Assembly: GCF_003008515.1 (NCBI RefSeq)
Contig: NZ_CP027668.1
Span: forward strand, 2,038,001 to 2,102,000
DNA: 64,000 nucleotides
Origin: Phreatobacter cathodiphilus
GTDB taxonomy: Bacteria > Pseudomonadota > Alphaproteobacteria > Rhizobiales > Phreatobacteraceae
Direction: 5' to 3'
Within the stretch, counting starts at the first letter, position 1. Every line of letters starts with the position of its first letter. The notes under the pieces were generated by a model, which worked only from the letters and a program-made list of their open reading frames with translations, did not search any database and was not told the origin of the DNA. Shown here one piece after another: positions 1 to 64,000 of this stretch. Made by a program: the position numbers and the translations under genes.

Positions 1-78
1 GCCCCGGTCCAGCCGGCTCCGGCGGCCTTTGCGACCCGGCCGGCGCTGCGTCTCATTCACGGCGGGAATGTGGCATGA
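1..78 (+). CDS. possible 3' end of an upstream gene (partial)
   Basis: The first frame is open from base 1 and stops at TGA 76-78. It gives a 25-residue alanine- and proline-rich tail (begins APVQPAPAAF, ends IHGGNVA). Codon third positions are mostly G or C, like the neighbouring genes, which is weak support for coding. No domain can be recognised in so short a piece, and it could equally be intergenic sequence. Confidence 0.3.
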   Translation, partial: APVQPAPAAFATRPALRLIHGGNVA

Positions 79-151
79 AGGGGGCTTGCGAAACACTGCG
101 TTAACGCTCAGCCGTTAATCTTTGGCGCATCGTCCTCCAGCTCCGGCCCAG

Positions 152-811
152 ATGTCAGCGCTCGCGAAAGTCCTGTCCGCACCTTCGTCGGAAGAGAACC
201 GTCGCTTCCAGCGCGTGCGGGTGGACGTCCTCGGCCGCTTCATGTTGTCGGACCGGCGCGAATTTCCCTGCCAGGTCGTGGACATGTCACCCGGTGGCGC
301 CGCCATCGTGGCGCCGGTGGTCGGCAAGCTCGGCGAGCGCGTCATCGCCTATCTCGACCATATCGGCCGCATCGAGGGCATGATCGTCCGCGTCACCGAG
401 ACCGGCTTCTCGATGACCATCGAGGCCTCGCTGCGCAAGCGCGACAAACTCGCCGACCAGCTCACCTGGCTCGCCAATCGCCAGATCCTCGGCCTGCCCG
501 AGGACCGCCGCCACGAGCGCGTCATCCCGCGCAATCCCTTCACCACCATCACCACGCCTCTCGGCGAGAAGGTGCCGGTGCGCGTTCTCGACATCTCGCT
601 CTCGGGTGCCGCCATCGGCGGGGCGGAGGACCTGAAGCCCGGCGACATCGTGCAGATCTCCCGGACCATGGCGCGCGTCGTGCGCGTGCTGGAGCGCGGC
701 GTCGCCATCGAGTTCTCGGGCCAGCAGCCCATCGACACCATCCTCGCCCTCGGCCAGGAGCTCGGCGCCGACCTGAAGGCGGACGCCGAGCCGGTGATGA
801 TCGCCCGCTGA
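152..811 (+). CDS. tandem PilZ-domain protein
   Basis: A 219-residue cytoplasmic protein with two PilZ-like units in tandem. Each carries the c-di-GMP-binding signature: an arginine-rich stretch near residue 17 (RRFQRVRV) followed by DMSPGGA, and again RRHERVIP followed by DISLSGA in the second half. PilZ proteins bind cyclic di-GMP and usually control motility, polysaccharide export or adhesion. I chose the ATG at 152, which gives MSALAKVL; a TTG at 122 would add ten residues. Sites resembling GTTAAC lie just upstream (100-118). No neighbour hints at the target process. Both RxxxR and (D/N)xSxxG elements are intact, so ligand binding is plausible. Confidence 0.85.
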   Translation: MSALAKVLSAPSSEENRRFQRVRVDVLGRFMLSDRREFPCQVVDMSPGGAAIVAPVVGKLGERVIAYLDHIGRIEGMIVRVTETGFSMTIEASLRKRDKLADQLTWLANRQILGLPEDRRHERVIPRNPFTTITTPLGEKVPVRVLDISLSGAAIGGAEDLKPGDIVQISRTMARVVRVLERGVAIEFSGQQPIDTILALGQELGADLKADAEPVMIAR

Positions 812-1194
812 CCTCCCGCGCGGGCGTCCCGCTCGCCGTATTCCGGTGCGTCATCCCCCCGCTTCGACCTGCCCTAGAGACACGGCGTGCGCACGTGCTG
901 AAACGGCCGTTAACGGCATGCCGCGGAGGAGGCTCCGCCCGTTCATCTCTGTGACCGGCTCCCGGCCCCCGGCTTAAGCCGGTGGTGATCACGGCGCGCC
1001 GTCCGAGGACAATTTCGTATTTCATATCAGCCGCTTCGCTCGATACGCTGAATCGGCCCGGGAAGCGGCAGGGTAAATCCACCCGCCGTTAAACTGAACG
1101 AACCCTCTCGCAAAACCGTCGCCTTTCACCGATCGGTTTCAGCGCGCCGCAAAGCCGGCCTGCCAGTGTCTCGCCATCGACGGAGGGACACGTC
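812..1194. other. intergenic region with two perfect palindromes
   Basis: This 383-bp gap has no convincing open frame. It holds two perfect palindromes: a 12-mer GCCGTTAACGGC at 906-917 and a 14-mer CCGGCTTAAGCCGG at 969-982. No T-tract follows either, so they are not obvious intrinsic terminators. They might be protein-binding sites between the PilZ gene and the secreted peptidase gene, but no known regulator was matched. Confidence 0.5.
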
Positions 1195-1839
1195 ATGAAC
1201 GGTCGCAGGACCTGGTGGCCAGGGGTGAAGACGAAGGGCGCGGCACTCGCCGCGCTGATGCTCGGCCTCGTCGCGGCGATGCCGGCGGCGAGCGCGGAGC
1301 CGGGCGACCGCCACGCCTTCCTGACCGAACAGGGTGCGACGACCGCCCCCATCGGCTGGCGGCAGTTCTGCCGTGATTTCCCCGCCGATTGCCGGGCGCG
1401 CTCGCAGACCATCGATCTCGTCAAGGCCGACCGCCACGCCTGGGCGACACTGATCCGCATCAACGCCCATGTGAACACCGCCATCGAACCGGTCACCGAC
1501 ATGGACCAGTACGGGACGGAGGAACTCTGGACCTACCCGACGTCCGGGCGCGGCGACTGCGAGGACTATGTGCTCCTCAAGAAGAAGCTGCTGATCGAGG
1601 CCGGCTTCCCCGCCAGCGCCCTGCTCATCACCGTGGTGCGTGACCGCCAGGGCGACGGCCACGCCATTCTCACCGTCCGGACCGACCGGGGCGACTACGT
1701 CCTCGACAACGAGACGAGCGACATCCGCCTGTGGAACCAGACCGGCTACCGCTTCATCAAGCGCCAGGCCGCTTACGACCCCAATCAGTGGCTGACGATC
1801 GGGCCGGGCCGCGCGCCCGCCGCGGTCGCCACCCGCTAG
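1195..1839 (+). CDS. secreted transglutaminase-like cysteine peptidase (BTLCP, peptidase C93)
   Basis: A 214-residue protein of the bacterial transglutaminase-like cysteine proteinase family. The N-terminus is a clear signal peptide: basic start, a hydrophobic stretch of about 18 residues, and an AxA-type cleavage site before EPGDRH. The papain-like triad is visible as Cys122 in GDCEDY, His156 in GHAILTV and Asp171 in VLDNE. In LapG, the best-studied relative, this fold cleaves a surface adhesin under c-di-GMP control, so the PilZ gene upstream is suggestive; no LapA or LapD homologue is in the window. The start ATG is preceded by GGAGGGAC. An intrinsic terminator follows at 1905-1945. Confidence 0.85.
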   Translation: MNGRRTWWPGVKTKGAALAALMLGLVAAMPAASAEPGDRHAFLTEQGATTAPIGWRQFCRDFPADCRARSQTIDLVKADRHAWATLIRINAHVNTAIEPVTDMDQYGTEELWTYPTSGRGDCEDYVLLKKKLLIEAGFPASALLITVVRDRQGDGHAILTVRTDRGDYVLDNETSDIRLWNQTGYRFIKRQAAYDPNQWLTIGPGRAPAAVATR

Positions 1840-1904
1840 CACGAGGTTTCGCGTCCTCGGTCACGTCCCACCCCTCCCCGTCCCCAGACCGGGTTCGCGA
1901 ACAG

Positions 1905-1945
1905 ACGGCCGGTACCTCAGAACGAGGGCCGGCCGTCACCTTTTT
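1905..1945 (+). terminator. intrinsic terminator after the C93 peptidase gene
   Basis: An 8-bp perfect stem pairs ACGGCCGG at 1905-1912 with CCGGCCGT at 1929-1936, separated by a 16-nt loop, with five T at 1941-1945. It ends the plus-strand gene; the next gene converges on it from the minus strand. Confidence 0.6.
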
Positions 1946-1960
1946 CAAGGGATGCGAATG

Positions 1961-2566
1961 TCAGGCGGAGCCACCCTTGGCCGCCCAGGCGACCGCCTGC
2001 TCGATGCGGTCGTTGCCCCAGAACAGTTCGCCGTCGGCCGTGACGAGGCTCGGCGCGCCGAACAGGCCCTTCGCCTTCGCCTCCTCGGTGGTGGCGCGCA
2101 GCGCCTGCTTCACCTGATCGGAACCCGCCGCGACCAGGGCCGTGGCGGGCTCGACTCCCGCCGCTGTCAACGCCCGGCCCAGAACCTCCGCATCGGTGAT
2201 GGACAGGCCCTCGCCGAATTCCATCCGGTAGAGCTCGCGCGAGAAGGCGGCGCGCTTGCCGTCGTCCGGCAGGGACGTGGCGATCCGCGCGGCGGTCAGG
2301 CTGTTCTGCGGAAAGGGATCGGGCTTCTGGAAGGGCAGGCCGAGATCGGCGGTGATCCGCTCGAGATCCCGCCACATGTTCCGACCCTTGGCCGGGATCA
2401 GGTTGAACGGCGAGGTCGTCCAGCCGGCTTCGGCGAAGATCGGACCGAGCAGGAACGGCCGCCAGCGTACCGTGACGCCGGCCTTGGCGGCGACTTCCTC
2501 CACCCGCATCGCCGCGGGATAGGAATAGGTCGAGGCGAATTCGTAGAAGAATTCGACGGCCGCCAT
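1961..2566 (-). CDS. 2-hydroxychromene-2-carboxylate isomerase-like protein (DsbA fold)
   Basis: A 201-residue protein matching the HCCA isomerase / DsbA family. The N-terminal strand reads VEFFYEFASTYSYPA, with the family's serine/tyrosine region replacing the CxxC of true thiol oxidoreductases, so this is not a disulfide enzyme. The C-terminal FGAPSLV and FWGNDRI motifs are typical of the kappa-class GST-like isomerases that use glutathione to isomerise naphthalene-pathway intermediates. No naphthalene genes are nearby, so the substrate is unknown. It lies 3 bp downstream of the gamma carbonic anhydrase gene on the same strand and is probably cotranscribed with it. Confidence 0.85.
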   Translation of the reverse strand: MAAVEFFYEFASTYSYPAAMRVEEVAAKAGVTVRWRPFLLGPIFAEAGWTTSPFNLIPAKGRNMWRDLERITADLGLPFQKPDPFPQNSLTAARIATSLPDDGKRAAFSRELYRMEFGEGLSITDAEVLGRALTAAGVEPATALVAAGSDQVKQALRATTEEAKAKGLFGAPSLVTADGELFWGNDRIEQAVAWAAKGGSA

Positions 2567-2569
2567 GGC

Positions 2570-3100
2570 TCAGCCCACCGGCGTGAGGCCGGCCTTGAAG
2601 CGCCGGGCATTGTTCACGTAGCTCGCGGCCGACAGCTTCAGCCGGGCGATGGCGGCCTCGTCGAGGGTGCGCACGGCGCGCGCCGGCGCGCCGACGATCA
2701 GCGAGTTGTCCGGGAACTCCTTGCCCTCGGTGACCAGCGAATTGGCGCCCACCAGGCAGTTGTTCCCGATCTTCGCGTTGTTCAGGATCGTCGACCCCAT
2801 GCCGATCAGCGTGTTGTCGCCGATCGTGCAGCCATGGAGGATCACCTTGTGGCCGATGGTGCAGCCGGTCCCGATCGTCATCGGCGCGCCGGGGTCGGTG
2901 TGCAGCATGCACATTTCCTGGATGTTGGTGCCCTCGCCGATGGCGATGAGCTCGTTGTCGCCGCGGATCACCGCGCCGAACCAGATGCCGACGTCGGCGC
3001 CGATCTTCACCTTGCCGATGACATGGGCGTCGGGCGCCACGAAGAAGCGGTCGCCCTCGGGCAGGACCGGCTGGATTCCGTCGATGGCATAGATGGGCAT
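2570..3100 (-). CDS. gamma carbonic anhydrase family protein
   Basis: A 176-residue left-handed beta-helix protein of the CaiE/PaaY/YrdA group. Hexapeptide repeats of the (I/V)G-x-(N/D) type run through most of the length. The three zinc-ligand histidines of gamma carbonic anhydrases appear in place: one in MLHTDPG and two in TIGHKVILHGC. Family members hydrate CO2 or act as thioesterases; many bacterial ones have low or unproven carbonic anhydrase activity. The C-terminal helix (residues about 145-176) is the usual trimer-stabilising extension. It is the first gene of a two-gene unit with the isomerase downstream. Confidence 0.88.
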   Translation of the reverse strand: MPIYAIDGIQPVLPEGDRFFVAPDAHVIGKVKIGADVGIWFGAVIRGDNELIAIGEGTNIQEMCMLHTDPGAPMTIGTGCTIGHKVILHGCTIGDNTLIGMGSTILNNAKIGNNCLVGANSLVTEGKEFPDNSLIVGAPARAVRTLDEAAIARLKLSAASYVNNARRFKAGLTPVG

Positions 3101-3175
3101 GGCGTCCTCCGCGTCTGGGCCGCAACCTATCGCACCCCCCGCCGGGCTTGAGAAGTCGGCGGAACGGGCGGGCCG

Positions 3176-3685
3176 CTACGGCGCGCGGCGGAAATCCATC
3201 ACCCAGTTGGTCTCGAAGGTGGCGCCGCCGTCGGCGGAGAAGGCCTGTTCCCAGCGCGCCGACTGCTCGGAGATCCCCGACCAGAGGAAGCGCACGCGCA
3301 CCGGCCGGTCCTGCCAGGTGTCGTCGCCGAGGAAGGTTCCGACGCCGTCCTCGAACCGGCCGTGGACCGGTTGGCCAATGGCGGCCTCCCGGGAATCGAG
3401 CCACCAGATCGACCATTGCCGCCGGGCCGCGTCGAAGGCGCGGATGCTGAGCGCGCGGTAGCTGCCGCCGGGCAGGTGCAGCACGTTGTCGTCGACGTTC
3501 CCCGCCCCGCCGAGCACGGGCAGCGCGGCGCAGGTGCCGCCGAACTCCTCCCAGACGGTATCCGCCGACAGGCGCCGGCGCAGGCGCCGGTGATGCACCG
3601 ACCAGGTCCCCATCAGGAAATCGAAGTCGCGGCGGCCGTCGACCGGTTCCGCGCCGCCGTCCATGCTGATTCCGCTACCCGTCAT
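3176..3685 (-). CDS. DUF1579-like hypothetical protein
   Basis: A 169-residue soluble protein without a signal peptide. The start FDFLMGTWSVHHRRL and later WSIWWLDSREA resemble the DUF1579 / lipocalin-like group that begins with a (D/E)F(L/M)xGxW motif, a small beta-barrel fold often predicted to bind a small hydrophobic ligand. The function is unknown. It stands alone on the minus strand between the carbonic anhydrase gene and a small membrane protein. Family assignment is by motif only. Confidence 0.65.
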   Translation of the reverse strand: MTGSGISMDGGAEPVDGRRDFDFLMGTWSVHHRRLRRRLSADTVWEEFGGTCAALPVLGGAGNVDDNVLHLPGGSYRALSIRAFDAARRQWSIWWLDSREAAIGQPVHGRFEDGVGTFLGDDTWQDRPVRVRFLWSGISEQSARWEQAFSADGGATFETNWVMDFRRAP

Positions 3686-3759
3686 GGTCCGCTCCCGCTC
3701 CTGTGACGGAGCGAGGCTGCACCCGGCCGGTGTCAGGACGTGTCAGGTGGGTCGCGGCC

Positions 3760-4080
3760 TTACAGGCCGAGTGTCAGCAGCATCATGGTGAGCACCCGGC
3801 CCGACATGAGGCTCCAGATCAGCGCGATGAGCGTGGCGAGGAAGACGAATTCGAAGCGCCGGTTCTCGATGCGGCGGCCGCGGATCGTGTTGCGCACGAT
3901 GATGGCCGGGGCGGCGAAGGCGAGGAAGGGAACGGCGAGGACCGCCGCGGCGCCGCCGCCCTGCAACAGGCGGAACGAGGCGGGCTTGGCGGCGAGAGCC
4001 CGGTAGAGCGCCACCAGAAGGCCCGACATGGCGAAGCCGAGCGCGAGCGAGTGGAAGAGCTGGAGGCTGAGCAGGGACAT
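3760..4080 (-). CDS. small conserved membrane protein
   Basis: A 106-residue protein with about three hydrophobic segments: residues roughly 5-27 (LFHSLALGFAMSGLLVALY), 43-62 (AAAVLAVPFLAFAAPAIIV) and 80-104 (VFLATLIALIWSLMSGRVL). A basic loop IRGRRIENRRFE lies between the second and third. I recognise it as a type common in Rhizobiales but know no function. Two CtrA-like sites lie 60-110 bp upstream of its start (4142-4189), suggesting cell-cycle control. Confidence 0.7.
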   Translation of the reverse strand: MSLLSLQLFHSLALGFAMSGLLVALYRALAAKPASFRLLQGGGAAAVLAVPFLAFAAPAIIVRNTIRGRRIENRRFEFVFLATLIALIWSLMSGRVLTMMLLTLGL

Positions 4081-4141
4081 GACGCGGAACCCGGACCGGA
4101 CACGAGGGCCAGCTGCCCCCGTTCCAATCGGTACCGCGTCG

Positions 4142-4189
4142 TTAGGGATCTGTTAAGGGGTCGGGCGGAGTTCCTTAAGGAAGGGTTAA
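4142..4189. promoter_or_regulatory. two CtrA-like binding sites
   Basis: TTAAGGAAGGGTTAA at 4175-4189 is an exact TTAA-N7-TTAA, the CtrA recognition pattern. A second copy with one change, TTAG-N7-TTAA, lies at 4142-4156. They sit in the 123-bp gap upstream of the minus-strand membrane gene (start 4080) and downstream of the DUF3126 gene. Two sites 33 bp apart in such GC-rich DNA are unlikely to be chance, but binding is inferred. Confidence 0.5.
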
Positions 4190-4203
4190 CCGCCGCAGGC
4201 CGC

Positions 4204-4419
4204 TCAACCCTCCTCGAGGTCGATGTCGAGGATGGAAATGGTGACGGTGTAGGAGGTCTCGCCCTCGTCCACGTCCTTGTAGAGCGTGCCGATCTGCTCG
4301 TCGCCGATCATCACCTCGACCATCTCCTTGCGCCGCATGTTCGGCTGCAGCTTGATCGCCTGGTTGCCGAACTTGCGGCGCAGGTAGTCCTGAATCTTGG
4401 TGATCTCGGTGCGGTCCAC
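4204..4419 (-). CDS. DUF3126 family protein
   Basis: A 71-residue acidic protein matching DUF3126, a small family confined to alphaproteobacteria: DRTEITKIQDYLRRKFGN near the start, EVMIGDEQIGTLYKD in the middle and ISILDIDLEE at the end. The function is unknown. I chose the GTG at 4419 because GGAGATC lies seven bases ahead and family members begin at this point. A longer frame reaching 4479 adds a histidine- and proline-rich leader not seen in the family. Confidence 0.85.
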   Translation of the reverse strand: MDRTEITKIQDYLRRKFGNQAIKLQPNMRRKEMVEVMIGDEQIGTLYKDVDEGETSYTVTISILDIDLEEG

Positions 4420-4526
4420 GGCCGATCTCCTGTGTGTCGCTGGATGCGCCGTGTGCCATGGCCGGGGGCATGAAGTCAAAGCGGCCGCGCGCCCGGCCCG
4501 CCCCTGTGGACCGGCCGGCGCCTCCC

Positions 4527-5345
4527 TCAGCCGCCGGCGGAGCGACGGGCCGGAACGACGACCTCCGGGGTCTCGCAGAGGTTCTGGCGGGCGAGCGTCA
4601 CCGTGTCGGTGTCCTCGGGGTCGAAGCCGGCGCGCACGTCGAAGAGGCAGGCGCCGCCGCGCGGCACCCGGCCGGTATAGACGTCGCCGGGCTCCATCAT
4701 CCAGATGCCCAGCAGGTCGCCCTGCGGGCGCCGCGCGCCGGCCGGAGAGACGCGGAGGACCGCGATGCGGGTGTCGGTACGGTTGACCACCCGGAAGAGC
4801 GCCACGCCCTCCCGCACCGGCAGCGCCGGGCGTTCCGCGGCGGCGTCCACCGCCGTCACCTCGATCTTCTCCTGGGCGCAGAAATCGTGGTCGAGGCGAA
4901 CGAACTCCTGTCCCAGCGCGAAGGTGATGCGCACGTCGTAGCGGCAGTCCGTGCCGCTGACGCGCCAGCGCATCCAGGCGCGCGGGTTCAGCGTCTCGCG
5001 CGCCAGGCGGTTCGGGCCCCAGGTGCTTGAGCCCGAGGGCGTGAACTGGATGACCAGGGCTTTGACGTCCGTCTTGTTCTCGAAGGCCAGCGACACCTGA
5101 CGGCTGCGCGCGGGGGCGGCCTGGCCGACCGGGCGGTTGATGAGCTGGTCGATCTCCTGGCCGACCGTCGGACCGCCGGGCGCCGAACGGCGATGGGCCT
5201 CGGGGACCTGCGAGAGCGCCCGATCGATCTCCTGGCCGATGGAGGGTGGCACGCCGGGAACCGACTGCGCCGCGGCCGTGCCCGCGGGCGGCAGGACGGC
5301 GAGAGCGAGGGCGGCGAAGAGCGGGCGGCAGGCGTTGCGGTTCAT
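4527..5345 (-). CDS. secreted protein with two tandem cysteine-containing repeat domains
   Basis: A 272-residue protein with a signal peptide (MNRNACRPLFAALALAVL, cleavage near TAAAQS). A linker carries two copies of (I/V)GQEID. Then two domains of about 80 residues repeat one pattern: an NxTD turn (ENKTDVKALV, then VNRTDTRIAV), a central W or G-rich strand, an LxP or EPG turn, a cysteine before (Y/F)DVR, and a closing cysteine (HDFCAQ, then QNLCET). Each domain thus has one spaced cysteine pair, probably a disulfide in the periplasm. I know no named family. The upstream region contains the GANTC cluster. Confidence 0.6.
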   Translation of the reverse strand: MNRNACRPLFAALALAVLPPAGTAAAQSVPGVPPSIGQEIDRALSQVPEAHRRSAPGGPTVGQEIDQLINRPVGQAAPARSRQVSLAFENKTDVKALVIQFTPSGSSTWGPNRLARETLNPRAWMRWRVSGTDCRYDVRITFALGQEFVRLDHDFCAQEKIEVTAVDAAAERPALPVREGVALFRVVNRTDTRIAVLRVSPAGARRPQGDLLGIWMMEPGDVYTGRVPRGGACLFDVRAGFDPEDTDTVTLARQNLCETPEVVVPARRSAGG

Positions 5346-5472
5346 GGCGGGGTCCCCTTTGTCGGTGACCCCTCTCTAGTGTGCCCGCACTGCGCCGCCG
5401 TGGCGGCTGCCCGGCCCTCCCGTTTCCATTGCTTCTCCCGCATTGCCGCGCCGGCCGGTTGCGGCCGAGACT

Positions 5473-5553
5473 TGAATCGGAATCACAACGTGAACGCCGC
5501 CCTGAATCGGAATCGCAACCTCAACAGGCAGACTGAAGTCGCTGATGAGACTC
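5473..5553. repeat. tandem 23-bp repeat with a cluster of five GANTC sites
   Basis: Two 23-bp copies at 5473-5495 and 5503-5525 match at 20 positions and each contains GAATCGGAATC. Together with GACTC at 5549-5553 this puts five GANTC sites within 80 bp. GANTC is the target of the cell-cycle methyltransferase CcrM in alphaproteobacteria. The cluster lies upstream of the minus-strand secreted-protein gene (start 5345) and downstream of the hydrolase gene ending at 5570. Confidence 0.6.
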
Positions 5554-5569
5554 GCAAAAGCGGGGAGCC

Positions 5570-6424
5570 TCAGCCGAGAAAGGAGAGGATGGCGTCGGCG
5601 AAGATGTCGTTCTTGTCGCCCGCCACCATGTGCCCGGCGCCGCTGACGTCGACGAAACGGGCATGGGGCACGAGCGCCAGGAAGGCGTCGGCGCTCTCCT
5701 GCGAGACGATGTCGGAGGCGTTGCCGCGCACCAGCAGGGTCGGCACGGTAAGCTGGCGGGCCGCGTCCTCGAGCGTCGCGACGATCGTCCCCCGGTCGGT
5801 GTTGACGGTGCGTCCGCCCTCCAGGAAGGCGGGGTCCCAGTGCCAGTACCAGCGCCCGTCCTCGCGCAGCCTGAGGTTCTTCTTCAGCCCCTCGACGGAG
5901 GGCGGCCGGGTCCGGTGCGGCAGATAGGAGGCGACCGATTCCGCCGCCTCTTCGATGGACCCGAACCCTTCTCGCGCATGGGCCCGCATGAAGCTCTGCA
6001 CGTGGCGGACGCCCGTCTCCTCCATGCGCGGAACGATGTCGACCAGCACGAGGGCGGAGAAGCAGGGCTCGAGGCCGAGCGCGTGGAGCGAGGCGATGCC
6101 GCCCAGCGAGGCGCCGATCGCCGCCGGCTTGGCGCCGAACCGTTCGGCGATTTCGCGCCCGAGGGCCACCGCGTCGCGCCCGTAGTCGGCGAAGGCGTAG
6201 GCCCCGCTCGCCACCCATTCGCTGTCGCCGTGGCCGCGCTGGTCGACGGCGATCGCCGTGAAGCCGCGCTCGGCCAGCCGCCGGGCGGTGGCGCGCCAGG
6301 CGTGGCGGGTCTGCCCGCCGCCGTGCAGCAGCAGCGCCACCTTCTCGCCGTGGCCGTAGACGTCGGCCTCCAGGCGGTTGCCGTCGTGGCCGGTGAAGCG
6401 CGCGTGGCGGGGATGCTGGGACAT
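5570..6424 (-). CDS. alpha/beta hydrolase
   Basis: A 284-residue cytoplasmic alpha/beta hydrolase. LLLHGGGQTRHAW near residue 32 is the oxyanion-hole HGGG strand, AVDQRGHGDSEW follows strand 4, and GASLGGIAS holds the nucleophile serine in a GxSxG elbow. The catalytic acid is likely the Asp in LVRGNASDIV and the histidine is in SGAGHMVAG. The cap region contains RWYWHWDPAFL, seen in hydrolases close to peroxidase- and epoxide-hydrolase-like families. The substrate is unknown. It lies 33 bp downstream of a second alpha/beta hydrolase on the same strand, from which it is clearly diverged. Confidence 0.8.
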   Translation of the reverse strand: MSQHPRHARFTGHDGNRLEADVYGHGEKVALLLHGGGQTRHAWRATARRLAERGFTAIAVDQRGHGDSEWVASGAYAFADYGRDAVALGREIAERFGAKPAAIGASLGGIASLHALGLEPCFSALVLVDIVPRMEETGVRHVQSFMRAHAREGFGSIEEAAESVASYLPHRTRPPSVEGLKKNLRLREDGRWYWHWDPAFLEGGRTVNTDRGTIVATLEDAARQLTVPTLLVRGNASDIVSQESADAFLALVPHARFVDVSGAGHMVAGDKNDIFADAILSFLG

Positions 6425-6457
6425 GGCGATGCGATTCCGATCGATCGGCCGCGGCGC

Positions 6458-7240
6458 CTAGGCGGCGTGCCGGGCCAGGAAGTCGAGCGCCCCGGCCTTG
6501 AAGACCTTGTCGCCCACAGCCGGCATATGATCGCGATCGGGGATCGAAAGCGCCTCCCCCTTAGGGATGATCGCCGCCAGCGGCTCGGGCGCGCCGGCGA
6601 TGGCGTCCTTGGTGCCCACCGCGATCAGCACCGGGCAGGCGATGGAGGCCGCCTCCTCGCGGCTCATCAGGTTGCGCGAGCCACGGATGCAGGCGGCGAG
6701 TGCCCGACGGTCGGACTTGGTCTGCATGGCGAAGGCGCGGAACATCCGCCCCTGCGGGTCGGTGACCTCCTCGAGCGTCGGGGCCTCCAGCGCCTCGGCA
6801 ATGGTCTCCGGCAGGCCGACGCCGTCGATGAGCTTGATGCCGAGCCCGCCCATGATGGCGGCCTTCACCCGGTCCGGATGGCGATGGGCGAGGAAGGCGG
6901 TGATGCGCGAGCCCATGGAATAGCCGAGCACCGTGGCCTTCGCGATGGCGAGATGGTCGAGCAGCGCCCGGGCATCCTCGGCCATCAGCGTGGTGTGATA
7001 GGCGGCGGGATCGTAGAGCTTCTCCGAATCGCCGTGGCCGCGGTTGTCGAGGGCGATGACCCGGCGGCCGGCCTTGGTCAGCGTGTCCACCCAGCCGGGA
7101 TAGGTCCAGTTGATGTGCGCCGTGGAGGCGAAACCGTGGATGCACAGGACGGGATCGCCCTCGCCGGTGTCGAAATAGGCGATCTCCACCCCGTCGGAGG
7201 AGAAGCTGTGCTTGGGAAGGCGGGAGGTCGAGGCGATCAT
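6458..7240 (-). CDS. alpha/beta hydrolase
   Basis: A 260-residue alpha/beta hydrolase. The features in order are an IHGFASTAHINW oxyanion loop, ALDNRGHGDSEK, the nucleophile elbow GYSMGSR, an acid in AVGTKDAIAG and the histidine in DRDHMPAVGD. The GYSMGS elbow and DNRGHG resemble a group of esterases common in Rhizobiales with unknown substrates. I chose the ATG at 7240 (MIASTSRL); the frame stays open upstream to 7774, but that stretch is antisense to the GH3 gene and arginine-rich. It is probably cotranscribed with the next hydrolase 33 bp downstream. Confidence 0.82.
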   Translation of the reverse strand: MIASTSRLPKHSFSSDGVEIAYFDTGEGDPVLCIHGFASTAHINWTYPGWVDTLTKAGRRVIALDNRGHGDSEKLYDPAAYHTTLMAEDARALLDHLAIAKATVLGYSMGSRITAFLAHRHPDRVKAAIMGGLGIKLIDGVGLPETIAEALEAPTLEEVTDPQGRMFRAFAMQTKSDRRALAACIRGSRNLMSREEAASIACPVLIAVGTKDAIAGAPEPLAAIIPKGEALSIPDRDHMPAVGDKVFKAGALDFLARHAA

Positions 7241-7412
7241 GGCGGCCCTTGTAACCGGACGCGGCGCGGCGCGGAACCCTCGGGGGCGGCGGGCGCCGAT
7301 GCGACGCGGCGTGGCCGTTGCGGAAGGCGGGAAAAGACGGCTAGGAAGCTGACGCCTTCGTGTCCGGCGGTTGTCCCGCCGGCCGTCCGCCCCAGGAGCC
7401 GTGCGCCCTTCG

Positions 7413-9626
7413 ATGACCGCCTTGATCCGTCGCCTGCTGCCGCTCCTCCTCGCCCTTGCGCCCCTTGAGGCCCTCGCCCAGCAACCCTCCGGCCCGCCGG
7501 CGCTCGCCTGGAAGCCCGGCGCCGAGGCGCGCGCCATCGAGCGGCGGATCGACGCCCTCCTCGCCCGCATGACCATGGCCGAGAAGATCGGCCAGTTGAA
7601 CCTGCGCGGCCGCGGCGACGACTTCCGCCCGGAATGGGTGGCCGAGGGCCGCACCGGCGTGGTCATGAACTTCACCGCGCCGGCCGAGATCGCCGCCGTG
7701 CGCGCCCGTGTCGCCCAGTCGCGCCTGAAGATCCCGCTGATCCTCGGCCTCGACGCCATCAACGGCTTCGCCACCTATTTCCCCCAGCCCATCGGCCAGG
7801 CCTCCACCTTCAACCCGCGCCTCGTCGAACTCGCCTCCTACTGGTCCGCCCGCGAGGCCCGCGCCGTCGGCATCAACTGGACCTTCGCGCCGATGATCGA
7901 CATGACGCGCGACGCCCGCTGGGGTCGCAATATGGAGGGCGCCGGCGAGGACGTGCACCTCGCCTCGGTCGTCGCCGCGGCCCGCGTGACCGGCTACCAT
8001 CGCGGCGGGCTCGCGACCTCGTCCAAGCACTTCGTCGGCTACGGCGCACCGGAGGGCGGGCGCGACTACAACAGCGTCTGGATCCCCGTCTCCCAGCTCT
8101 GGGACTACCAGCTTCCGCCCTTCCGGGCCGCCATCGCCGCCGGCACCTTCACCGTCATGACCTCGCTCAGCGCCATGAACGGCATCGCCGCCACCGGCGA
8201 CCGGGCGCTCGTCACCGGCATCCTCAAGCAGCGTTTCGGCTTCCGCGGCTTCGTCGTCTCCGACTTCGATTCGGTCCGCGAGCTGATCAACCACGGCATG
8301 GCCGCCGACCGGGCGGAGGCGGCGCGCAAGGCCTTCCTCGCGGGCGTCGACGTGGACATGATGTCCGGCGCCTACGACGCCCATCTCGCCGACGAGATCC
8401 GGGCGGGGCGCGTTCCCGCCGCGGCGCTGGACGATGCGGTGCGCCGCGTGCTGCGCGTCAAGTTCCACATGGGCCTCTTCGACGAGCCGCCCTTCGACCC
8501 GGCGACGGCGGCCCGCGACCTCGCCACCCCCGCCTCGCGCGAGGCCTCTCTCGCGGTCGCCCGCGAATCCATCGTCATGCTCCGCAACCACGAGCAGGCC
8601 CTGCCGCTGCGCTCCTCGGTGCGCTCCATCGCCGTCGTCGGCGGCGCCGCCACCCATCAGGAGGACTGGCAGTATTCCGACAATGCGGGCCTGCCGCGCG
8701 TCCGCCCGCCGAAGCTCCCCGACGAGCTCTCCCGCCTGCTCGGCCCCGAGGTCGCCGTCTCCTTCGCGCCGGGCCTCGCCACCCACTGCAACCTCGCCGC
8801 CGGCGACACGGCCGGCGCGGTGCGCACGGCGGAGGCCGCCGACATCGTCGTCGTCATGCTCGGCGAGGACTGCGAGCAGATCGGCGAGGGCACATCGCGC
8901 GCCCATCTCGACCTGCCGCCGGTGCAGCAGGCCCTGCTCGACGCGCTGATCGCCACCGGCAAGCCGGTGGTCGTCATCCTCCACACCACCAGGCCTTTCG
9001 TGCTGACGCGGTTCGAAGGCCGCGTCGCCGCCATCCTCCAGGCCTTCCACCTCGGCACCGAGGGCCGCACGGCCCTCGCCGAGGTCATCACCGGCCGGGT
9101 CAACCCCTCGGGCAAACTGCCCATGACCTTCCCGCGCGCCACCGGGCAGGTGCCGATCTATTACGACCGCCTGCCCACCGGCCGGCCGCGCCTGACCGAC
9201 GCGCGCTACGAGACCGGCTACACCGACGAGAAGCTCGAGCCGCTCTATCCCTTCGGCTTCGGCCTCTCCTTCTCGCGCTTCGCCTTCGAGGCCCTCACGC
9301 TTGACGCTCGACGCTTCGCCCGCGACGGCACCGTCGCCGGCAGCGTGCGCGTCGCCAACACCGTCGGCCCTGCCGGCAAGGAGGTGGTCCAGGTCTATGT
9401 GCACCAGCGCGTCGGATCGCGATCGCGGCCGCTGCGCCAGCTCCGCTTCTTCGAGAAGGTGGAGGTGGCCGCCGGCGGTCATGCCACGGTGCGCTTCGCC
9501 TTCCCCGTGCGCTCCCTCGGCTTCCACGACGACCAGGGCCGGTTCAGGATCGAGCCGGGTGAGTACGACGTCTATGTGGGCGGCGATTCCAACGCCACGC
9601 TGACGGCCCGGTTCACGGTGAACTAG
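7413..9626 (+). CDS. secreted beta-glucosidase, glycoside hydrolase family 3
   Basis: A 737-residue GH3 enzyme. The first 22 residues are a signal peptide (MTALIRRLLPLLLALAPLEALA). The N-terminal TIM barrel shows KHFVGYGAPEGGRDYN and the nucleophile aspartate, residue 284, in VVSDFDSV. The alpha/beta sandwich domain begins near residue 380, with NPSGKLPMTFPR and YPFGFGLSFS. A C-terminal fibronectin-III-like domain with VQVYVHQRVGS closes the protein. This order matches BglX-type periplasmic beta-glucosidases that release glucose from beta-linked oligosaccharides. The ATG at 7413 gives the best signal peptide; a GTG at 7401 is the alternative. It stands alone, without sugar transport genes nearby. 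Confidence 0.9.
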   Translation: MTALIRRLLPLLLALAPLEALAQQPSGPPALAWKPGAEARAIERRIDALLARMTMAEKIGQLNLRGRGDDFRPEWVAEGRTGVVMNFTAPAEIAAVRARVAQSRLKIPLILGLDAINGFATYFPQPIGQASTFNPRLVELASYWSAREARAVGINWTFAPMIDMTRDARWGRNMEGAGEDVHLASVVAAARVTGYHRGGLATSSKHFVGYGAPEGGRDYNSVWIPVSQLWDYQLPPFRAAIAAGTFTVMTSLSAMNGIAATGDRALVTGILKQRFGFRGFVVSDFDSVRELINHGMAADRAEAARKAFLAGVDVDMMSGAYDAHLADEIRAGRVPAAALDDAVRRVLRVKFHMGLFDEPPFDPATAARDLATPASREASLAVARESIVMLRNHEQALPLRSSVRSIAVVGGAATHQEDWQYSDNAGLPRVRPPKLPDELSRLLGPEVAVSFAPGLATHCNLAAGDTAGAVRTAEAADIVVVMLGEDCEQIGEGTSRAHLDLPPVQQALLDALIATGKPVVVILHTTRPFVLTRFEGRVAAILQAFHLGTEGRTALAEVITGRVNPSGKLPMTFPRATGQVPIYYDRLPTGRPRLTDARYETGYTDEKLEPLYPFGFGLSFSRFAFEALTLDARRFARDGTVAGSVRVANTVGPAGKEVVQVYVHQRVGSRSRPLRQLRFFEKVEVAAGGHATVRFAFPVRSLGFHDDQGRFRIEPGEYDVYVGGDSNATLTARFTVN

Positions 9627-9703
9627 AGCCGCCTGCCGGGCGGCAAGCGGCGGAAACGCTGCGGGCGGACAAGGCGGCAACGCCAGCCGAGGACGCCGCG
9701 CCC

Positions 9704-10816
9704 ATGCATCTCCGTACCCTTCTCGCCGCCGGCCTGTGTCTGGCCGTCGGCACCGCCCTCGCCGAGGAGCGGGGCCATGTCCGCACCTTCCGCGACTGGG
9801 TGGTGGGCTGTGACAATGCCCGCACCTGCCGCGCCTTCGGCATGGCCGCCCGCGATTCCTCCACCCAGCTCGCGGTACGGATCGACCGGTCCGGTGATCC
9901 CGGCGCCGTGCCCACCGTCACCGTCATCCTCGCGCAGGACGCCACCCTTCCCGCGGGCACCCGCCTCAAGGTGACGGCCGACGGCGGAGCTATGGTGGAG
10001 GTGGTGATCGGGCGGGGCGCCACCGTCGAGGACGGCGAGGTGACCCTCACCGACCGTGCGGCGGCGGGGCGGCTGATCGACGAGATCCGCCGCGGCCGCA
10101 GCCTCGCCGTCTCCCTCGACCCCGCGCAGGGCAGCGGCGAACGTGCCGATCCCATCTCCCTGGACGGTGCCATGGCGGCGCTGCTGTGGATGGACGACCG
10201 CCAGAAGCGCGTCGGCACCGTCACCGCCCTCGCCCGCCCCGGCGAGTCGCCGGCCGCCATCGTGCCGCGCCCGCCGCAAGCCCCAGCCCGGCGCGACGGC
10301 GTCGCCATGACCGGTCCGCCCGTGCCCTCGCCCTTGCCGGAGGCCTGGACCGGGCCGGTCATGCAGGCCTTCCGCGCCATTCCCGGCGATGCCTGCAACC
10401 AGGAGGACGACAACGACGAGGACATCGAGGCCCAGCGCCTGTCGGAGCGTCTCGTCCTCATCAGCGTGCGCTGCTGGCGCGGCGCCTACAATTTCAGCCG
10501 CGCCTATTACATCCTCGAAGACGGCCCGAGCCCGCGTGTCCGTCCGGCCTCGTTTCCCCGCATCCGCGAGGCCCTGCCGGCGGCCGAGGATCCGCCGAGC
10601 AACCGCAACCCGGACCACATCCTGTGGAACGGCGAGCTCGATCCCGCCGGCGGCACCGTCTTCCACCTCGCCAAGGGACGCGGCATGTCCGACTGCGGCG
10701 AGATCGGCGAATGGCGCTGGGACGGCGCCCGGTTCCAGCCGCTGCGGCTGGAGGTCATGCCGACCTGCCGCGGCCTCCTGCCGCCGAACTGGCTGACGCT
10801 GTACCGGACCCGCTGA
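9704..10816 (+). CDS. DUF1176 domain-containing secreted protein
   Basis: A 370-residue secreted protein. The signal peptide (MHLRTLLAAGLCLAVGTALA) precedes FRDWVVGCDNARTCRAFGM, the hallmark start of the DUF1176 family, with its paired cysteines. Further cysteines occur in AIPGDACNQ, SVRCWRGAYNF, MSDCGEIGEWRW and MPTCRGLLP, consistent with a disulfide-bonded periplasmic fold. The function of the family is not known. The gene lies 77 bp after the GH3 gene on the same strand and converges with the Anbu gene 9 bp beyond its end. Confidence 0.85.
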   Translation: MHLRTLLAAGLCLAVGTALAEERGHVRTFRDWVVGCDNARTCRAFGMAARDSSTQLAVRIDRSGDPGAVPTVTVILAQDATLPAGTRLKVTADGGAMVEVVIGRGATVEDGEVTLTDRAAAGRLIDEIRRGRSLAVSLDPAQGSGERADPISLDGAMAALLWMDDRQKRVGTVTALARPGESPAAIVPRPPQAPARRDGVAMTGPPVPSPLPEAWTGPVMQAFRAIPGDACNQEDDNDEDIEAQRLSERLVLISVRCWRGAYNFSRAYYILEDGPSPRVRPASFPRIREALPAAEDPPSNRNPDHILWNGELDPAGGTVFHLAKGRGMSDCGEIGEWRWDGARFQPLRLEVMPTCRGLLPPNWLTLYRTR

Positions 10817-10825
10817 GCGCGCGGC

Positions 10826-11581
10826 TCACTTCACCACGTTGGAGCCGGCATAGGGCGGCGGCGGAATGTCCATATGCGCCTTGCGTAGCGCCGCCGACCA
10901 GCGCTCGCGCAGGTCGTGGAAATAGGGTTCGCCCGGCTCGATCCGGTAATGGGTCTGCAGGATCGCATCGCCCCGCGGCATCACCGCGATGTCGATGGGC
11001 ATGCCGACTCCGAGATTGGAGCGCATGGTCGAATCCATCGAGACGAGGCCGATCTTCAGCGCGTCGTTCAGGTTGGTGTCGAACTTGATGGCGCGGTCCA
11101 GGATCGGCTTGCCGTACTTGTGCTCGCCGATCTGCAGGTAGGGCGTGTCGACCGTGCACTCGATGTAGTTGCCGGCGGCATAGATCATGAAGAGCCGCAG
11201 CGCCCGGCCCTTGATCTGGCCGCCGAACAGGAAGGAGGCCTCGAACTTGATGCCGTCCTCCTCCAGGCCCGGCCCGTCGATGCGCCGGACCTCGCGGATG
11301 GCGCGGCCGACCCGCTGGGCCGCCTGGAACATGGTGGGGGCATTGAGGATGGATTCCAGCTCGCCCGTCTCCTCGTTGGGCAGGCCCTCGTGCAGGAAGC
11401 CGAGGACCGACTGGGTGATCGACAGGTTGCCGGCGGAGGCGAGCGCCATCACCCGCTCGCCCGGCTGCTGGAAGATGTGCAGCTTGCGGAAGGTCGAGAT
11501 GTTGTCGAGCCCCGCATTGGTGCGGGTGTCGGCGATCATCACGAGCCCGTCGCGCACGAGGATGCCGCAACAATAGGTCAT
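10826..11581 (-). CDS. Anbu-type proteasome-like protease (COG3484)
   Basis: A 251-residue Ntn-hydrolase of the ancestral beta-subunit (Anbu) type. The start MTYCCGILVRDGLVMIADTR shows the predicted N-terminal nucleophile Thr2, exposed after Met removal, and Asp and Arg as in proteasome beta subunits; a lysine follows in STFRKLH. GLVSMDSTMRSNLGVG near residue 180 is the other conserved region. I chose the ATG at 11581 because the nucleophile must follow the initiator. Anbu forms ring or helical assemblies; its substrate is unknown. Its usual partners, ATP-grasp, alpha-E and transglutaminase proteins, are encoded divergently 1.3 kb away (12858-16083), with slyX and trhO between. Confidence 0.9.
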   Translation of the reverse strand: MTYCCGILVRDGLVMIADTRTNAGLDNISTFRKLHIFQQPGERVMALASAGNLSITQSVLGFLHEGLPNEETGELESILNAPTMFQAAQRVGRAIREVRRIDGPGLEEDGIKFEASFLFGGQIKGRALRLFMIYAAGNYIECTVDTPYLQIGEHKYGKPILDRAIKFDTNLNDALKIGLVSMDSTMRSNLGVGMPIDIAVMPRGDAILQTHYRIEPGEPYFHDLRERWSAALRKAHMDIPPPPYAGSNVVK

Positions 11582-11681
11582 CAGCGATTCTCCCAGAACC
11601 CGTCGGGTGTAGCGGCGCCCACCGCCAGGGGCAACGCGCGAGGCCGCCCCGCCGGCTTCGTCCACAGCCAAGCCCGGTGGG

Positions 11682-11894
11682 TCAGTAATGGGGCGGCGGC
11701 GGCTCCGGCCCCTGCGGCCCGGCGCTCTGGGCCTCGCGCAACTGGTCCTCGAGGCGGGCGACGAGCCGGCCGAGCCGTTCCAGCTCCTTCCACTGCGCGG
11801 TGATCGTCGCGTTGAGGTCCTCGATGGCCTGGTCCTGATAGGCGGCCTTGATCTCCAGCGCGTCGAGGCGGGCGGCGAGGTCGGTGTCGGTCAT
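11682..11894 (-). CDS. slyX: SlyX family protein
   Basis: A 70-residue protein that is almost entirely coiled coil: heptads run from residue 5 to 50 (LEIKAAYQDQAIEDLNATI, then ELERLGRLVARLEDQL). It ends in the proline-rich PPPPHY tail that marks SlyX. The role of SlyX is not established. Its start overlaps the end of trhO by 4 bp (ATGA-type), so the two are translationally coupled. It lies about 100 bp upstream of the Anbu gene on the same strand. Confidence 0.85.
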   Translation of the reverse strand: MTDTDLAARLDALEIKAAYQDQAIEDLNATITAQWKELERLGRLVARLEDQLREAQSAGPQGPEPPPPHY

Positions 11895-12646
11895 ACGCAG
11901 ATGCCCCGGGCGGTCTCGGGTACCTCGGCGAGGCCGTGGCCGAGGGCGAGGCGCCCGTCGAAGACGAAACAGCCGCCGCGCCAGAGGCTGTCCGCCGCGG
12001 GTACCTGTTCGAGATAGGCGAGGATCCCGCCCTTCAGGTGATGCACCTCGGCGAAACCGCGGTCGAGGAGATAGGCGCTCGCCTTCTCGCAGCGGATGCC
12101 GCCGGTGCAGAACATGGCGATGCGGCGGTCACGCGCCGGGTCGAGTTCCCGGTCCACGAAGCCGCGGAAGTCGCCGAAGCTCGCGGTGGCGGGGTCGCGC
12201 GCGCCCTCGAAGGTGCCGATCGCCACCTCGAAGGCGTTGCGCGTGTCGACGACGACCGTGCCGGGGTCGCTGATCAGCGCATTCCAGTCGGCCGGCGCCA
12301 CATAAGCCCCGACTCGGCGGGATTGGTCGGTCACGCCGCCGTCGAAGCTGACGATCTCGCGCTTCGCCTTCACCTTGAGCCGGGCGAAAGGCATGGCGGC
12401 GGCGGTGGAGAGCTTCAGCTCCATCCCGGCGAGGCGATCACCGAACACCCATCCCGCCGAGAGCCGGGAGACGAGCGCGTCGATGGCTCCCGCCTCGCCC
12501 GCCACCGTGCCGTTGATGCCCTCGGGCGCCAGCAGCAGCGTGCCCTTCACGCCGAGCGCGGCGCAGAACTCCGCCAGCGGCGCGACGAGGTCGGCGCAGT
12601 CCGGCAGCGGCGCGAAGCGGTAAAGGGCGGCGACCCGGACGGTCAT
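11891..12646 (-). CDS. trhO: tRNA uridine(34) hydroxylase TrhO, rhodanese-domain protein
   Basis: A 251-residue protein of the YceA/TrhO family, which catalyses oxygen-dependent hydroxylation of U34 in tRNAs to ho5U. The N-terminal acylphosphatase-like domain shows LLLAPEGINGTVAG near residue 40. The rhodanese domain has VVVDTRNAFEVAIG, and the active-site loop MFCTGGIRCEKA places the catalytic Cys at residue 180. The protein ends shortly after the rhodanese domain, lacking the cysteine-rich tail of longer homologues. I use the ATG at 12646 (MTVRVAAL). It overlaps slyX by 4 bp. Confidence 0.9.
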   Translation of the reverse strand: MTVRVAALYRFAPLPDCADLVAPLAEFCAALGVKGTLLLAPEGINGTVAGEAGAIDALVSRLSAGWVFGDRLAGMELKLSTAAAMPFARLKVKAKREIVSFDGGVTDQSRRVGAYVAPADWNALISDPGTVVVDTRNAFEVAIGTFEGARDPATASFGDFRGFVDRELDPARDRRIAMFCTGGIRCEKASAYLLDRGFAEVHHLKGGILAYLEQVPAADSLWRGGCFVFDGRLALGHGLAEVPETARGICV

Positions 12647-12857
12647 GGGGTCTTTCCGGTGAGCATGGCGCTGCAATAGCCGTCCGGGGCCGGACCGGCA
12701 ACGCTGCGGATGCGATTTCGGTATGGGGATCCTTTCGCGCCTGCGAAAGCCCCCTTCCCTAACGACGTGATTTGCCGCTAGCTTGTTGGCGAAGCGTCAG
12801 GATCGCTCCGCAAGAGAGAGGCCATGCTTCGTCTTCCAGAGGGGAATAGAGCCGTCA

Positions 12858-14285
12858 ATGGCAGGCGCTGCACCGATCTTCGATGAAATGAACCTCGCGG
12901 ACGGTGCGGTCCGCCCCGCCTACGAAACCCTGGCTCGCTGGCTGAAGACCATTCCGACGGACCTGCTCGCCACGCGCTCGCGCGAGGCCGAGGCGCTGTT
13001 CCGCCGCATCGGCATCACCTTTGCGGTCTATGGCGACGCCGCCTCGACCGAGCGGCTGATTCCCTTCGACGTCATCCCGCGGGTGCTGACCAACGACGAG
13101 TGGGTGCGCCTCTCCAAGGGCCTGACGCAGCGTGTGCGCGCCATCAACGCCTTCCTCGGCGACGTCTATTCCAAGCGCGAGATCCTGCGCGCCGGCCTCG
13201 TGCCGGAGGATCTGGTCTACCGCAATCCGGCCTTCCGCCCGGAGATGAACCAGCAGCCGGTGCCCCACGGCATCTACGTGATGATCGCCGGCATCGACAT
13301 CGTCCGCGTCGACGCCGACACCTTCTACGTGCTCGAGGACAATGCCCGCACGCCCTCCGGCGTCTCCTACATGCTGGAGAACCGGGAGGTGATGATCCGC
13401 CTCTTCCCCGAGCTCTTCTCCCAGCACCGCGTCGCGCCGGTGGAAAACTACACCGACGACCTCCTCGCCACGATGAAGTCGGTGGCCCCCCGCTCGGCCT
13501 CCTCCGACCCGACCTGCGTGCTGCTGACGCCGGGCCTGTTCAACTCGGCCTATTACGAGCACACCTTCCTCGCCGACAAGCTCGGCGTCGAGCTGGTCGA
13601 GGGCCGCGACCTCTTCGTAAAGGCCGACGTCGTCTACATGCGCACCACCGAGGGGCCGAAGCGCGTCGACGTCATCTACCGCCGCCTGGACGACGATTTC
13701 CTCGACCCGCTGGTGTTCCGGCCGGATTCGGCCCTCGGCGTGCCGGGCATCATGTCCGCCTACCACGCCGGCAACGTCACGCTGGCCAACGCGGTCGGCA
13801 CCGGCGTCGCCGACGACAAGGCGGTCTACAGCTACATGCCGGAGATCGTGAAGTTCTACCTCGGCGAGGAGCCGATCCTGAAGAACGTGCCGACCTGGCG
13901 CTGCCGCGAGGCGGACGAGCTCAAATACGTGCTCGACAAGCTGCCCGAGCTGGTGGTCAAGGAGGTCCACGGCTCCGGCGGCTACGGCATGCTCATCGGG
14001 CCCAAGGCGACCACGGCCGAGATCGAGACCTTCCGCGAGAAGCTGATCAAGGACCCGTCCAACTTCATCGCCCAGCCGACCCTGGCGCTGTCCACCTGCC
14101 CGACCCTGGTCGAGGAGGGCGTCGCCCCCCGTCACGTCGACCTCCGGCCCTTCGTGCTGACCGGGCGCGACAAGGTGCGCATCGTCCCCGGCGGCCTCAC
14201 CCGCGTCGCGCTGAAGGAGGGCTCGCTGGTGGTCAATTCCAGCCAGGGCGGCGGCACCAAGGACACCTGGGTCCTGGATTCGTGA
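12858..14285 (+). CDS. circularly permuted ATP-grasp protein of the Anbu cluster
   Basis: A 475-residue protein matching the COG2308 circularly permuted ATP-grasp family. ERLIPFDVIPRVL near residue 55, YRNPAFRPEM, the ATP-grasp-like VLEDNARTPSGVSYML around residue 165 and VKEVHGSGGYGMLIGP around residue 370 are characteristic. The family is predicted to be a peptide ligase or amidoligase. The start ATG at 12858 follows AGAGGGG. It is first in a three-gene unit: the alpha-E gene begins 14 bp downstream and the transglutaminase gene follows, the combination found with Anbu proteases. Reaction and substrate are undetermined. Confidence 0.9.
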   Translation: MAGAAPIFDEMNLADGAVRPAYETLARWLKTIPTDLLATRSREAEALFRRIGITFAVYGDAASTERLIPFDVIPRVLTNDEWVRLSKGLTQRVRAINAFLGDVYSKREILRAGLVPEDLVYRNPAFRPEMNQQPVPHGIYVMIAGIDIVRVDADTFYVLEDNARTPSGVSYMLENREVMIRLFPELFSQHRVAPVENYTDDLLATMKSVAPRSASSDPTCVLLTPGLFNSAYYEHTFLADKLGVELVEGRDLFVKADVVYMRTTEGPKRVDVIYRRLDDDFLDPLVFRPDSALGVPGIMSAYHAGNVTLANAVGTGVADDKAVYSYMPEIVKFYLGEEPILKNVPTWRCREADELKYVLDKLPELVVKEVHGSGGYGMLIGPKATTAEIETFREKLIKDPSNFIAQPTLALSTCPTLVEEGVAPRHVDLRPFVLTGRDKVRIVPGGLTRVALKEGSLVVNSSQGGGTKDTWVLDS

Positions 14286-14299
14286 GATAGGCGGAACCC

Positions 14300-15244
14300 A
14301 TGCTCTCCCGTACCGCCGACAACCTGTTCTGGCTCGCCCGCTACGTCGAGCGCGCCGAATATCTCGCCCGCATCATCGAGGCCTCGACGCGCCTCGCCAA
14401 TCTGCCCTCGGCCTATGCCGGCACGTCCAACGAATGGGAATCGGCGGTCGCCACGGCCGGCTGCGCCCATCTCTTCTACCAGGCGCACGACAAGGCGACT
14501 CGCGAGACGGTCATCGACTTCCTCGCCTTCTCGCCCGACAACCCCTCCTCCATCCGCTCCTGCTTCGAGATTGCCCGCACCAACGCCCGTTCGGTGCGCA
14601 CGGCCCTGACCGTCGAGATGTGGGACGCCATCAACGCCGCCTGGCTGGAACTGTCGAAATACCGGGCGAGCGGCCTCAACCAGGACGAGCACCTCGCCAA
14701 CTTCCTGTCCTTCGTGAAGGAGACCGGCCTCCGGTTCGATGGCTCGGCCTACCGCACCATGCTGCGCTCCGACGGCTACTGGTTCTCGCGCCTCGGCGTG
14801 ATGATCGAGCGCGCCGACAACACCGCCCGCATCCTCGACGTGAAGTACCACGTGCTTCTGCCCGGCGCAGAGCAGGTCGGCGGCTCGCTCGACTACTTCC
14901 AGTGGTCGGCGATCCTGCGCGCCGTGTCGGCGCTGACCGCCTATCACTGGGTCTATAAGGAGAGCCTGAAGCCCTGGCTGGTGGCCGACCTCCTCATCCT
15001 CAACGACCAGATGCCGCGCTCGCTCGCCGCCTGCTACGAGAGCATCGTGCGCAACCTCGACAGCCTGTCGCTCGCCTATGGCCGCCAGGGGCCGGCCCAA
15101 CGCGCCGCCCGCGCCACCCGCACGCGGCTGGAAAACGCCCGCATCGACGACATCTTCCAGTCGGGCCTGCATGAATTCGTCTCGGACTTCATCACCGAGA
15201 ACAACCGGCTGGGCGCCGCCATCACCCAGCAATACCTGACCTAG
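14300..15244 (+). CDS. alpha-E domain protein (COG2307) of the Anbu cluster
   Basis: A 314-residue all-alpha protein of the alpha-E family. The N-terminus MLSRTADNLFWLARYVERAEYLARI is diagnostic, and the R-x-x-DGYWFSRLGVMIERADNTARI motif in the centre is the second conserved block. The family is always associated with circularly permuted ATP-grasp and transglutaminase genes; a role as partner of the ligase is inferred by others from gene context, with no known activity. Spacing is 14 bp on each side, so the three genes are one transcription unit. No membrane segment or signal peptide is seen. Confidence 0.9.
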   Translation: MLSRTADNLFWLARYVERAEYLARIIEASTRLANLPSAYAGTSNEWESAVATAGCAHLFYQAHDKATRETVIDFLAFSPDNPSSIRSCFEIARTNARSVRTALTVEMWDAINAAWLELSKYRASGLNQDEHLANFLSFVKETGLRFDGSAYRTMLRSDGYWFSRLGVMIERADNTARILDVKYHVLLPGAEQVGGSLDYFQWSAILRAVSALTAYHWVYKESLKPWLVADLLILNDQMPRSLAACYESIVRNLDSLSLAYGRQGPAQRAARATRTRLENARIDDIFQSGLHEFVSDFITENNRLGAAITQQYLT

Positions 15245-15258
15245 AGCGGGCGCCCGCC

Positions 15259-16083
15259 ATGCGCATCCGCATCGCCCACGAGACCACTTACAGCTACGCC
15301 GTCCCCGCCCGGTCGGTGATCCAGACGCTGCGGCTGACCCCGCGCAACTACGAGGGCCAGCACGTCTCCAACTGGCGCATCGACGTCGACCAGGACTGCC
15401 GCCTGGACGCCCACGAGGACGCCTTCGGCAACATCACCCACACCTTCTCCTGCACCGGCCCGGTGCAGACCCTCACCGTCAGGGTCGACGGCCTCGTCGA
15501 GACCTCCGACACGGCCGGCGTGGTGCGCGGCGCCATCGAGCGCTTTCCGCCCGGCCTCTACCTGCGGGGCACCGACCTGACCACCGCCGACGCCGACATC
15601 CGCGCCTATGCCGAGGCGCGCCACCAGCCCTCCGACAGGCTCTCCACGCTGCACGCCCTGCTCGACGACCTCGCCCGCGACATCACCTTTGACAAGGACC
15701 CGACCCACTCCGCCACCACGGCGGCGGAGGCCTTCGCGCTCAGGCGCGGGGTCTGCCAGGACTTCGCCCACATCTTCATCGCCGCGGCGCGCCACCTGAA
15801 CATTCCCGCCCGCTACGTCGGCGGCTATTTCCTGCACGACGACGGCACGGTCGACCAAGAGGCGGGGCACGCCTGGGCCGAAGCCCATGTCGAGGGCCTC
15901 GGCTGGGTCGGCTTCGACGCGGCCAACGGCCTCTGCCCGACCGAACAGCACATCCGCATCGCCTGCGGCCTCGACTATCTCAACGCCGCGCCCATCCGCG
16001 GCTCGCGCCACGGCGGCGAGGGTGAGTTCCTGACCGTCAAGGTCATGGTCGACCAGGCCTCGCGGCAGGTGCAGGTGCAGTAG
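15259..16083 (+). CDS. transglutaminase-like cysteine peptidase of the Anbu cluster
   Basis: A 274-residue cytoplasmic transglutaminase-like protein (COG1305). The N-terminal beta domain starts MRIRIAHETTYSY, as in its relatives. The core shows a full triad: Cys166 in RRGVCQDFAHI, His204 in AGHAWAEAH and Asp220 in GFDAANG. Such enzymes cleave or transfer amide bonds; in this cluster one proposal is that it removes or processes peptide tags made by the ATP-grasp protein. It is the last gene of the unit and is followed by a pair of inverted dispersed repeats. Confidence 0.9.
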   Translation: MRIRIAHETTYSYAVPARSVIQTLRLTPRNYEGQHVSNWRIDVDQDCRLDAHEDAFGNITHTFSCTGPVQTLTVRVDGLVETSDTAGVVRGAIERFPPGLYLRGTDLTTADADIRAYAEARHQPSDRLSTLHALLDDLARDITFDKDPTHSATTAAEAFALRRGVCQDFAHIFIAAARHLNIPARYVGGYFLHDDGTVDQEAGHAWAEAHVEGLGWVGFDAANGLCPTEQHIRIACGLDYLNAAPIRGSRHGGEGEFLTVKVMVDQASRQVQVQ

Positions 16084-16113
16084 GAGGCCCGTTCGAGGCC
16101 CTGCAAGACTGAA

Positions 16114-16305
16114 GTGCGTCCTTCGAGGCTCGCTATCGCTCGCACCTCAGGATGAGGAGGGCTGAGGGTTGCAGATGTCGAAGACGTCACCCGCCCTGCC
16201 TTTCCTGCCAATCACCACCTTCCTCATCCTGAGGTGCGAGCGCATAGCGAGATGCGGACGCACCTCGCGTCCGCTCGATGCTATGGCGAGCCTCGAAGGA
16301 CGCAC
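16114..16305. repeat. inverted pair of REP-like dispersed repeats
   Basis: Two copies of one palindromic element lie in opposite orientation: 16114-16158 and 16222-16305. The shared ends are TGCGTCCTTCGAGGCTCGC and GCTCGCACCTCAGGATGAGG. The second copy carries an extra 40-bp inner hairpin (GCGGACGC...GCGTCCGC). The same element recurs at 42164-42332. The 302-bp gap between the transglutaminase and VOC genes holds little else. Confidence 0.85.
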
Positions 16306-16385
16306 TTCGGCTATGCAGATTACCCTTGGTTCAGCGTTCGACGAGCTGTCCGCTTCCCCGGCGGGTCATGTCCCCGAAAAATGGC

Positions 16386-16868
16386 TCACCCCCTTCCCGC
16401 GGCCTCCAGCGCCGCGATGTCCAGCTTCACCATCCCCATCATCGCCCGCATGACCCGCGCCGCGCGCTCCCGGTCGGCGCCGGCGAGCGCCTCGGGCAGC
16501 ATCCGCGGCACCACCTGCCAGGCGAGGCCGAAGCGGTCCTTGATCCACCCGCATTCGATCTCCTTGCCGCCCTCCCCGAGCCGCGCCCAGTAGTGGTCGA
16601 CCTCGTCCTGGCTCTCGCAGATCACCTGGAAGGACACGGCTTCCGTGAAGGTGAACTGCGGTCCGCCGTTGAGGCCGACGAAGGTCGTGCCGTCGAGCTC
16701 GAAAGTCACGGTCAGCACGCTGCCGGCCGGCGCCATGCCGTCCATCGGCCAGCGCATCACCTCGGTGACCCGGCTGTTGGGGAAGATGCCGACGTAATGC
16801 TCGGCTGCGGCCTCGGCTTCGCCGTCGAACCAGAGGCACGGGATGATGCGGGAGACGATGCGGCTCAT
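16386..16868 (-). CDS. VOC family protein (PhnB / 3-dmu-9_3-mt type)
   Basis: A 160-residue vicinal-oxygen-chelate fold protein. IIPCLWFDGEAEAAAEHYVGIFPNS at the start and GGPQFTFTEAVSFQVICESQDEVDHYWARL in the middle match the 3-demethylubiquinone-9 methyltransferase-like VOC domain; these proteins are not methyltransferases despite the family name. CGWIKDRFGLAWQVVP is the second conserved block. The substrate is unknown. An operator-like palindrome lies 16-37 bp upstream of the ATG. The gene stands alone. Confidence 0.85.
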   Translation of the reverse strand: MSRIVSRIIPCLWFDGEAEAAAEHYVGIFPNSRVTEVMRWPMDGMAPAGSVLTVTFELDGTTFVGLNGGPQFTFTEAVSFQVICESQDEVDHYWARLGEGGKEIECGWIKDRFGLAWQVVPRMLPEALAGADRERAARVMRAMMGMVKLDIAALEAAGRG

Positions 16869-16883
16869 GGGGGACGTCCCTAT

Positions 16884-16905
16884 TACTTAACCATTCGATT
16901 AAGTA
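16884..16905. promoter_or_regulatory. operator-like palindrome upstream of the VOC gene
   Basis: TACTTAA and TTAAGTA form perfect 7-bp arms around an 8-bp centre (TACTTAACCATTCGATTAAGTA). It is strongly AT-rich in GC-rich surroundings and sits 16 bp before the minus-strand start at 16868. The form resembles operators of ArsR-type repressors that control small VOC or SRPBCC genes; no such regulator is in the window. The two TTAA units are 8 bp apart, so it is not a CtrA site. Confidence 0.5.
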
Positions 16906-17047
16906 TCAGAAGGGGCACCCCGTCAAGCGCCGGCGGCCGACGCGCCGTCCCCCGCCCTGCGTCCGGAATTGCCCGGAGTTGCAGCGATCTCTCGGCAAAC
17001 CGCAACCTTGACGTGCACCCGCGACCATGCGCGAAGGAGCCGATCCA

Positions 17048-17929
17048 ATGCAAAAGCCGTTTGGAATGATATCCGCGTTGGTCGCCTTGGGCGCCGTTCT
17101 CGTTCTCGGCTACGTCATGATCACCGGCGCCCGCAGCTTTGCCGCGGTGGCGGCGCTGGTGCTGGTCGGTGTCGTCGCCTTCACCGGATTCGTGAGCGCT
17201 CTCAGCGTCACCGCCGAGCGCCTCGGCATGCTGGACGCCCGCCATCCCTTCGGACTGCCTGAGGGGAGCATCCGCGCCATCCTCACCTTCGCGTTCATCG
17301 TCCTGGTCGGGGTCTTCGCCAGCTACCTCCTGGTCCAGACGTCCCGCACCGGATTCGTGGCGCCGAGCGAACCGTTCCTCTTGCCGGTCACCACCCTCGC
17401 CGAGGCGAGGGTGCTGCAGGCGCAGCTCGCCGGAGAGGGCCTGGTGGTGGTCTCGGGGACAGTAGAGCCCATTCGTGCCACCTTCATTCCGCGCACCGAC
17501 TACCGATTGGCCGATGACGTGGCCAAGCAGATCCTGACCATGCTCTCGACCATGCTGGCGGCAATGATCGGCTTCTATTTCGGCTCGCGCCCGAACGAGC
17601 AGCCCATCGATCCCCACCTGGCCGAGCGCCGGCGGGTGAGGGCCGAGCTCGACGGCCTGAAGATCACCGCCCCGACCCTCGACGAGGTGAAGAGGGCGGC
17701 CGCCGAGATGCCGGAGGACCAGCTTACGGACGAGCAGAAGCAGGCCTTGGGCAACATCCGGGCGAGGCTGGATACGGTGGCCGCCGCCTTCGACACGGCC
17801 CTCAAGACGGCAGAAGACCCGGCGGCGCCGATCGACGCGGTCCGCACCACCCGGGCCGCGGCAGGCCAGGCCCAGGCGACGCTCGCCGCCGAACTCAAGG
17901 CGATCGAGGAGATGAAGCCGCGTCCATGA
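17048..17929 (+). CDS. unknown membrane protein with C-terminal coiled coil
   Basis: A 293-residue protein that I do not recognise. Two hydrophobic segments occur at about residues 6-50 (ISALVALGAVLVLGYVMI, then FAAVAALVLVGVVAFTGFV), a third after GLPEGSIRAILTFAF near 80-100, and a fourth near 170-185 (MLSTMLAAMIGFYFGS). The last third is charged and helical (ERRRVRAELDGLK, ARLDTVAAAFDTALKTA) and probably coiled coil in the cytoplasm. The ATG at 17048 is preceded by GAAGGAG at a good distance. No operon partner is present. Confidence 0.7.
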   Translation: MQKPFGMISALVALGAVLVLGYVMITGARSFAAVAALVLVGVVAFTGFVSALSVTAERLGMLDARHPFGLPEGSIRAILTFAFIVLVGVFASYLLVQTSRTGFVAPSEPFLLPVTTLAEARVLQAQLAGEGLVVVSGTVEPIRATFIPRTDYRLADDVAKQILTMLSTMLAAMIGFYFGSRPNEQPIDPHLAERRRVRAELDGLKITAPTLDEVKRAAAEMPEDQLTDEQKQALGNIRARLDTVAAAFDTALKTAEDPAAPIDAVRTTRAAAGQAQATLAAELKAIEEMKPRP

Positions 17930-18014
17930 CGCGACAGGCTCCGCGGCGCCGCCGGCAAGCCCCTTGCCGCCGGCGCCGCCGCGCTCTAGTTCGGCGGCAG
18001 TCCCGGAGAGCTCC

Positions 18015-18788
18015 ATGACCGCGCAGCCGACCACCGTCACCGCCGCCATTCTCGTCATCGGCGACGAGATCCTCTCCGGTCGCACCAAGGACAAGAACAT
18101 CGGCTACATCGCCGAGTACTGCACCGCCATCGGCATCGACGTGAAGGAGGTGCGCGTCGTCCCGGACGAGGAGGACGAGATCGTCCCCGCCCTCAACACC
18201 CTGCGGGCGAAATACGGCTACGTCTTCACCACCGGCGGCATCGGCCCGACCCACGACGACATCACCGCCGACTGCATCGCCAAGGCCTTCGGCGTCACCA
18301 TCGACGTCGACCCGCGCGCCCGCGCCATGCTGCTGGAGCGCATTCCCGAGAAGGACCTCAACGAGGCCCGCCTGCGCATGGCGCGCATCCCCGCCGGGGC
18401 CGAGCTCATCGAGAACCCGGTCTCCAAGGCGCCCGGCTTCATGATCGGCAATGTCGTCACCATGGCGGGTGTCCCCTCGGTGATGCAGGCCATGCTGGAC
18501 GTGGTGGCGCCGCGCCTGAAGACCGGCACGAAGATGATGCAGGTCTCCATCGAGGCGCCGGGCCTGCGCGAGGGCGACATCGGCACGCCCTATGCGGCGA
18601 TCGCCAAGGCCCATCCGGGCGTGATCATGGGCTCCTACCCGATGATGCAGGACGGCCGGTTCTGGACCCGCCTCGTGCTGCGCGCCAAGGACGAATCGCT
18701 GCTCGCCGCCGCCGAGACGGCGGTGGTCGCCATGGTCGAGGAGCACAAGCGTCCGGACGCTCCGGTGACCATCACGCGGGGGGCCTGA
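18015..18788 (+). CDS. CinA N-terminal-like molybdopterin-binding domain protein
   Basis: A 257-residue stand-alone MoCF/CinA-N domain protein. AAILVIGDEILSGRTKDKN at the start and VFTTGGIGPTHDDITADCIAKAFG are the signature motifs. The C-terminal nicotinamide-nucleotide amidase domain of full CinA is absent, as is usual in Rhizobiales, where this short form is often called competence/damage-inducible protein A. NMN-related or ADP-ribose pyrophosphatase activity is known for CinA; activity of the short form is inferred. The ATG at 18015 fits the family start. Confidence 0.85.
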   Translation: MTAQPTTVTAAILVIGDEILSGRTKDKNIGYIAEYCTAIGIDVKEVRVVPDEEDEIVPALNTLRAKYGYVFTTGGIGPTHDDITADCIAKAFGVTIDVDPRARAMLLERIPEKDLNEARLRMARIPAGAELIENPVSKAPGFMIGNVVTMAGVPSVMQAMLDVVAPRLKTGTKMMQVSIEAPGLREGDIGTPYAAIAKAHPGVIMGSYPMMQDGRFWTRLVLRAKDESLLAAAETAVVAMVEEHKRPDAPVTITRGA

Positions 18789-18860
18789 CGCCCCCGTTTG
18801 TTGCACCGCCGCAACACAGCGTCACCGTCAGCTACCAATGGTGCCTTGAAACCGCCTGGT

Positions 18861-18874
18861 TTGATCTAGCGCAA
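18861..18874. promoter_or_regulatory. FixK/FNR-type box upstream of ompW
   Basis: TTGATCTAGCGCAA matches the FixK/FNR/FnrL consensus TTGAT-N4-(A/C)(T/G)CAA. It lies 112 bp before the OmpW start in a 198-bp gene-free region. A TATGGT hexamer at 18889-18894 could be the -10 element. ompW is a known FNR target in enterobacteria, which supports the reading. Confidence 0.6.
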
Positions 18875-18986
18875 GGGCCGCGAGGCGCTATGGTGCCCTT
18901 GCTCAACCCGCAACACTGCTTCGGCCGGATACCCCCGACGGATCGCGCAGTTCCACCAAAACGCTCGCATACCATCGGGGCACCTC

Positions 18987-19727
18987 ATGAAGACCGTTAT
19001 CCGCGGCGCCGTCATCGGCGCGGCCCTCCTCGCCACCCCCGCACTCGCCGCCGACATCGGCGCCCCGCGCACCCCCTTCGAAAGCGTCGCGGTCGCCCCT
19101 GACTTCAATCCCTGGCAGATCCGCCTTCGGGCCCTGGCCGTCATTCCCTCGCCGAGCGGCGCGGTGACGACGCTGAACGGCGCGGCCGTCGCCCCGATCT
19201 CCAACCTCGGCATCTCCACCTCGGTCGTGCCCGAGCTCGACATCACCTACTACTTCACCAAGAACATCGCGGTGGAGCTCATCCTGGGCGTGACGCCGCA
19301 CAACGTCCGCCCGACCGGCGCCCTGGCGACGGCCCTCGGCTCCACCGCAACCATCGGCAAGACCTGGCTGCTGCCGCCCACCCTGATGCTGCAGTACCAC
19401 TTCACCGATTTCGGCGCCTTCAAGCCCTATGTCGGCGCCGGCGTGAATTACACCATGTTCTTCTCGCAGTCGGCCCAGGGCGCCATGGCGAACGGCGCGC
19501 CCTTCACCTACAACCGCTTCTCGGTGGCGCCTGCCGCCGGTCTCGCCCTGCAGGTCGGCTTCGACTACATGATCAACCGCCACTGGGGCGTGAACGTCGA
19601 CGTCAAGAAGATCTTCCTGCGCTCGACCTTCAAGTACACCGACACGACCGGCGTTCTGGCCACCACCTCGGGCCGCGTCACCATCGACCCCTGGCTGATC
19701 TCCACCGGCATCACCTACCGGTTCTGA
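18987..19727 (+). CDS. OmpW family outer membrane protein
   Basis: A 246-residue outer membrane beta-barrel. The signal peptide MKTVIRGAVIGAALLATPALA is followed by WQIRLRALAVIPSPSG, as in OmpW. Later blocks match the eight-stranded barrel: ISTSVVPELDITYYFTKNIAVELILG, LLPPTLMLQYHFTDFGAFKPYVGAGVNYTMF, and the terminal GITYRF ending in phenylalanine, the BAM recognition residue. OmpW forms a narrow hydrophobic channel for small or nonpolar molecules. A FixK/FNR-type box lies upstream and an intrinsic terminator follows at once. Confidence 0.9.
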   Translation: MKTVIRGAVIGAALLATPALAADIGAPRTPFESVAVAPDFNPWQIRLRALAVIPSPSGAVTTLNGAAVAPISNLGISTSVVPELDITYYFTKNIAVELILGVTPHNVRPTGALATALGSTATIGKTWLLPPTLMLQYHFTDFGAFKPYVGAGVNYTMFFSQSAQGAMANGAPFTYNRFSVAPAAGLALQVGFDYMINRHWGVNVDVKKIFLRSTFKYTDTTGVLATTSGRVTIDPWLISTGITYRF

Positions 19728-19749
19728 GCCGGGCATTACCTCATCGTCG

Positions 19750-19773
19750 CGAAGGGCCCTGCGGGGCCCTTCG
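19750..19773 (+). terminator. terminator hairpin after ompW
   Basis: A perfect 10-bp stem (CGAAGGGCCC at 19750-19759, GGGCCCTTCG at 19764-19773) closes on a TGCG tetraloop. No long T-run follows (TCGTCT), so it is a strong hairpin but a weaker intrinsic terminator. Confidence 0.6.
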
Positions 19774-19882
19774 TCGTCTCCGGCGGCAGATTCCCTTTGG
19801 AAAAGCGCGCCGCGCGGCTTGCCGCGGCACACCGCCCCGCTAGTGTCGCCGGCCTGTCGACGTCCCTGCGCTGGAGTGCCCC

Positions 19883-20377
19883 ATGGCGACCCCGAATCCG
19901 GAAAAGGCCTTCCCCGTCTCCTGGGACCAGTTCCACCGCGACGCCCGCGCGCTCGCCTGGCGGATCAGCGGCGCCGGGCCCTTCCGCGCCATCGTCTGCA
20001 TCACCCGCGGCGGCCTCGTTCCGGCGGCCATCGTCACCCGCGAGCTCGGCATCCGCATGATCGAGACGGTCTGCATCGCCAGCTACCACGACTACCAGAG
20101 CCAGGGGCAGCTCAAGGTGATCAAGGAGGTCGCCCCGCATCTCCTTTCCGACGGCGGCGAGGGCATCCTCGTGGTCGACGACCTCGTCGACACCGGCAAG
20201 ACCGCCAAGGTCGTGCGCGAAATGCTGCCGAAAGCCCATTTCGCCACCGTCTATGCCAAGCCGCAGGGCCGGCCCATGGTCGACACCTTCGTCACCGAGG
20301 TCTCGCAGGACACCTGGATCTATTTCCCCTGGGACATGGGCTACACCTTCCAGCCGCCGATCCGCGACGCCGGCTGA
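19883..20377 (+). CDS. gpt: xanthine phosphoribosyltransferase
   Basis: A 164-residue type I phosphoribosyltransferase closely resembling E. coli Gpt, which converts xanthine or guanine plus PRPP to XMP or [22 protein letters not shown] at the start, [17 protein letters not shown], the PRPP loop [14 protein letters not shown] and [12 protein letters not shown] near the end are diagnostic of the xanthine-guanine subgroup. The start ATG follows a purine-poor leader (CTGGAGTGCCCC) containing GGAG. It is a single-gene unit. Confidence 0.92.
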
Positions 20378-20383
20378 CGTTCC

Positions 20384-20554
20384 TCACCGCCGTCCGAACA
20401 TGGCGATGCGCATGGTGTCGGTGCCGAGGCTCTCGTCGATCATCAGCCCGGCGCGGCGGCCGTCCGGCCCGAGCAGGCCGAGCACCAGCGGCGGGTTCAT
20501 GAGCACGAGGACGCTGACGAAGAACAGGACGATCTTGGCGGGAGTGAGCTGCAC
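20384..20554 (-). CDS. small single-TM protein
   Basis: A 56-residue protein with one hydrophobic segment near the N-terminus (PAKIVLFFVSVLVLMNPPLVLGLL) and a charged tail ending RIAMFGRR. I chose the GTG at 20554 because GAGGAGAG lies five to six bases ahead; the frame upstream to 20593 adds an arginine-rich leader without a ribosome site. It converges on gpt 6 bp away. Function unknown. A CtrA-like site lies about 125 bp upstream. Confidence 0.55.
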   Translation of the reverse strand: MQLTPAKIVLFFVSVLVLMNPPLVLGLLGPDGRRAGLMIDESLGTDTMRIAMFGRR

Positions 20555-20676
20555 GGACGCTCTCCTCAGGTGACGATCCGGCCCTCCCCGCAATCCCGCC
20601 GACGACCCTAGCCGGCAGCCTTCAACGCCGGGTTCACCGGACCGATCGAAATGGTCAACGAACTGTTCGCCTGACG

Positions 20677-20691
20677 TTAGGGTATCGTTAA
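20677..20691. promoter_or_regulatory. CtrA-like site (TTAG-N7-TTAA)
   Basis: TTAGGGTATCGTTAA has one change from TTAA-N7-TTAA and the same GTTAGGG...GTTAAGG context as 4142-4156. It lies between the minus-strand 56-residue gene (start 20554) and tRNA-Leu (20779). Either could be the target. Confidence 0.35.
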
Positions 20692-20778
20692 GGCGGAGGG
20701 ATGCCGCTACGTCATCTCGCGGCGGCGCCGACGCGGCTGATGACAGCCTTCGCCGATCCGGCTAAGCCTCGCGACGGA

Positions 20779-20863
20779 GCGGGCGTGGCGAAATCGGTAG
20801 ACGCACGAGACTTAAAATCTTGCGGGGCAACCCGTGCCGGTTCGAGTCCGGCCGTCCGCACCA
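20779..20863 (+). tRNA. tRNA-Leu (anticodon UAA)
   Basis: An 85-nt class II tRNA including an encoded CCA. The acceptor stem GCGGGCG pairs with CGTCCGC, with one G-U. The anticodon loop CTTAAAA is closed by CGAGA/TCTTG and puts TAA at 20813-20815. The long variable arm (CGGGGCAACCCGTG) and the T arm GCCGG-TTCGAGT-CCGGC are intact. Confidence 0.95.
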
Positions 20864-20957
20864 CCCCCTCGCACCCGGCCGACCGTGTCCCATCGGACAC
20901 TGTTCCCGAGGCGGCGCTGCTCTATGTTCCGTTACGACGCCCCGTCCCGGAGACATC

Positions 20958-21494
20958 ATGCTGAGGGTTCTGCTTCTCGTCGGCCTCGCCGCCGGCCCCG
21001 CCCTCGCGCAGCCGCTGACCGAACTGCCCCTGCGCCGTCCCGGCTACTGGGAGATCCGCATGATGACCGGCGGCGGGCCCGGCGGCCAGGAATTCACCCT
21101 GCAGACCTGCACCGATGCCGCCACCGAGCGGCAGATGGTGCAATACGGCTTCGGCCAGCTCGGCCGGCAGTGCCAGCGCTACGACATCCGCCGCGACGGC
21201 GAGGATGTGGTCATCGAGAGCGACTGCCAGATCGGCCAGACGCGCACCACGGCGCGCTCGGTCATCTCCGGCGACCTCAGGGCCAGCTATTCGCTGCGCA
21301 TCGAGGGGACGGTCCAGGTCCTCGGCCAGCCGGAACTGCAACAGACGCTGACCACCCAGCAGGGCCGCTTCGTCTCGGCCCGCTGCGGCGGCGGGCTCCG
21401 GCCCGGCGACATCCTGCTGCCCGGCGGCCAGCGCCTCAACATCCGCGATCTCGCCGGCACCGGCGACCAGGCGGCGACGCCCCGCCAGCCCTGA
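20958..21494 (+). CDS. DUF3617 family secreted protein
   Basis: A 178-residue secreted protein. The signal peptide MLRVLLLVGLAAGPALAQP is followed by LPLRRPGYWEIRMMTGG, the family's (K/R)PGxWExxxxxx start. Conserved cysteines lie in LQTCTDAATE, RQCQRYDIRR, ESDCQIGQT and SARCGGGLRPGD, which suggests two disulfides. DUF3617 proteins are of unknown function. The ATG at 20958 gives the signal peptide; the open frame upstream runs through the tRNA and is not coding. Its end is 1 bp from the convergent FAD monooxygenase gene. Confidence 0.82.
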   Translation: MLRVLLLVGLAAGPALAQPLTELPLRRPGYWEIRMMTGGGPGGQEFTLQTCTDAATERQMVQYGFGQLGRQCQRYDIRRDGEDVVIESDCQIGQTRTTARSVISGDLRASYSLRIEGTVQVLGQPELQQTLTTQQGRFVSARCGGGLRPGDILLPGGQRLNIRDLAGTGDQAATPRQP

Positions 21495-21495
21495 G

Positions 21496-22671
21496 TCAGG
21501 GTCTGTAGGCGTAGATCCAGTCCTGCCGGGCGAGGAGGCCGCGCCCGCCCATGAGGCGGATGGTGGCGTCGCGGGCGAAGGCGGCGGGTCCTTTCAGGTG
21601 GTAGATCGCGCCGTTGCGCCGTGCGAGCGACTGGATGCGGGCGACGCGGGCGGCGCGTTCGCCCTCATAGGCGCGAAAGGCCCGCGGCAGGTCGTCGGGC
21701 GCCGCGGCGCAGCAGCGGGCGAGCACGGCCGCATCCTCGACGGCCATGGCGCCGCCCTGGGCGACGAAGGGCAGCATGGCATGGGCCGCGTCGCCGAGGA
21801 GCGTCGCCGCCCCCTCCCCCCGGCCGAACCAGGTCGGGCGGTCGGCGAGCGACCAGCGCTGCCAGGGGCCGGCCGCGGCCACGAGCTGCCGCGGCGCCCC
21901 GGACCAGTGCGCCAGACGGGCGGCGACGACGGCGGGATCGCCGGGCGCGCGCCAGCCCTCGATCGGTGCCTCGTCGCCGATGATGACGACGACGTTGCAG
22001 AGGCTTCCCGCCCGCAGCGGATAGTGCACCAGATGGACGTCCGGCCCCAGCCAGAGGCCGAGCCTGTCGCCGCGCAGAGCGGCCGGCACGGCCGCCATGT
22101 CGAGTGTGGCGCGGAAGGCGCTGCGCCGGCGGAAGGTCGGCGGGGCGGCATCGCCGAGGCTCAGGCGCACCACCGAGCGGATACCGTCCGCGCCGACGAG
22201 CGCCGGCACCTCACGACGCGCGCCGCCCGCCACCGTGAGGGCGAAGCCGACCGCCGCCCGCGTCACCGTCTCCACGGCCGCGGCGGTCTCGACCTGCACC
22301 AGGGGCTCGCGCGCCGCCGCCTCCGCCAGCACGGCGAGAAGGTCGGCGCGGTGGACGACCCACCACGGCGCACCCCAGCGCCGCGCCGCCTCAGTGCCGA
22401 GGTCGGCGGCGGCGAGCAGGGCCCCCGAGGGGCCGGAGCGCACGTCCATGCCCGCGGGCGTCACCACGACGGGCGCCAGCGCCTCGGCGAGGCCGAGCGC
22501 GATCAGCACGCGGCTGGCATTGGGGGAGAGCTGGATGCCGGCGCCGACCTCCTCAAGCGCCGGGGCGCGTTCGAGCACGGTGACCGCGAAGCCGGCGCGG
22601 GCGAGGCACAGGGCCGCCGTCAGCCCGCCGATGCCGGCCCCGGCGATGGTGACGTGGCGAGCGCCGGCCAC
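21496..22671 (-). CDS. FAD-dependent aromatic monooxygenase-like protein
   Basis: A 391-residue group A flavoprotein monooxygenase. The GxGxxG Rossmann motif ITGAGIGG-type is at residues 10-17 (IAGAGIGGLTAALCLARAG), VGADGIRSVVR is the DG motif near residue 155, and LLGDAAHAMLPFVAQGGAMAVEDAAVLA is the GD motif. The overall layout resembles salicylate hydroxylase, but homologues beside the CHCC zinc-finger gene are widely conserved in alphaproteobacteria without salicylate genes, so the substrate may be a ubiquinone-pathway or other metabolite. It lies 3 bp downstream of that zinc-finger gene. Confidence 0.82.
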   Translation of the reverse strand: MAGARHVTIAGAGIGGLTAALCLARAGFAVTVLERAPALEEVGAGIQLSPNASRVLIALGLAEALAPVVVTPAGMDVRSGPSGALLAAADLGTEAARRWGAPWWVVHRADLLAVLAEAAAREPLVQVETAAAVETVTRAAVGFALTVAGGARREVPALVGADGIRSVVRLSLGDAAPPTFRRRSAFRATLDMAAVPAALRGDRLGLWLGPDVHLVHYPLRAGSLCNVVVIIGDEAPIEGWRAPGDPAVVAARLAHWSGAPRQLVAAAGPWQRWSLADRPTWFGRGEGAATLLGDAAHAMLPFVAQGGAMAVEDAAVLARCCAAAPDDLPRAFRAYEGERAARVARIQSLARRNGAIYHLKGPAAFARDATIRLMGGRGLLARQDWIYAYRP

Positions 22672-22674
22672 CGA

Positions 22675-22923
22675 TCAGGCGTCGGCGAGGGTCTTCACAT
22701 AGGCGCCGGCAGGGCGGGTCTCGTCGGCATGCAGCGCCGGATCGTGCTTGTAGAGCGTCGAGCAATAGGGGCAGACGATCTCGGTGTCGCCGCCAATGTC
22801 GAGGAAGACGTGCGGGTGGTCGAAAGGCGCGCGGGCGCCCATGCACTGGAATTCCTTGACGCCGATATGGATGACGGCGACGCCGTCGTCATTGGCGAAA
22901 TGGGGCACGATGTGATCGGCCAT
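22675..22923 (-). CDS. CHCC zinc-finger protein (NDUFS6-like)
   Basis: An 82-residue protein with the zf-CHCC domain of the mitochondrial complex I accessory subunit NDUFS6. The zinc ligands are in QCMGARAPFDHPHVFLD and VCPYCSTLY: Cys, His, Cys and Cys in family order. Alphaproteobacterial homologues have been found in complex I of Paracoccus. It begins with ATG at 22923 (MADHIVPHF) and is the first gene of a two-gene unit with the FAD monooxygenase. Confidence 0.85.
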   Translation of the reverse strand: MADHIVPHFANDDGVAVIHIGVKEFQCMGARAPFDHPHVFLDIGGDTEIVCPYCSTLYKHDPALHADETRPAGAYVKTLADA

Positions 22924-22994
22924 GGCAGGTCCTCGTCCAAGCTGGCGCGGACCATACTGTCCGCGGGCGTCCAAGTGAAGCAGCCTTGAGGGCC

Positions 22995-23624
22995 TCAGGA
23001 GGTCAGCCAGCCGAAACTGGCGACGGCCGCCGCCACCAGCGCCGCCACCAGCGCCAGGACCAGCACGGTGGCGAGGATGCCGATGGCGTGGCCGATGACG
23101 ACCAGCACACCGTCCTCCTCCAGCAGGCCGATGGAGAGCACCACCAGCGCGACGCCGGGCGGGAAATTGCCGATCCACGACAGCGGCAGGGCGAGGATGC
23201 CGCCGAGCAGCACGAACATGGCGCCGAGCGCCACATGGCCGAGGCCCCGCGTCATGAAGGTCCAGCGCGGCCGCGCCACACGCTCGAGCCGGGCCACCCA
23301 GCCGACCGTCCGGTCCACCATGGCGGCGAGCTGGGCGCGAGGCAGCGTCTTCTCCCCGATGGCCGCCGGCAGCCACGGCGCATGCCGCCCCACCATCATC
23401 TGCAGCCCGACGAGGCCGATGACCACGCCCGAGACGGTGGAGACGCCGGGGATCATCGGGATGATGTTGGGCAGCGCGAAGATGAGCACGAGTAGCCCGA
23501 AGGCGCGGTCTCCGAGCGTCCGGGTCAGTTGCTCCAGCGAAATCCGGTCCGCATCGCCCACCGTCTTGAGGGCGATGAAGACCTCGGAGGTCCGAAGCGT
23601 CGAAGAATCGGGTGTCACCTGCAA
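22995..23624 (-). CDS. ExoD family membrane protein (paralogue 1)
   Basis: A 209-residue ExoD-type protein. After a polar N-terminus with TSEVFIALKTVG come LVLIFALPNIIPMIPGVSTVSG, MVGRHAPWLPAAI and four to five membrane segments to the end. ExoD was named for exopolysaccharide and alkali-tolerance defects in Sinorhizobium; the biochemical role is unknown. It lies 30 bp downstream of a second ExoD gene; the two share the LPN(I/L)(I/L)PxxP core and the (R/K)xLPRA(Q/R)L motif. Confidence 0.88.
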   Translation of the reverse strand: MQVTPDSSTLRTSEVFIALKTVGDADRISLEQLTRTLGDRAFGLLVLIFALPNIIPMIPGVSTVSGVVIGLVGLQMMVGRHAPWLPAAIGEKTLPRAQLAAMVDRTVGWVARLERVARPRWTFMTRGLGHVALGAMFVLLGGILALPLSWIGNFPPGVALVVLSIGLLEEDGVLVVIGHAIGILATVLVLALVAALVAAAVASFGWLTS

Positions 23625-23654
23625 GGCTGTGTCTCCGCGGCGGAACGTGCGTCC

Positions 23655-24275
23655 TCAGAACAGGACGGCAAGGGTACTCGCCACGACCGTGTAGCCGATT
23701 CCGGCGCCGACCGCCGTGGCAATCGCGGCGAGGACGAATCCCGCCGTCACGAGAACCCCGTCCCTCTCGGTCAGGCCGAGGCCGAGCACGCAGAGCGCGA
23801 GGCCCTGGGGCATGGAGCCGATCCAGGGAATCGGGACGATGATCAGCAGCACCGCGAGCACCAGCACGGCGAGGCCGACGACCCGGCGCGCCGCCGGGCC
23901 CGCGGCCACGGCGAAGCGCGGGCGCGTCACGGTCTCGATCCGCCTGAGCAGCGGCAGGGTGCGGTTCACCACCTGCGTCAGCCGGGCGCGTGGCAGGGCC
24001 GTGCCGGCGATGCGCGCCGGCAGCCAGGGCACCTCGCGTCCGACGAGGATCTGCAGCGCCAGCAGCACCAGCACGATGCCGGTCAAGATGGGCAGGCCGG
24101 GAATCGGCAGGAGGTTCGGCAGGCCGAACAGGATCAGCGAAAGGCCGAAGGCGCGCGAGCGCAGCGAGGCCATCAGGTCGCCGACTGTCAGGTTTCCCAG
24201 CACCTCCGAATGGCTGGACGCCTGGGCCGACATCAGCGCCGCGATGATCTGCGAGGTCTTTTCTGGGGCGGGCAC
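23655..24275 (-). CDS. ExoD family membrane protein (paralogue 2)
   Basis: A 206-residue ExoD-type protein: SLILFGLPNLLPIPGLPILTG, VGREVPWLPARIAGTALPRARLTQVV, then hydrophobic segments LAVLVLAVLLIIVPIPWIG and GFVLAAIATAVGAGIGY. It precedes the other ExoD gene by 30 bp in the same direction, a tandem duplication that has diverged well beyond recent copies. Two paralogues in one unit may form a hetero-oligomer; this is inference. Confidence 0.88.
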   Translation of the reverse strand: MPAPEKTSQIIAALMSAQASSHSEVLGNLTVGDLMASLRSRAFGLSLILFGLPNLLPIPGLPILTGIVLVLLALQILVGREVPWLPARIAGTALPRARLTQVVNRTLPLLRRIETVTRPRFAVAAGPAARRVVGLAVLVLAVLLIIVPIPWIGSMPQGLALCVLGLGLTERDGVLVTAGFVLAAIATAVGAGIGYTVVASTLAVLF

Positions 24276-24377
24276 GAGTGGTTCCGGCTGATGCGAGGGC
24301 GATGACCATACGTCGCCCCGTGCCGGCCCGCCACTGCCCTCGCACGCGGCGCCTCCGCTTGCGACAATTGGCGCCGG

Positions 24378-24680
24378 TCAGTGCAGCCAGGCCACGCTCT
24401 GCGCCAGCCTGAACTCGCAGGGTCGCACCAGGCGCGAGGAAGCGACGGTCACCGCATGCAGCCGGCCGTCGAGGCTTTTCTCCCAGAAGGCGAGGAAGCG
24501 CTTCAGCACCGGGAAATAGGGCGCCTGGTCGTAGTCCTGCCAGAGATAGGTCTGCAGGAGCAGAGGGTGGTCCGGCATGCGGTACAGGATTTCGGCGGTG
24601 GTGAGGGAATAGCCTTCGATGAGCCGCACGAAATCCGCGTCGACGCGGCGGGCGGCGGGGGCTGGGGACGGCTCTGGCAT
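24378..24680 (-). CDS. Usg family protein
   Basis: A 100-residue protein matching the rhizobial Usg family: DFVRLIEGYSLTTAEILYRMPDHP, then LLQTYLWQDYDQAPYFPVLKRFL, FWEKSLDGRLHAV and a terminal LH. The biochemical function is unknown. The gene is divergent from bcsS, and the 191-bp gap between them has a CtrA-like site (24772-24786). Confidence 0.85.
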   Translation of the reverse strand: MPEPSPAPAARRVDADFVRLIEGYSLTTAEILYRMPDHPLLLQTYLWQDYDQAPYFPVLKRFLAFWEKSLDGRLHAVTVASSRLVRPCEFRLAQSVAWLH

Positions 24681-24771
24681 GACGGGCTCCGGCGAAGCTG
24701 CGACGATGCACTGCGGTCTGCGGGGGCCCGGCTCCCGGCCGTGCCCGGTACCGATTGAGCAACCCGCATGG

Positions 24772-24786
24772 TTAGCGAAGGCTTAA
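24772..24786. promoter_or_regulatory. CtrA-like site between usg and bcsS
   Basis: TTAGCGAAGGCTTAA is TTAG-N7-TTAA, one base from the CtrA pattern. It lies 92 bp before usg and 86 bp before bcsS, so it could control either. Confidence 0.35.
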
Positions 24787-24871
24787 CGCGCTGTTCCGCA
24801 CCGCGCGGCGGCAAGGCCATCCGGTGATGCCCCATATGGCGGCCCCGACCCATTTCATGGGGAAATGCGCC

Positions 24872-25582
24872 ATGCGCGCATGGAGAGTGTGGGGAGCCTT
24901 CGCCGTCGCATGGTTGCCGGTCGCGGCTCTCGCCGAGGCGCCCGGCGAACCGCGCTCCACCCGTTTCCTGGGGCTCGACGCGGCCTTCGACGGGGTCCAT
25001 CTCTCCGCCGGCTTCGACCTCTCTCCGTGGCGGGGCGCAGACGGCCGCGGCTTCACCCTGCGCGCCACGGCCGGCACCGGCCTCTCCCGCTTCCGCATCG
25101 ATCCGGCCCTGCCCGACCGGGTGAGCGAAACGGTCACCAGCGCGCGGCTCCTGGCGGGCTGGCGCGAGCAGGGCACCTGGGGCTCGGCGACCCTCTTCGC
25201 CGGCCTGGCGATGGAAGCGCGGCGGCTCTCGCCCGCCCTGCCCGATCCCCATCTCGGCACCAGGCTGGGGCCCGCGCTCGTCCTCGACGCCTGGCTGACC
25301 CCGGCCGACCGGGTCGCCGTCCAGGTCCACGCCACCTATGCCACCCCCTTCGACGCGGCGAGCCTGCGCATCGCGCCGGGCTATCGCGTCGCCTCCGGCG
25401 TCCATGTCGGGCCGGAGGCGACGCTCAGTGCCCATCACGGCACGCTGCGCACCCGCCTTGGCCTGCATGTCACCGGCATCACCATCGGGCCGGTGGGGCT
25501 GCGGCTCTCGGGCGGCTATGCGCGGGACCGCGGCGGCGGCGGCGGGGTCTACGGCGGCCTGTCGCTGTGGCGGGACTATTGA
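24872..25582 (+). CDS. BcsS-like cellulose biosynthesis outer membrane protein
   Basis: A 236-residue protein with a signal peptide (MRAWRVWGAFAVAWLPVAALA). RSTRFLGLDAAFDGVHLSAGFDLSPW and alternating hydrophobic strands to the end (GPVGLRLSGGYARDRGGGGGVYGGLSLWRDY) fit the BcsS beta-barrel family found with cellulose genes in Rhizobiales. No bcsA, bcsB or bcsZ is in the window, so a role in cellulose export is unproven. I chose the ATG at 24872 for the signal peptide; ATGs at 24830 and 24857 are alternatives. It overlaps the convergent GT39 gene by 7 bp. Confidence 0.65.
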   Translation: MRAWRVWGAFAVAWLPVAALAEAPGEPRSTRFLGLDAAFDGVHLSAGFDLSPWRGADGRGFTLRATAGTGLSRFRIDPALPDRVSETVTSARLLAGWREQGTWGSATLFAGLAMEARRLSPALPDPHLGTRLGPALVLDAWLTPADRVAVQVHATYATPFDAASLRIAPGYRVASGVHVGPEATLSAHHGTLRTRLGLHVTGITIGPVGLRLSGGYARDRGGGGGVYGGLSLWRDY

Positions 25583-27138
25583 GGCGCGGCGAGGTCGGGA
25601 ACCCCCGGCGCCACCGGCTCGCGCACCAGGAAGAGCACCAGCCGGTCCATCCGGTCCGTCAGGCCGAAGCGCGGCCGCCAGAGCCGGTCCACCGCCCCTG
25701 CCGGCTCCACGACGCGGTAGTGCCGCCCGAGCCGCGCGGCGACCTCCGCCTCGCGGCGGCTCTCGACCGCGACGAGCACCGGCCGCGCGGCGATGGTGGC
25801 GGTGTCGGGCTCCGGCTCCATGGCATAGCGCAGCCGCTCGCCAAGCTGGACCACCGGCGGCCGGCCGGACCCGTAGAAGCGCAGATGCGCCGTCGTCGTG
25901 TAGCTGGCCGTGCCGATCGTCCCCGCCCCGGTCCGCTCCGCCACGGCCTCAACCGCCGCCGCCGCGGCCCGCCAGCCATGGAGCTGCCCGGTAGGGTCGA
26001 TGGCGAGCGGCGCCAGCCGGAACGCCGCGTGGCCGAGGACGAAGAGACCGAGGGCCACGCCGGTCACCACCGACCAGCGCAGGCTCGCCCTGACCACGGC
26101 TGCCATGGCGGGCGCGGCCGGCAGGGCCTTGGCGCCCATCACGGCAGCGGCGACGGAGGCCGGCAGCAGGCAGGCGGTCCAGTTGCCCTGCACCCGGTCG
26201 AACAGCGCGTACCAGAGGAGATAGGCGAGCAGCGGCAGCACCGAGACGGTGACCAGTACCGCGCCCGGCTCGCGCTGACCCAGGGTTCGCCGCGCCGCTA
26301 CCCAGAGCCCCCAGAGCACCACGATCCCGACCAGCGGCGTCAGCAGCGCCGCCTGCCCGGCGACGAATTCCGGCACGAAGCGCGGATCGAAGGCCTTCGG
26401 CACGGCGCGGCCGAACTGCTTGGTGAGCGAGGCGCCGCCATGGGCGACGTTCCACCACAGCACCGGCGCCATCACCAGGAGACAGAGCACGCCGCCCGCA
26501 TAGGGCCAGGGCGAGCGCAGCCAGCGCCGAAGCTCCGGCACCAGCACGATCCACAGGAGGATGGCGAGGCCGAGGAAGACGGCGGTGTATTTGGAGACGA
26601 AGGCGAGGCCGACCGACAGGCCGGCGGCGAGCCACCAGGCTCCCTTCCCCGTCCGCCACACCTCCACCAGCGCCAGCAGCGCGAGCGTCCAGAACAGCAC
26701 CAGCGGCGTGTCCGGCGTCACCAGGACCGCGCCGGCGCCGAGGAACAGGGTCGCCTGCACCATGCCTGCCCCGGCGATCGCCGCGGCGCGATCGTCGGTG
26801 AGCCGCCACACCAGCCGCCAGACGCCGAGGCTCGCCGCCGCCCCGAGCAGCACCGAGAGCCAGCGAATGCCGAATTCGCCGTCGCCGAAAACGGCGGTGG
26901 AGGCGCGGATCAGCACCGCCACCATCGGCGGGTGGTCGAAATAGCCGAAGGCGAGGTTCTTCGACCAGATCCAGTAATAGGCCTCGTCGGCGGCGAGGCC
27001 GAGCGATCCCGCCGCCCACAGGCGGATCGCGGTCAAGGCCGCGACCAGAACCAGGACGGCACCCGCGCTCCCCGCCCAGACAGGGCGCAGGGCCGGCGCC
27101 ACGTCAGCGCCGCCAGACGAGGGCGGAGGAAGCGGCAT
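25576..27138 (-). CDS. glycosyltransferase family 39 (ArnT/PMT-like) membrane enzyme
   Basis: A 520-residue membrane glycosyltransferase. The first loop after TM1 has LAADEAYYWIWSKNLAFGYFDHPPMVA, with the acidic pair (DE) of GT39/GT83 enzymes such as ArnT. About ten hydrophobic segments follow, with TPDTPLVLFW, LSVGLAFVSKYTAVFLGLAILLW and a soluble tail from about residue 400. Such enzymes move a sugar from a lipid carrier to lipid A, protein or polymer. The ATG at 27138 overlaps the GT2 gene end by 35 bp; a GTG at 27102 is the alternative. It is last in the bta run. Confidence 0.82.
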   Translation of the reverse strand: MPLPPPSSGGADVAPALRPVWAGSAGAVLVLVAALTAIRLWAAGSLGLAADEAYYWIWSKNLAFGYFDHPPMVAVLIRASTAVFGDGEFGIRWLSVLLGAAASLGVWRLVWRLTDDRAAAIAGAGMVQATLFLGAGAVLVTPDTPLVLFWTLALLALVEVWRTGKGAWWLAAGLSVGLAFVSKYTAVFLGLAILLWIVLVPELRRWLRSPWPYAGGVLCLLVMAPVLWWNVAHGGASLTKQFGRAVPKAFDPRFVPEFVAGQAALLTPLVGIVVLWGLWVAARRTLGQREPGAVLVTVSVLPLLAYLLWYALFDRVQGNWTACLLPASVAAAVMGAKALPAAPAMAAVVRASLRWSVVTGVALGLFVLGHAAFRLAPLAIDPTGQLHGWRAAAAAVEAVAERTGAGTIGTASYTTTAHLRFYGSGRPPVVQLGERLRYAMEPEPDTATIAARPVLVAVESRREAEVAARLGRHYRVVEPAGAVDRLWRPRFGLTDRMDRLVLFLVREPVAPGVPDLAAPQ

Positions 27139-28207
27139 AGTTGAAGACCGCGCCCATGACGGCGCCGGCGAGGCCGGACAGCCACCAGTCGACGTCGCCG
27201 GCATAGAGCCAGCTCGCCACGCCCACATTGCCGAAGGCGCCGATGCTGCAGACGAGATAGAAGAGCACGAGCCCGGTCAGGAAGCGCCCGCCCTTCAGCC
27301 GCGCGTCGCGATAGGTGATCTCGTTGTTGATGACGAAATTCGACGTCATGGCGACATAGGTCGCCAGCGTCTGCGCCCATTCGAAGCGCAGGTCGAGCGT
27401 CAGCCCGGCATAGAGCACCGCCAGATGAACGAGCAGGCCGCTCGTCCCCACCAGCGCGAAGAAGATGAAGCGCAGCGGGATGATGCCGCCCGACAGCTTG
27501 TTGAGAACGAAGCCGACATAGTCGAGCGCCACCTTCGCATCGAGCTTGCTCTCGCCGTGGATGCGCTCGCGGAAGACGAAGGGCACCTCGGCGAGGCGCG
27601 GGGCCCGGGGCACCGAGGCGGCGATGTCGGCCAGAATCTTGAAGCCGGTGGTGGAGAGGCGCGGCGCCACCTCCTCGACGATGTCGCGGCGGATCATGAA
27701 GAAGCCGGACATGGGGTCGGAGAGCGGCGCCTTGAGGATCATCGACGACAGACGCCGCCCGAGGTCCGAAATGCCCTGGCGGATCGGCGTCAGGCCCTCG
27801 GTCTTCGATCCGCCGGCGATGTTGCGGCTGGCGACGACGAGGTCATGGCCGGCGCGGATCTGCTCCAGCATGGCCGGCAGAATCGTCTCGTCATGCTGCA
27901 GGTCGCCGTCCATGACGGCGACGACCGGCGCGGAGGAAGCGAGCATCCCCTCGATGCAGGCCCCGGCGAGACCCCGCCGCCCCACCCGGCGGATGCAGCG
28001 CACGCGGGGATCACGGCGGGAAATCTCCTTGACCACGGCCGCCGTTCCGTCCGGGCTGTCGTCGTCGACGACGATCATCTCCCAGGCGATGCCGGCGAGC
28101 ACGCCGTCGAGGCGTCGCGCCAGTTCCGGCACGTTCTCGCGTTCGTTGTAGCTGGGCACGACCACCGTCAGTTCGGGGGCGCCGGCGGTGGGGATGTCCT
28201 GGGTCAT
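27104..28207 (-). CDS. GT2 polyprenol-phosphate glycosyltransferase fused to GtrA-like domain
   Basis: A 367-residue protein. Residues 1-230 are a dolichol-phosphate-mannose-synthase-like GT2 domain: LTVVVPSYNERENVPEL, MIVVDDDSPDGTA, AVMDGDLQHDE and SDPMSGFFMIRRD. Residues 235-367 hold four membrane segments of the GtrA type, with RFIFFALVGTSGLLVHL and SNFVINNEITYRD. It probably loads a sugar onto undecaprenyl phosphate and flips it for the GT39 enzyme encoded next. It lies 35 bp after btaB in the same direction, so it may be under the same promoter. Confidence 0.88.
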   Translation of the reverse strand: MTQDIPTAGAPELTVVVPSYNERENVPELARRLDGVLAGIAWEMIVVDDDSPDGTAAVVKEISRRDPRVRCIRRVGRRGLAGACIEGMLASSAPVVAVMDGDLQHDETILPAMLEQIRAGHDLVVASRNIAGGSKTEGLTPIRQGISDLGRRLSSMILKAPLSDPMSGFFMIRRDIVEEVAPRLSTTGFKILADIAASVPRAPRLAEVPFVFRERIHGESKLDAKVALDYVGFVLNKLSGGIIPLRFIFFALVGTSGLLVHLAVLYAGLTLDLRFEWAQTLATYVAMTSNFVINNEITYRDARLKGGRFLTGLVLFYLVCSIGAFGNVGVASWLYAGDVDWWLSGLAGAVMGAVFNYAASSALVWRR

Positions 28208-28242
28208 TGGGCCGGGGTCATAGACCCCGCCCGCCGACGGGG

Positions 28243-28914
28243 TCAAGCAAGGGCAGGACGTGTCGCAACGGCATGGACCGCGTAGTCGCGGTAAGGCCGT
28301 TCCAGTCGCAGGGCGCAGCCCTCCGTCGCCGCCAGGGCCGCGAGGGTCTCGGCGACGCCGTCCCGCGGCGTCACGTGGAACTGCGCCAGCCAGGCGCGCA
28401 GGCCCAAGCGGAACAGGGCGGGCAATTGCCCCTGCCCGCCGAAATCCACCACGTGGAGCGAACCGCCGGGCAGGACTGCCGCCATGGCCCGCCCGAGGGC
28501 CTCCTGCCAGGGCGGAATCATCGACAGCGTGTAGGAGCAGAACACCCGGTCGAAACCGTCACGGGCGAAACAGGTGAGCGGATCGAACCCGGCGGCGTCC
28601 GCCCGGGCGAGGCGGATGCGGTCGGCGAGCCCCGCGCGAGCGACGGCGCGGCGGGCTTCCGCCAGCATGACCGGGCTGACGTCGAAGCCGTAGAAGCGCG
28701 CTTGCGGGTAGCGCCGCGCCGCCACGACGAGGTTGCGACCCGTGCCGCAGCCGACCTCCAGCACGGTGCCCCCGGCGGGCGGCGCGAGCTCGTCGATCAG
28801 GCGGTCGCGGCCGAGCAGGTAGAACTTGCGCGTGGCGTCATAGATGCCGACCTGCCAGCGGTAGATGGCGTCCATCCTCTCCGCGGCGGGAAACACGTCC
28901 GTCGGGGCGGTCAC
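28243..28914 (-). CDS. btaB: BtaB-like S-adenosylmethionine N-methyltransferase (betaine lipid synthesis)
   Basis: A 223-residue class I methyltransferase. MDAIYRWQVGIYDATRKFYLLGRDRLI near the N-terminus is the BtaB signature, followed by the SAM loop LEVGCGTGRNL (motif I) and FDVSPVMLAEARRA (motif II). BtaB trimethylates the product of BtaA to give the betaine lipid DGTS. The start overlaps the end of btaA by 4 bp. A general methyltransferase is the alternative, but linkage to a DUF3419 gene makes BtaB the strong call. Confidence 0.88.
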   Translation of the reverse strand: MTAPTDVFPAAERMDAIYRWQVGIYDATRKFYLLGRDRLIDELAPPAGGTVLEVGCGTGRNLVVAARRYPQARFYGFDVSPVMLAEARRAVARAGLADRIRLARADAAGFDPLTCFARDGFDRVFCSYTLSMIPPWQEALGRAMAAVLPGGSLHVVDFGGQGQLPALFRLGLRAWLAQFHVTPRDGVAETLAALAATEGCALRLERPYRDYAVHAVATRPALA

Positions 28915-30170
28915 GGCGCGGCCAGGGTGTAGAGGTGGAAGCCGCCGTAGATCGACGAGCGGTCGCGCTCCGTCCAGGCGCGGCAGCGCTCCGCGTCATA
29001 GGTGAAGCGCGCCAGGATCCCCGGCGAGAGGCGGCCGGGCAGCAGGCTCTCCTCCGCCGCCGTCCGGAAGATGACGCGGGCGCCGGGCCTGGCGGTGCGC
29101 AGGATCGCCGCCCAGAGCCGGTTCAGCACCGCGTCCGTCATCCAGTCCTGCGCGTCGAGCAGCACATAGGCGTCGCGGGAGGCCGGCGGCAGGCTCTCCA
29201 GATGGTCGATGAAATTCTCGTGACGCACCTCGACACGGCCGGCACGGGACCGCACCGTGTCGAAATGGCCGGCCGCGAGATAGGGCGGCACGGCGCCCGC
29301 CGCACCCTGATAGCGCCGGCCGAAGGCCTGCCAGGCGAAGTAGTTGCTCTCCAGCGGGAAGCCGCAGGCGAGACGTTCGAGGCGTGCCACCAGCACCTCC
29401 TCCATCCCGCCGCCCGCCTTCGCCGAGGTCAGCAGCGCCTGATACTGGGCCGGCGGAATGCCGAGCCCGTAGAGCGAGGCGGGGTTCTTCACCAGCCAGC
29501 GCACCAGCGGCGAGGCGAAGAGCGGCTTCAGCTCCGCGTCAAAGATGGCGCGCTGGTCGGCGAGCGAGCGCGCTTCCAGCATGCGGCGGGGATCGCGGCC
29601 GTGCAGCCGCGCGACCGCATGGCCGGTGCCGATCATCCAGCCGAGCAGGCCCTTGCGGTAGATGTTGTCGGAAAACTGCCGGATGCGCCGCCGCCCGGCC
29701 CAGTCGCGCCGCTCCCAGTAGGCGCGCGTCGCCGGATCGAGCCGGTCGCGCAGATGGAGGTCGTAGGCGGCGATATTGGCGCGGTTGTCGGCCCGGCCGA
29801 AGAAGCGGAAGAAGCTGTCGTGGTCGGGCAGGTGGAGGGCCGCGGCGAGCTTCAGCCGGTTCAGCGCCACGTGATGGGCGTTGAGGTCGACGGCGGTGAT
29901 CGCGGCAGGGCCGGCGACGAGATAGCTGAGGACGTTGCAGCCACCGGAGGCGATGGCCACCACGTGATCCGCGGGGCCGAGCGCCAGCGCCTCCATGTCG
30001 ATCTCCGGATCCTCCCAGATCTGCGGATAGACGAGGCCGGAGAACATCAGCGTGAAGAGTTGCTCCTGCAGTCCCGCCCGCGACAGCGGCCGGTGGCGGG
30101 CGACGGCCCGCCCGATATTGCGCTGGGTCGCCTTGCGCGCCTCGCCTGCCGCCAGAGTCATGCCGTTCAT
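28911..30170 (-). CDS. btaA: BtaA-like SAM:diacylglycerol 3-amino-3-carboxypropyltransferase (DUF3419)
   Basis: A 419-residue DUF3419 protein. LQEQLFTLMFSGLVYPQIWEDPEIDMEAL near residue 35, VAIASGGCNVLSYL, AVDLNAHHVALNRLKLAA and YVLLDAQDWM match BtaA of Rhodobacter sphaeroides. BtaA moves the aminocarboxypropyl group of SAM to diacylglycerol, the first step to DGTS, which replaces phospholipids when phosphate is short. It is first in the unit btaA-btaB-GT2-GT39. A double Pho-box-like array lies 40-79 bp ahead of the start. Confidence 0.9.
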   Translation of the reverse strand: MNGMTLAAGEARKATQRNIGRAVARHRPLSRAGLQEQLFTLMFSGLVYPQIWEDPEIDMEALALGPADHVVAIASGGCNVLSYLVAGPAAITAVDLNAHHVALNRLKLAAALHLPDHDSFFRFFGRADNRANIAAYDLHLRDRLDPATRAYWERRDWAGRRRIRQFSDNIYRKGLLGWMIGTGHAVARLHGRDPRRMLEARSLADQRAIFDAELKPLFASPLVRWLVKNPASLYGLGIPPAQYQALLTSAKAGGGMEEVLVARLERLACGFPLESNYFAWQAFGRRYQGAAGAVPPYLAAGHFDTVRSRAGRVEVRHENFIDHLESLPPASRDAYVLLDAQDWMTDAVLNRLWAAILRTARPGARVIFRTAAEESLLPGRLSPGILARFTYDAERCRAWTERDRSSIYGGFHLYTLAAP

Positions 30171-30209
30171 CCCGATTCGGAAGCGTTCGGACCGGGTTAG
30201 GCGGACGGC

Positions 30210-30249
30210 GTGACGCGCCGGTGAAGCAGCGATGACCCCGCGATGACGG
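30210..30249 (-). promoter_or_regulatory. double Pho box upstream of btaA
   Basis: On the minus strand four 7-mers repeat with an exact 11-bp period: CCGTCAT, GGGTCAT, GCTTCAC and GCGTCAC, separated by 4-bp spacers. This is the PhoB layout (CTGTCAY-N4-CTGTCAY), twice in tandem. A TAACCC hexamer 10 bp beyond the last unit (30194-30199) is placed as a -10 would be. The array ends 39 bp before the btaA ATG. Confidence 0.75.
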
Positions 30250-30329
30250 TTCCGCAGGATGATGCGGACAATTGCAGCGATTTCCGTCGGGACGGGTTAA
30301 GGTCAACCGGTAGGGTAAAGATGCGGCTG

Positions 30330-30435
30330 TGATTGTGCTGCACAGCGAATGGTCAGATAGACGGTCCCAACCACTCCGCGTCCACGGAGATGATCATCTG
30401 AAGCCCCGGGCCGGCAACGACCCGGGGATTTTTTT
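30330..30435 (+). ncRNA. candidate small RNA with intrinsic terminator
   Basis: A plus-strand terminator (30404-30435) lies where no plus-strand gene exists. Just upstream are a CTCCG/CGGAG hairpin (30374-30389) and a perfect 12-bp palindrome AGATGATCATCT (30388-30399). Together they look like the structured 3' part of a small RNA of about 100 nt. The 5' end is not defined and the start given here is approximate. No known RNA family was recognised. Confidence 0.45.
30404..30435 (+). terminator. intrinsic terminator of the candidate small RNA
   Basis: CCCCGGG (30404-30410) pairs with CCCGGGG (30421-30427) over a 10-nt loop, followed by A and seven T (30429-30435). It is the longest T-tract terminator in the window. 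In the minus direction the A-run precedes the stem, so it does not serve the convergent gene ending at 30466. Confidence 0.8.
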
Positions 30436-30465
30436 GTCAAAATTACCGCACGGACTTCAGCTTCG

Positions 30466-32073
30466 TTAAGGCGCGGGACGTCCGCCCGCCGCGGCGAGCG
30501 CCTCCGGCGTGTCGAGGTCGAGATGGACGTCGTCCGTCTCGGCCGGCACCTCGGCGACGGCCTCCGGCGCGCCCGCCAGCACCGCCCTGCCGCCCTGGTC
30601 GCCGGTGACCTTCATCAGCTCGGCGAAGAAGCGGCGGCCCCACAGCACGGGATTGCCGCGCCGCCCGCCGGCGACGGGCACGACGACGTGCCGCCCCTCC
30701 CCCGGCGCGAAGGCCGCGGCCAGCCTGCCGACGAGGCCCGAGGAGATGGCCGGCATGTCGCCGAGCAGCACCACGACCCCGTCGATCTCCTCGCCGAGAG
30801 CGGCGATGCCGGCCTTCAGCGAGGTGGAGAGGCCTTCGGGGAAGTCCGGATTATGGGCGAAGCGCACCGGCAGGTCCGCGAGAGCGGCGCGCACGGCCGC
30901 CTCCTGGTGGCCGGTGACCACCAGCACCTCGGCGAGACCGGCCCCGAGGGCCGCCTCGACGGCGTGGCGCACCAGCGGCCTGCCGCCGATCTCGGCCAGG
31001 AGCTTGTTCGGGCCGCCCATGCGGGTCGAGCGGCCCGCCGCCAGCACGACGGCGGCGAGGCGCGGGGCGGGCGGAGCCGCGATCTCACCCTCGCGCGGCT
31101 GCGGACGCGACACGATCTCCATCAGCAGTCCTCCCACCCCCATGCCGGTGACGTCGTGCTTGGTCACCGGCAGGCCGGCCAGCAGGCGCATCAGTACCCA
31201 GTCGAAGCCGTTCTCCTTCGGCGAGCGGGCGCAACCCGGCGCGCCGAGCACCGGGACGCTGCCGAGCGCGCCGACCATCAGCAGGTTCCCGGGGTCCACC
31301 GGCATGCCGAGATGGTCGACCTGTCCCCCCGCCGCCTCCAGCGCCGCCGGAATGACGTCGCGCCGGTCGGCGATGGCGGAAGCGCCGAAGACGAGGACGA
31401 GATCGGCCCCGCCCGCCACCTCGCCGATCGCCGCCGTCAGGGCCGCGGCCTCATGGGGCACGCGCCGCTCGGCGACGATGGCCGCCCCCGCCGGAGCCAG
31501 CCGGTCGGCGGTCACCCGCAGCGTCTTCTCCACCACCTTGTCGGCGAGCCCCGGCAGCAGGGTCGAGACCACCGCGACCCGCCGCCGCACGAAGGGCGCG
31601 ACCCTGACGAGAGGCCCCGCCGCGATCGCCTCCGCCACCCTGTCGCCGGCGACCGCATAGGGGATGATCTTGACGGTCGCCACCATCTCGCCCGCCTCGA
31701 CGGCGGCGAAGGCCGGCAGCGTCGCCAGGGTGATGGCCTCGTCTATGCGGTTGATCCGGTCGATGCCCTCGCGGTCCACCATCAGCACGCCAGCCTCGGC
31801 GGCGAAGAGATTGGCGCGGCCGGTGAACGGCGGATCGATGCGCAGGCCCTCCCCCGCCACCGCGGCGGCGATGCGGCCGGCGGCCTCGTCCTCGCCGATG
31901 TCGCCGGGCTCGGCCAGCGCCACGGTGATGGTCGCGATCCCCGCGGCCTTCAGCGCGGCGATCTCGGCAGCGCCGATCACCGATCCCTTCTTCATGAGGA
32001 GCCCCGGCCGGCGCACCGCATGGGCGACGACGCCGCCGAGGGCCTGCTCGACCGCCAGGGGACCGAAGCGCAT
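30466..32073 (-). CDS. molybdenum cofactor cytidylyltransferase (MoeA/MoCF-like plus MobA-like fusion)
   Basis: A 535-residue two-domain protein. Residues 1-340 resemble a molybdopterin-binding MoeA/MoCF-type domain: LLMKKGSVIGAAEIAAL, then VFGASAIADRRDVIPAAL, MPVDPGNLLMVG and a GCARSPKENGFDW site. Residues 345-535 are a MobA/MocA-like nucleotidyltransferase with the loop LAAGRSTRMGGPNKLL and VVLLGDMPAIS. MocA-type enzymes make molybdopterin cytosine dinucleotide, the cofactor of xanthine-oxidase-family enzymes such as CoxL, encoded upstream in the same run. It begins 34 bp after the xdhC-type gene. Confidence 0.85.
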   Translation of the reverse strand: MRFGPLAVEQALGGVVAHAVRRPGLLMKKGSVIGAAEIAALKAAGIATITVALAEPGDIGEDEAAGRIAAAVAGEGLRIDPPFTGRANLFAAEAGVLMVDREGIDRINRIDEAITLATLPAFAAVEAGEMVATVKIIPYAVAGDRVAEAIAAGPLVRVAPFVRRRVAVVSTLLPGLADKVVEKTLRVTADRLAPAGAAIVAERRVPHEAAALTAAIGEVAGGADLVLVFGASAIADRRDVIPAALEAAGGQVDHLGMPVDPGNLLMVGALGSVPVLGAPGCARSPKENGFDWVLMRLLAGLPVTKHDVTGMGVGGLLMEIVSRPQPREGEIAAPPAPRLAAVVLAAGRSTRMGGPNKLLAEIGGRPLVRHAVEAALGAGLAEVLVVTGHQEAAVRAALADLPVRFAHNPDFPEGLSTSLKAGIAALGEEIDGVVVLLGDMPAISSGLVGRLAAAFAPGEGRHVVVPVAGGRRGNPVLWGRRFFAELMKVTGDQGGRAVLAGAPEAVAEVPAETDDVHLDLDTPEALAAAGGRPAP

Positions 32074-32107
32074 CAGCCGCCTCCCTCGCCGCCACTGCGG
32101 GACCCGC

Positions 32108-32785
32108 TCACGCGATGCCCTGCCGCCAGGCCTGCGTCACCTCGGCGAGGATCGATACGGCGATCTCCGCCGGCGTGATGGCGCCGATGGCGAGACCCAC
32201 CGGCGCCTTGATGCGGGCGAGCGCTTCCGGCGCGACGCCCGCCGCCGTCAGCCGCTCGACGCGCCGGGCATGGGTTTTCCGCGACCCGAGCGCGCCGATG
32301 TAGAAGCAGTCCTTCTCGAAGGCGTGCGTCAGTGCGGGGTCGTCGATCTTCGGGTCGTGGGTCAGCGCGATGAAGGCGGTGTAGCGGTCCACGTGGAGGC
32401 CCGGCAGCGCCTCGTCGGGCCATTGGGCCAGGAGGGTGACACCGGGAAAGCGCTCGGGGGTTGCGAAGGCGGTGCGCGGATCGACGATGACCGGGTCGTA
32501 TCCGAGCATGCGCGCCATCGGCACCAGCGCCTGGCTGATGTGGACCGCGCCGATGATCACCATCTGCGCCGGCGGCACCTGCACCGTCAGGAAGGCGCGC
32601 GTGCCCTCCACGACGCCGCTGCGGCCCGTGCGCAGCGCCGCGCGGATCGCCCCCTCCAGCGGATCGCCGGCCAGGGTCTCCGCCGTGACGAGCCGCGCCT
32701 CGCCGCCGTCGAGATCGGTGACGAGAACCGCGGCACGCCGGCCGGCCCGCGCCGCATTGAGGGCGGAGAGGAGGTCGAGGCGCAT
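32108..32785 (-). CDS. XdhC/CoxI family protein, C-terminal type
   Basis: A 225-residue protein with the Rossmann half of XdhC: PPAQMVIIGAVHISQALVPMARMLGYDPVIVDPR, then ALTHDPKIDDPAL and FYIGALGSRKTHARR. XdhC proteins bind the sulfurated molybdenum cofactor and hand it to xanthine-oxidase-type enzymes. Here N- and C-terminal halves are separate genes: the start overlaps the stop of the 107-residue gene by one base, so both are translated from one message and probably act together. Confidence 0.88.
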   Translation of the reverse strand: MRLDLLSALNAARAGRRAAVLVTDLDGGEARLVTAETLAGDPLEGAIRAALRTGRSGVVEGTRAFLTVQVPPAQMVIIGAVHISQALVPMARMLGYDPVIVDPRTAFATPERFPGVTLLAQWPDEALPGLHVDRYTAFIALTHDPKIDDPALTHAFEKDCFYIGALGSRKTHARRVERLTAAGVAPEALARIKAPVGLAIGAITPAEIAVSILAEVTQAWRQGIA

Positions 32786-33108
32786 CAGCCGACCTTCTCG
32801 ACATAGACGGCGATACGGCCGCCGCAGGACAGGCCCGCCCGCCAGGCCGTCTCGTCGGCAACGCCGAATTCGAGCATCTTGGCCTTGCCCGAGCCGATCA
32901 CGTCCAGCGCCTCGGTGACCACCTCGCCCTCGACGCAGCCGCCCGACACCGAGCCGAGAAAGGTGCCGTCCTCGTCGATGACGAGATGAGATCCGACCGG
33001 TCGCGGCGCCGAACCCCAGGTCTCGACGACGGTCGCCACCGCCACGCCCTTGCCGGCCTTCGCCCAGGCCTCGGCCTGGCCGAGGATATCGTCGTCGGTC
33101 GAGAGCAT
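32785..33108 (-). CDS. XdhC/CoxI family protein, N-terminal type
   Basis: A 107-residue protein comprising only the XdhC_CoxI domain: AVATVVETWGSAPRPVGSHL, then FLGSVSGGCVEGEVV and a C-terminal AGLSCGGRIAVYVE. Cys residues in SGGCVEG and LSCGG are the conserved ones thought to touch the cofactor. It ends with TGATG overlapping the next gene, the Rossmann half. Confidence 0.88.
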   Translation of the reverse strand: MLSTDDDILGQAEAWAKAGKGVAVATVVETWGSAPRPVGSHLVIDEDGTFLGSVSGGCVEGEVVTEALDVIGSGKAKMLEFGVADETAWRAGLSCGGRIAVYVEKVG

Positions 33109-33213
33109 GGCGGCCTCCCTGGAACATCTCCAACGTCCAAGACATCGGACGAACCGAAGCGCCGCGCAAGGGCGGGCGCTCGATACGTCCTTCGATGCCG
33201 GGCATCCATGGCC

Positions 33214-34404
33214 CTACAGCGCCTTCATCCACCGCCGCGGGTCGTGCGCCCGGTCGGTCCGGCGCGCGTCCAGCGCCGCGACGAGATCGGCCACCGCCGC
33301 CACGTTGTGGATGGTGCGGAACTCGTCGACATGGGGCAGCAGGGCGCGGATGCCCTGGGCGCGCGCCTCGAACCCGTCGAAGCGCAGCAGCGGATTGAGC
33401 CAGACGAGCCGCCGGCAAGAGCGGTGCAGCCGGTCGGCGGCCCGCGCCAGGTCGGCGGTGCCATCGCGCTCCAGACCGTCGGTCACCAGCAGCACCACCG
33501 CCCCGCCCGACAGCACCCGCCGCGACCACAGCCTGTTGAAGGCGGCGAGCGAGGGCGCGATGCGCGTGCCGCCCGACCAGTCCTCCACCGCCGCCGTGCA
33601 GGCGGCCAGCGCCTCGTCCGGGTCCCTCGCCTTCAGCATGCGGGTGATGTTGGTCAGCCGGGTGCCGAAGGTGAAGGCATGGACGTTGCGGCGGTTCTCC
33701 ATCAGCGCGTGGACGAAGTGCAGGATCACCCGCGTGTACTGGTTCATCGAGCCGGAAATGTCGCAGAGCACCACGAGCGGCGGATGCTTGGTCTTCGGCC
33801 CGCGCCGGGCGAGGTCGATGATGCCGCCACCCTCCCCGATGGAGCGGCGCAGCGTGCGCCGAAGGTCGATGCGCCGCCCCCGCGGGTCCGGGGCGAGGCG
33901 CCGCGTCGGCACGGCATCGTCGGGCAGCACCAGGGCCGCCACCCTGCGGCTCGCCTCGGCGATCTCGGCGGCCGTCATCTGGGCGAAGTCCTTCTTCTGC
34001 AGCACCTCGATGTCGGAAACGGTGAGGCTCGCATCCACCTCGATCTCCGGCTTCTCCACCGGCACGCTCTCGGCCTGTTTGAAGAAGGCCTCCTGCAGGC
34101 GCAGCGACACCGGATCGGGCTTACCCGGCGTCGCGGGCGCCACCGGCATCAGGATGGAGAGCAGCTTCTCCATCAGGTGCCGCTTCTTCCAGAAGATCTC
34201 GAAGGCGGTGCGGAACAGCACCGACTGCTCGTGCTTCGTCACGAACACCGCGTGCAGCGTCCAGTAGAAGTCCTCGCGCGAGCCGATGCCCGCCGCCTCC
34301 ACCGCCTGCACCGCATCGAGAACCGTCCCCGGCCCGACGGGCAGGCCGGCCGTGCGCAGCGCGCGGGCGAAATGGGTGATGTTCTCGGCGAGCGCGTTCG
34401 CCAT
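33214..34404 (-). CDS. coxE: CoxE-like VWA-domain protein
   Basis: A 396-residue CoxE-family protein with a C-terminal von Willebrand A domain. The MIDAS motif is DISGSMN near residue 222, then TFGTRLTNITRML, GGTRIAPSL (the MIDAS threonine) and LLVTDGLERDG. CoxE works with the AAA+ ATPase CoxD to insert the copper/sulfur-molybdenum site of CO dehydrogenase. I chose the ATG at 34404 (MANALAENI), which overlaps the stop of the upstream membrane gene by one base; longer readings to 34806 run antisense-like and arginine-rich. Confidence 0.88.
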   Translation of the reverse strand: MANALAENITHFARALRTAGLPVGPGTVLDAVQAVEAAGIGSREDFYWTLHAVFVTKHEQSVLFRTAFEIFWKKRHLMEKLLSILMPVAPATPGKPDPVSLRLQEAFFKQAESVPVEKPEIEVDASLTVSDIEVLQKKDFAQMTAAEIAEASRRVAALVLPDDAVPTRRLAPDPRGRRIDLRRTLRRSIGEGGGIIDLARRGPKTKHPPLVVLCDISGSMNQYTRVILHFVHALMENRRNVHAFTFGTRLTNITRMLKARDPDEALAACTAAVEDWSGGTRIAPSLAAFNRLWSRRVLSGGAVVLLVTDGLERDGTADLARAADRLHRSCRRLVWLNPLLRFDGFEARAQGIRALLPHVDEFRTIHNVAAVADLVAALDARRTDRAHDPRRWMKAL

Positions 34405-34901
34405 CAGGCGGGCCTCAGCAGGAAGGCGAAGACCGGCGAAAGGGCTAGCGAGCCGGCATTGTAGACGCCATGGGCGAGCGCCGTGCCGAGAAAGGCGGTG
34501 CGCCAGCCGCGGGCGGCATGCCAGCCGGCATATTGCAGGGCGAAGACGAGGAAGATCGCCGCGGTCACCGGTGTCCTGACCAGCGTCAGCGGCAGGTGCG
34601 CGGCGACCGCCGCCGCCACCGCGGCGGCGACGAAGAGGGCGACCGGCGCCCGCAGCAGCACCGCCACCAGCCAGTGCAGCACCGCCAGCGCCGCCGTCTC
34701 GATCAGCGGCGCGACTAGAATGGCTGCGGCGACGATCATCGCCATGGATAGCGGCGAGGGTCCGGGCGCGGGCATCCGCACTCCGGCGAGCGACAGCGCC
34801 GTCCACCAGGCGAGCGGAACCACCAGCAGCGCCGCGCCGATGGCGGCGGCCTTCAGCCAGGCCATCCGGCCGGGATCGGTGACGAGGGCGAGCGGAGCCA
34901 T
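34404..34901 (-). CDS. CPBP-like small membrane protein within the cox cluster
   Basis: A 165-residue membrane protein with four to five hydrophobic segments. PLIETAALAVLHWL, QYAGWHAARGW and TALAHGVYNAGSL resemble the three motifs of CPBP-type (Abi/CAAX) intramembrane proteases: the EExxR motif is degenerate (IETAAL), and the HxxxN motif (HGVYN) is intact. Activity is therefore doubtful. It sits between coxD, 4 bp upstream, and coxE, overlapping by one base, so it is part of the same message. It is not a standard cox gene. Confidence 0.6.
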   Translation of the reverse strand: MAPLALVTDPGRMAWLKAAAIGAALLVVPLAWWTALSLAGVRMPAPGPSPLSMAMIVAAAILVAPLIETAALAVLHWLVAVLLRAPVALFVAAAVAAAVAAHLPLTLVRTPVTAAIFLVFALQYAGWHAARGWRTAFLGTALAHGVYNAGSLALSPVFAFLLRPA

Positions 34902-34905
34902 CGGA

Positions 34906-35823
34906 TCAGCGTCCCGCCTTCACCTCGTCGAGGATCGCCTTGGCCTCGCCGCCCTGCATCTTCTGGATGTCGTCCTGATATTTCAGCAGCACGCCGAGCG
35001 TGTCGGTGACGCCCTGCGGGTCGAGCCCGACGGCGTCGAGTTCGGTCAGCGCGGTCGCCCAGTCGATCGTCTCGGCGACGCCCGGCACCTTGAACAGGTC
35101 GGTCTTCCTCAACCGCTGCACGAAGGCGACGATCTCCTTCGTCAGCCGCTCCGGCGCGCCCGGCGCCTTGGCCTTGAGGATGGCGAGTTCGCGCGCCGCG
35201 TCGGGATAGTCGACCCAGTGGTAGAGGCAGCGCCGCTTCAGCGCGTCGTGGATCTCGCGGGTGCGGTTCGAGGTGACGATGACGATGGGCGCCGCCGGCG
35301 CCTTGATCGTGCCGAGTTCGGGCACCGTGACCTGGAAGTCTGACAGGACCTCCAGCAGGAAGGCCTCGAAGGCCTCGTCGGTGCGGTCGAGCTCGTCGAT
35401 GAGCAGCACCGGCGGGCCGCGCGGATCAGGCTCGAGCGCCTTGAGCAGCGGGCGCTTGACCAGGAACCGCTCGGAGAAGATGCCCGATGCCAGCGCCTCG
35501 CGGTCCACCGCCCCCTCAGCCTCGGCGAGGCGGATGGTGATCATCTGCGCCGCGTAGTTCCACTCATAGACCGCCGCGGCGACGTCCAGCCCCTCGTAGC
35601 ACTGCAGCCGGATGAGGTTGCGGCCGAGCGCCGTGGCGAGGACCTTGGCGATCTCGGTCTTGCCGACGCCGGCCTCCCCTTCCAGCAGCAAAGGCCGGCC
35701 CAGTTTCAGCGCCAGGAACAGCACGGTCGCCAGCGACCGGTCGGCGACGTAGTCGCCGCGCCCGAGCAGGGCCAGAGTCTCGTCGATGGAGGTGGGAAGC
35801 GGGATCGGCTGGGCAGTCGTCAC
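34906..35823 (-). CDS. coxD: CoxD-like MoxR-family AAA+ ATPase
   Basis: A 305-residue MoxR-type ATPase. Walker A LLLEGEAGVGKTE is near residue 45, Walker B VLLIDELDRTDEAF near 125, and sensor I is IVIVTSNRTRE. IRLQCYEGLD is a MoxR signature. CoxD acts as a chaperone with CoxE on the apo-enzyme. The GTG at 35823 has GGAG eight bases ahead; a longer frame to 35853 is possible. Confidence 0.88.
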   Translation of the reverse strand: MTTAQPIPLPTSIDETLALLGRGDYVADRSLATVLFLALKLGRPLLLEGEAGVGKTEIAKVLATALGRNLIRLQCYEGLDVAAAVYEWNYAAQMITIRLAEAEGAVDREALASGIFSERFLVKRPLLKALEPDPRGPPVLLIDELDRTDEAFEAFLLEVLSDFQVTVPELGTIKAPAAPIVIVTSNRTREIHDALKRRCLYHWVDYPDAARELAILKAKAPGAPERLTKEIVAFVQRLRKTDLFKVPGVAETIDWATALTELDAVGLDPQGVTDTLGVLLKYQDDIQKMQGGEAKAILDEVKAGR

Positions 35824-35880
35824 TGAGGCACTCCGGCTGGACGCTGGGACCATAGCGCAGCCGGCATGCCGTCGAGAACC

Positions 35881-36723
35881 TCAATCCGCGGCGGCGCGCC
35901 GTGCGGGCGGCTGGCCGGGATCGAGGGCGAGCCGTGTCGCCTGGGCGATGCCGGTGCCGTAGCCGGTCGATAGCGTGATCTTTGCCGGAAGGAGCGTGCG
36001 GGTGCCGCGCACCGGCACGAGAACGACCTCGGCGGAGCGCTGCCGCGCGCTCTGGATGTCGTTGCGGTCGGGCCGGTAGCCGGCGATCGGCTCGAAGCGC
36101 ACCCGGCAGACCGCCGCCTCGCCCTTGTATCCGCCGATCTCGACCTGGCGCGTCTCGACGAAGGAATAGATGAGGTCGAAGCGCTCGCGACCGCCGAAGA
36201 CCGGGGTGCGCCGCTCGCAGGCCGCCGCTCCCGCCACCGGCCCGGAGCCGCCGGCGACGAAGATGCCGGCGGAGAGCGGGTCGAGGACGCCGCGCAGATG
36301 TTCGGGGAGGACGGGGGTCGCGCGCGGATGGGGCGGCTTGTCCGGATCGCGTTCGACGCCGGTGACGTTGCCGCCGGCCATGGCGATGCGCGTCGTCTCC
36401 ACCTTGCCACCGGAGCGGATCGCCACCGTGAAGCTCGAGGGCACCGGCGTCGCGCCGCGGATCTGGCCGGTGGCGGTGGCCGTGCCCGACCCGCCCGAGA
36501 AGATGGCCGCCACCCCTGTGACGCGGACGTCCAGCGTCGTGCGGTAGTTCCGCCCGTCGCTGGTCGAGACCATGGTGCCGCGGCCGATGGAGAGGCCGAG
36601 GAAGGTAACGCTGTAATCGGCCGAGACCTGTCCCTGCCCGGCCCCCTGGGCCCGGGCCGCCGACGGCTGTGCTCCGGCGAGGGCCAGAGCGGCGCAGGCG
36701 AGGACGGCTGGGACGGGCTTCAT
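35881..36723 (-). CDS. DUF3108 family secreted protein
   Basis: A 280-residue protein with a signal peptide (MKPVPAVLACAALALAGA, cleavage near ARAQG). VSADYSVTFLGLSIGRGTMV, NYRTTLDVRVTGVAAIFSGG, ILSAGIF-like DPLSAGIFV and ERFDLIYSF match DUF3108, a lipocalin-like periplasmic domain of unknown role. It interrupts the cox cluster and is probably unrelated to it. Its promoter region (36724-36925) is AT-rich and shared with the divergent 121-residue gene. Confidence 0.8.
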   Translation of the reverse strand: MKPVPAVLACAALALAGAQPSAARAQGAGQGQVSADYSVTFLGLSIGRGTMVSTSDGRNYRTTLDVRVTGVAAIFSGGSGTATATGQIRGATPVPSSFTVAIRSGGKVETTRIAMAGGNVTGVERDPDKPPHPRATPVLPEHLRGVLDPLSAGIFVAGGSGPVAGAAACERRTPVFGGRERFDLIYSFVETRQVEIGGYKGEAAVCRVRFEPIAGYRPDRNDIQSARQRSAEVVLVPVRGTRTLLPAKITLSTGYGTGIAQATRLALDPGQPPARRAAAD

Positions 36724-36925
36724 GCGCTCACCTCGGGGCAGACGGGCGGTCGACGATCCCGGACTGTGCACGTCGGTGTGGGGCGTTTTTGGGGCGCCGG
36801 CCCGCGCCGTCGGCGGCTCGGGAAAAAGGCCCGGGTTGCAACCATTTTTCGCGGATTCGATTCGAATTTTCATTAAGGCGGCGCGTGCTAGCGCAGGGAT
36901 CGTCAATTCCAGCGCGGGCTCCCCG

Positions 36926-37291
36926 ATGCGCCACAGCACGATCCTGACCACTCTGCTGCTCGCTCTCCTCGCCGCAGCGGTGACGCTGTTCGTGTTCTTT
37001 CCCGGCGAGGCGGCCCTCGTCACCGGCAGCGTCCGCCGCATGATCGATCCCAAGCGGCCCGACCTCGTCCGCCTCGAATACATCACCGTGAACCCCGAGC
37101 TCTCGCGCGGCTGGCGCACCCTGCGCGTCGTCGAGACTCCGGAACAGTGCCTGCCGCTGCTCGCCCAGAACCATGCCCGCGACCCCGGCCTCGCCGGTCC
37201 CCTCGGCGCCCTGCGATGCGTCGCCTACCGCAAGGACGGCGAGATGATCGAGGTACTCCAGACGCGCCGCATCGCGGCTCCGGCGGGCTGA
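36926..37291 (+). CDS. small hypothetical membrane-anchored protein
   Basis: A 121-residue protein with one N-terminal hydrophobic segment (TTLLLALLAAAVTLFVFF) that may be a signal anchor. The rest is soluble with two cysteines, in TPEQCLPLLAQ and ALRCVAYRKDG. I do not recognise a family. The ATG at 36926 is chosen because the upstream part of the frame overlaps the promoter of the divergent gene. An 11-bp-stem terminator follows at 37318-37350. Confidence 0.65.
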   Translation: MRHSTILTTLLLALLAAAVTLFVFFPGEAALVTGSVRRMIDPKRPDLVRLEYITVNPELSRGWRTLRVVETPEQCLPLLAQNHARDPGLAGPLGALRCVAYRKDGEMIEVLQTRRIAAPAG

Positions 37292-37317
37292 GCGGACGGT
37301 TCTCCCGTCACCCATGC

Positions 37318-37350
37318 GAAAGGGCCGGCGCGGGTGCGACCGGCCCTTTC
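37318..37350. terminator. strong bidirectional terminator hairpin
   Basis: GAAAGGGCCGG (37318-37328) pairs perfectly with CCGGCCCTTTC (37340-37350), an 11-bp stem with an 11-nt loop. It lies between the plus-strand 121-residue gene and the end of coxM on the minus strand and may serve both. Confidence 0.7.
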
Positions 37351-37376
37351 CTTTGCGTCGAGCTTCCGGCAGGCCG

Positions 37377-38174
37377 TCAGCCCAGGGCCGCCGCGACGGC
37401 CCGTTTGGCGATGACGCCGACGAGATGGGCGCGATACTCCGCCGAGGCGTGGATGTCCCCGTTCAGGTCCTCGGCAGGCGTCGTCACGCCCTCCAGCGAC
37501 TTCGGATTGAAGCGCCTCGCCAGCGCCTCCTCCATCGCCGTGTGGCGAAACACGCCGTTGGAGCCGGCACCGGTGACTGCCACCCGGACGCTGCCGCCCT
37601 TCTTGGCGACGAATACGCCGACGATGGCGTAGCGCGAGGCCGGATTGGGGAACTTCACGTAACCGGCCTTGCCGGGCACGGGGAAGGCGATCTTGGTGAC
37701 GACTTCGTCCTCGTCGAGGGCGGTGGAGAACATGCCGGCGAAGAACTCCTCCGCCGGAATCTTCCGCTTGCTGGTGTGGACGGTCGCCCCCAGCGCCATC
37801 AGTGCCGCCGGATAGTCCGCCGCCGGGTCGTTGTTGGCGACCGACCCGCCGATGGTGCCGCGATGGCGGACATGGGGGTCACCGATATGGGCGGCGAGCC
37901 GGGCGAGCGCCGGGATCGCCTGCTGGACGATGGGCGAGTTCGCCACCTCCGCATGGGTCGTCATCGCGCCGATGACGATGGAGCGCCCCTTCTGCTCGAT
38001 GCCGGACAGGCCGGCGCCCGAAAGGTCGATCAGCGTCTTCGGGCTGGCGAGCCGCTGCTTCATCGTCGGGATCAGCGTGTGGCCGCCGGCCAGCAGCTTG
38101 GGGTCCTCGGCCTTGCCGAGGAGCGAGACGGCGCCGCGGACGGTTGCGGCCTTCTGGTATTTGAAAGGATACAT
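37377..38174 (-). CDS. coxM: CoxM-like FAD-binding subunit of molybdenum hydroxylase
   Basis: A 265-residue flavoprotein subunit of the CO dehydrogenase / xanthine oxidase family. The FAD motifs are both present: [11 protein letters not shown] near residue 29 and [18 protein letters not shown] near residue 110. The CO dehydrogenase medium subunit is of similar length. It passes electrons from the iron-sulfur subunit to the respiratory chain. It is last of the structural genes, 18 bp after coxL. Confidence 0.9.
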
Positions 38175-38192
38175 GATGACCTCTTTCGAACC

Positions 38193-40556
<2,364 letters not shown>

Positions 40557-40620
40557 GGACGATCCTCCCTGGGGACGTCGGATGGACGGGAAAGGCTGCG
40601 GGTGCGGCTTGTGGCGCCGC

Positions 40621-41115
<495 letters not shown>

Positions 41116-41365
41116 GGGCGTTCCTCCTCACATTCCATCAAAACGGGCGCCTACGGGATGTTTTTTGTCTCCGCCGCCAGCTCCCGCGCCGGAAACGGCC
41201 TGTTTTCGGCGAGAATTGCAGTTTGGACCCGTTCTCAACGGAGCGTCAAGCTGGAACCTTACCAGAGTGCAGGACGGCCCCCACGCGCGCGCATCCCCCT
41301 GCCCCGTTGCAATGTCGCGGCTCTCCCCTAGTCTCTCGCGCCACCCCTGTCGCAGGAGAGCCCTC

Positions 41366-42145
41366 ATGCCCCGCTTCACCACCTCCGACGGCCTGTCGCT
41401 GCGCTACGAGGATACCGGTGGCGACAAGCCGGCGCTTCTCCTGTCCAACTCGCTCGGCACCCGGCTGGAGATGTGGCAGCCGCAGATGGCGGCCTTCGCG
41501 GAGGCGTTCCGCGTGGTGCGCTACGACAAGCGCGGCCACGGCGAGAGCGAGTTGCGCGTCGGGCCGACGAACTTCGCCCGCCTCACCCTCGACGCCGTCG
41601 AACTGCTCGACCATCTCGGCATCGCCAAGGCCGACTGGTGCGGCCTTTCCATGGGCGGCATGAGCGGCATGTGGGCCGGCACCCACCACGCGAGCCGGTT
41701 CACCCGCCTCGTCCTGTGCAATACCGGCGCGGGCATGCCCACCGCCGACATGTGGAACCAGCGCATCGCCACCGTGAAGCGCGAGGGCCTCGCCCCCCTC
41801 ATCCCGACCATCGTCGACCGCTGGTTCACCAAGCGCTTCCAGCAGGCGGACCCCAAGGCCGTGGCGCGAATCGTCGCCATGCTGGAGACGACCCCGCCCG
41901 AGGGCTACGCCGCCTGCTCCGCCGCCATCCGCGACATGGACCAGCGCGAATCGATCCGGTCGATCCGCCTGCCGACCCTGGTCATTTCAGGCACCCACGA
42001 CGGCTCCACCCCGCCGGAGAAGGGCCGCGAGATCGCGGCCGCCATCCCGGGCGCGCGCTATGTCGAGCTCGACGCCGCGCACCTCTCCAACATCGAGCAG
42101 GAACAGGCCTTCACCGACACGGTGATGGGCTTCCTGCGGCCTTGA
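41366..42145 (+). CDS. pcaD: 3-oxoadipate enol-lactonase
   Basis: A 259-residue alpha/beta hydrolase close to PcaD, which hydrolyses 3-oxoadipate enol-lactone in protocatechuate and catechol degradation. SNSLGTRLEMWQPQMAAFAE near residue 30 is the PcaD oxyanion block, the nucleophile is in CGLSMGGMSG, the acid in SGTHDGSTPP and the histidine in DAAHLSNIEQ. The ATG at 41366 has AGGAG eight bases ahead. pcaC follows 228 bp downstream, but no pcaGH or pcaB is present. Confidence 0.88.
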   Translation: MPRFTTSDGLSLRYEDTGGDKPALLLSNSLGTRLEMWQPQMAAFAEAFRVVRYDKRGHGESELRVGPTNFARLTLDAVELLDHLGIAKADWCGLSMGGMSGMWAGTHHASRFTRLVLCNTGAGMPTADMWNQRIATVKREGLAPLIPTIVDRWFTKRFQQADPKAVARIVAMLETTPPEGYAACSAAIRDMDQRESIRSIRLPTLVISGTHDGSTPPEKGREIAAAIPGARYVELDAAHLSNIEQEQAFTDTVMGFLRP

Positions 42146-42163
42146 GGCGCCGGCAAGAGTGTC

Positions 42164-42332
42164 GGTGCGCCCTTCGGGGCTCTGCCTGCTCGCACCTCAG
42201 TAGGAAGAGGGTCGAGCCTGGCGTGACGACCGACCGTGTCCCGCGTCGTGCAGGACACCAACGCCCCTCATCCTGAGGTGCGAGCCCCGGCGATGCGGCC
42301 GCATCGGCCGGGGGCGAGCCTCGAAGGACGCA
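42164..42332. repeat. inverted pair of REP-like dispersed repeats, second locus
   Basis: Copies of the element of 16114-16305 lie at 42164-42210 (degenerate, with GTGCGCCCTTCGGGGCTC) and 42264-42332 (CCTCATCCTGAGGTGCGAGC ... GCGAGCCTCGAAGGACGC). They are again in opposite orientation. They fill most of the gap between pcaD and pcaC. Confidence 0.85.
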
Positions 42333-42373
42333 ATTCCACCGATTCAGGGCGCCCGCCCCGACAGGAGACCTCC

Positions 42374-42760
42374 ATGGACGAAAAAGACCGCTTCGAAAAA
42401 GGCCTCGCGGTGCGCCGCGCCGTGCTGGGTGATGCCCATGTCGACCGCTCGCTGGCGGCTCGCGACGGCTTTTCCGGCGAGTTCCAGGACTTCATCACCC
42501 GCTACGCCTGGGGCGAGATCTGGACCCGGCCCGGCCTGGAGCGCAAGACGCGCAGCTTCCTGGTGCTCGCCATCTGCGCCTCGCTCGGGCGCTGGGAGGA
42601 GTTCCGCCTGCACTGCCGCGCCTCCTTCTCCAACGGCGTCACCACCGACGACATCAAGGAGGTGATCCTGCAGATCGCCGTCTATGCCGGCGTTCCCGCC
42701 GCCAACACGGCGATGAAGGAGGCGAAGGAGGTCTTCGCCGAGCTCGGCATCAAGACCTGA
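42374..42760 (+). CDS. pcaC: 4-carboxymuconolactone decarboxylase
   Basis: A 128-residue carboxymuconolactone decarboxylase. ITRYAWGEIWTRPGLERKTRSFLVLAI and EFRLHCRASFSNGVTTDDIKEVILQ are characteristic of PcaC, which makes 3-oxoadipate enol-lactone from 4-carboxymuconolactone, the substrate of PcaD. It lacks the CxxC pair of AhpD-type relatives, as true PcaC does. The ATG at 42374 follows AGGAGACC. It follows pcaD in the same direction across a repeat-filled gap. Confidence 0.9.
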   Translation: MDEKDRFEKGLAVRRAVLGDAHVDRSLAARDGFSGEFQDFITRYAWGEIWTRPGLERKTRSFLVLAICASLGRWEEFRLHCRASFSNGVTTDDIKEVILQIAVYAGVPAANTAMKEAKEVFAELGIKT

Positions 42761-42772
42761 GATTCTGCAGGA

Positions 42773-42821
42773 CCCACCCTTATCCTCTCGTCGCGCTAGC
42801 GAGGGGAGGTTCGGGTGAGGC
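42773..42821. repeat. palindromic intergenic repeat (CCCTC/GAGGG type)
   Basis: CCCACCCTTATCCTCTCG ... CGAGGGGAGG...GGGTGAGG forms an imperfect hairpin with a GC loop. It resembles the elements at 54731-54877 and may act as the transcription end for pcaC and the convergent flavin reductase gene. Confidence 0.55.
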
Positions 42822-42866
42822 ATTCTTTGCGGGAACGAGCGGCAGATGGGTCGCGCAAACGCCCCC

Positions 42867-43394
42867 TCAGCGCGGGATCGGCCGATACGCCCGGTCGAAA
42901 TAGGCGAGCGCCGGCCCGGTCGGGCCGATGCGCACCGCCTCCACCTGGCCGATGAGGATGTGGTGCGTCGCCATGGCGCGCATCTCGACGAGCCGGCAGT
43001 CGAAGCCGACGAGGGCGGTGTCGAGGGTCGGCGCGCCGGTGGCGAGCGGTGACCACGCGCCTTCGCCGAAGCGCTCGGCCCCGGTCAGGCCGCGGCGGCC
43101 GGCGAAAGTCTCCGCCAGTCCCTCGGCGCCGGCCGGCAGGGCGTTGACGGCGAAGACACCGTTACTGGCAATCAGGGCGCCGTTGGCGGACTTGCGGTTG
43201 AGGCAGACGAGCAGCGTCGGCGGGTCGTCCGAAACGGATGCGACGGCGATGGCGGTGAAGCCGCCCGTGCCGGCGGGACCGGCCGTGGTGATGACGTGCA
43301 CATGGCCGGCGACATGCGCCATGCCGTCGCGATAGGCCTGGGGGGAGGCCGCGCGCACTCCCGGAATCATCGAGCGGCTGGCTCCGCCATCCAT
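42867..43394 (-). CDS. flavin reductase family protein (HpaC-like)
   Basis: A 175-residue flavin reductase. YRDGMAHVAGHVHVITTAG near residue 20, GGFTAIAVASVSDDPPTLLVCLNRKSANG and DHHILIGQVE-like ATHHILIGQVEAVR are the conserved blocks. It reduces FMN or FAD with NAD(P)H for a two-component monooxygenase; no oxygenase component is adjacent, so the partner lies elsewhere. I chose the ATG at 43394. The promoter region is shared with the divergent livH. Confidence 0.88.
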   Translation of the reverse strand: MDGGASRSMIPGVRAASPQAYRDGMAHVAGHVHVITTAGPAGTGGFTAIAVASVSDDPPTLLVCLNRKSANGALIASNGVFAVNALPAGAEGLAETFAGRRGLTGAERFGEGAWSPLATGAPTLDTALVGFDCRLVEMRAMATHHILIGQVEAVRIGPTGPALAYFDRAYRPIPR

Positions 43395-43644
43395 GCACAA
43401 TCCTCTGTTCTCCCGATGATATAGGCCCGACAGGCCGCCCGGGCCAACGGCCGGGACTGAATTCTCGGTGATTAAGGTTGAGGCCGGCGTGTGAATAAAG
43501 CGCGTCGTGCCATTGTGAGTTGTCCGGACGCTTGCTACCGATAGGGCGTTGGCTCCGCCGCATGGACCGCCCGCAGAGGCGGCCGGCGCCGGTGACCATC
43601 ACGGCGCTATCCCGCGCCGGAGGGGAACATGGGAAGGTGACGGC

Positions 43645-44562
43645 ATGGAAGTCTTCTTCCAGCAGCTGATCAATGGCGTCACGCTGGGGTCGATCTACGG
43701 TCTCATCGCCATCGGCTACACGATGGTCTTCGGCATCATCGGCATGGTGAACTTCTCCCATGGTGATGTCTTCATGGTCTCAACCTTCATCGCCCTCATC
43801 GCGCTGATGATCCTGACCACCTGGCTCGGCGTCGGGTCCATCCTCATCGCGCTGATGATCGTGCTGATCGTCGCCATGGTCTTCACGTCGCTGGTGAGTT
43901 GGACCATCGAGCGCGTCGCCTACCGGCCGCTGCGCGGGTCCTTCCGCCTCGCCCCGCTCATCTCCGCCATCGGCATGTCGATCGTGCTGTCGAACTTCGT
44001 GCAGGTCGCCCAGGGCCCGCGCAACAAGGCCATCGACCCCATCCTCAACAACGTCTTCGTGCTCTCGGCCGCCGGCGGCTACCAGGTGACGCTGTCCTAC
44101 AAGCAGATCGTCATCGTCGTGGTCACGGCAGCGCTCCTCGCCGTGTTCTGGTGGGTGGTGGCCAAGACGCCGCTCGGGCGGGCCCAGCGCGCCTGCGAGC
44201 AGGACCGCAAGATGGCGGCGCTCCTCGGCGTCGACGTCGACCGCACCATCTCCATCACCTTCGTCATGGGCGCCGCGCTCGCCGCCGTCGCCGGCACGCT
44301 CTACCTCGTCTATTACGGCGTGGTGAACTTCTCCGACGGCTTCACGCCCGGCGTGAAGGCCTTCACCGCGGCGGTGCTCGGCGGCATCGGCTCGCTGCCC
44401 GGTGCCGTGCTGGGCGGCCTCCTGATCGGCCTGATCGAGGTCTTCTGGTCGGCCTACTTCTCGGTCGAGTACAAGGACGTTGCCGCCTTCTCCATCCTCG
44501 CGATCGTGCTGATCTTCATGCCCCAGGGCATCCTCGGCCGTCCCGACGTCGAGAAGGTCTGA
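43645..44562 (+). CDS. livH: branched-chain amino-acid-type ABC transporter permease LivH
   Basis: A 305-residue inner-membrane permease with about eight hydrophobic segments. LINGVTLGSIYGLIAIGYTMVFGIIGMVNFSHGD at the start is the LivH hallmark, and GRAQRACEQDRKMAALLGVD is the coupling loop. KAFTAAVLGGIGSLPGAVLGGLLIG near the end is also typical. It is the first gene of livHMGF-DUF6867-livK. The ATG at 43645 follows GGGAAGG. The exact substrate is not deducible; relatives move leucine-type amino acids, amides or urea. Confidence 0.92.
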   Translation: MEVFFQQLINGVTLGSIYGLIAIGYTMVFGIIGMVNFSHGDVFMVSTFIALIALMILTTWLGVGSILIALMIVLIVAMVFTSLVSWTIERVAYRPLRGSFRLAPLISAIGMSIVLSNFVQVAQGPRNKAIDPILNNVFVLSAAGGYQVTLSYKQIVIVVVTAALLAVFWWVVAKTPLGRAQRACEQDRKMAALLGVDVDRTISITFVMGAALAAVAGTLYLVYYGVVNFSDGFTPGVKAFTAAVLGGIGSLPGAVLGGLLIGLIEVFWSAYFSVEYKDVAAFSILAIVLIFMPQGILGRPDVEKV

Positions 44563-44566
44563 CGCC

Positions 44567-45984
<1,418 letters not shown>

Positions 45985-45988
<4 letters not shown>

Positions 45989-46814
45989 GCGAGGCCATCC
46001 TCTCCGTCGAGCACCTGACCATGCGCTTCGGCGGCCTCATCGCCGTCAACGACCTCTCCTTCGAGGCGCGCCGCGGCGAGATCACCGCCGTCATCGGGCC
46101 CAACGGCGCCGGCAAGACCACGGTGTTCAACTGCATCACCGGCTTCTACAAGCCGAGCCAGGGGCGCATCACCATGCGCCATCCCGACGGGCGCACCCAC
46201 CTGCTCGAGCGCCTGCCGGACTTCCGCATCTCGCAGGAGGCGAAGGTCGCGCGCACATTCCAGAACATCCGCCTGTTCTCAGGCATGACGGTGCTGGAGA
46301 ACCTTCTGGTGGCCCAGCACAACCCGCTGATGTCCGCCTCCGGCTGGTCGATCGGCGGCATCCTCGGCCTGCCCTCCTATGGCCGCGCCGAGCGCCGGGC
46401 CATCGAGAAGGCGGCCTACTGGCTTGACAAGTGCGGCCTCACCGACCGCGCCGACGATCCTGCCGGCGATCTCTCCTACGGGCCGCAGCGGGCCCTCGAG
46501 ATCGCCCGCGCCATGTGCACCGACCCCGAGCTCCTCTGCCTCGACGAGCCGGCCGCCGGCCTCAACCCGCGCGAGAGCCTGGTGCTCAACGACCTGCTGC
46601 GCTTCATCCGCAAGGAGCACGGCACCTCCCTGCTGCTCATCGAGCACGACATGAGTGTGGTCATGGAAATCTCCGACCACGTCGTCGTCCTCGACTACGG
46701 CATCAAGATCTCCGACGGCACGCCCTCCCAGGTGCGCGAGGACCCCAAGGTCATCGCCGCCTATCTCGGCGTCGACGATTCCGAGGTCGAGAAGGTCGAG
46801 GCGGAGGTCGGGCT

Positions 46815-46818
<4 letters not shown>
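45985..46818 (+). CDS. livG: branched-chain amino-acid-type ABC transporter ATP-binding protein LivG
   Basis: A 277-residue ATPase. It has Walker A GPNGAGKTT, the Q-loop in RTFQNIRLF, the signature LSYGPQRALEIARA, Walker B LLCLDEPAAGL and the switch histidine in IEHDMSV. The LSYGxQR form of the signature is normal for LivG. It starts within the last codons of livM (ATGA overlap) and overlaps livF by 4 bp. Confidence 0.93.
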
Positions 46819-47536
<718 letters not shown>

Positions 47537-47537
<1 letters not shown>

Positions 47538-47917
47538 TGCAGGGCATTCTCTACGAAGAGCCGTCCATCTGGCTGTTCCTGCTGGTGACGCTGGTCCTGG
47601 GCGGCTGGCTCGCCGTGATGACCGGCCGGGCCTGCGCCCAGACCTGGCGCGGCATTCCCGAGACCATCGCCTACCTCCTCGTCCTCGGCCTCGCCGTGCG
47701 CTTCGCCCATTTCGCCCTGTTCGAGGGCACACTGCTGTCGCTGCGCTACTACGTCGTCGACACGGTGATCGTCACCGCCATCGGACTCCTCTCCTGGCGG
47801 GCCACCCGCACCGACCAGATGGTCCACCAGTACTGGTGGCTCTACCAACGCACCGGCCCGCTCACCTGGAGCGAGCGGCCGGTCCCGCTGTCCTCCCCTC
47901 CGGAAAAACCCCGATGA
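47537..47917 (+). CDS. DUF6867 small membrane protein of the liv operon
   Basis: A 126-residue protein with three hydrophobic segments (IWLFLLVTLVLGGWLAVMTG; IPETIAYLLVLGLAVRFAHFALF; YVVDTVIVTAIGLLSW) and a cytoplasmic tail with YWWLYQRTGPLTW. From memory this is the DUF6867 family that follows livF in many Rhizobiales. Its start overlaps the livF stop (TGATG), so coupling to the transporter is tight. A regulatory or accessory role for the permease is a guess. Confidence 0.75.
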
Positions 47918-47977
47918 CGCATCGGTCGCAGCCGGACGGGCTGACAAGTCCCGCAAAAGGGTGTTCGATCCCCGTCA

Positions 47978-47996
47978 AGGACGGCATGGCCGTCCT
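47978..47996 (+). promoter_or_regulatory. tight hairpin between the permease genes and livK
   Basis: AGGACGGC and GCCGTCCT form a perfect 8-bp stem on a 3-nt loop in the 126-bp gap before livK. No T-run follows, so it may stabilise the 3' end of one message or set different levels of binding protein and permease. Confidence 0.45.
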
Positions 47997-48043
47997 CCGC
48001 GAAGGCTCGATCCCCTCGTGACCCCTCTTGGGAAGGATGAGAG

Positions 48044-49174
48044 ATGAAGACCAAACTCCTCGCCGGGCTCACGCTCGGTCTGGGTCTCGCCCTGGCGCTT
48101 CCCGCCCAGGCGCAGATCCGTCTCGGTGTCGCCGGCCCGATCACGGGTCCGAACGCCTCGTTCGGCGCCCAGTTGCGCCACGGTGTCGAACAGGCCGTGG
48201 AAGACATCAATGCCGCCGGCGGCATTCTCGGCCAGCGCATCCAGCTCTCGGTCGGTGACGACGTCTCCGATCCCCGCCAGGGCGTGAGCGTCGCCAACAA
48301 GTTCGTCGGCGACGGCGTCAAGTTCGTCGTCGGCCACTTCAACTCGGGCGTGTCGATCCCCTCCTCCGAGGTCTATGCGGAGAACGGCATCGTCGCCATC
48401 ACCCCCGCCTCGACCAATCCGCGCTACACCGAGCGCGGCCTCTGGAACGTCTTCCGCACCTGCGGCCGCGACGACCAGCAGGGCGCGGTGGCCGGCGCCT
48501 ATCTCGCCCGCCAGTTCGCCGGCAAGCGCGTGGCCATCGTCCACGACAAGACCACCTACGGCAAAGGCCTCGCCGACGAGACGCAGAAGGCGATGAACGC
48601 CGCCGGCCTCAAGGAGGTGATCTACGAAGGCGTCAACACCGGCGAGAAGGACTTCTCGGCGTTGATCTCCAAGCTCAAGGCGGCGAACGTCGACGTCGTC
48701 TACTGGGGCGGCCTGCACACCGAGGGCGGCCTCATCGTTCGCCAGATGCGCGACCAGGGCGTCGCCGCCCCGCTGATGTCGGGTGACGGCATCGCCGACA
48801 ACGAGTTCGCCGCCATCGCCGGCCCCGGCGCCACCGGCACGCTCATGACCTTCCCGCCGGACCCGCGCAACCGCCCCGAGGCGCGCGCCATCGTCGAGAA
48901 GTTCCGCACCGCCCGTCGCTTCGAGCCGCAGGCCTACACGCTCTACAGCTACGCCGCCGTGCAGATCTTCCAGCAGGCGGCTGTCGCCACCAACTCGGTC
49001 GACCCCAAGAAGATCGCCGAGTTCATGCGCACCGGCCACGTCTTCAAGACGGTGATCGGCGACATCTCCTATGACAAGAAGGGCGACATCACCCGCGCCG
49101 ACTACGTCATGTACACCTGGCGCGCCGGCCCGGACGGCAAGGTCTCCTACTTCGAGAACCCGACGACCAACTGA
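48044..49174 (+). CDS. livK: branched-chain amino-acid-type ABC transporter substrate-binding protein
   Basis: A 376-residue periplasmic binding protein (type I fold). The signal peptide ends at LPAQAQIR. IRLGVAGPITGPNASFGAQLRHGVEQAVEDINAAGGILGQ is the Leu/Ile/Val-binding protein start, followed by VVGHFNSGVSIPSSEVYAENGI and KRVAIVHDKTTYGKGLADET. The ligand of this member is not certain; relatives bind branched-chain or aromatic amino acids. The ATG has GGAAGGATGAGAG ahead. A strong terminator follows. Confidence 0.92.
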   Translation: MKTKLLAGLTLGLGLALALPAQAQIRLGVAGPITGPNASFGAQLRHGVEQAVEDINAAGGILGQRIQLSVGDDVSDPRQGVSVANKFVGDGVKFVVGHFNSGVSIPSSEVYAENGIVAITPASTNPRYTERGLWNVFRTCGRDDQQGAVAGAYLARQFAGKRVAIVHDKTTYGKGLADETQKAMNAAGLKEVIYEGVNTGEKDFSALISKLKAANVDVVYWGGLHTEGGLIVRQMRDQGVAAPLMSGDGIADNEFAAIAGPGATGTLMTFPPDPRNRPEARAIVEKFRTARRFEPQAYTLYSYAAVQIFQQAAVATNSVDPKKIAEFMRTGHVFKTVIGDISYDKKGDITRADYVMYTWRAGPDGKVSYFENPTTN

Positions 49175-49207
49175 TCGTCCCGCCCAAGGCGGACTTGGGA
49201 AAACGAC

Positions 49208-49238
49208 GCCCGCCCGGCTGCAACCGGGCGGGCTTTTT
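49208..49238 (+). terminator. intrinsic terminator of the liv operon
   Basis: GCCCGCCCGG (49208-49217) pairs perfectly with CCGGGCGGGC (49224-49233) on a 6-nt loop, followed by five T (49234-49238). It is a textbook intrinsic terminator. Confidence 0.92.
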
Positions 49239-49300
49239 CATGTCCCGCAGCCGTGGACCTCGGGAATTCCGGTTCCGCGGAGCGACCCGAAAGGCGGCCG

Positions 49301-50035
49301 TCAGCCGATCGCCCCGAGGGCCGGGAAGGTCTCGAGCAGCCAGAAGGCGACCGTCGACATCTGGCCGGTCAGGAAGGCGAGCCCGGTGAGCACGAGGAGC
49401 CCGCCCATCACCATCTCCACCACGCGCAGCCGGCCGCGCATGGAGGCGGCGAAGCGCAGGAAGGGCTTGATGGCGAAGGCGGCGAGGACGAAGGGAATGC
49501 CGAGGCCGAGGGAATAGACCGCCAGCAGCAGGGCGCCCTTGTGCAGCGTCATCTCGGACGCCGCCACCGCCAGGATCGCGGCGAGCACCGGGCCGATGCA
49601 GGGCGTCCAGCCGAAGGCGAAGGCGAGGCCCATGAGATAGGCCCCCGTCGGGCCCGCCTTGGGCGGGGCCATGTCGATCTTCGCCTGGCGGTAGAGCAGC
49701 GGGATGCGGAACAGGCCGAGGAAGTGCAGGCCCATGACGATGATCACCACGCCCGCAACCATCGACAGGGTGCCCGAGTAGATGCGCACATAATGGCCGA
49801 TCAGCGAGGCCGAGGCCCCCATGGCGACGAAGACGGTGGAAAAACCGGCGACGAAGACGAGGGCCAGCATCACGGCGCGGCGCACGAGAGACGGGTTCGC
49901 CTCGGCTTCGGCCAGGTCGTCCAGCGTCGCACCGGTGAGATAGACGAGGTAGGGCGGCACCAGCGGCAGCACGCAGGGGGACAGGAAACTCACGAGGCCC
50001 GCGAGCAGGGCCGCGGTGAGGGTGACGTCAGGCAT
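49301..50035 (-). CDS. ccdA: cytochrome c biogenesis protein CcdA
   Basis: A 244-residue six-TM protein of the CcdA/DsbD-beta family. The two redox-active cysteines are in SFLSPCVLPLVPPYLVYLTG in TM1 and AFGWTPCIGPVLAAIL in TM4. It moves electrons from cytoplasmic thioredoxin to periplasmic thiol proteins, for cytochrome c maturation or disulfide reduction. It stands alone, without other ccm genes, which is common in Rhizobiales. Confidence 0.9.
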   Translation of the reverse strand: MPDVTLTAALLAGLVSFLSPCVLPLVPPYLVYLTGATLDDLAEAEANPSLVRRAVMLALVFVAGFSTVFVAMGASASLIGHYVRIYSGTLSMVAGVVIIVMGLHFLGLFRIPLLYRQAKIDMAPPKAGPTGAYLMGLAFAFGWTPCIGPVLAAILAVAASEMTLHKGALLLAVYSLGLGIPFVLAAFAIKPFLRFAASMRGRLRVVEMVMGGLLVLTGLAFLTGQMSTVAFWLLETFPALGAIG

Positions 50036-50177
50036 TCCGGTTCCGCCCCGCTTGCAGCCGCCGCCGCAGGTCGTTCATTCAGGGGTGTCTATATGTGCGG
50101 CGGACGTGACGGAAGCGTTGACTTGCCCCAATCGCAGAGGCGTGATGCCGCGTGATGATCCCCGACGGCACCGCAGC

Positions 50178-51170
50178 ATGACATCCAACAGCCTCACCGA
50201 CATCGCCGGCCTCAAGGTCGGCCACGCCACCGATCTCGCCCGCGGAACCGGCACCACCGCCATCGTCTTCGACCGGCCCGCCGTCTGTGCCGTCGACGTG
50301 CGCGGCGGCGCGCCGGGAAGCCGCGACACGGAGCTCCTGCGGCCCGACAAGACCGTGCAGACGGTGGACGCCGTGGTGCTCTCCGGCGGTTCCGCCTTCG
50401 GCCTCGACGCCTGCGGCGGGGTCAGCGCCTGGCTCGCCGAGAACGGCCGGGGCTTCGCCATCGGTTCCATGCTGGTGCCGATCGTGCCCGGCGCCATCGT
50501 CTTCGACCTGCTCTCCGGCGGCGACAAGGCGTGGGGCCGCTTCTCGCCCTATCGCGACCTCGGCTATCAGGCGGCCGCCGCCGCCACCGCCGCTCCCGTG
50601 GCGCTCGGCACCGTCGGCGCCGGCACCGGCGCCACCACGGCCGACCTCAAGGGCGGCGTCGGCTCGGCCTCGGCCGTCTCCGCCACCGGCCACCGGGTCG
50701 GGGCCATCGTCATCGTCAACGCGGTCGGCAGCGCCACCATCGGCGCCTCGGGCCATTTCTGGTCTGCGACGGACGAGGTCGGCGCCGAGTTCGGCGGCCG
50801 CGGCCTGCCCAGCCCCTGGCCGGCGGACGCCCATGCGCTGAAGCTGAAGGGCGCGCGCCCGGAAAACACCACCATCGCCCTCGTCGTCACCGACGCCGTG
50901 CTCGACAAGGGCCAGGCGACCCATCTCGCCGTCATGGCGCAGGACGGGCTCGGCCGCGCCATCCGCCCGATCCACACGCCGCTCGACGGCGACACGGTCT
51001 TCGCCGCCGCCACCGGCGCCGTACCGGTCGCCGACTATGCCCGCGACATGGCGGTGCTCGGCTTCACCGCCGCTTCCGTTCTCGCCCGCGCCTGCGCCAG
51101 GGCAGTGTTCGAGGCCGAAGCCCTGCCCTTCCCCGGCGCCCTGCCCTCCTGGAAGAGCCGCTTCGGCTGA
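50178..51170 (+). CDS. P1 family peptidase (DmpA-like aminopeptidase)
   Basis: A 330-residue Ntn-hydrolase of the DmpA/NylC P1 family. LTDIAGLKVGHATDLARGTGTTAI is the family start, followed by VVLSGGSAFGLDACGGVSAWLAENGRG, GTVGAGTGATTADLKGGVGSAS and AIVIVNAVGSATI near residue 190, around the self-cleavage point. Such enzymes self-process and act as D- or beta-aminopeptidases, or on nylon oligomers. The ATG at 50178 fits the family start; a longer frame upstream lacks similarity. Confidence 0.85.
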   Translation: MTSNSLTDIAGLKVGHATDLARGTGTTAIVFDRPAVCAVDVRGGAPGSRDTELLRPDKTVQTVDAVVLSGGSAFGLDACGGVSAWLAENGRGFAIGSMLVPIVPGAIVFDLLSGGDKAWGRFSPYRDLGYQAAAAATAAPVALGTVGAGTGATTADLKGGVGSASAVSATGHRVGAIVIVNAVGSATIGASGHFWSATDEVGAEFGGRGLPSPWPADAHALKLKGARPENTTIALVVTDAVLDKGQATHLAVMAQDGLGRAIRPIHTPLDGDTVFAAATGAVPVADYARDMAVLGFTAASVLARACARAVFEAEALPFPGALPSWKSRFG

Positions 51171-51276
51171 GGCCCCTTTACCGAGGCTTCACCACCCGGA
51201 GAGCGAAAGCTCGCAACGGCCGCCCGGCTGTGGCTTTGTGGCTCCCGGACGGGGTGGACACCAGGAGGTGCCGCCC

Positions 51277-51579
51277 ATGATGAGCACGACAGGCCCCAGC
51301 GCCGCAGGGATCGATACGACCCGGCGTGCGGATGAATATCGCCGCGCCGAAGAGGCGCGCCGGGCGGAAGAGGCGCGCCTCGCGCAGGAAGCCGCGGAAG
51401 CTGAAGGCAAAGCCGTCGGCTCCTCCACGACCACCCGGACCGAGGACCCCGCCGTCGTCTACGACAGCCGCATCGCCGAGATGCGCCGCGCCGCCGAGGC
51501 TGCGGAGCGGCAGCCCACCCGATCCCCCAATGCCGCCGCGGTCATGCCTTCGGCCCGCATGTTCGACATCACCGTCTGA
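51277..51579 (+). CDS. small unknown protein, FDITV-type paralogue 1
   Basis: A 100-residue, highly charged protein with a repetitive central helix (RRADEYRRAEEARRAEEARL). Its C-terminal half shares a pattern with the next gene: DPAVVYDSRIAEMRRAAEAA and, at the end, SARMFDITV. AGGAGG lies eight bases before the ATG. It has no signal peptide or known domain. The two genes are 110 bp apart, in the same direction. Confidence 0.6.
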   Translation: MMSTTGPSAAGIDTTRRADEYRRAEEARRAEEARLAQEAAEAEGKAVGSSTTTRTEDPAVVYDSRIAEMRRAAEAAERQPTRSPNAAAVMPSARMFDITV

Positions 51580-51689
51580 AGCGGCGTTTACCGCCTCTTC
51601 ACCATGTCCGGACGGATGGCGCGCGGGCGGGTAACGACACCGCCCCGCGCCCCGAAGCACGAGGCGTCACTCACCGGACGTGTCGCCCC

Positions 51690-51953
51690 ATGATCGAGAT
51701 GGTCAACGGCTATCCCTGCGCCGACTGCACGGACGTCAGCAACGCCAAGCGCGGGCTCGATCCCGAGAACCCGACCCGCGATCCGGTGAAGCAGGAACAG
51801 CTCGACAGGAAGGCCGGCCGCGTGCCGGAGCCCGCCGTGGTCTATGAGGGGCGTCTCGCCGACATGATCCGCGCCGGGGAGGCTGTCCTCCCGGCTCCCG
51901 CAGGGTCCGCCGCCTATCCGCCCGCGGCCCGGCTCTTCGACATCACCGTCTGA
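51690..51953 (+). CDS. small unknown protein, FDITV-type paralogue 2
   Basis: An 87-residue protein. A short N-terminal part contains a CxxC pair (YPCADCTDVS), then EPAVVYEGRLADMIRAGEAV and the terminal AARLFDITV match paralogue 1. The upstream leader GTCACTCACCGGACGTGTC has no clear ribosome-binding site. Its last 11 bases overlap the convergent DJ-1/PfpI gene. Function unknown. Confidence 0.6.
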   Translation: MIEMVNGYPCADCTDVSNAKRGLDPENPTRDPVKQEQLDRKAGRVPEPAVVYEGRLADMIRAGEAVLPAPAGSAAYPPAARLFDITV

Positions 51954-52620
51954 GGGCGGCGGCCGCGCGCTCGGATATGGCCCGTCGCTCGGCGAGGAAA
52001 GGCTTCAGTCCCTCGCGGACGGTTGCGACCATCTCAGCAGGCGCCGAGGCCGGGCTGCCGCCGGAATAGGGCGGCGCCGGATCATATTCCATGAACAGCT
52101 GCGCCTGCCGGGCCCGCTCCTCGCCGAACAGCAGGGCGGCGAGCGTCAGGGCGAAATCGATGCCGGAGGTGACCCCGGCGCCGCTGACGCGGTCCCGGTC
52201 CACCACCACGCGCTCCGCCACCGGCGTCACGCCGAAAAGCGCCAGCTGATCGATGGACGACCAGTGGCAAGTCGCCCGGTAGCCGGTCATCAGGCCGGCG
52301 GCCGCGAGGACCAGCGACCCCGTGCAGACCGATGTGATCCACTGCGCACCGGCCGCCTGCCGGCGCAGGAAGTCGAGCGTCTCGGCATCCTCCATGACGC
52401 CCATCTGCCCCGGCCCGCCCGGCACGAAGAGAATGTCGGCCTGCGGGCAATCGGCGAAGGTCGCCGACGGCAGGATCTTCAGCCCGGAGGCGTCCGTCAC
52501 CGGGTCCATCGTCTTCCAGACGAGATGGACCTTCAGCTCCTTGAACCGCGTGAACACCTCGAAGGGACCGGTGAGGTCCAGCTGGGTGAGCCGCGGAAAC
52601 AGGAGCATGACGACGTTCAT
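51943..52620 (-). CDS. DJ-1/PfpI family protein (isonitrile hydratase-like)
   Basis: A 225-residue type I glutamine-amidotransferase-like protein. VMLLFPRLTQLDLTGPFEVFTRF at the start, ILFVPGGPGQMG, and the nucleophile elbow SVCTGSLVLAAAGLMTG match the GlxA/isonitrile hydratase group; there is no AraC-type HTH tail. ATCHWSSIDQLALFG is also typical. The substrate is not known. It follows the DadA-like gene by 5 bp on the same strand, so the two are cotranscribed. Confidence 0.85.
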   Translation of the reverse strand: MNVVMLLFPRLTQLDLTGPFEVFTRFKELKVHLVWKTMDPVTDASGLKILPSATFADCPQADILFVPGGPGQMGVMEDAETLDFLRRQAAGAQWITSVCTGSLVLAAAGLMTGYRATCHWSSIDQLALFGVTPVAERVVVDRDRVSGAGVTSGIDFALTLAALLFGEERARQAQLFMEYDPAPPYSGGSPASAPAEMVATVREGLKPFLAERRAISERAAAALRR

Positions 52621-52625
52621 GGGCG

Positions 52626-53870
52626 TCACCAGCGGTCGATGCGGTAGGGCGAGAGGTCCAGCGGCTGCGGCGCGCCCTGCATGGCGATGGCGAGTGCCTT
52701 GCCGGTGGCGGGGCCCAGCGTGAAGCCCCAGTGACCGTGGCCGAAGGCGAACCACAGGCCCTCGTGGCGCGGCGCCGGCCCGACGACGGGGCGCGAATCC
52801 GGCGTCGCCGGCCGCCGCCCCATCCAGGGCTCCGCCTCCACCGGCTCGCCGAGGTCGAACAGATCCTTGGCATGGGCGAAGGCGCGCTCCACCTGCACCG
52901 GCGTCGCCGGCGCGTCGGGCAGCGCGATCTCGACGCCGGTGGTCAGCCGGATGCCCTGCTCCATCGGGCAGAGCACGTAGCCGACGTCCTCGTCGCAGAC
53001 CTGGCGGTTGAGGAAGGCGTTGCCGGCGGGCTTGTAGTGGCGGTGATAGCCGCGCTTGGCCGAGAGCGGCACCGAATAGCCGAACTTCGCCACCAGCGCC
53101 TTCGACCAGATGCCGAGCGCGACGACCACCTGCCGGGCCGTGACCGGGCCGTCCGCCGTCTGCACGCGATAGCCGCCGGCCACCTTCTCCAGCGTCATGG
53201 CGTCGCCGATGACGAAACGGCCGCCCCGGCTCACATAGGCTTCCGCATAGGCCTTGGTGACGCCGCCGGGGTTCGACACGGTGTCGGCACCCTTGCACCA
53301 GATGGAGCCGGCGAAGGCGCCCTTGAGGTGCGGCTCCAGCTCCAGCGTCTCGTCATGGGTGAGCTTGACGTTGTCGATGCCGAATTCCCGCGCCAGAGCG
53401 AGGCGGCGGTCCTGCGCCGCCAGGCTCTCGGGGCGGCGATAGAGCTCCAGCCAGCCCGTCTGGCGGAAATAGCGCTCGGCCCCCGCCACCGCCATCAGCT
53501 CGCGATGGGTCTCCACCGCCTGGGCGAAGAAGGGCCGCATCACCCGCGCCGTCTCCTCGAGCTTGGCCGGTGCCGACCAGCGCCAGTAGTCGAACATCCA
53601 GCGGGCGACCTTCGGCAGCGCGCCGACATGGTAGTGCGAGGCCGTCTGCCTGTTCAGCGCATGCTGGAACAGCGTGGGAACGTCGCGCGGCATGGCGACG
53701 GGATAGAGATTGCCGCCGTCGATGACGCCGGAATTGCCGTAGCTCGTCTCCTCGCCCGGCTGGCGCCTGTCGACCAGAACCACGTTCAGTCCGCGCATGC
53801 GGGCATGGAGGGCCGTCGAGACGCCGACCATGCCGGCGCCGAGAACGATTACGTCGTGAATGTCGGTCAT
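52626..53870 (-). CDS. D-amino-acid dehydrogenase-like FAD oxidoreductase
   Basis: A 414-residue DadA-type flavoprotein of the DAO family. [21 protein letters not shown] near residue 8 is the FAD motif, followed by [21 protein letters not shown] and [18 protein letters not shown] near the C-terminus, as in D-amino-acid dehydrogenase DadA. Such enzymes oxidise D-amino acids to 2-oxo acids with electrons passed to quinone. No alanine racemase or amino-acid regulator is close. The ATG is at 53870. Confidence 0.85.
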
Positions 53871-54016
53871 TGATCCGTCGCTGCGGGCATGGCTGTCTGG
53901 GGGCGGCGCAACATTGCCGGGGAGCCGACGGTATCGCAAGCGATGGCAGCCCCTCGTTGCCCGCGCACCTTGCCGCGTGCTACCCGGCGCCTCGGCCCTC
54001 CCGCGAGACCCCTGCC

Positions 54017-54700
54017 ATGACCCGCCCCGTGCTCATCGCCCCCTCAATCCTCGCCGCCGACTTCTCGAAGCTCGGCGAGGAGGTGCGCGCCGTCGACGCC
54101 GCCGGCGCCGACTGGATCCATCTCGACGTGATGGACGGCCATTTCGTGCCCAACATCACCTTCGGGCCGGACGTGGTGAAGGCGCTGCGCCCCCATACGG
54201 CCAAGGTCTTCGACGTCCATCTGATGATCGCGCCCACGGACCCCTATCTCGAGGCCTTCGCCCGCGCCGGCGCCGACGTCATCACCGTCCATGCCGAGGC
54301 GGGCGCCCATCTCCACCGCTCGCTGCAGGCGATCCGCGCGCTCGGCAAGAAGGCCGGCGTGGCGCTGAACCCGGCGACCCCCGCGAGCGCCATCGCCCAT
54401 GTGCTCGACCTCGTCGACCTCGTCCTCGTCATGACCGTGAACCCCGGCTTCGGCGGCCAGGCCTTCATCGCCTCCCAGGTCGAGAAGATCGCCGAGATCC
54501 GGCAGATGGTGGCGGGCCGCGACATCGTCATCGAGGTGGACGGCGGCGTGACGCCCGACACCGCCCCGCTGGTTGCAGCCGCCGGGGCGACGGTGCTCGT
54601 CGCCGGCTCCGCGGTGTTCAAGGGCGGCCCGGCCCAGTACGGCGCCGCCATCTCCGCCATCCGCTCCACCGCCGAGACCGCCCGCGGCACGATGGTGTGA
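54017..54700 (+). CDS. rpe: ribulose-phosphate 3-epimerase
   Basis: A 227-residue TIM-barrel enzyme of the pentose phosphate and Calvin pathways, interconverting ribulose 5-phosphate and xylulose 5-phosphate. It shows [34 protein letters not shown] with the metal-binding His and Asp, [18 protein letters not shown] and [11 protein letters not shown]. The ATG at 54017 is the family start. No other Calvin-cycle gene is near. Confidence 0.95.
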
Positions 54701-54730
54701 GCGGGATCGCTCGACAGCGTTGAACCGAAG

Positions 54731-54877
54731 CCCCTCACCCTCTCCCCGCAGGCGGGAGAGGGGCAACAGCGTCGCGCCGCTTGCGGCCACGGTGGTGCCC
54801 GGCATCACGGTCACAGGACGGCCGTGACGTCGACGCCCCCCTCTCCCCGCCTGCGGGGAGAGGCGAAGGGTGAGGGG
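54731..54877. repeat. inverted pair of CTCTCCCCGC-type intergenic repeats
   Basis: Copy 1 at 54731-54763 contains CCCTCTCCCCGC-AGGC-GGGAGAGGG; copy 2 at 54836-54877 contains CCTCTCCCCGC-CTGC-GGGGAGAGG and ends GGGTGAGGGGC. Each is a hairpin by itself, and the two face each other. The 278-bp gap between rpe and the amidase gene holds nothing else clear. A related element lies at 42773-42821. Confidence 0.8.
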
Positions 54878-54978
54878 CCGGACCATCGCCCCCCAAGGGC
54901 GACACGTCGTGCCCCGGTCAGGCGCGGGCATGACGAAGCGGCGGGGTTCGCGAAAGATGATCCCCACCTCCGCCCGCT

Positions 54979-55587
54979 CTATCCCCGCTCGAGGATCTGC
55001 GCCGCGACCTCCGCTAGCGGGAAGGCCGGCCCCGGATCGACCTTGCGGCGCGGCGCGATGTCCTCGTGGCCGAGCACCGAGGCAAAGCCGTAGGCGGCCC
55101 GAAGCGCCCGGCCGATCGCGATCGCCGCCGCCACCTGCGCCGCAGGATAGGCATGCCAGCCGGCGTCCGCGCCCTCGTGCCTGTGGCGGGCGACGACCAC
55201 CTCCCCGTCCGGCACCGCCTCGCCCGTCCAGGTCCGCCACCGACCGCCCGCGCCCTTCGCCAGCCGCCCGGCATTGACCATCTCGATGCCGATCGACTGG
55301 CTGTTGAGACCGCTCACCCCCTGCCAGCTGCTCTGCCCGCAGTGCCAGCAGGTGCGGTCGAAGGCCATCATCTGCGTCACCTCGCCCTGGCGGTCGAGGA
55401 CGAGATGGGCAGAGGCCTTGGCGCGCGGATCGAGGAACCACCCGATGGCGGAGCGCGCCGTCAGGCCGGCCGTGTAGTGCAGGATGAGGTGGCGCGGCGT
55501 CATCGCCCGCCCGCCGTGCGGCGACTGGCGGAAGCCGACGGGTCGCCCGTCGAGACACAGCCTGTGATTGAGCACCGAGAAGGACAT
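54979..55587 (-). CDS. N-acetylmuramoyl-L-alanine amidase (AmpD-like)
   Basis: A 202-residue amidase_2 family zinc enzyme. Two zinc ligands are His residues in RHLILHYTAGLT and SVLGHEDIAPRRKVDPGPAF, with the following Asp as the third. RTCWHCGQSSWQGVSGLNSQSIGIEM is the conserved core. It has no signal peptide, so it may act on recycled muropeptides in the cytoplasm, as AmpD does. The ATG at 55587 follows GAGAAGG. Confidence 0.85.
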   Translation of the reverse strand: MSFSVLNHRLCLDGRPVGFRQSPHGGRAMTPRHLILHYTAGLTARSAIGWFLDPRAKASAHLVLDRQGEVTQMMAFDRTCWHCGQSSWQGVSGLNSQSIGIEMVNAGRLAKGAGGRWRTWTGEAVPDGEVVVARHRHEGADAGWHAYPAAQVAAAIAIGRALRAAYGFASVLGHEDIAPRRKVDPGPAFPLAEVAAQILERG

Positions 55588-55719
55588 GGACACCCTCGCA
55601 AAGCCTGGGCCGGCCACCACGGCCGGCCTTCCTCACGAAGGATCGCCCCGCCCTCTCCGGTGGGGATAAGCGTGGCCCGATTCAGTCCCCGTCAACCTCG
55701 TCCGGGCTAGTCTCGCGCC

Positions 55720-56313
55720 ATGGCGACTCGCAGCGCAGCCCTCGACAGAGACGCGGCAGAACCGGCCCGCAAGACCCCGGCCCGGCCCCGGCGCAAGCCG
55801 GCGGGAAAGGCGTCGCGCGCGCCGTCCGCACGCCTTGCAAGGCCCGGCGTCTGGGCGCGCGCGCTGCGCGCCGGGCTCGTCGTCACCGCGGCCGCCTTCC
55901 TCGCCGCGGCGGTGGTGACGCTGATGGCCGGACACGCCCCCTCCTGGCGCAGCCTGTCGGTGGTCTGCCTGCAATCCCTGCCGCTGCTGCCGGGCATGGC
56001 GCTGCTCTGGTGGCTGCTGGAGCGCCTGCGCGCCCGCTTCACCGCCCCGCCGCTCGCCTTGTGGATCGGCCTCGCCTTCGCCGGCACCCTCGCCGTCATG
56101 CTCCTGGCGCCGGGCCTCGTCTTCGCCGTCCACTCCCGCTCCCTCGCCTTTGCCGAGGACCACGACGGCGAGATGTCCTTCCTCCACCACCTGATGGGAG
56201 CCGCCGGCGCGCTCTACCTCTACGCCACCACGGCCTTCCGCCTCTGGTGGCCCTGGGGCGCCGCCCTGCCGGCGCTGGCGGCCCTGCTGTTCTGGCGCCA
56301 GAACCGGCGCTGA
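55720..56313 (+). CDS. hypothetical membrane protein with basic N-terminus
   Basis: A 197-residue protein. Residues 1-45 are basic and disordered (RKTPARPRRKPAGKASRAP); four hydrophobic segments follow (VVTAAAFLAAAVVTLMAG; LPLLPGMALLWWLLERL; LWIGLAFAGTLAVMLLAPG; AAGALYLYATTAF). EDHDGEMSFLHHLMG lies in a loop between the last segments. No family recognised. It precedes purB by 74 bp. Confidence 0.6.
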   Translation: MATRSAALDRDAAEPARKTPARPRRKPAGKASRAPSARLARPGVWARALRAGLVVTAAAFLAAAVVTLMAGHAPSWRSLSVVCLQSLPLLPGMALLWWLLERLRARFTAPPLALWIGLAFAGTLAVMLLAPGLVFAVHSRSLAFAEDHDGEMSFLHHLMGAAGALYLYATTAFRLWWPWGAALPALAALLFWRQNRR

Positions 56314-56387
56314 GCGCACCACCGATTGCCGCTCCAGCGCAACCCTGCTAAGCCGCGCGCATTCGAGACATCGCCGAGGCCCGTCCC

Positions 56388-57695
56388 ATGATCCCGCGCT
56401 ACTCCCGCGCCGAAATGACCGCCATCTGGGACCCGCAGACCAAGTTCCGCATCTGGTTCGAGATCGAGGCCCACGCCTGCGACGCCCTCGCCGATCTCGG
56501 CGTCATTCCGAAGGAATCCGCCGCCAACATCTGGGCCAAGGCGAAGGACGTGACCTTTGACGTCGCGCGCATCGACGCCATCGAGCGCGAGGTGAAGCAC
56601 GACGTCATCGCCTTCCTGACCCACCTCGCCGAATTCATCGGCCCCGACTCCCGCTTCGTCCACCAGGGCATGACCTCGTCCGACGTGCTCGACACCTGCT
56701 TCAACGTCCAGTTGGTGCGGGCATCGGACCTGCTCATCGCCGACGTGAAGGCGCTCCTCGCCGCCCTCAAGCGCCGCGCCTTCGAGCACAGGATGACGCC
56801 GACCATCGGCCGCTCGCACGGTATCCACGCCGAGCCGACCACCTTCGGCGTCAAGCTCGCCCAGGCCTATGCCGAGTTCGACCGCTGCCTCGCCCGCCTC
56901 GAGGCCGCCCGCGAGGAGGTGCGCACCTGCGCCATTTCCGGCGCCGTCGGCACGTTCGCGCAGATCGACCCGCGGGTGGAGGAACATGTCGCCAGGGCCA
57001 TGGGCCTCAAGGTCGAGCCGGTCTCGACGCAGGTCATCCCGCGCGACCGCCACGCCATGTTCTTCGCCACCCTCGGCGTGGTCGCCTCCTGCATCGAGCG
57101 CCTCGCCACCGAGATCCGCCACCTCCAGCGCACCGAGGTGCTGGAGGCCGAGGAGTTCTTCTCCGAGGGGCAGAAGGGCTCCTCGGCCATGCCCCACAAG
57201 CGCAATCCCGTGCTGACCGAGAATCTCACGGGCCTCGCCCGCCTCGTCCGCGGCATGGCGCTGCCGGCCATGGAGAACGTCGCGCTCTGGCACGAGCGCG
57301 ACATCTCGCATTCCTCGGTCGAGCGCATGATCGGCCCCGACGCCACGGTGACCCTCGACTTCGCGTTGGTGCGCCTCACCGGCGTCGTCGACAAGCTGCT
57401 GGTCTATCCCGCCAACATGCAGAAGAACCTCGACCGCCTGGGCGGTCTCGTCCACTCGCAGCGGGTTCTGCTCGCCCTCACCCAGAAGGGCGTCAGCCGC
57501 GAGGATTCCTACCGGCTGGTCCAGCGCAACGCCATGCCGGTCTGGCGCGGCGAGGGCGAGTTCCTGACACTCCTGAAGGCCGACCCGGAAGTGCGCGCGG
57601 CGCTCTCCGAGGCCGAACTCGAGGAAAAGTTCGACCTCGGGTACCACCTGAAGCACGTCGACACCATCTTCCGCCGCGTTTTTGGCGAAGCGTGA
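56388..57695 (+). CDS. purB: adenylosuccinate lyase
   Basis: A 435-residue fumarase/aspartase-superfamily lyase that catalyses two steps of purine synthesis. It shows VHQGMTSSDVLDTCFN, IGRSHGIHAEPTTFG with the catalytic His, and the superfamily signature GSSAMPHKRNPV. DISHSSVERMIGPDATVTLDFAL follows. The length matches bacterial PurB. A tight gap (52 bp) separates it from the antitoxin gene, which has its own operator. Confidence 0.95.
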   Translation: MIPRYSRAEMTAIWDPQTKFRIWFEIEAHACDALADLGVIPKESAANIWAKAKDVTFDVARIDAIEREVKHDVIAFLTHLAEFIGPDSRFVHQGMTSSDVLDTCFNVQLVRASDLLIADVKALLAALKRRAFEHRMTPTIGRSHGIHAEPTTFGVKLAQAYAEFDRCLARLEAAREEVRTCAISGAVGTFAQIDPRVEEHVARAMGLKVEPVSTQVIPRDRHAMFFATLGVVASCIERLATEIRHLQRTEVLEAEEFFSEGQKGSSAMPHKRNPVLTENLTGLARLVRGMALPAMENVALWHERDISHSSVERMIGPDATVTLDFALVRLTGVVDKLLVYPANMQKNLDRLGGLVHSQRVLLALTQKGVSREDSYRLVQRNAMPVWRGEGEFLTLLKADPEVRAALSEAELEEKFDLGYHLKHVDTIFRRVFGEA

Positions 57696-57716
57696 CGGGT
57701 CGGGGGCAGCGTGATA

Positions 57717-57737
57717 CTATCCAGCCTGACTGGATAG
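57717..57737. promoter_or_regulatory. operator of the toxin-antitoxin pair
   Basis: CTATCCAG (57717-57724) and CTGGATAG (57730-57737) form a perfect 8-bp inverted repeat with a 5-bp centre, 10 bp before the antitoxin start. It overlaps the likely -10 region and fits autoregulation by the antitoxin. Confidence 0.7.
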
Positions 57738-57747
57738 GATAACGGAC

Positions 57748-58005
57748 GTGACCACCGTCGGCATCTTCGAGGCCAAGCAGAAGCTGTCTGAACTTATCGA
57801 CCGCGTGGAGCGTGGCGAGGAGGTTCGCATCACGCGCAACGGCAAGCATGTCGTCAGGCTGGTGCCCGACCGCGACGACGCGGCCAATCCGGGGATCGAA
57901 GCTCTCGAACGCATCCGCGCTCGCCTTTCAAAGCCCGGAGTGCTCAAGGGCGGCGAGGTGACTGTCGACGAGATCCTGTCCTGGCGTGACGACGGCCGGC
58001 GATGA
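57748..58005 (+). CDS. Phd/YefM-type antitoxin
   Basis: An 85-residue Phd/YefM antitoxin. VGIFEAKQKLSELIDRVERGEEVRITRNGKHVVRLVP is the DNA-binding Phd core, and the C-terminal part (ARLSKPGVLKGGEVTVDEILSWRDD) is the toxin-wrapping tail typical of VapB partners. It begins with GTG at 57748, after a palindromic operator, and overlaps the toxin gene by 4 bp (ATGA). Confidence 0.9.
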   Translation: MTTVGIFEAKQKLSELIDRVERGEEVRITRNGKHVVRLVPDRDDAANPGIEALERIRARLSKPGVLKGGEVTVDEILSWRDDGRR

Positions 58006-58412
58006 CGTCGGTCGTCCTCGACGCCTCCTGCATGCTCGCGGCCTTCCTGCCCGATGAAATGGTCGGCGGAGCGGCCGACCTCGTCGTCCGTGCCCTGGCG
58101 AACGGAGCCGTGGTGCCGGGCATCTGGCGCCTCGAAGTCGTCAATGGCGCGCTTCAGGCCCATCGCCGCGGCCGGTTCGACGGCGACATTCTCGCCGCCC
58201 TCCTCGCGGATTTTGCCAAGGTCGCGGTCACCGTCGACCAGGAGGGGGCGTCCTCGCCATGGGGTCCCGTGGCGGATCTGGCACGCAGGCACCATCTGTC
58301 CGCCTGCGACGCCAGCTATCTCGAACTGGCCCGTCGCCGTGGCCTCCCCCTCGCCACCCTCGATACGAGACTGCGCCGGGCCGCCGGCCACGAATCCGTG
58401 GAAGTTTTCTGA
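58002..58412 (+). CDS. vapC: VapC-type PIN-domain toxin
   Basis: A 136-residue PIN-domain ribonuclease. The four acidic residues of the active site are present: Asp7 (VVLDASC), Glu45 (RLEVVNGAL), Asp103 (ACDASYLELARRRGLPLATLD) and Asp121. VapC toxins cleave tRNA or rRNA when the antitoxin is degraded. It overlaps the antitoxin by 4 bp and is followed after 3 bp by a hydrolase gene, so the hydrolase may share the message. Confidence 0.92.
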   Translation: MTSVVLDASCMLAAFLPDEMVGGAADLVVRALANGAVVPGIWRLEVVNGALQAHRRGRFDGDILAALLADFAKVAVTVDQEGASSPWGPVADLARRHHLSACDASYLELARRRGLPLATLDTRLRRAAGHESVEVF

Positions 58413-58415
58413 CCC

Positions 58416-58970
58416 ATGCGCACCGCCGACGCCGACATCCTCATCGTTCCCGGCTACACGAACTCCGCCGAGGACCACTGGCAGTCCCGCTGGGAGGCCA
58501 AGCTTCCGACGGCACGACGCGTCCATCTCGGCGACTGGCACAAGCCCGACAAGGCGCGTTGGGTCGACAATCTCGCCACCGCCGTCGCCTCCTGCTCGCG
58601 GCCCGTCATCCTCGTCGGCCATTCGCTGGGGGTTGTCACCATCGCCCATGCCGCGCCGCTCTTCCCCAAGGGGCTGGTCGCGGGCGGCTTCCTGGTGGGA
58701 CTGCCGGACATCGAGGAGCACCCGGACATCCCGGAGGTCGAGCGGCATTTCGCGCCGATCCCCCGCGATCCCCTGCCCTTCCCCTCGGTGCTGGTGGCGA
58801 GCCGCACCGACCCGCATTGCGCCTATGAGCGCGCCGAGGACTTCGGCTACGCCTGGGGCGCGGCGGTGGCCGATGCGGGAGACGCGGGCCACATCAACGC
58901 CGCCTCCGGCCACGGTCCCTGGCCGGAGGGGCTGATGCGCTTCGCGGGTTTTCTGAAGGCGCTGGGCTGA
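58416..58970 (+). CDS. RBBP9/YdeN-type serine hydrolase
   Basis: A 184-residue small alpha/beta hydrolase of the RBBP9/YdeN family. ILIVPGYTNSAEDHWQSRWE at the start, nucleophile VGHSLGVVT, acid in ASRTDPHC and histidine in AGHINAASGHGPWPEG are all present. The substrate is unknown. It starts 3 bp after vapC, which makes read-through expression likely. Confidence 0.88.
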   Translation: MRTADADILIVPGYTNSAEDHWQSRWEAKLPTARRVHLGDWHKPDKARWVDNLATAVASCSRPVILVGHSLGVVTIAHAAPLFPKGLVAGGFLVGLPDIEEHPDIPEVERHFAPIPRDPLPFPSVLVASRTDPHCAYERAEDFGYAWGAAVADAGDAGHINAASGHGPWPEGLMRFAGFLKALG

Positions 58971-58973
58971 GTC

Positions 58974-59177
58974 TCAGACCGGCTTCGACGCCTGGCTGAT
59001 GGCGCGGGCGACGAGCCAGGCGACGGGCGCGGCGAGGACGACGCCGAGCGCCGCCGCCACGGGGATCATCACCATGCCCCGGTCATAGAGCGAGGGCGTC
59101 GCCACCACCACGATCATGGCGCTGCCTGCGAACACGGTCGCCGCCAGCATGAACATCAGAATGAAGAGATTGCGCAT
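58974..59177 (-). CDS. small two-TM protein
   Basis: A 67-residue protein made of two hydrophobic segments: LFILMFMLAATVFAGSAMIVVVATPSL and MIPVAAALGVVLAAPVAWLVARAI. I recognise no named family; similar short proteins are common in Rhizobiales. The ATG at 59177 is preceded by GGAGCC and GAGAGG-like purines. It converges on the hydrolase gene. Confidence 0.6.
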   Translation of the reverse strand: MRNLFILMFMLAATVFAGSAMIVVVATPSLYDRGMVMIPVAAALGVVLAAPVAWLVARAISQASKPV

Positions 59178-59279
59178 GGAGAGGCTCCACCCAGAGGTCC
59201 GGGGGACATCCTCTCCTCGCGCATCGGGATGCGCCGCGCATTGAGGCCGGTCAATCGCCGGCCTCCGCGCAGCCCGGCG

Positions 59280-60059
59280 TCAGCCGCGCACGACGTTCAG
59301 CGCGTTCTGCGCCCCGCCGCGCACCATCAGGCTGTCGTTGATCAGCGTGATGAAGCCCCAGCCGTCGGCGGCGAGTTCCTTGGCCCGCGCCGGGCTCGGC
59401 GCGTAGCAGCCGGTGAGCTTTCCGGCCTTCTTCGCAGCCGTCATGATCTTGGCGAAGGCGTCCTTGACCACCTGATTGTTCGGGTCGAGCTTCTCGCCCT
59501 TCAAAAGGGTGATGGAGAGGTCGGACGGGCCGGCAAAGACGCCGTCGATGCCCGGCACGGCGAGGATGTCGTCCACTGCCGCGAGGGCCGCCGTCGTCTC
59601 GATCATGGCGAGGCTGACCGTCATCTCGTTGGCCTGGCGCAGATAGTCCTGCGGGTTCATGCCGGTGAGCTGCTGGAACCGGTTGCCGCCCCAGGAACGG
59701 TCGCCGAGCGGCGGATACTTCACCGCCGAGGCGAACCGCTTGGCGTCCGCCACCGAGTTGATCATCGGCGCGATGATGATCTCCGCGCCCGTGTCGAGGA
59801 GGCGCGCGCCGTCGCCGAAGGCTTCCAGCGCGATGCGCACGCCGGCCGGCTTGCCGGCATGGTTCACCGCCGAGATGCCGCGCATCGCCGAGAGGAGGTC
59901 GACGGAGGAGTGCTGCATGTCGAAGGTGACGGCGTCGAAGCCCTCGCGGGCGACGTGATCGGCCAGCAGCGGCTCCGGCATGCTCATCCAGGCGGTGAAC
60001 AGGCTCTCGCCCGCGCGCAGGCGCCGCGCGAGTTCGAACGGCTTCGGTGTCTGGTGCAT
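59280..60059 (-). CDS. HpcH/HpaI family aldolase
   Basis: A 259-residue class II pyruvate aldolase of the 4-hydroxy-2-oxoheptanedioate aldolase family. VTFDMQHSSVDLL holds the catalytic His near residue 50, LIEAFGD-type and ETTAALAAVDDILAVPGIDGVFAGPSDLSITL hold the metal ligands (Glu and Asp). IALEAFGDGARLLDTGAEIIIAPMINS is also typical. It retro-aldolises 2-keto-4-hydroxy acids; the exact substrate is unclear. It stands alone. Confidence 0.88.
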   Translation of the reverse strand: MHQTPKPFELARRLRAGESLFTAWMSMPEPLLADHVAREGFDAVTFDMQHSSVDLLSAMRGISAVNHAGKPAGVRIALEAFGDGARLLDTGAEIIIAPMINSVADAKRFASAVKYPPLGDRSWGGNRFQQLTGMNPQDYLRQANEMTVSLAMIETTAALAAVDDILAVPGIDGVFAGPSDLSITLLKGEKLDPNNQVVKDAFAKIMTAAKKAGKLTGCYAPSPARAKELAADGWGFITLINDSLMVRGGAQNALNVVRG

Positions 60060-60235
60060 GCGGGTCCTCCCAGGGTTTTGTCGATTGAATGGACGCGATG
60101 GCGGGAGGCGTCAACGCCGCCGCGGCGCGGATCAGCGTTGCCGGCGGCCGGGATGGCCGAACGCTTGCTAAACCTTAACGCTTTGCCGCCAGAATTCCGC
60201 CGGTTCTCACAGGCAGTGCTGCGTGAAGGTGCGTG

Positions 60236-61108
60236 ATGCGTATCGCCTTCGATCCCCTGGCCGGCATGAAACTCAGCCCTTCCCGCGGCGCCGACCTCGC
60301 CGGTCGCCCGCCGACCATCCTGGTCTTCGATTCCGGCCTCGGCGGCCTCACCGTCCACCGCGAGCTGGTGCGCGCCCGGCCCGACGCCCGCTTCGTCTAT
60401 TGCGCCGACGATGCCGCCTTTCCCTATGGGGGCCTCGACGAGGACCACCTCGTCGCCCGCGTCGTCGCCGTCATGGACCGGCTGATCTCCGCCCACGCGC
60501 CGGACTGCGTGGTGATCGCCTGCAACACCGCCTCCACCCTCGTCCTGCCGCATCTGCGCGCCCGCTTTCCCCTGCCCTTCGTCGGCACCGTGCCGGCCAT
60601 CAAGCCCGCCTGCGAGCGTTCGGCGAGCCGCATGGTCTCCATCCTCGCCACCCCCGGCACTGTCGCCCGCGACTATACGAAGGCGCTGGTGGCCACCTAT
60701 GGCGGCGGCTGCGAGGTGACCCTGGTCGGCGCCCCCCGCCTCGCCGGCCTCGCCGAGGCGACCATGCGCGGCGAGACGGCGGACCCCGCCGCCGTCGCCG
60801 CCGAGATCGCCCCCTGTTTCGTCGATCGCGCCGGCCGGCGGACCGATGCGGTGGCGCTCGCCTGCACCCACTACCCACTGCTGGTCGACACCTTCCGGGC
60901 CCTCGCCCCCTGGCCGGTGGACTGGATCGATCCGGCCCCCGCCATCGCCCGCCGCCTGACCCAGATCCTCGGCCCGGCAGGTCCTGCCGCCGAGCCGAAG
61001 CCGGCCACTGCCATTCTCACCGGCGGCGCGGCTCTGGCGAGCCTCTCGGCGATGTTCCGGGGCTTCGGCCTCGCCGAAACCCGCGTCGAACCGTTGCCCC
61101 TTCATTGA
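60236..61108 (+). CDS. murI: glutamate racemase
   Basis: A 290-residue Asp/Glu racemase that makes D-glutamate for peptidoglycan. [10 protein letters not shown] near residue 30, YPYG-like [11 protein letters not shown], and the two catalytic cysteines, VIACNTAST and LACTHYPLL, are present. The start may be the ATG at 60236 or a GTG one codon earlier; an internal ATG (MKLSPSRG) is possible. rpsD follows 167 bp downstream. Confidence 0.92.
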
Positions 61109-61275
61109 CATCGCGAGGCGTCGCGGCTAAGGACGCCGCTTCCTGACGGGTCGCTTCACGGCGATGCGGCGGGATTGCGCACCCGCGGCAGGCTCTTGCG
61201 GCCTGCCTGTCGTATCCCGCGAGGGGTAAGAGGAGGGCGCGTCTCCTATCGAAGCAAACGAATAAGGGACACGCG

Positions 61276-61893
61276 ATGTCGAAGCGTCACGCTGCCAAGT
61301 ACAAGATCGATCGCCGCATGGGCGAGAATATCTGGGGCCGCCCGAAGAGCCCCGTCAACCGCCGCGAATACGGCCCGGGCCAGCACGGCCAGCGCCGCAA
61401 GAGCAAGGTCTCCGACTTCGGCACCCAGCTGAAGGCGAAGCAGAAGCTCAAGGGCTATTACGGCAACATTTCCGAGAAGCAGTTCCGCGCCACCTACACC
61501 GAGGCCGTGCGCGTGAAGGGTGACACCGGCGAGAACCTGATCGGCCTGCTCGAGCGCCGCCTCGACGCGGTGGTCTACCGCGCCAAGTTCGTGCCCACCG
61601 TCTTCGCCGCCCGCCAGTTCGTCAACCACGGCCACATCAAGGTCAACGGTCGCCGCGTCAACATCCCCTCCTACAAGGTGAAGGTCGGTGACGTGGTCGA
61701 GGTGAAGGACACCTCGCGCCAGATGATCCTGTTCATGGAGGCCGTCCAGTCGGGCGAGCGCGACGTGCCGGACTATCTCGACGTCGACCACGGCAAGGGC
61801 ACCGCCAAGCTGTCCCGCGTGCCGACCCTCTCCGAGGTTCCCTACGCCACGCAGATGGAACCCTCGCTGGTCGTCGAGTTCTACTCGCGCTGA
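61276..61893 (+). CDS. rpsD: 30S ribosomal protein S4
   Basis: A 205-residue ribosomal protein S4, one of the primary 16S rRNA-binding proteins. [21 protein letters not shown] is the alphaproteobacterial start, [16 protein letters not shown] and the S4 RNA-binding domain [38 protein letters not shown] follow. The gene is separate from the alpha operon, normal in this order. A strong terminator lies 26 bp downstream. Confidence 0.97.
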
Positions 61894-61918
61894 TTTTTCC
61901 CTGCCCCGGCAGAGACGG

Positions 61919-61944
61919 AAAGGCCGCCCATCGGGCGGCCTTTT
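61919..61944 (+). terminator. intrinsic terminator after rpsD
   Basis: AAAGGCCGCCC (61919-61929) pairs with GGGCGGCCTTT (61933-61943) on a 3-nt loop, ending in TTTT. It is a strong 11-bp stem and may also work for the convergent GST gene. Confidence 0.88.
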
Positions 61945-61986
61945 GCGTATGGGGGCACGACTTTCGCCGCCCGATTTCAATGCCCC

Positions 61987-62601
61987 TCACGGGCTCTCGC
62001 GGTCGATGGGCCAGTTCCGGAACACCTCCGTCGCCTCGCAGCGCGCCGCGTGAGCGGCGAGCGCCGGGAAGGCGTCCGCCGGCACGGCGTCGGGAATGGT
62101 GAAGCGGATGAAGCCCCAGGCCACCGCCGCGCCGATGGCGCCGTGGGTCCAGGCGGCGGGCAGCGACTTCCAGCGCTCGCCGGCCACCATGTCGAGGGCG
62201 GCCAGCGCCTCCTGCAGCTGATCCCCGACCCGCTCGAGCCAGGGCGCATGGCGGATCGCCTCCGGCCGCTTGCGCTCGTACTCGATGGCGATGGCCTTCT
62301 CGCAGGTGACGACGGCGAGGCCCGTCGCCCGGAGGTCGGCGAGCCGCGCGGCCGGATCGGCGGGCCGCAGGCTCTTCCCCGCCACATCCTCCATATGCTG
62401 GATGATGAGCTGGGATTCCATCAGCACCGTGCCGTCGTCCGCCACCATGGACGGCGCCTTGATCAGCGGGTTGATGGCGCGGAACCGGTCCATGTGGCGA
62501 AAGACCGAGACCGACTGGTGCTCGAAATCGACGCCGAGCACGGTGCCGGCGATGGCGGCGCGGCGCACATAGGGACTGTCCAGCATTCCGACGAGCAGCA
62601 T
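61987..62601 (-). CDS. glutathione S-transferase family protein
   Basis: A 204-residue GST. The thioredoxin-like N-terminus reads LLVGMLDSPYVRRAAIAGTVLGV, with Ser as the likely glutathione-activating residue, then NPLIKAPSMVADDGTVLMESQLIIQHME with the conserved Pro and Ser. The C-terminal helical domain has AIAIEYERKRPE. The substrate is unknown. It stands alone between rpsD and the M15-like gene. Confidence 0.88.
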   Translation of the reverse strand: MLLVGMLDSPYVRRAAIAGTVLGVDFEHQSVSVFRHMDRFRAINPLIKAPSMVADDGTVLMESQLIIQHMEDVAGKSLRPADPAARLADLRATGLAVVTCEKAIAIEYERKRPEAIRHAPWLERVGDQLQEALAALDMVAGERWKSLPAAWTHGAIGAAVAWGFIRFTIPDAVPADAFPALAAHAARCEATEVFRNWPIDRESP

Positions 62602-62702
62602 CCGGTCCTCCTGATCCGTGGGATAGGCGGAAAGCTGCCCGGGAAGCGCGTCGCCGGCAAATTCAGGCTTCTGATGAACCGATCAGGCGCGGGAATGAAT
62701 GC

Positions 62703-63950
62703 TCACCAGGAGCGGCGCGGCCCGTTGTCGATGTGGAACAGGCCGTTGCGGTAGCGCTTGACGCCGCCGAGATCGTGACGCGCCCTGAGGAAGGCGAGGA
62801 TCGCCTCGGGGCTGCCGGAGACGCGGAAATCGGCGGCACGGCAGTCGCGGTGATAGGAGCCGCGCCAGGCGTCGGTGCGCACGAAGGCGCGGTTGCCGCG
62901 GTGGGTCGAGCGCACCAGCACCGGCCCGAAGCGCAGGGCGACGTCGTTGAGGGCGCGGCGCACCGGCGCCGGCAGGCAGGTCAGCGGCACGCCGGGATCA
63001 GGCATGACGCGCTCGCCGGCGATGCCGAGGTTGCGGTCCTCGCCGCGGGCGCCGGGTACGTAGCGCGGCCAGTCGCGGGCGCCGCCGTCGGGCGGCAGCG
63101 CCGCCAGCACCGGACCGCGGGCGGGCGTCGGCGTCACGATGACGGCCTGCTGCGAGCCCGGCAGGCTGCCGGCCGGCCCGGAGGGCACCACCATGGTGGT
63201 TGCCGTGCCCTGGCTGTTGAGGGTGACGGGGGTCGAAGAGGCCGCCGCCAACGTCGGGGCGGAGACGGCCGCCGGTCCCGTGGAGACGGGCACGACCGTG
63301 GTGGCGCCGGGACGGACCATCGGCACGGGCGCATGGAAGGCGACGGCGCGGGCCGGCAGGGCCGCCTCCCCCTGGGGCCGGCCGGGCTGTTCCGGCGCTG
63401 CGGCGGCGATCGCCTCGATGCCCGTCTGCGGCTGGGGCTGGGGGCGCTGGTAGGCGCTGGGAATGATGACGCGGCCACGATCCTCCTCCTGCGGCCACTC
63501 GTCCATGGACGGGCGCAGCAGCGGCGGGCCGACGGGCGCGGCTTCAGCGATCTGAGGCGCCGCGGCCTGGGGGACCTGACCTTGCGCGGCGACGACGGGT
63601 GCCAGCGAGGCGGCGACGGCGGCGGGCGCGCTCGCCTGGGTGATGACGGCGCGCGGCGCGCCGTCGGGGCGCGGCTGGGGCAGCGGCGCGGTCATGGCGG
63701 TGGCGGGGGGCGTTGCCGGAACGGCGCCGGCGATGGGGCCGCCGCGGGGCGCTGCGACGCGTGGGGCCGGCGCGATGAAGGTGGGAGAGAGGAGGTTCAG
63801 CGGCTGCCCGCCGCCGACGCTGGTGGTGCCGGACTGGAAGCCCATCGACTGCTGGCCGAGGGCCGCGGAGGAGGAGACGACCAGAAGGCCGAATGTGGCG
63901 ACCAGGGCGCGCCGACCGGGGGCACGCGAGAAGGGAGCGGCGGTAGGCAT
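62703..63950 (-). CDS. secreted M15/YcbK-like protein with long Pro/Ala linker
   Basis: A 415-residue secreted protein. A signal peptide (residues about 12-33, VATFGLLVVSSSAALG) precedes some 260 residues of low-complexity Pro/Ala/Val linker. The C-terminal 100 residues resemble the YcbK (DUF882/M15A) metallopeptidase fold: VRSTHRG, SYHRDCRAADFRVSG and FHIDNGPRRSW hold the expected His/Asp/His ligands. Such proteins act on peptidoglycan or bind it. The ATG at 63950 is near the window edge. Confidence 0.75.
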   Translation of the reverse strand: MPTAAPFSRAPGRRALVATFGLLVVSSSAALGQQSMGFQSGTTSVGGGQPLNLLSPTFIAPAPRVAAPRGGPIAGAVPATPPATAMTAPLPQPRPDGAPRAVITQASAPAAVAASLAPVVAAQGQVPQAAAPQIAEAAPVGPPLLRPSMDEWPQEEDRGRVIIPSAYQRPQPQPQTGIEAIAAAAPEQPGRPQGEAALPARAVAFHAPVPMVRPGATTVVPVSTGPAAVSAPTLAAASSTPVTLNSQGTATTMVVPSGPAGSLPGSQQAVIVTPTPARGPVLAALPPDGGARDWPRYVPGARGEDRNLGIAGERVMPDPGVPLTCLPAPVRRALNDVALRFGPVLVRSTHRGNRAFVRTDAWRGSYHRDCRAADFRVSGSPEAILAFLRARHDLGGVKRYRNGLFHIDNGPRRSW

Positions 63951-64000
63951 GCGGCGCGACGCATTCCGTGGCTTGCGGCCCCCTTGGGGGGGTCATGGGC

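Follow-up and report, generated by a model that had tools for sequence, protein, structure and literature searches.

The window analysed here, a 64,000-nucleotide stretch of the Phreatobacter cathodiphilus genome, contains a predicted betaine-lipid operon, btaAB, on its minus strand. The first gene, btaA (28911..30170, -), encodes a protein of the DUF3419 family (Pfam PF11899, 367.8 bits; cut-off 28.2), which we take to be the BtaA family. It is followed by btaB (28243..28914, -), which encodes a SAM methyltransferase (PF13649, 67.5 bits), with an overlap of 4 nt at the btaA stop. Beyond btaB lies a gene for a family 2 glycosyltransferase with a GtrA/DPMS membrane domain (27104..28207, -; PF00535 and PF04138), while on the other side of the operon a candidate small RNA gene (30296..30436, +) is divergent from btaA. 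A double Pho box is predicted ahead of btaA (30210..30249, -). The upstream ATG of btaA, at 30170, is in frame solely by way of a local indel, and alignments with congeners favour the ATG at 30161, which is probably the true start.

The naming of the two genes draws on different kinds of evidence. No NCBIfam model matched BtaA, and the NCBIfam matches to BtaB, among the 25 listed, were to methyltransferases only and all below cut-off; because the family models say just methyltransferase, the name BtaB rests on context. That context is consistent, with a BtaB relative (48-65% identity) found on the same strand directly downstream of btaA in 79/79 other loci, and the initial annotation of the pair as btaAB is upheld by this arrangement together with the Pfam assignment of BtaA to DUF3419. 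The available text of one study gives the role of BtaA as SAM:diacylglycerol 3-amino-3-carboxypropyl transferase (PMC3972451). A search for a solved structure of a BtaA relative returned none at E<=0.01.

The region ahead of btaA contains four heptamers on the btaA strand, namely CCGTCAT (30249-30243, -), GGGTCAT (30238-30232, -), GCTTCAC (30227-30221, -) and GCGTCAC (30216-30210, -), arranged as CCGTCAT-N4-GGGTCAT-N4-GCTTCAC-N4-GCGTCAC with a period of 11 bp. The exactness of this period had been claimed from a first inspection of the sequence, and it was confirmed at 30249-30210. Pho box heptamers have a GTCAY-type consensus, and a Pho box comprises at least two such direct heptamers at an 11-bp period; four units are present here, although single heptamers fall short of the consensus (with GG and GCT starts). 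The array very likely represents two tandem 22-bp Pho boxes, which would be predicted PhoB sites, and the accessible portion of a published description likewise defines the consensus for PhoB by a pair of direct repeats of 11 bp each (PMC3978041). With the 22-bp Pho box of the Escherichia coli type the array shares the GTCAY-type heptamers, the 11-bp period and a distance of 10 nt to what is, here, a -10-like hexamer, but it differs in having two boxes in tandem and in being G/C-rich at heptamer positions 1-2.

The array stands out from its surroundings in several comparisons. A strict four-unit pattern that was derived from the btaA site itself (GTCAY-N6-GTCAY-N6-TTCAY-N6-GTCAY) has a single match in the 4.49-Mb genome, which is that site, and its reversed control has 0. 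When the window was scored with a weight matrix based on the published Pho consensus, the array reached 27.1 bits, by far the highest four-unit score, and the runner-up among independent four-unit sites 12.3. The initial annotation had suggested scoring with a weight matrix; this was carried out using a matrix trained on 98 heptamers in the btaA promoters of other genomes, rather than a published rhizobial matrix, and gave 29.5 for the array and 4.7 for the next independent site in the window. In GC-rich DNA such a repeat might be a chance pattern, and the window does contain other two-unit matches, including one of 14.8 bits inside btaA (29226-29209), as well as four-unit scores of up to 19.9 when other periods (7 to 15) are allowed, the maximum being at period 9. 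However, the array score was unequalled in 80 Markov strands (40 sequences of 64 kb, both strands), where the maximum was 20.1 bits.

Phylogenetic footprinting bears on the same question. Of the 12 genus genomes, 8 carry btaA, and in all eight, one of which is the window's own, the array is conserved in register. Mean pairwise identity among the eight is 0.93 in the TCA cores and 0.48 in the 4-nt spacers, unit positions 3 to 6 have mean identities of 0.87 to 1.00, and conservation along the array follows an 11-bp periodicity. Three members have a degraded third unit, which reads CCTTCGT in two of them and CCTTTGC in one. On the strength of the Markov shuffles and this footprinting a chance origin was rejected, and its probability is close to negligible. 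In the 4/4 members without btaA, the spacer between the small RNA and the start of the glycosyltransferase gene, scanned whole (118 to 242 nt; 175 nt in an earlier scan), contains no comparable array, with best four-unit scores of -5.8 to -20.9. The best two-unit scores in these spacers are 2.4, 10.4, 3.6 and -5.4, and the 10.4-bit match (TTGTCGC-N4-TCTTCAC, in the btaA-less locus L168) is within the chance two-unit range of the window.

The initial annotation also placed a -10-like hexamer at the appropriate distance from the array. The hexamer TAACCC (30199-30194, -) does begin 10 nt past the last heptamer, and a TA motif occurs at this distance in 8/8 of the btaA-bearing genus members; the match to the -10 consensus is weak, however, and a consensus scan of 30150-30500 found no sigma-70 promoter. 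In the phoA promoter of E. coli, the last heptamer is likewise separated from the -10 element by 10 nt.

Pho boxes are also found ahead of btaA in more distant genomes. The comparison used 79 of the 80 loci ranked highest among at least 572 relatives, a sample that leans towards near ones and consists mostly of named alphaproteobacteria; the eightieth, L011, was excluded as lying on the same congener contig as L003. With p calculated for each locus against its own Markov shuffles, a Pho box of two or four units with p<=0.01 was detected in the 150 nt upstream of btaA in 55 of the 79, and the remaining 24 had no significant Pho box in those 150 nt. The same test applied to control sequences gave 8/79 for the antisense strand, 9/79 for reversed sequences, 0/79 inside btaA and 1/79 for the region 300-450 nt upstream, and 51/79 had carried a significant site when 300 nt were tested against coarser shuffles. 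Conservation of the Pho box ahead of the gene, indicating selection, is observed both by footprinting within the genus and at other btaA loci, and the association of a Pho box with btaAB recurs across the 79 further loci examined. As a separate observation, the BtaA nearest to those of the genus (69%), among the 80 loci of that ranking, comes from a metagenome-assembled genome named Telmatospirillum (L012), which hints at either transfer or mis-binning.

The genome encodes the components of a Pho regulon, comprising PhoR-PhoB, Pst and PhoU with Pho boxes ahead, the PhoR-like kinase being below its cut-off. PhoB (342.8 bits), PhoU and PstB are over their respective cut-offs, the PhoR-like kinase scores 307.6 bits under a cut-off of 334.2, and the binding protein, two permeases and ATPase of the Pst system are supported by Pfam. 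The PhoR-like kinase gene, a two-unit Pho box and phoU-phoB follow one another in that order at G000:C1:1377832-1379334, with pst located separately at ~2.50 Mb. A two-unit pattern, which does not itself fit the btaA array, has 16 sites in the genome as opposed to 1 for the reversed control. Proteins encoded downstream of 9/16 of these sites include PhoU (of phoU-phoB), polyphosphate kinase and CorA, along with some that have no evident link to phosphate.

In the 8-kb stretch that contains the pst genes, the best site on the coding strand consists of CTTTCAT and CTGTCAA with an in-phase AGGTCAT, and lies ahead of those genes; a rival site deeper in the stretch scores almost equally (15.6 vs 15.8). 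This predicted array ahead of pst is an in-genome positive control. The sole match to the PstS model, at C1:942784, is located away from the pst operon, and a simple pattern search of 660 nt there found no pair of heptamer-like words at an 11-bp spacing.

Direct repeats like these are also used by other regulators of the OmpR/PhoB family, and the PhoB model has another 15 full-length matches in the genome, none of which reaches the cut-off. It is conceivable on these grounds that the repeats ahead of btaA serve one of those regulators and that btaAB follows a signal other than phosphate. This is very unlikely, given that GTCAY-type heptamers with an 11-bp period also precede phoU-phoB, that a similar three-unit array precedes pst, that Pho boxes are present ahead of btaA in the majority of the other loci described above, and that btaAB of Sinorhizobium meliloti is PhoB-regulated according to the available text of PMC3972451.

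Control of btaAB by PhoB under low phosphate, acting through the double Pho box and the -10-like element, is the preferred reading, with a probability of roughly nine in ten. Phosphate-starvation control had already been proposed in the initial annotation, and the proposal gains support from the footprinting, from the frequency of Pho boxes at other btaA loci (55/79 vs 0-9/79 in controls), from the lack of an array in the members without btaA, and from the presence of PhoB, PhoU, Pst and a PhoR-like kinase in the genome. Under such control, low phosphate would lead two PhoB dimers to bind head to tail on the two adjacent 22-bp Pho boxes (30249-30210). The bound PhoB would replace a -35 element and bring RNA polymerase to the TA-containing -10 element 10 nt downstream, and the resulting transcript would comprise btaA-btaB. 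The products of these genes would then convert diacylglycerol to the phosphorus-free betaine lipid DGTS, and phospholipid phosphate would be spared. Binding of PhoB, induction and lipid production in this organism are all deduced from sequence.

A PhoB-activated btaAB circuit is already documented in Sinorhizobium, and the locus described here is very likely a new example of it. The accessible portions of three reports describe sinorhizobial btaA and btaB as PhoB-regulated, with diacylglycerol supplied by PlcP (PMC3972451), place both genes among the highly induced core phosphate-stress genes of S. meliloti (PMC8829014), and assign btaA-btaB to the Pho regulon along with ppk and the phospholipase SMc00171 (PMC3596328). 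The same two genes are present in the S. meliloti btaAB system, for which regulation by PhoB in low phosphate is reported in the available text of two of these sources (PMC3972451, PMC8829014); in contrast, the predicted circuit here has four heptamers, conserved in 8 btaA-bearing genus members. A search of the available literature found no paper naming Phreatobacter together with betaine lipid or DGTS. The prediction of phosphate-controlled membrane remodelling is extended to one more genus, and the view of how the circuit works stays unchanged.

A candidate for the diacylglycerol-supplying enzyme is encoded elsewhere in the genome. At G000:C1:2461558-2463862, a metallophosphoesterase gene is accompanied by a downstream GT4 glycosyltransferase gene and a divergent methyltransferase gene. 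We take this phosphoesterase to be PlcP-like; by NCBIfam it is LpxH-like, below cut-off. There is no strong Pho box in front of the gene (best 3.4 bits), so diacylglycerol may not be supplied in step with the induction of btaAB, and this gap in the predicted sites argues against a fully co-regulated pathway. In marine bacteria, the available text of PMC4796936 describes plcP-btaAB and plcP-glycosyltransferase clusters with predicted Pho boxes. The present genome resembles those clusters, as far as they are covered there, in its predicted Pho boxes, its lipid remodelling genes and the adjacency of plcP and a glycosyltransferase gene, but differs in the large distance between its plcP-like gene and btaAB and in the lack of a strong Pho box ahead of the former.

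The candidate small RNA between the Pho box and the neighbouring mocA-like gene ends in a GC hairpin with a T-run and is absent from Rfam; nothing reached the gathering score for 30296-30436, and a permissive search gave below-gathering matches only. In alignment, it has a conserved 5' block, a hairpin (ACTCCGCGTCCACGGAG) and the terminator-like GC hairpin with its T-run, the last of which was not listed by a simple terminator scan. Its predicted fold is weakly better than that of shuffled sequences (z -1.62), and covariation is slight, with two-sided changes in 3/24 pairs. When 150 candidates were scored per genome, one model match per genome was obtained in 12/12 genus members, whether or not they carry btaA. 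An order-wide search with stricter filters, in which at most 13 candidates were scored per genome, did not truly find the small RNA beyond the genus among 249 genomes (10 of them from the genus); weak matches in three genomes outside the genus were rejected, as they covered a terminator hairpin only. When the model was run against 52 of the collected loci, the sole match was L099, which is the locus of the congener G001. The idea that the small RNA is obligatorily tied to btaA was rejected, as the RNA is also present in the four btaA-less members. Although a by-product of this analysis, the candidate small RNA is a better prospect for novelty than the Pho box.

The small RNA region starts ~50 nt from the Pho box in the divergent direction, and the glycosyltransferase gene begins only 35 nt past btaB. 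Either arrangement might suggest that the Pho box mainly serves something other than btaAB, whether the small RNA or a longer transcript extending into the glycosyltransferase gene. In the case of the small RNA, the heptamers face btaA, the -10-like element is also on that side, and the small RNA is kept without the array in 4/4 of the btaA-less members. As regards the longer transcript, the glycosyltransferase gene has a promoter-like element of its own, CTTGAC-N18-CTATGA (28218..28247, -), and CTTGAC-N18-CTAT(G/C)A is found beside this gene in 11/12 genus members, with or without btaAB. A main role of the Pho box in serving either neighbour is accordingly unlikely. The -35-like hexamer overlaps the stop of btaB, and in 7/8 of the btaAB-bearing members the TGA of btaB falls within CTTGAC (28242-28247, -, in the window). 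Since the glycosyltransferase gene has its own promoter-like element, the predicted Pho unit probably ends with btaB and the glycosyltransferase probably lies outside it, although read-through from btaB may occur.

A comparison of gene order shows where btaAB is accommodated. The four btaA-less members have the glycosyltransferase gene, the small RNA and a mocA-like gene in that order, while the order with btaAB is glycosyltransferase, btaB, btaA, Pho box, small RNA and mocA-like gene. The latter was seen in full in the window's own genome and in G001; the glycosyltransferase gene is behind btaB in 8/8 members, and a mocA-like fragment adjoins the small RNA in 12/12. It is possible, if doubtful, that btaAB and its own double Pho box form a self-contained block, present or absent at a fixed site in the genus and fitted between the genus-specific small RNA and the glycosyltransferase promoter so closely that the stop of btaB is part of the -35 element of the latter, and that the small RNA could join in envelope or lipid control. 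A tree of the 12 MocA-like fragments implies two changes of btaAB presence, and is compatible with a single change too. Finally, at the btaA-less locus L168, the promoter-like element is absent next to the glycosyltransferase start and the spacer is longer, and this additional length may hold an inserted repeat.
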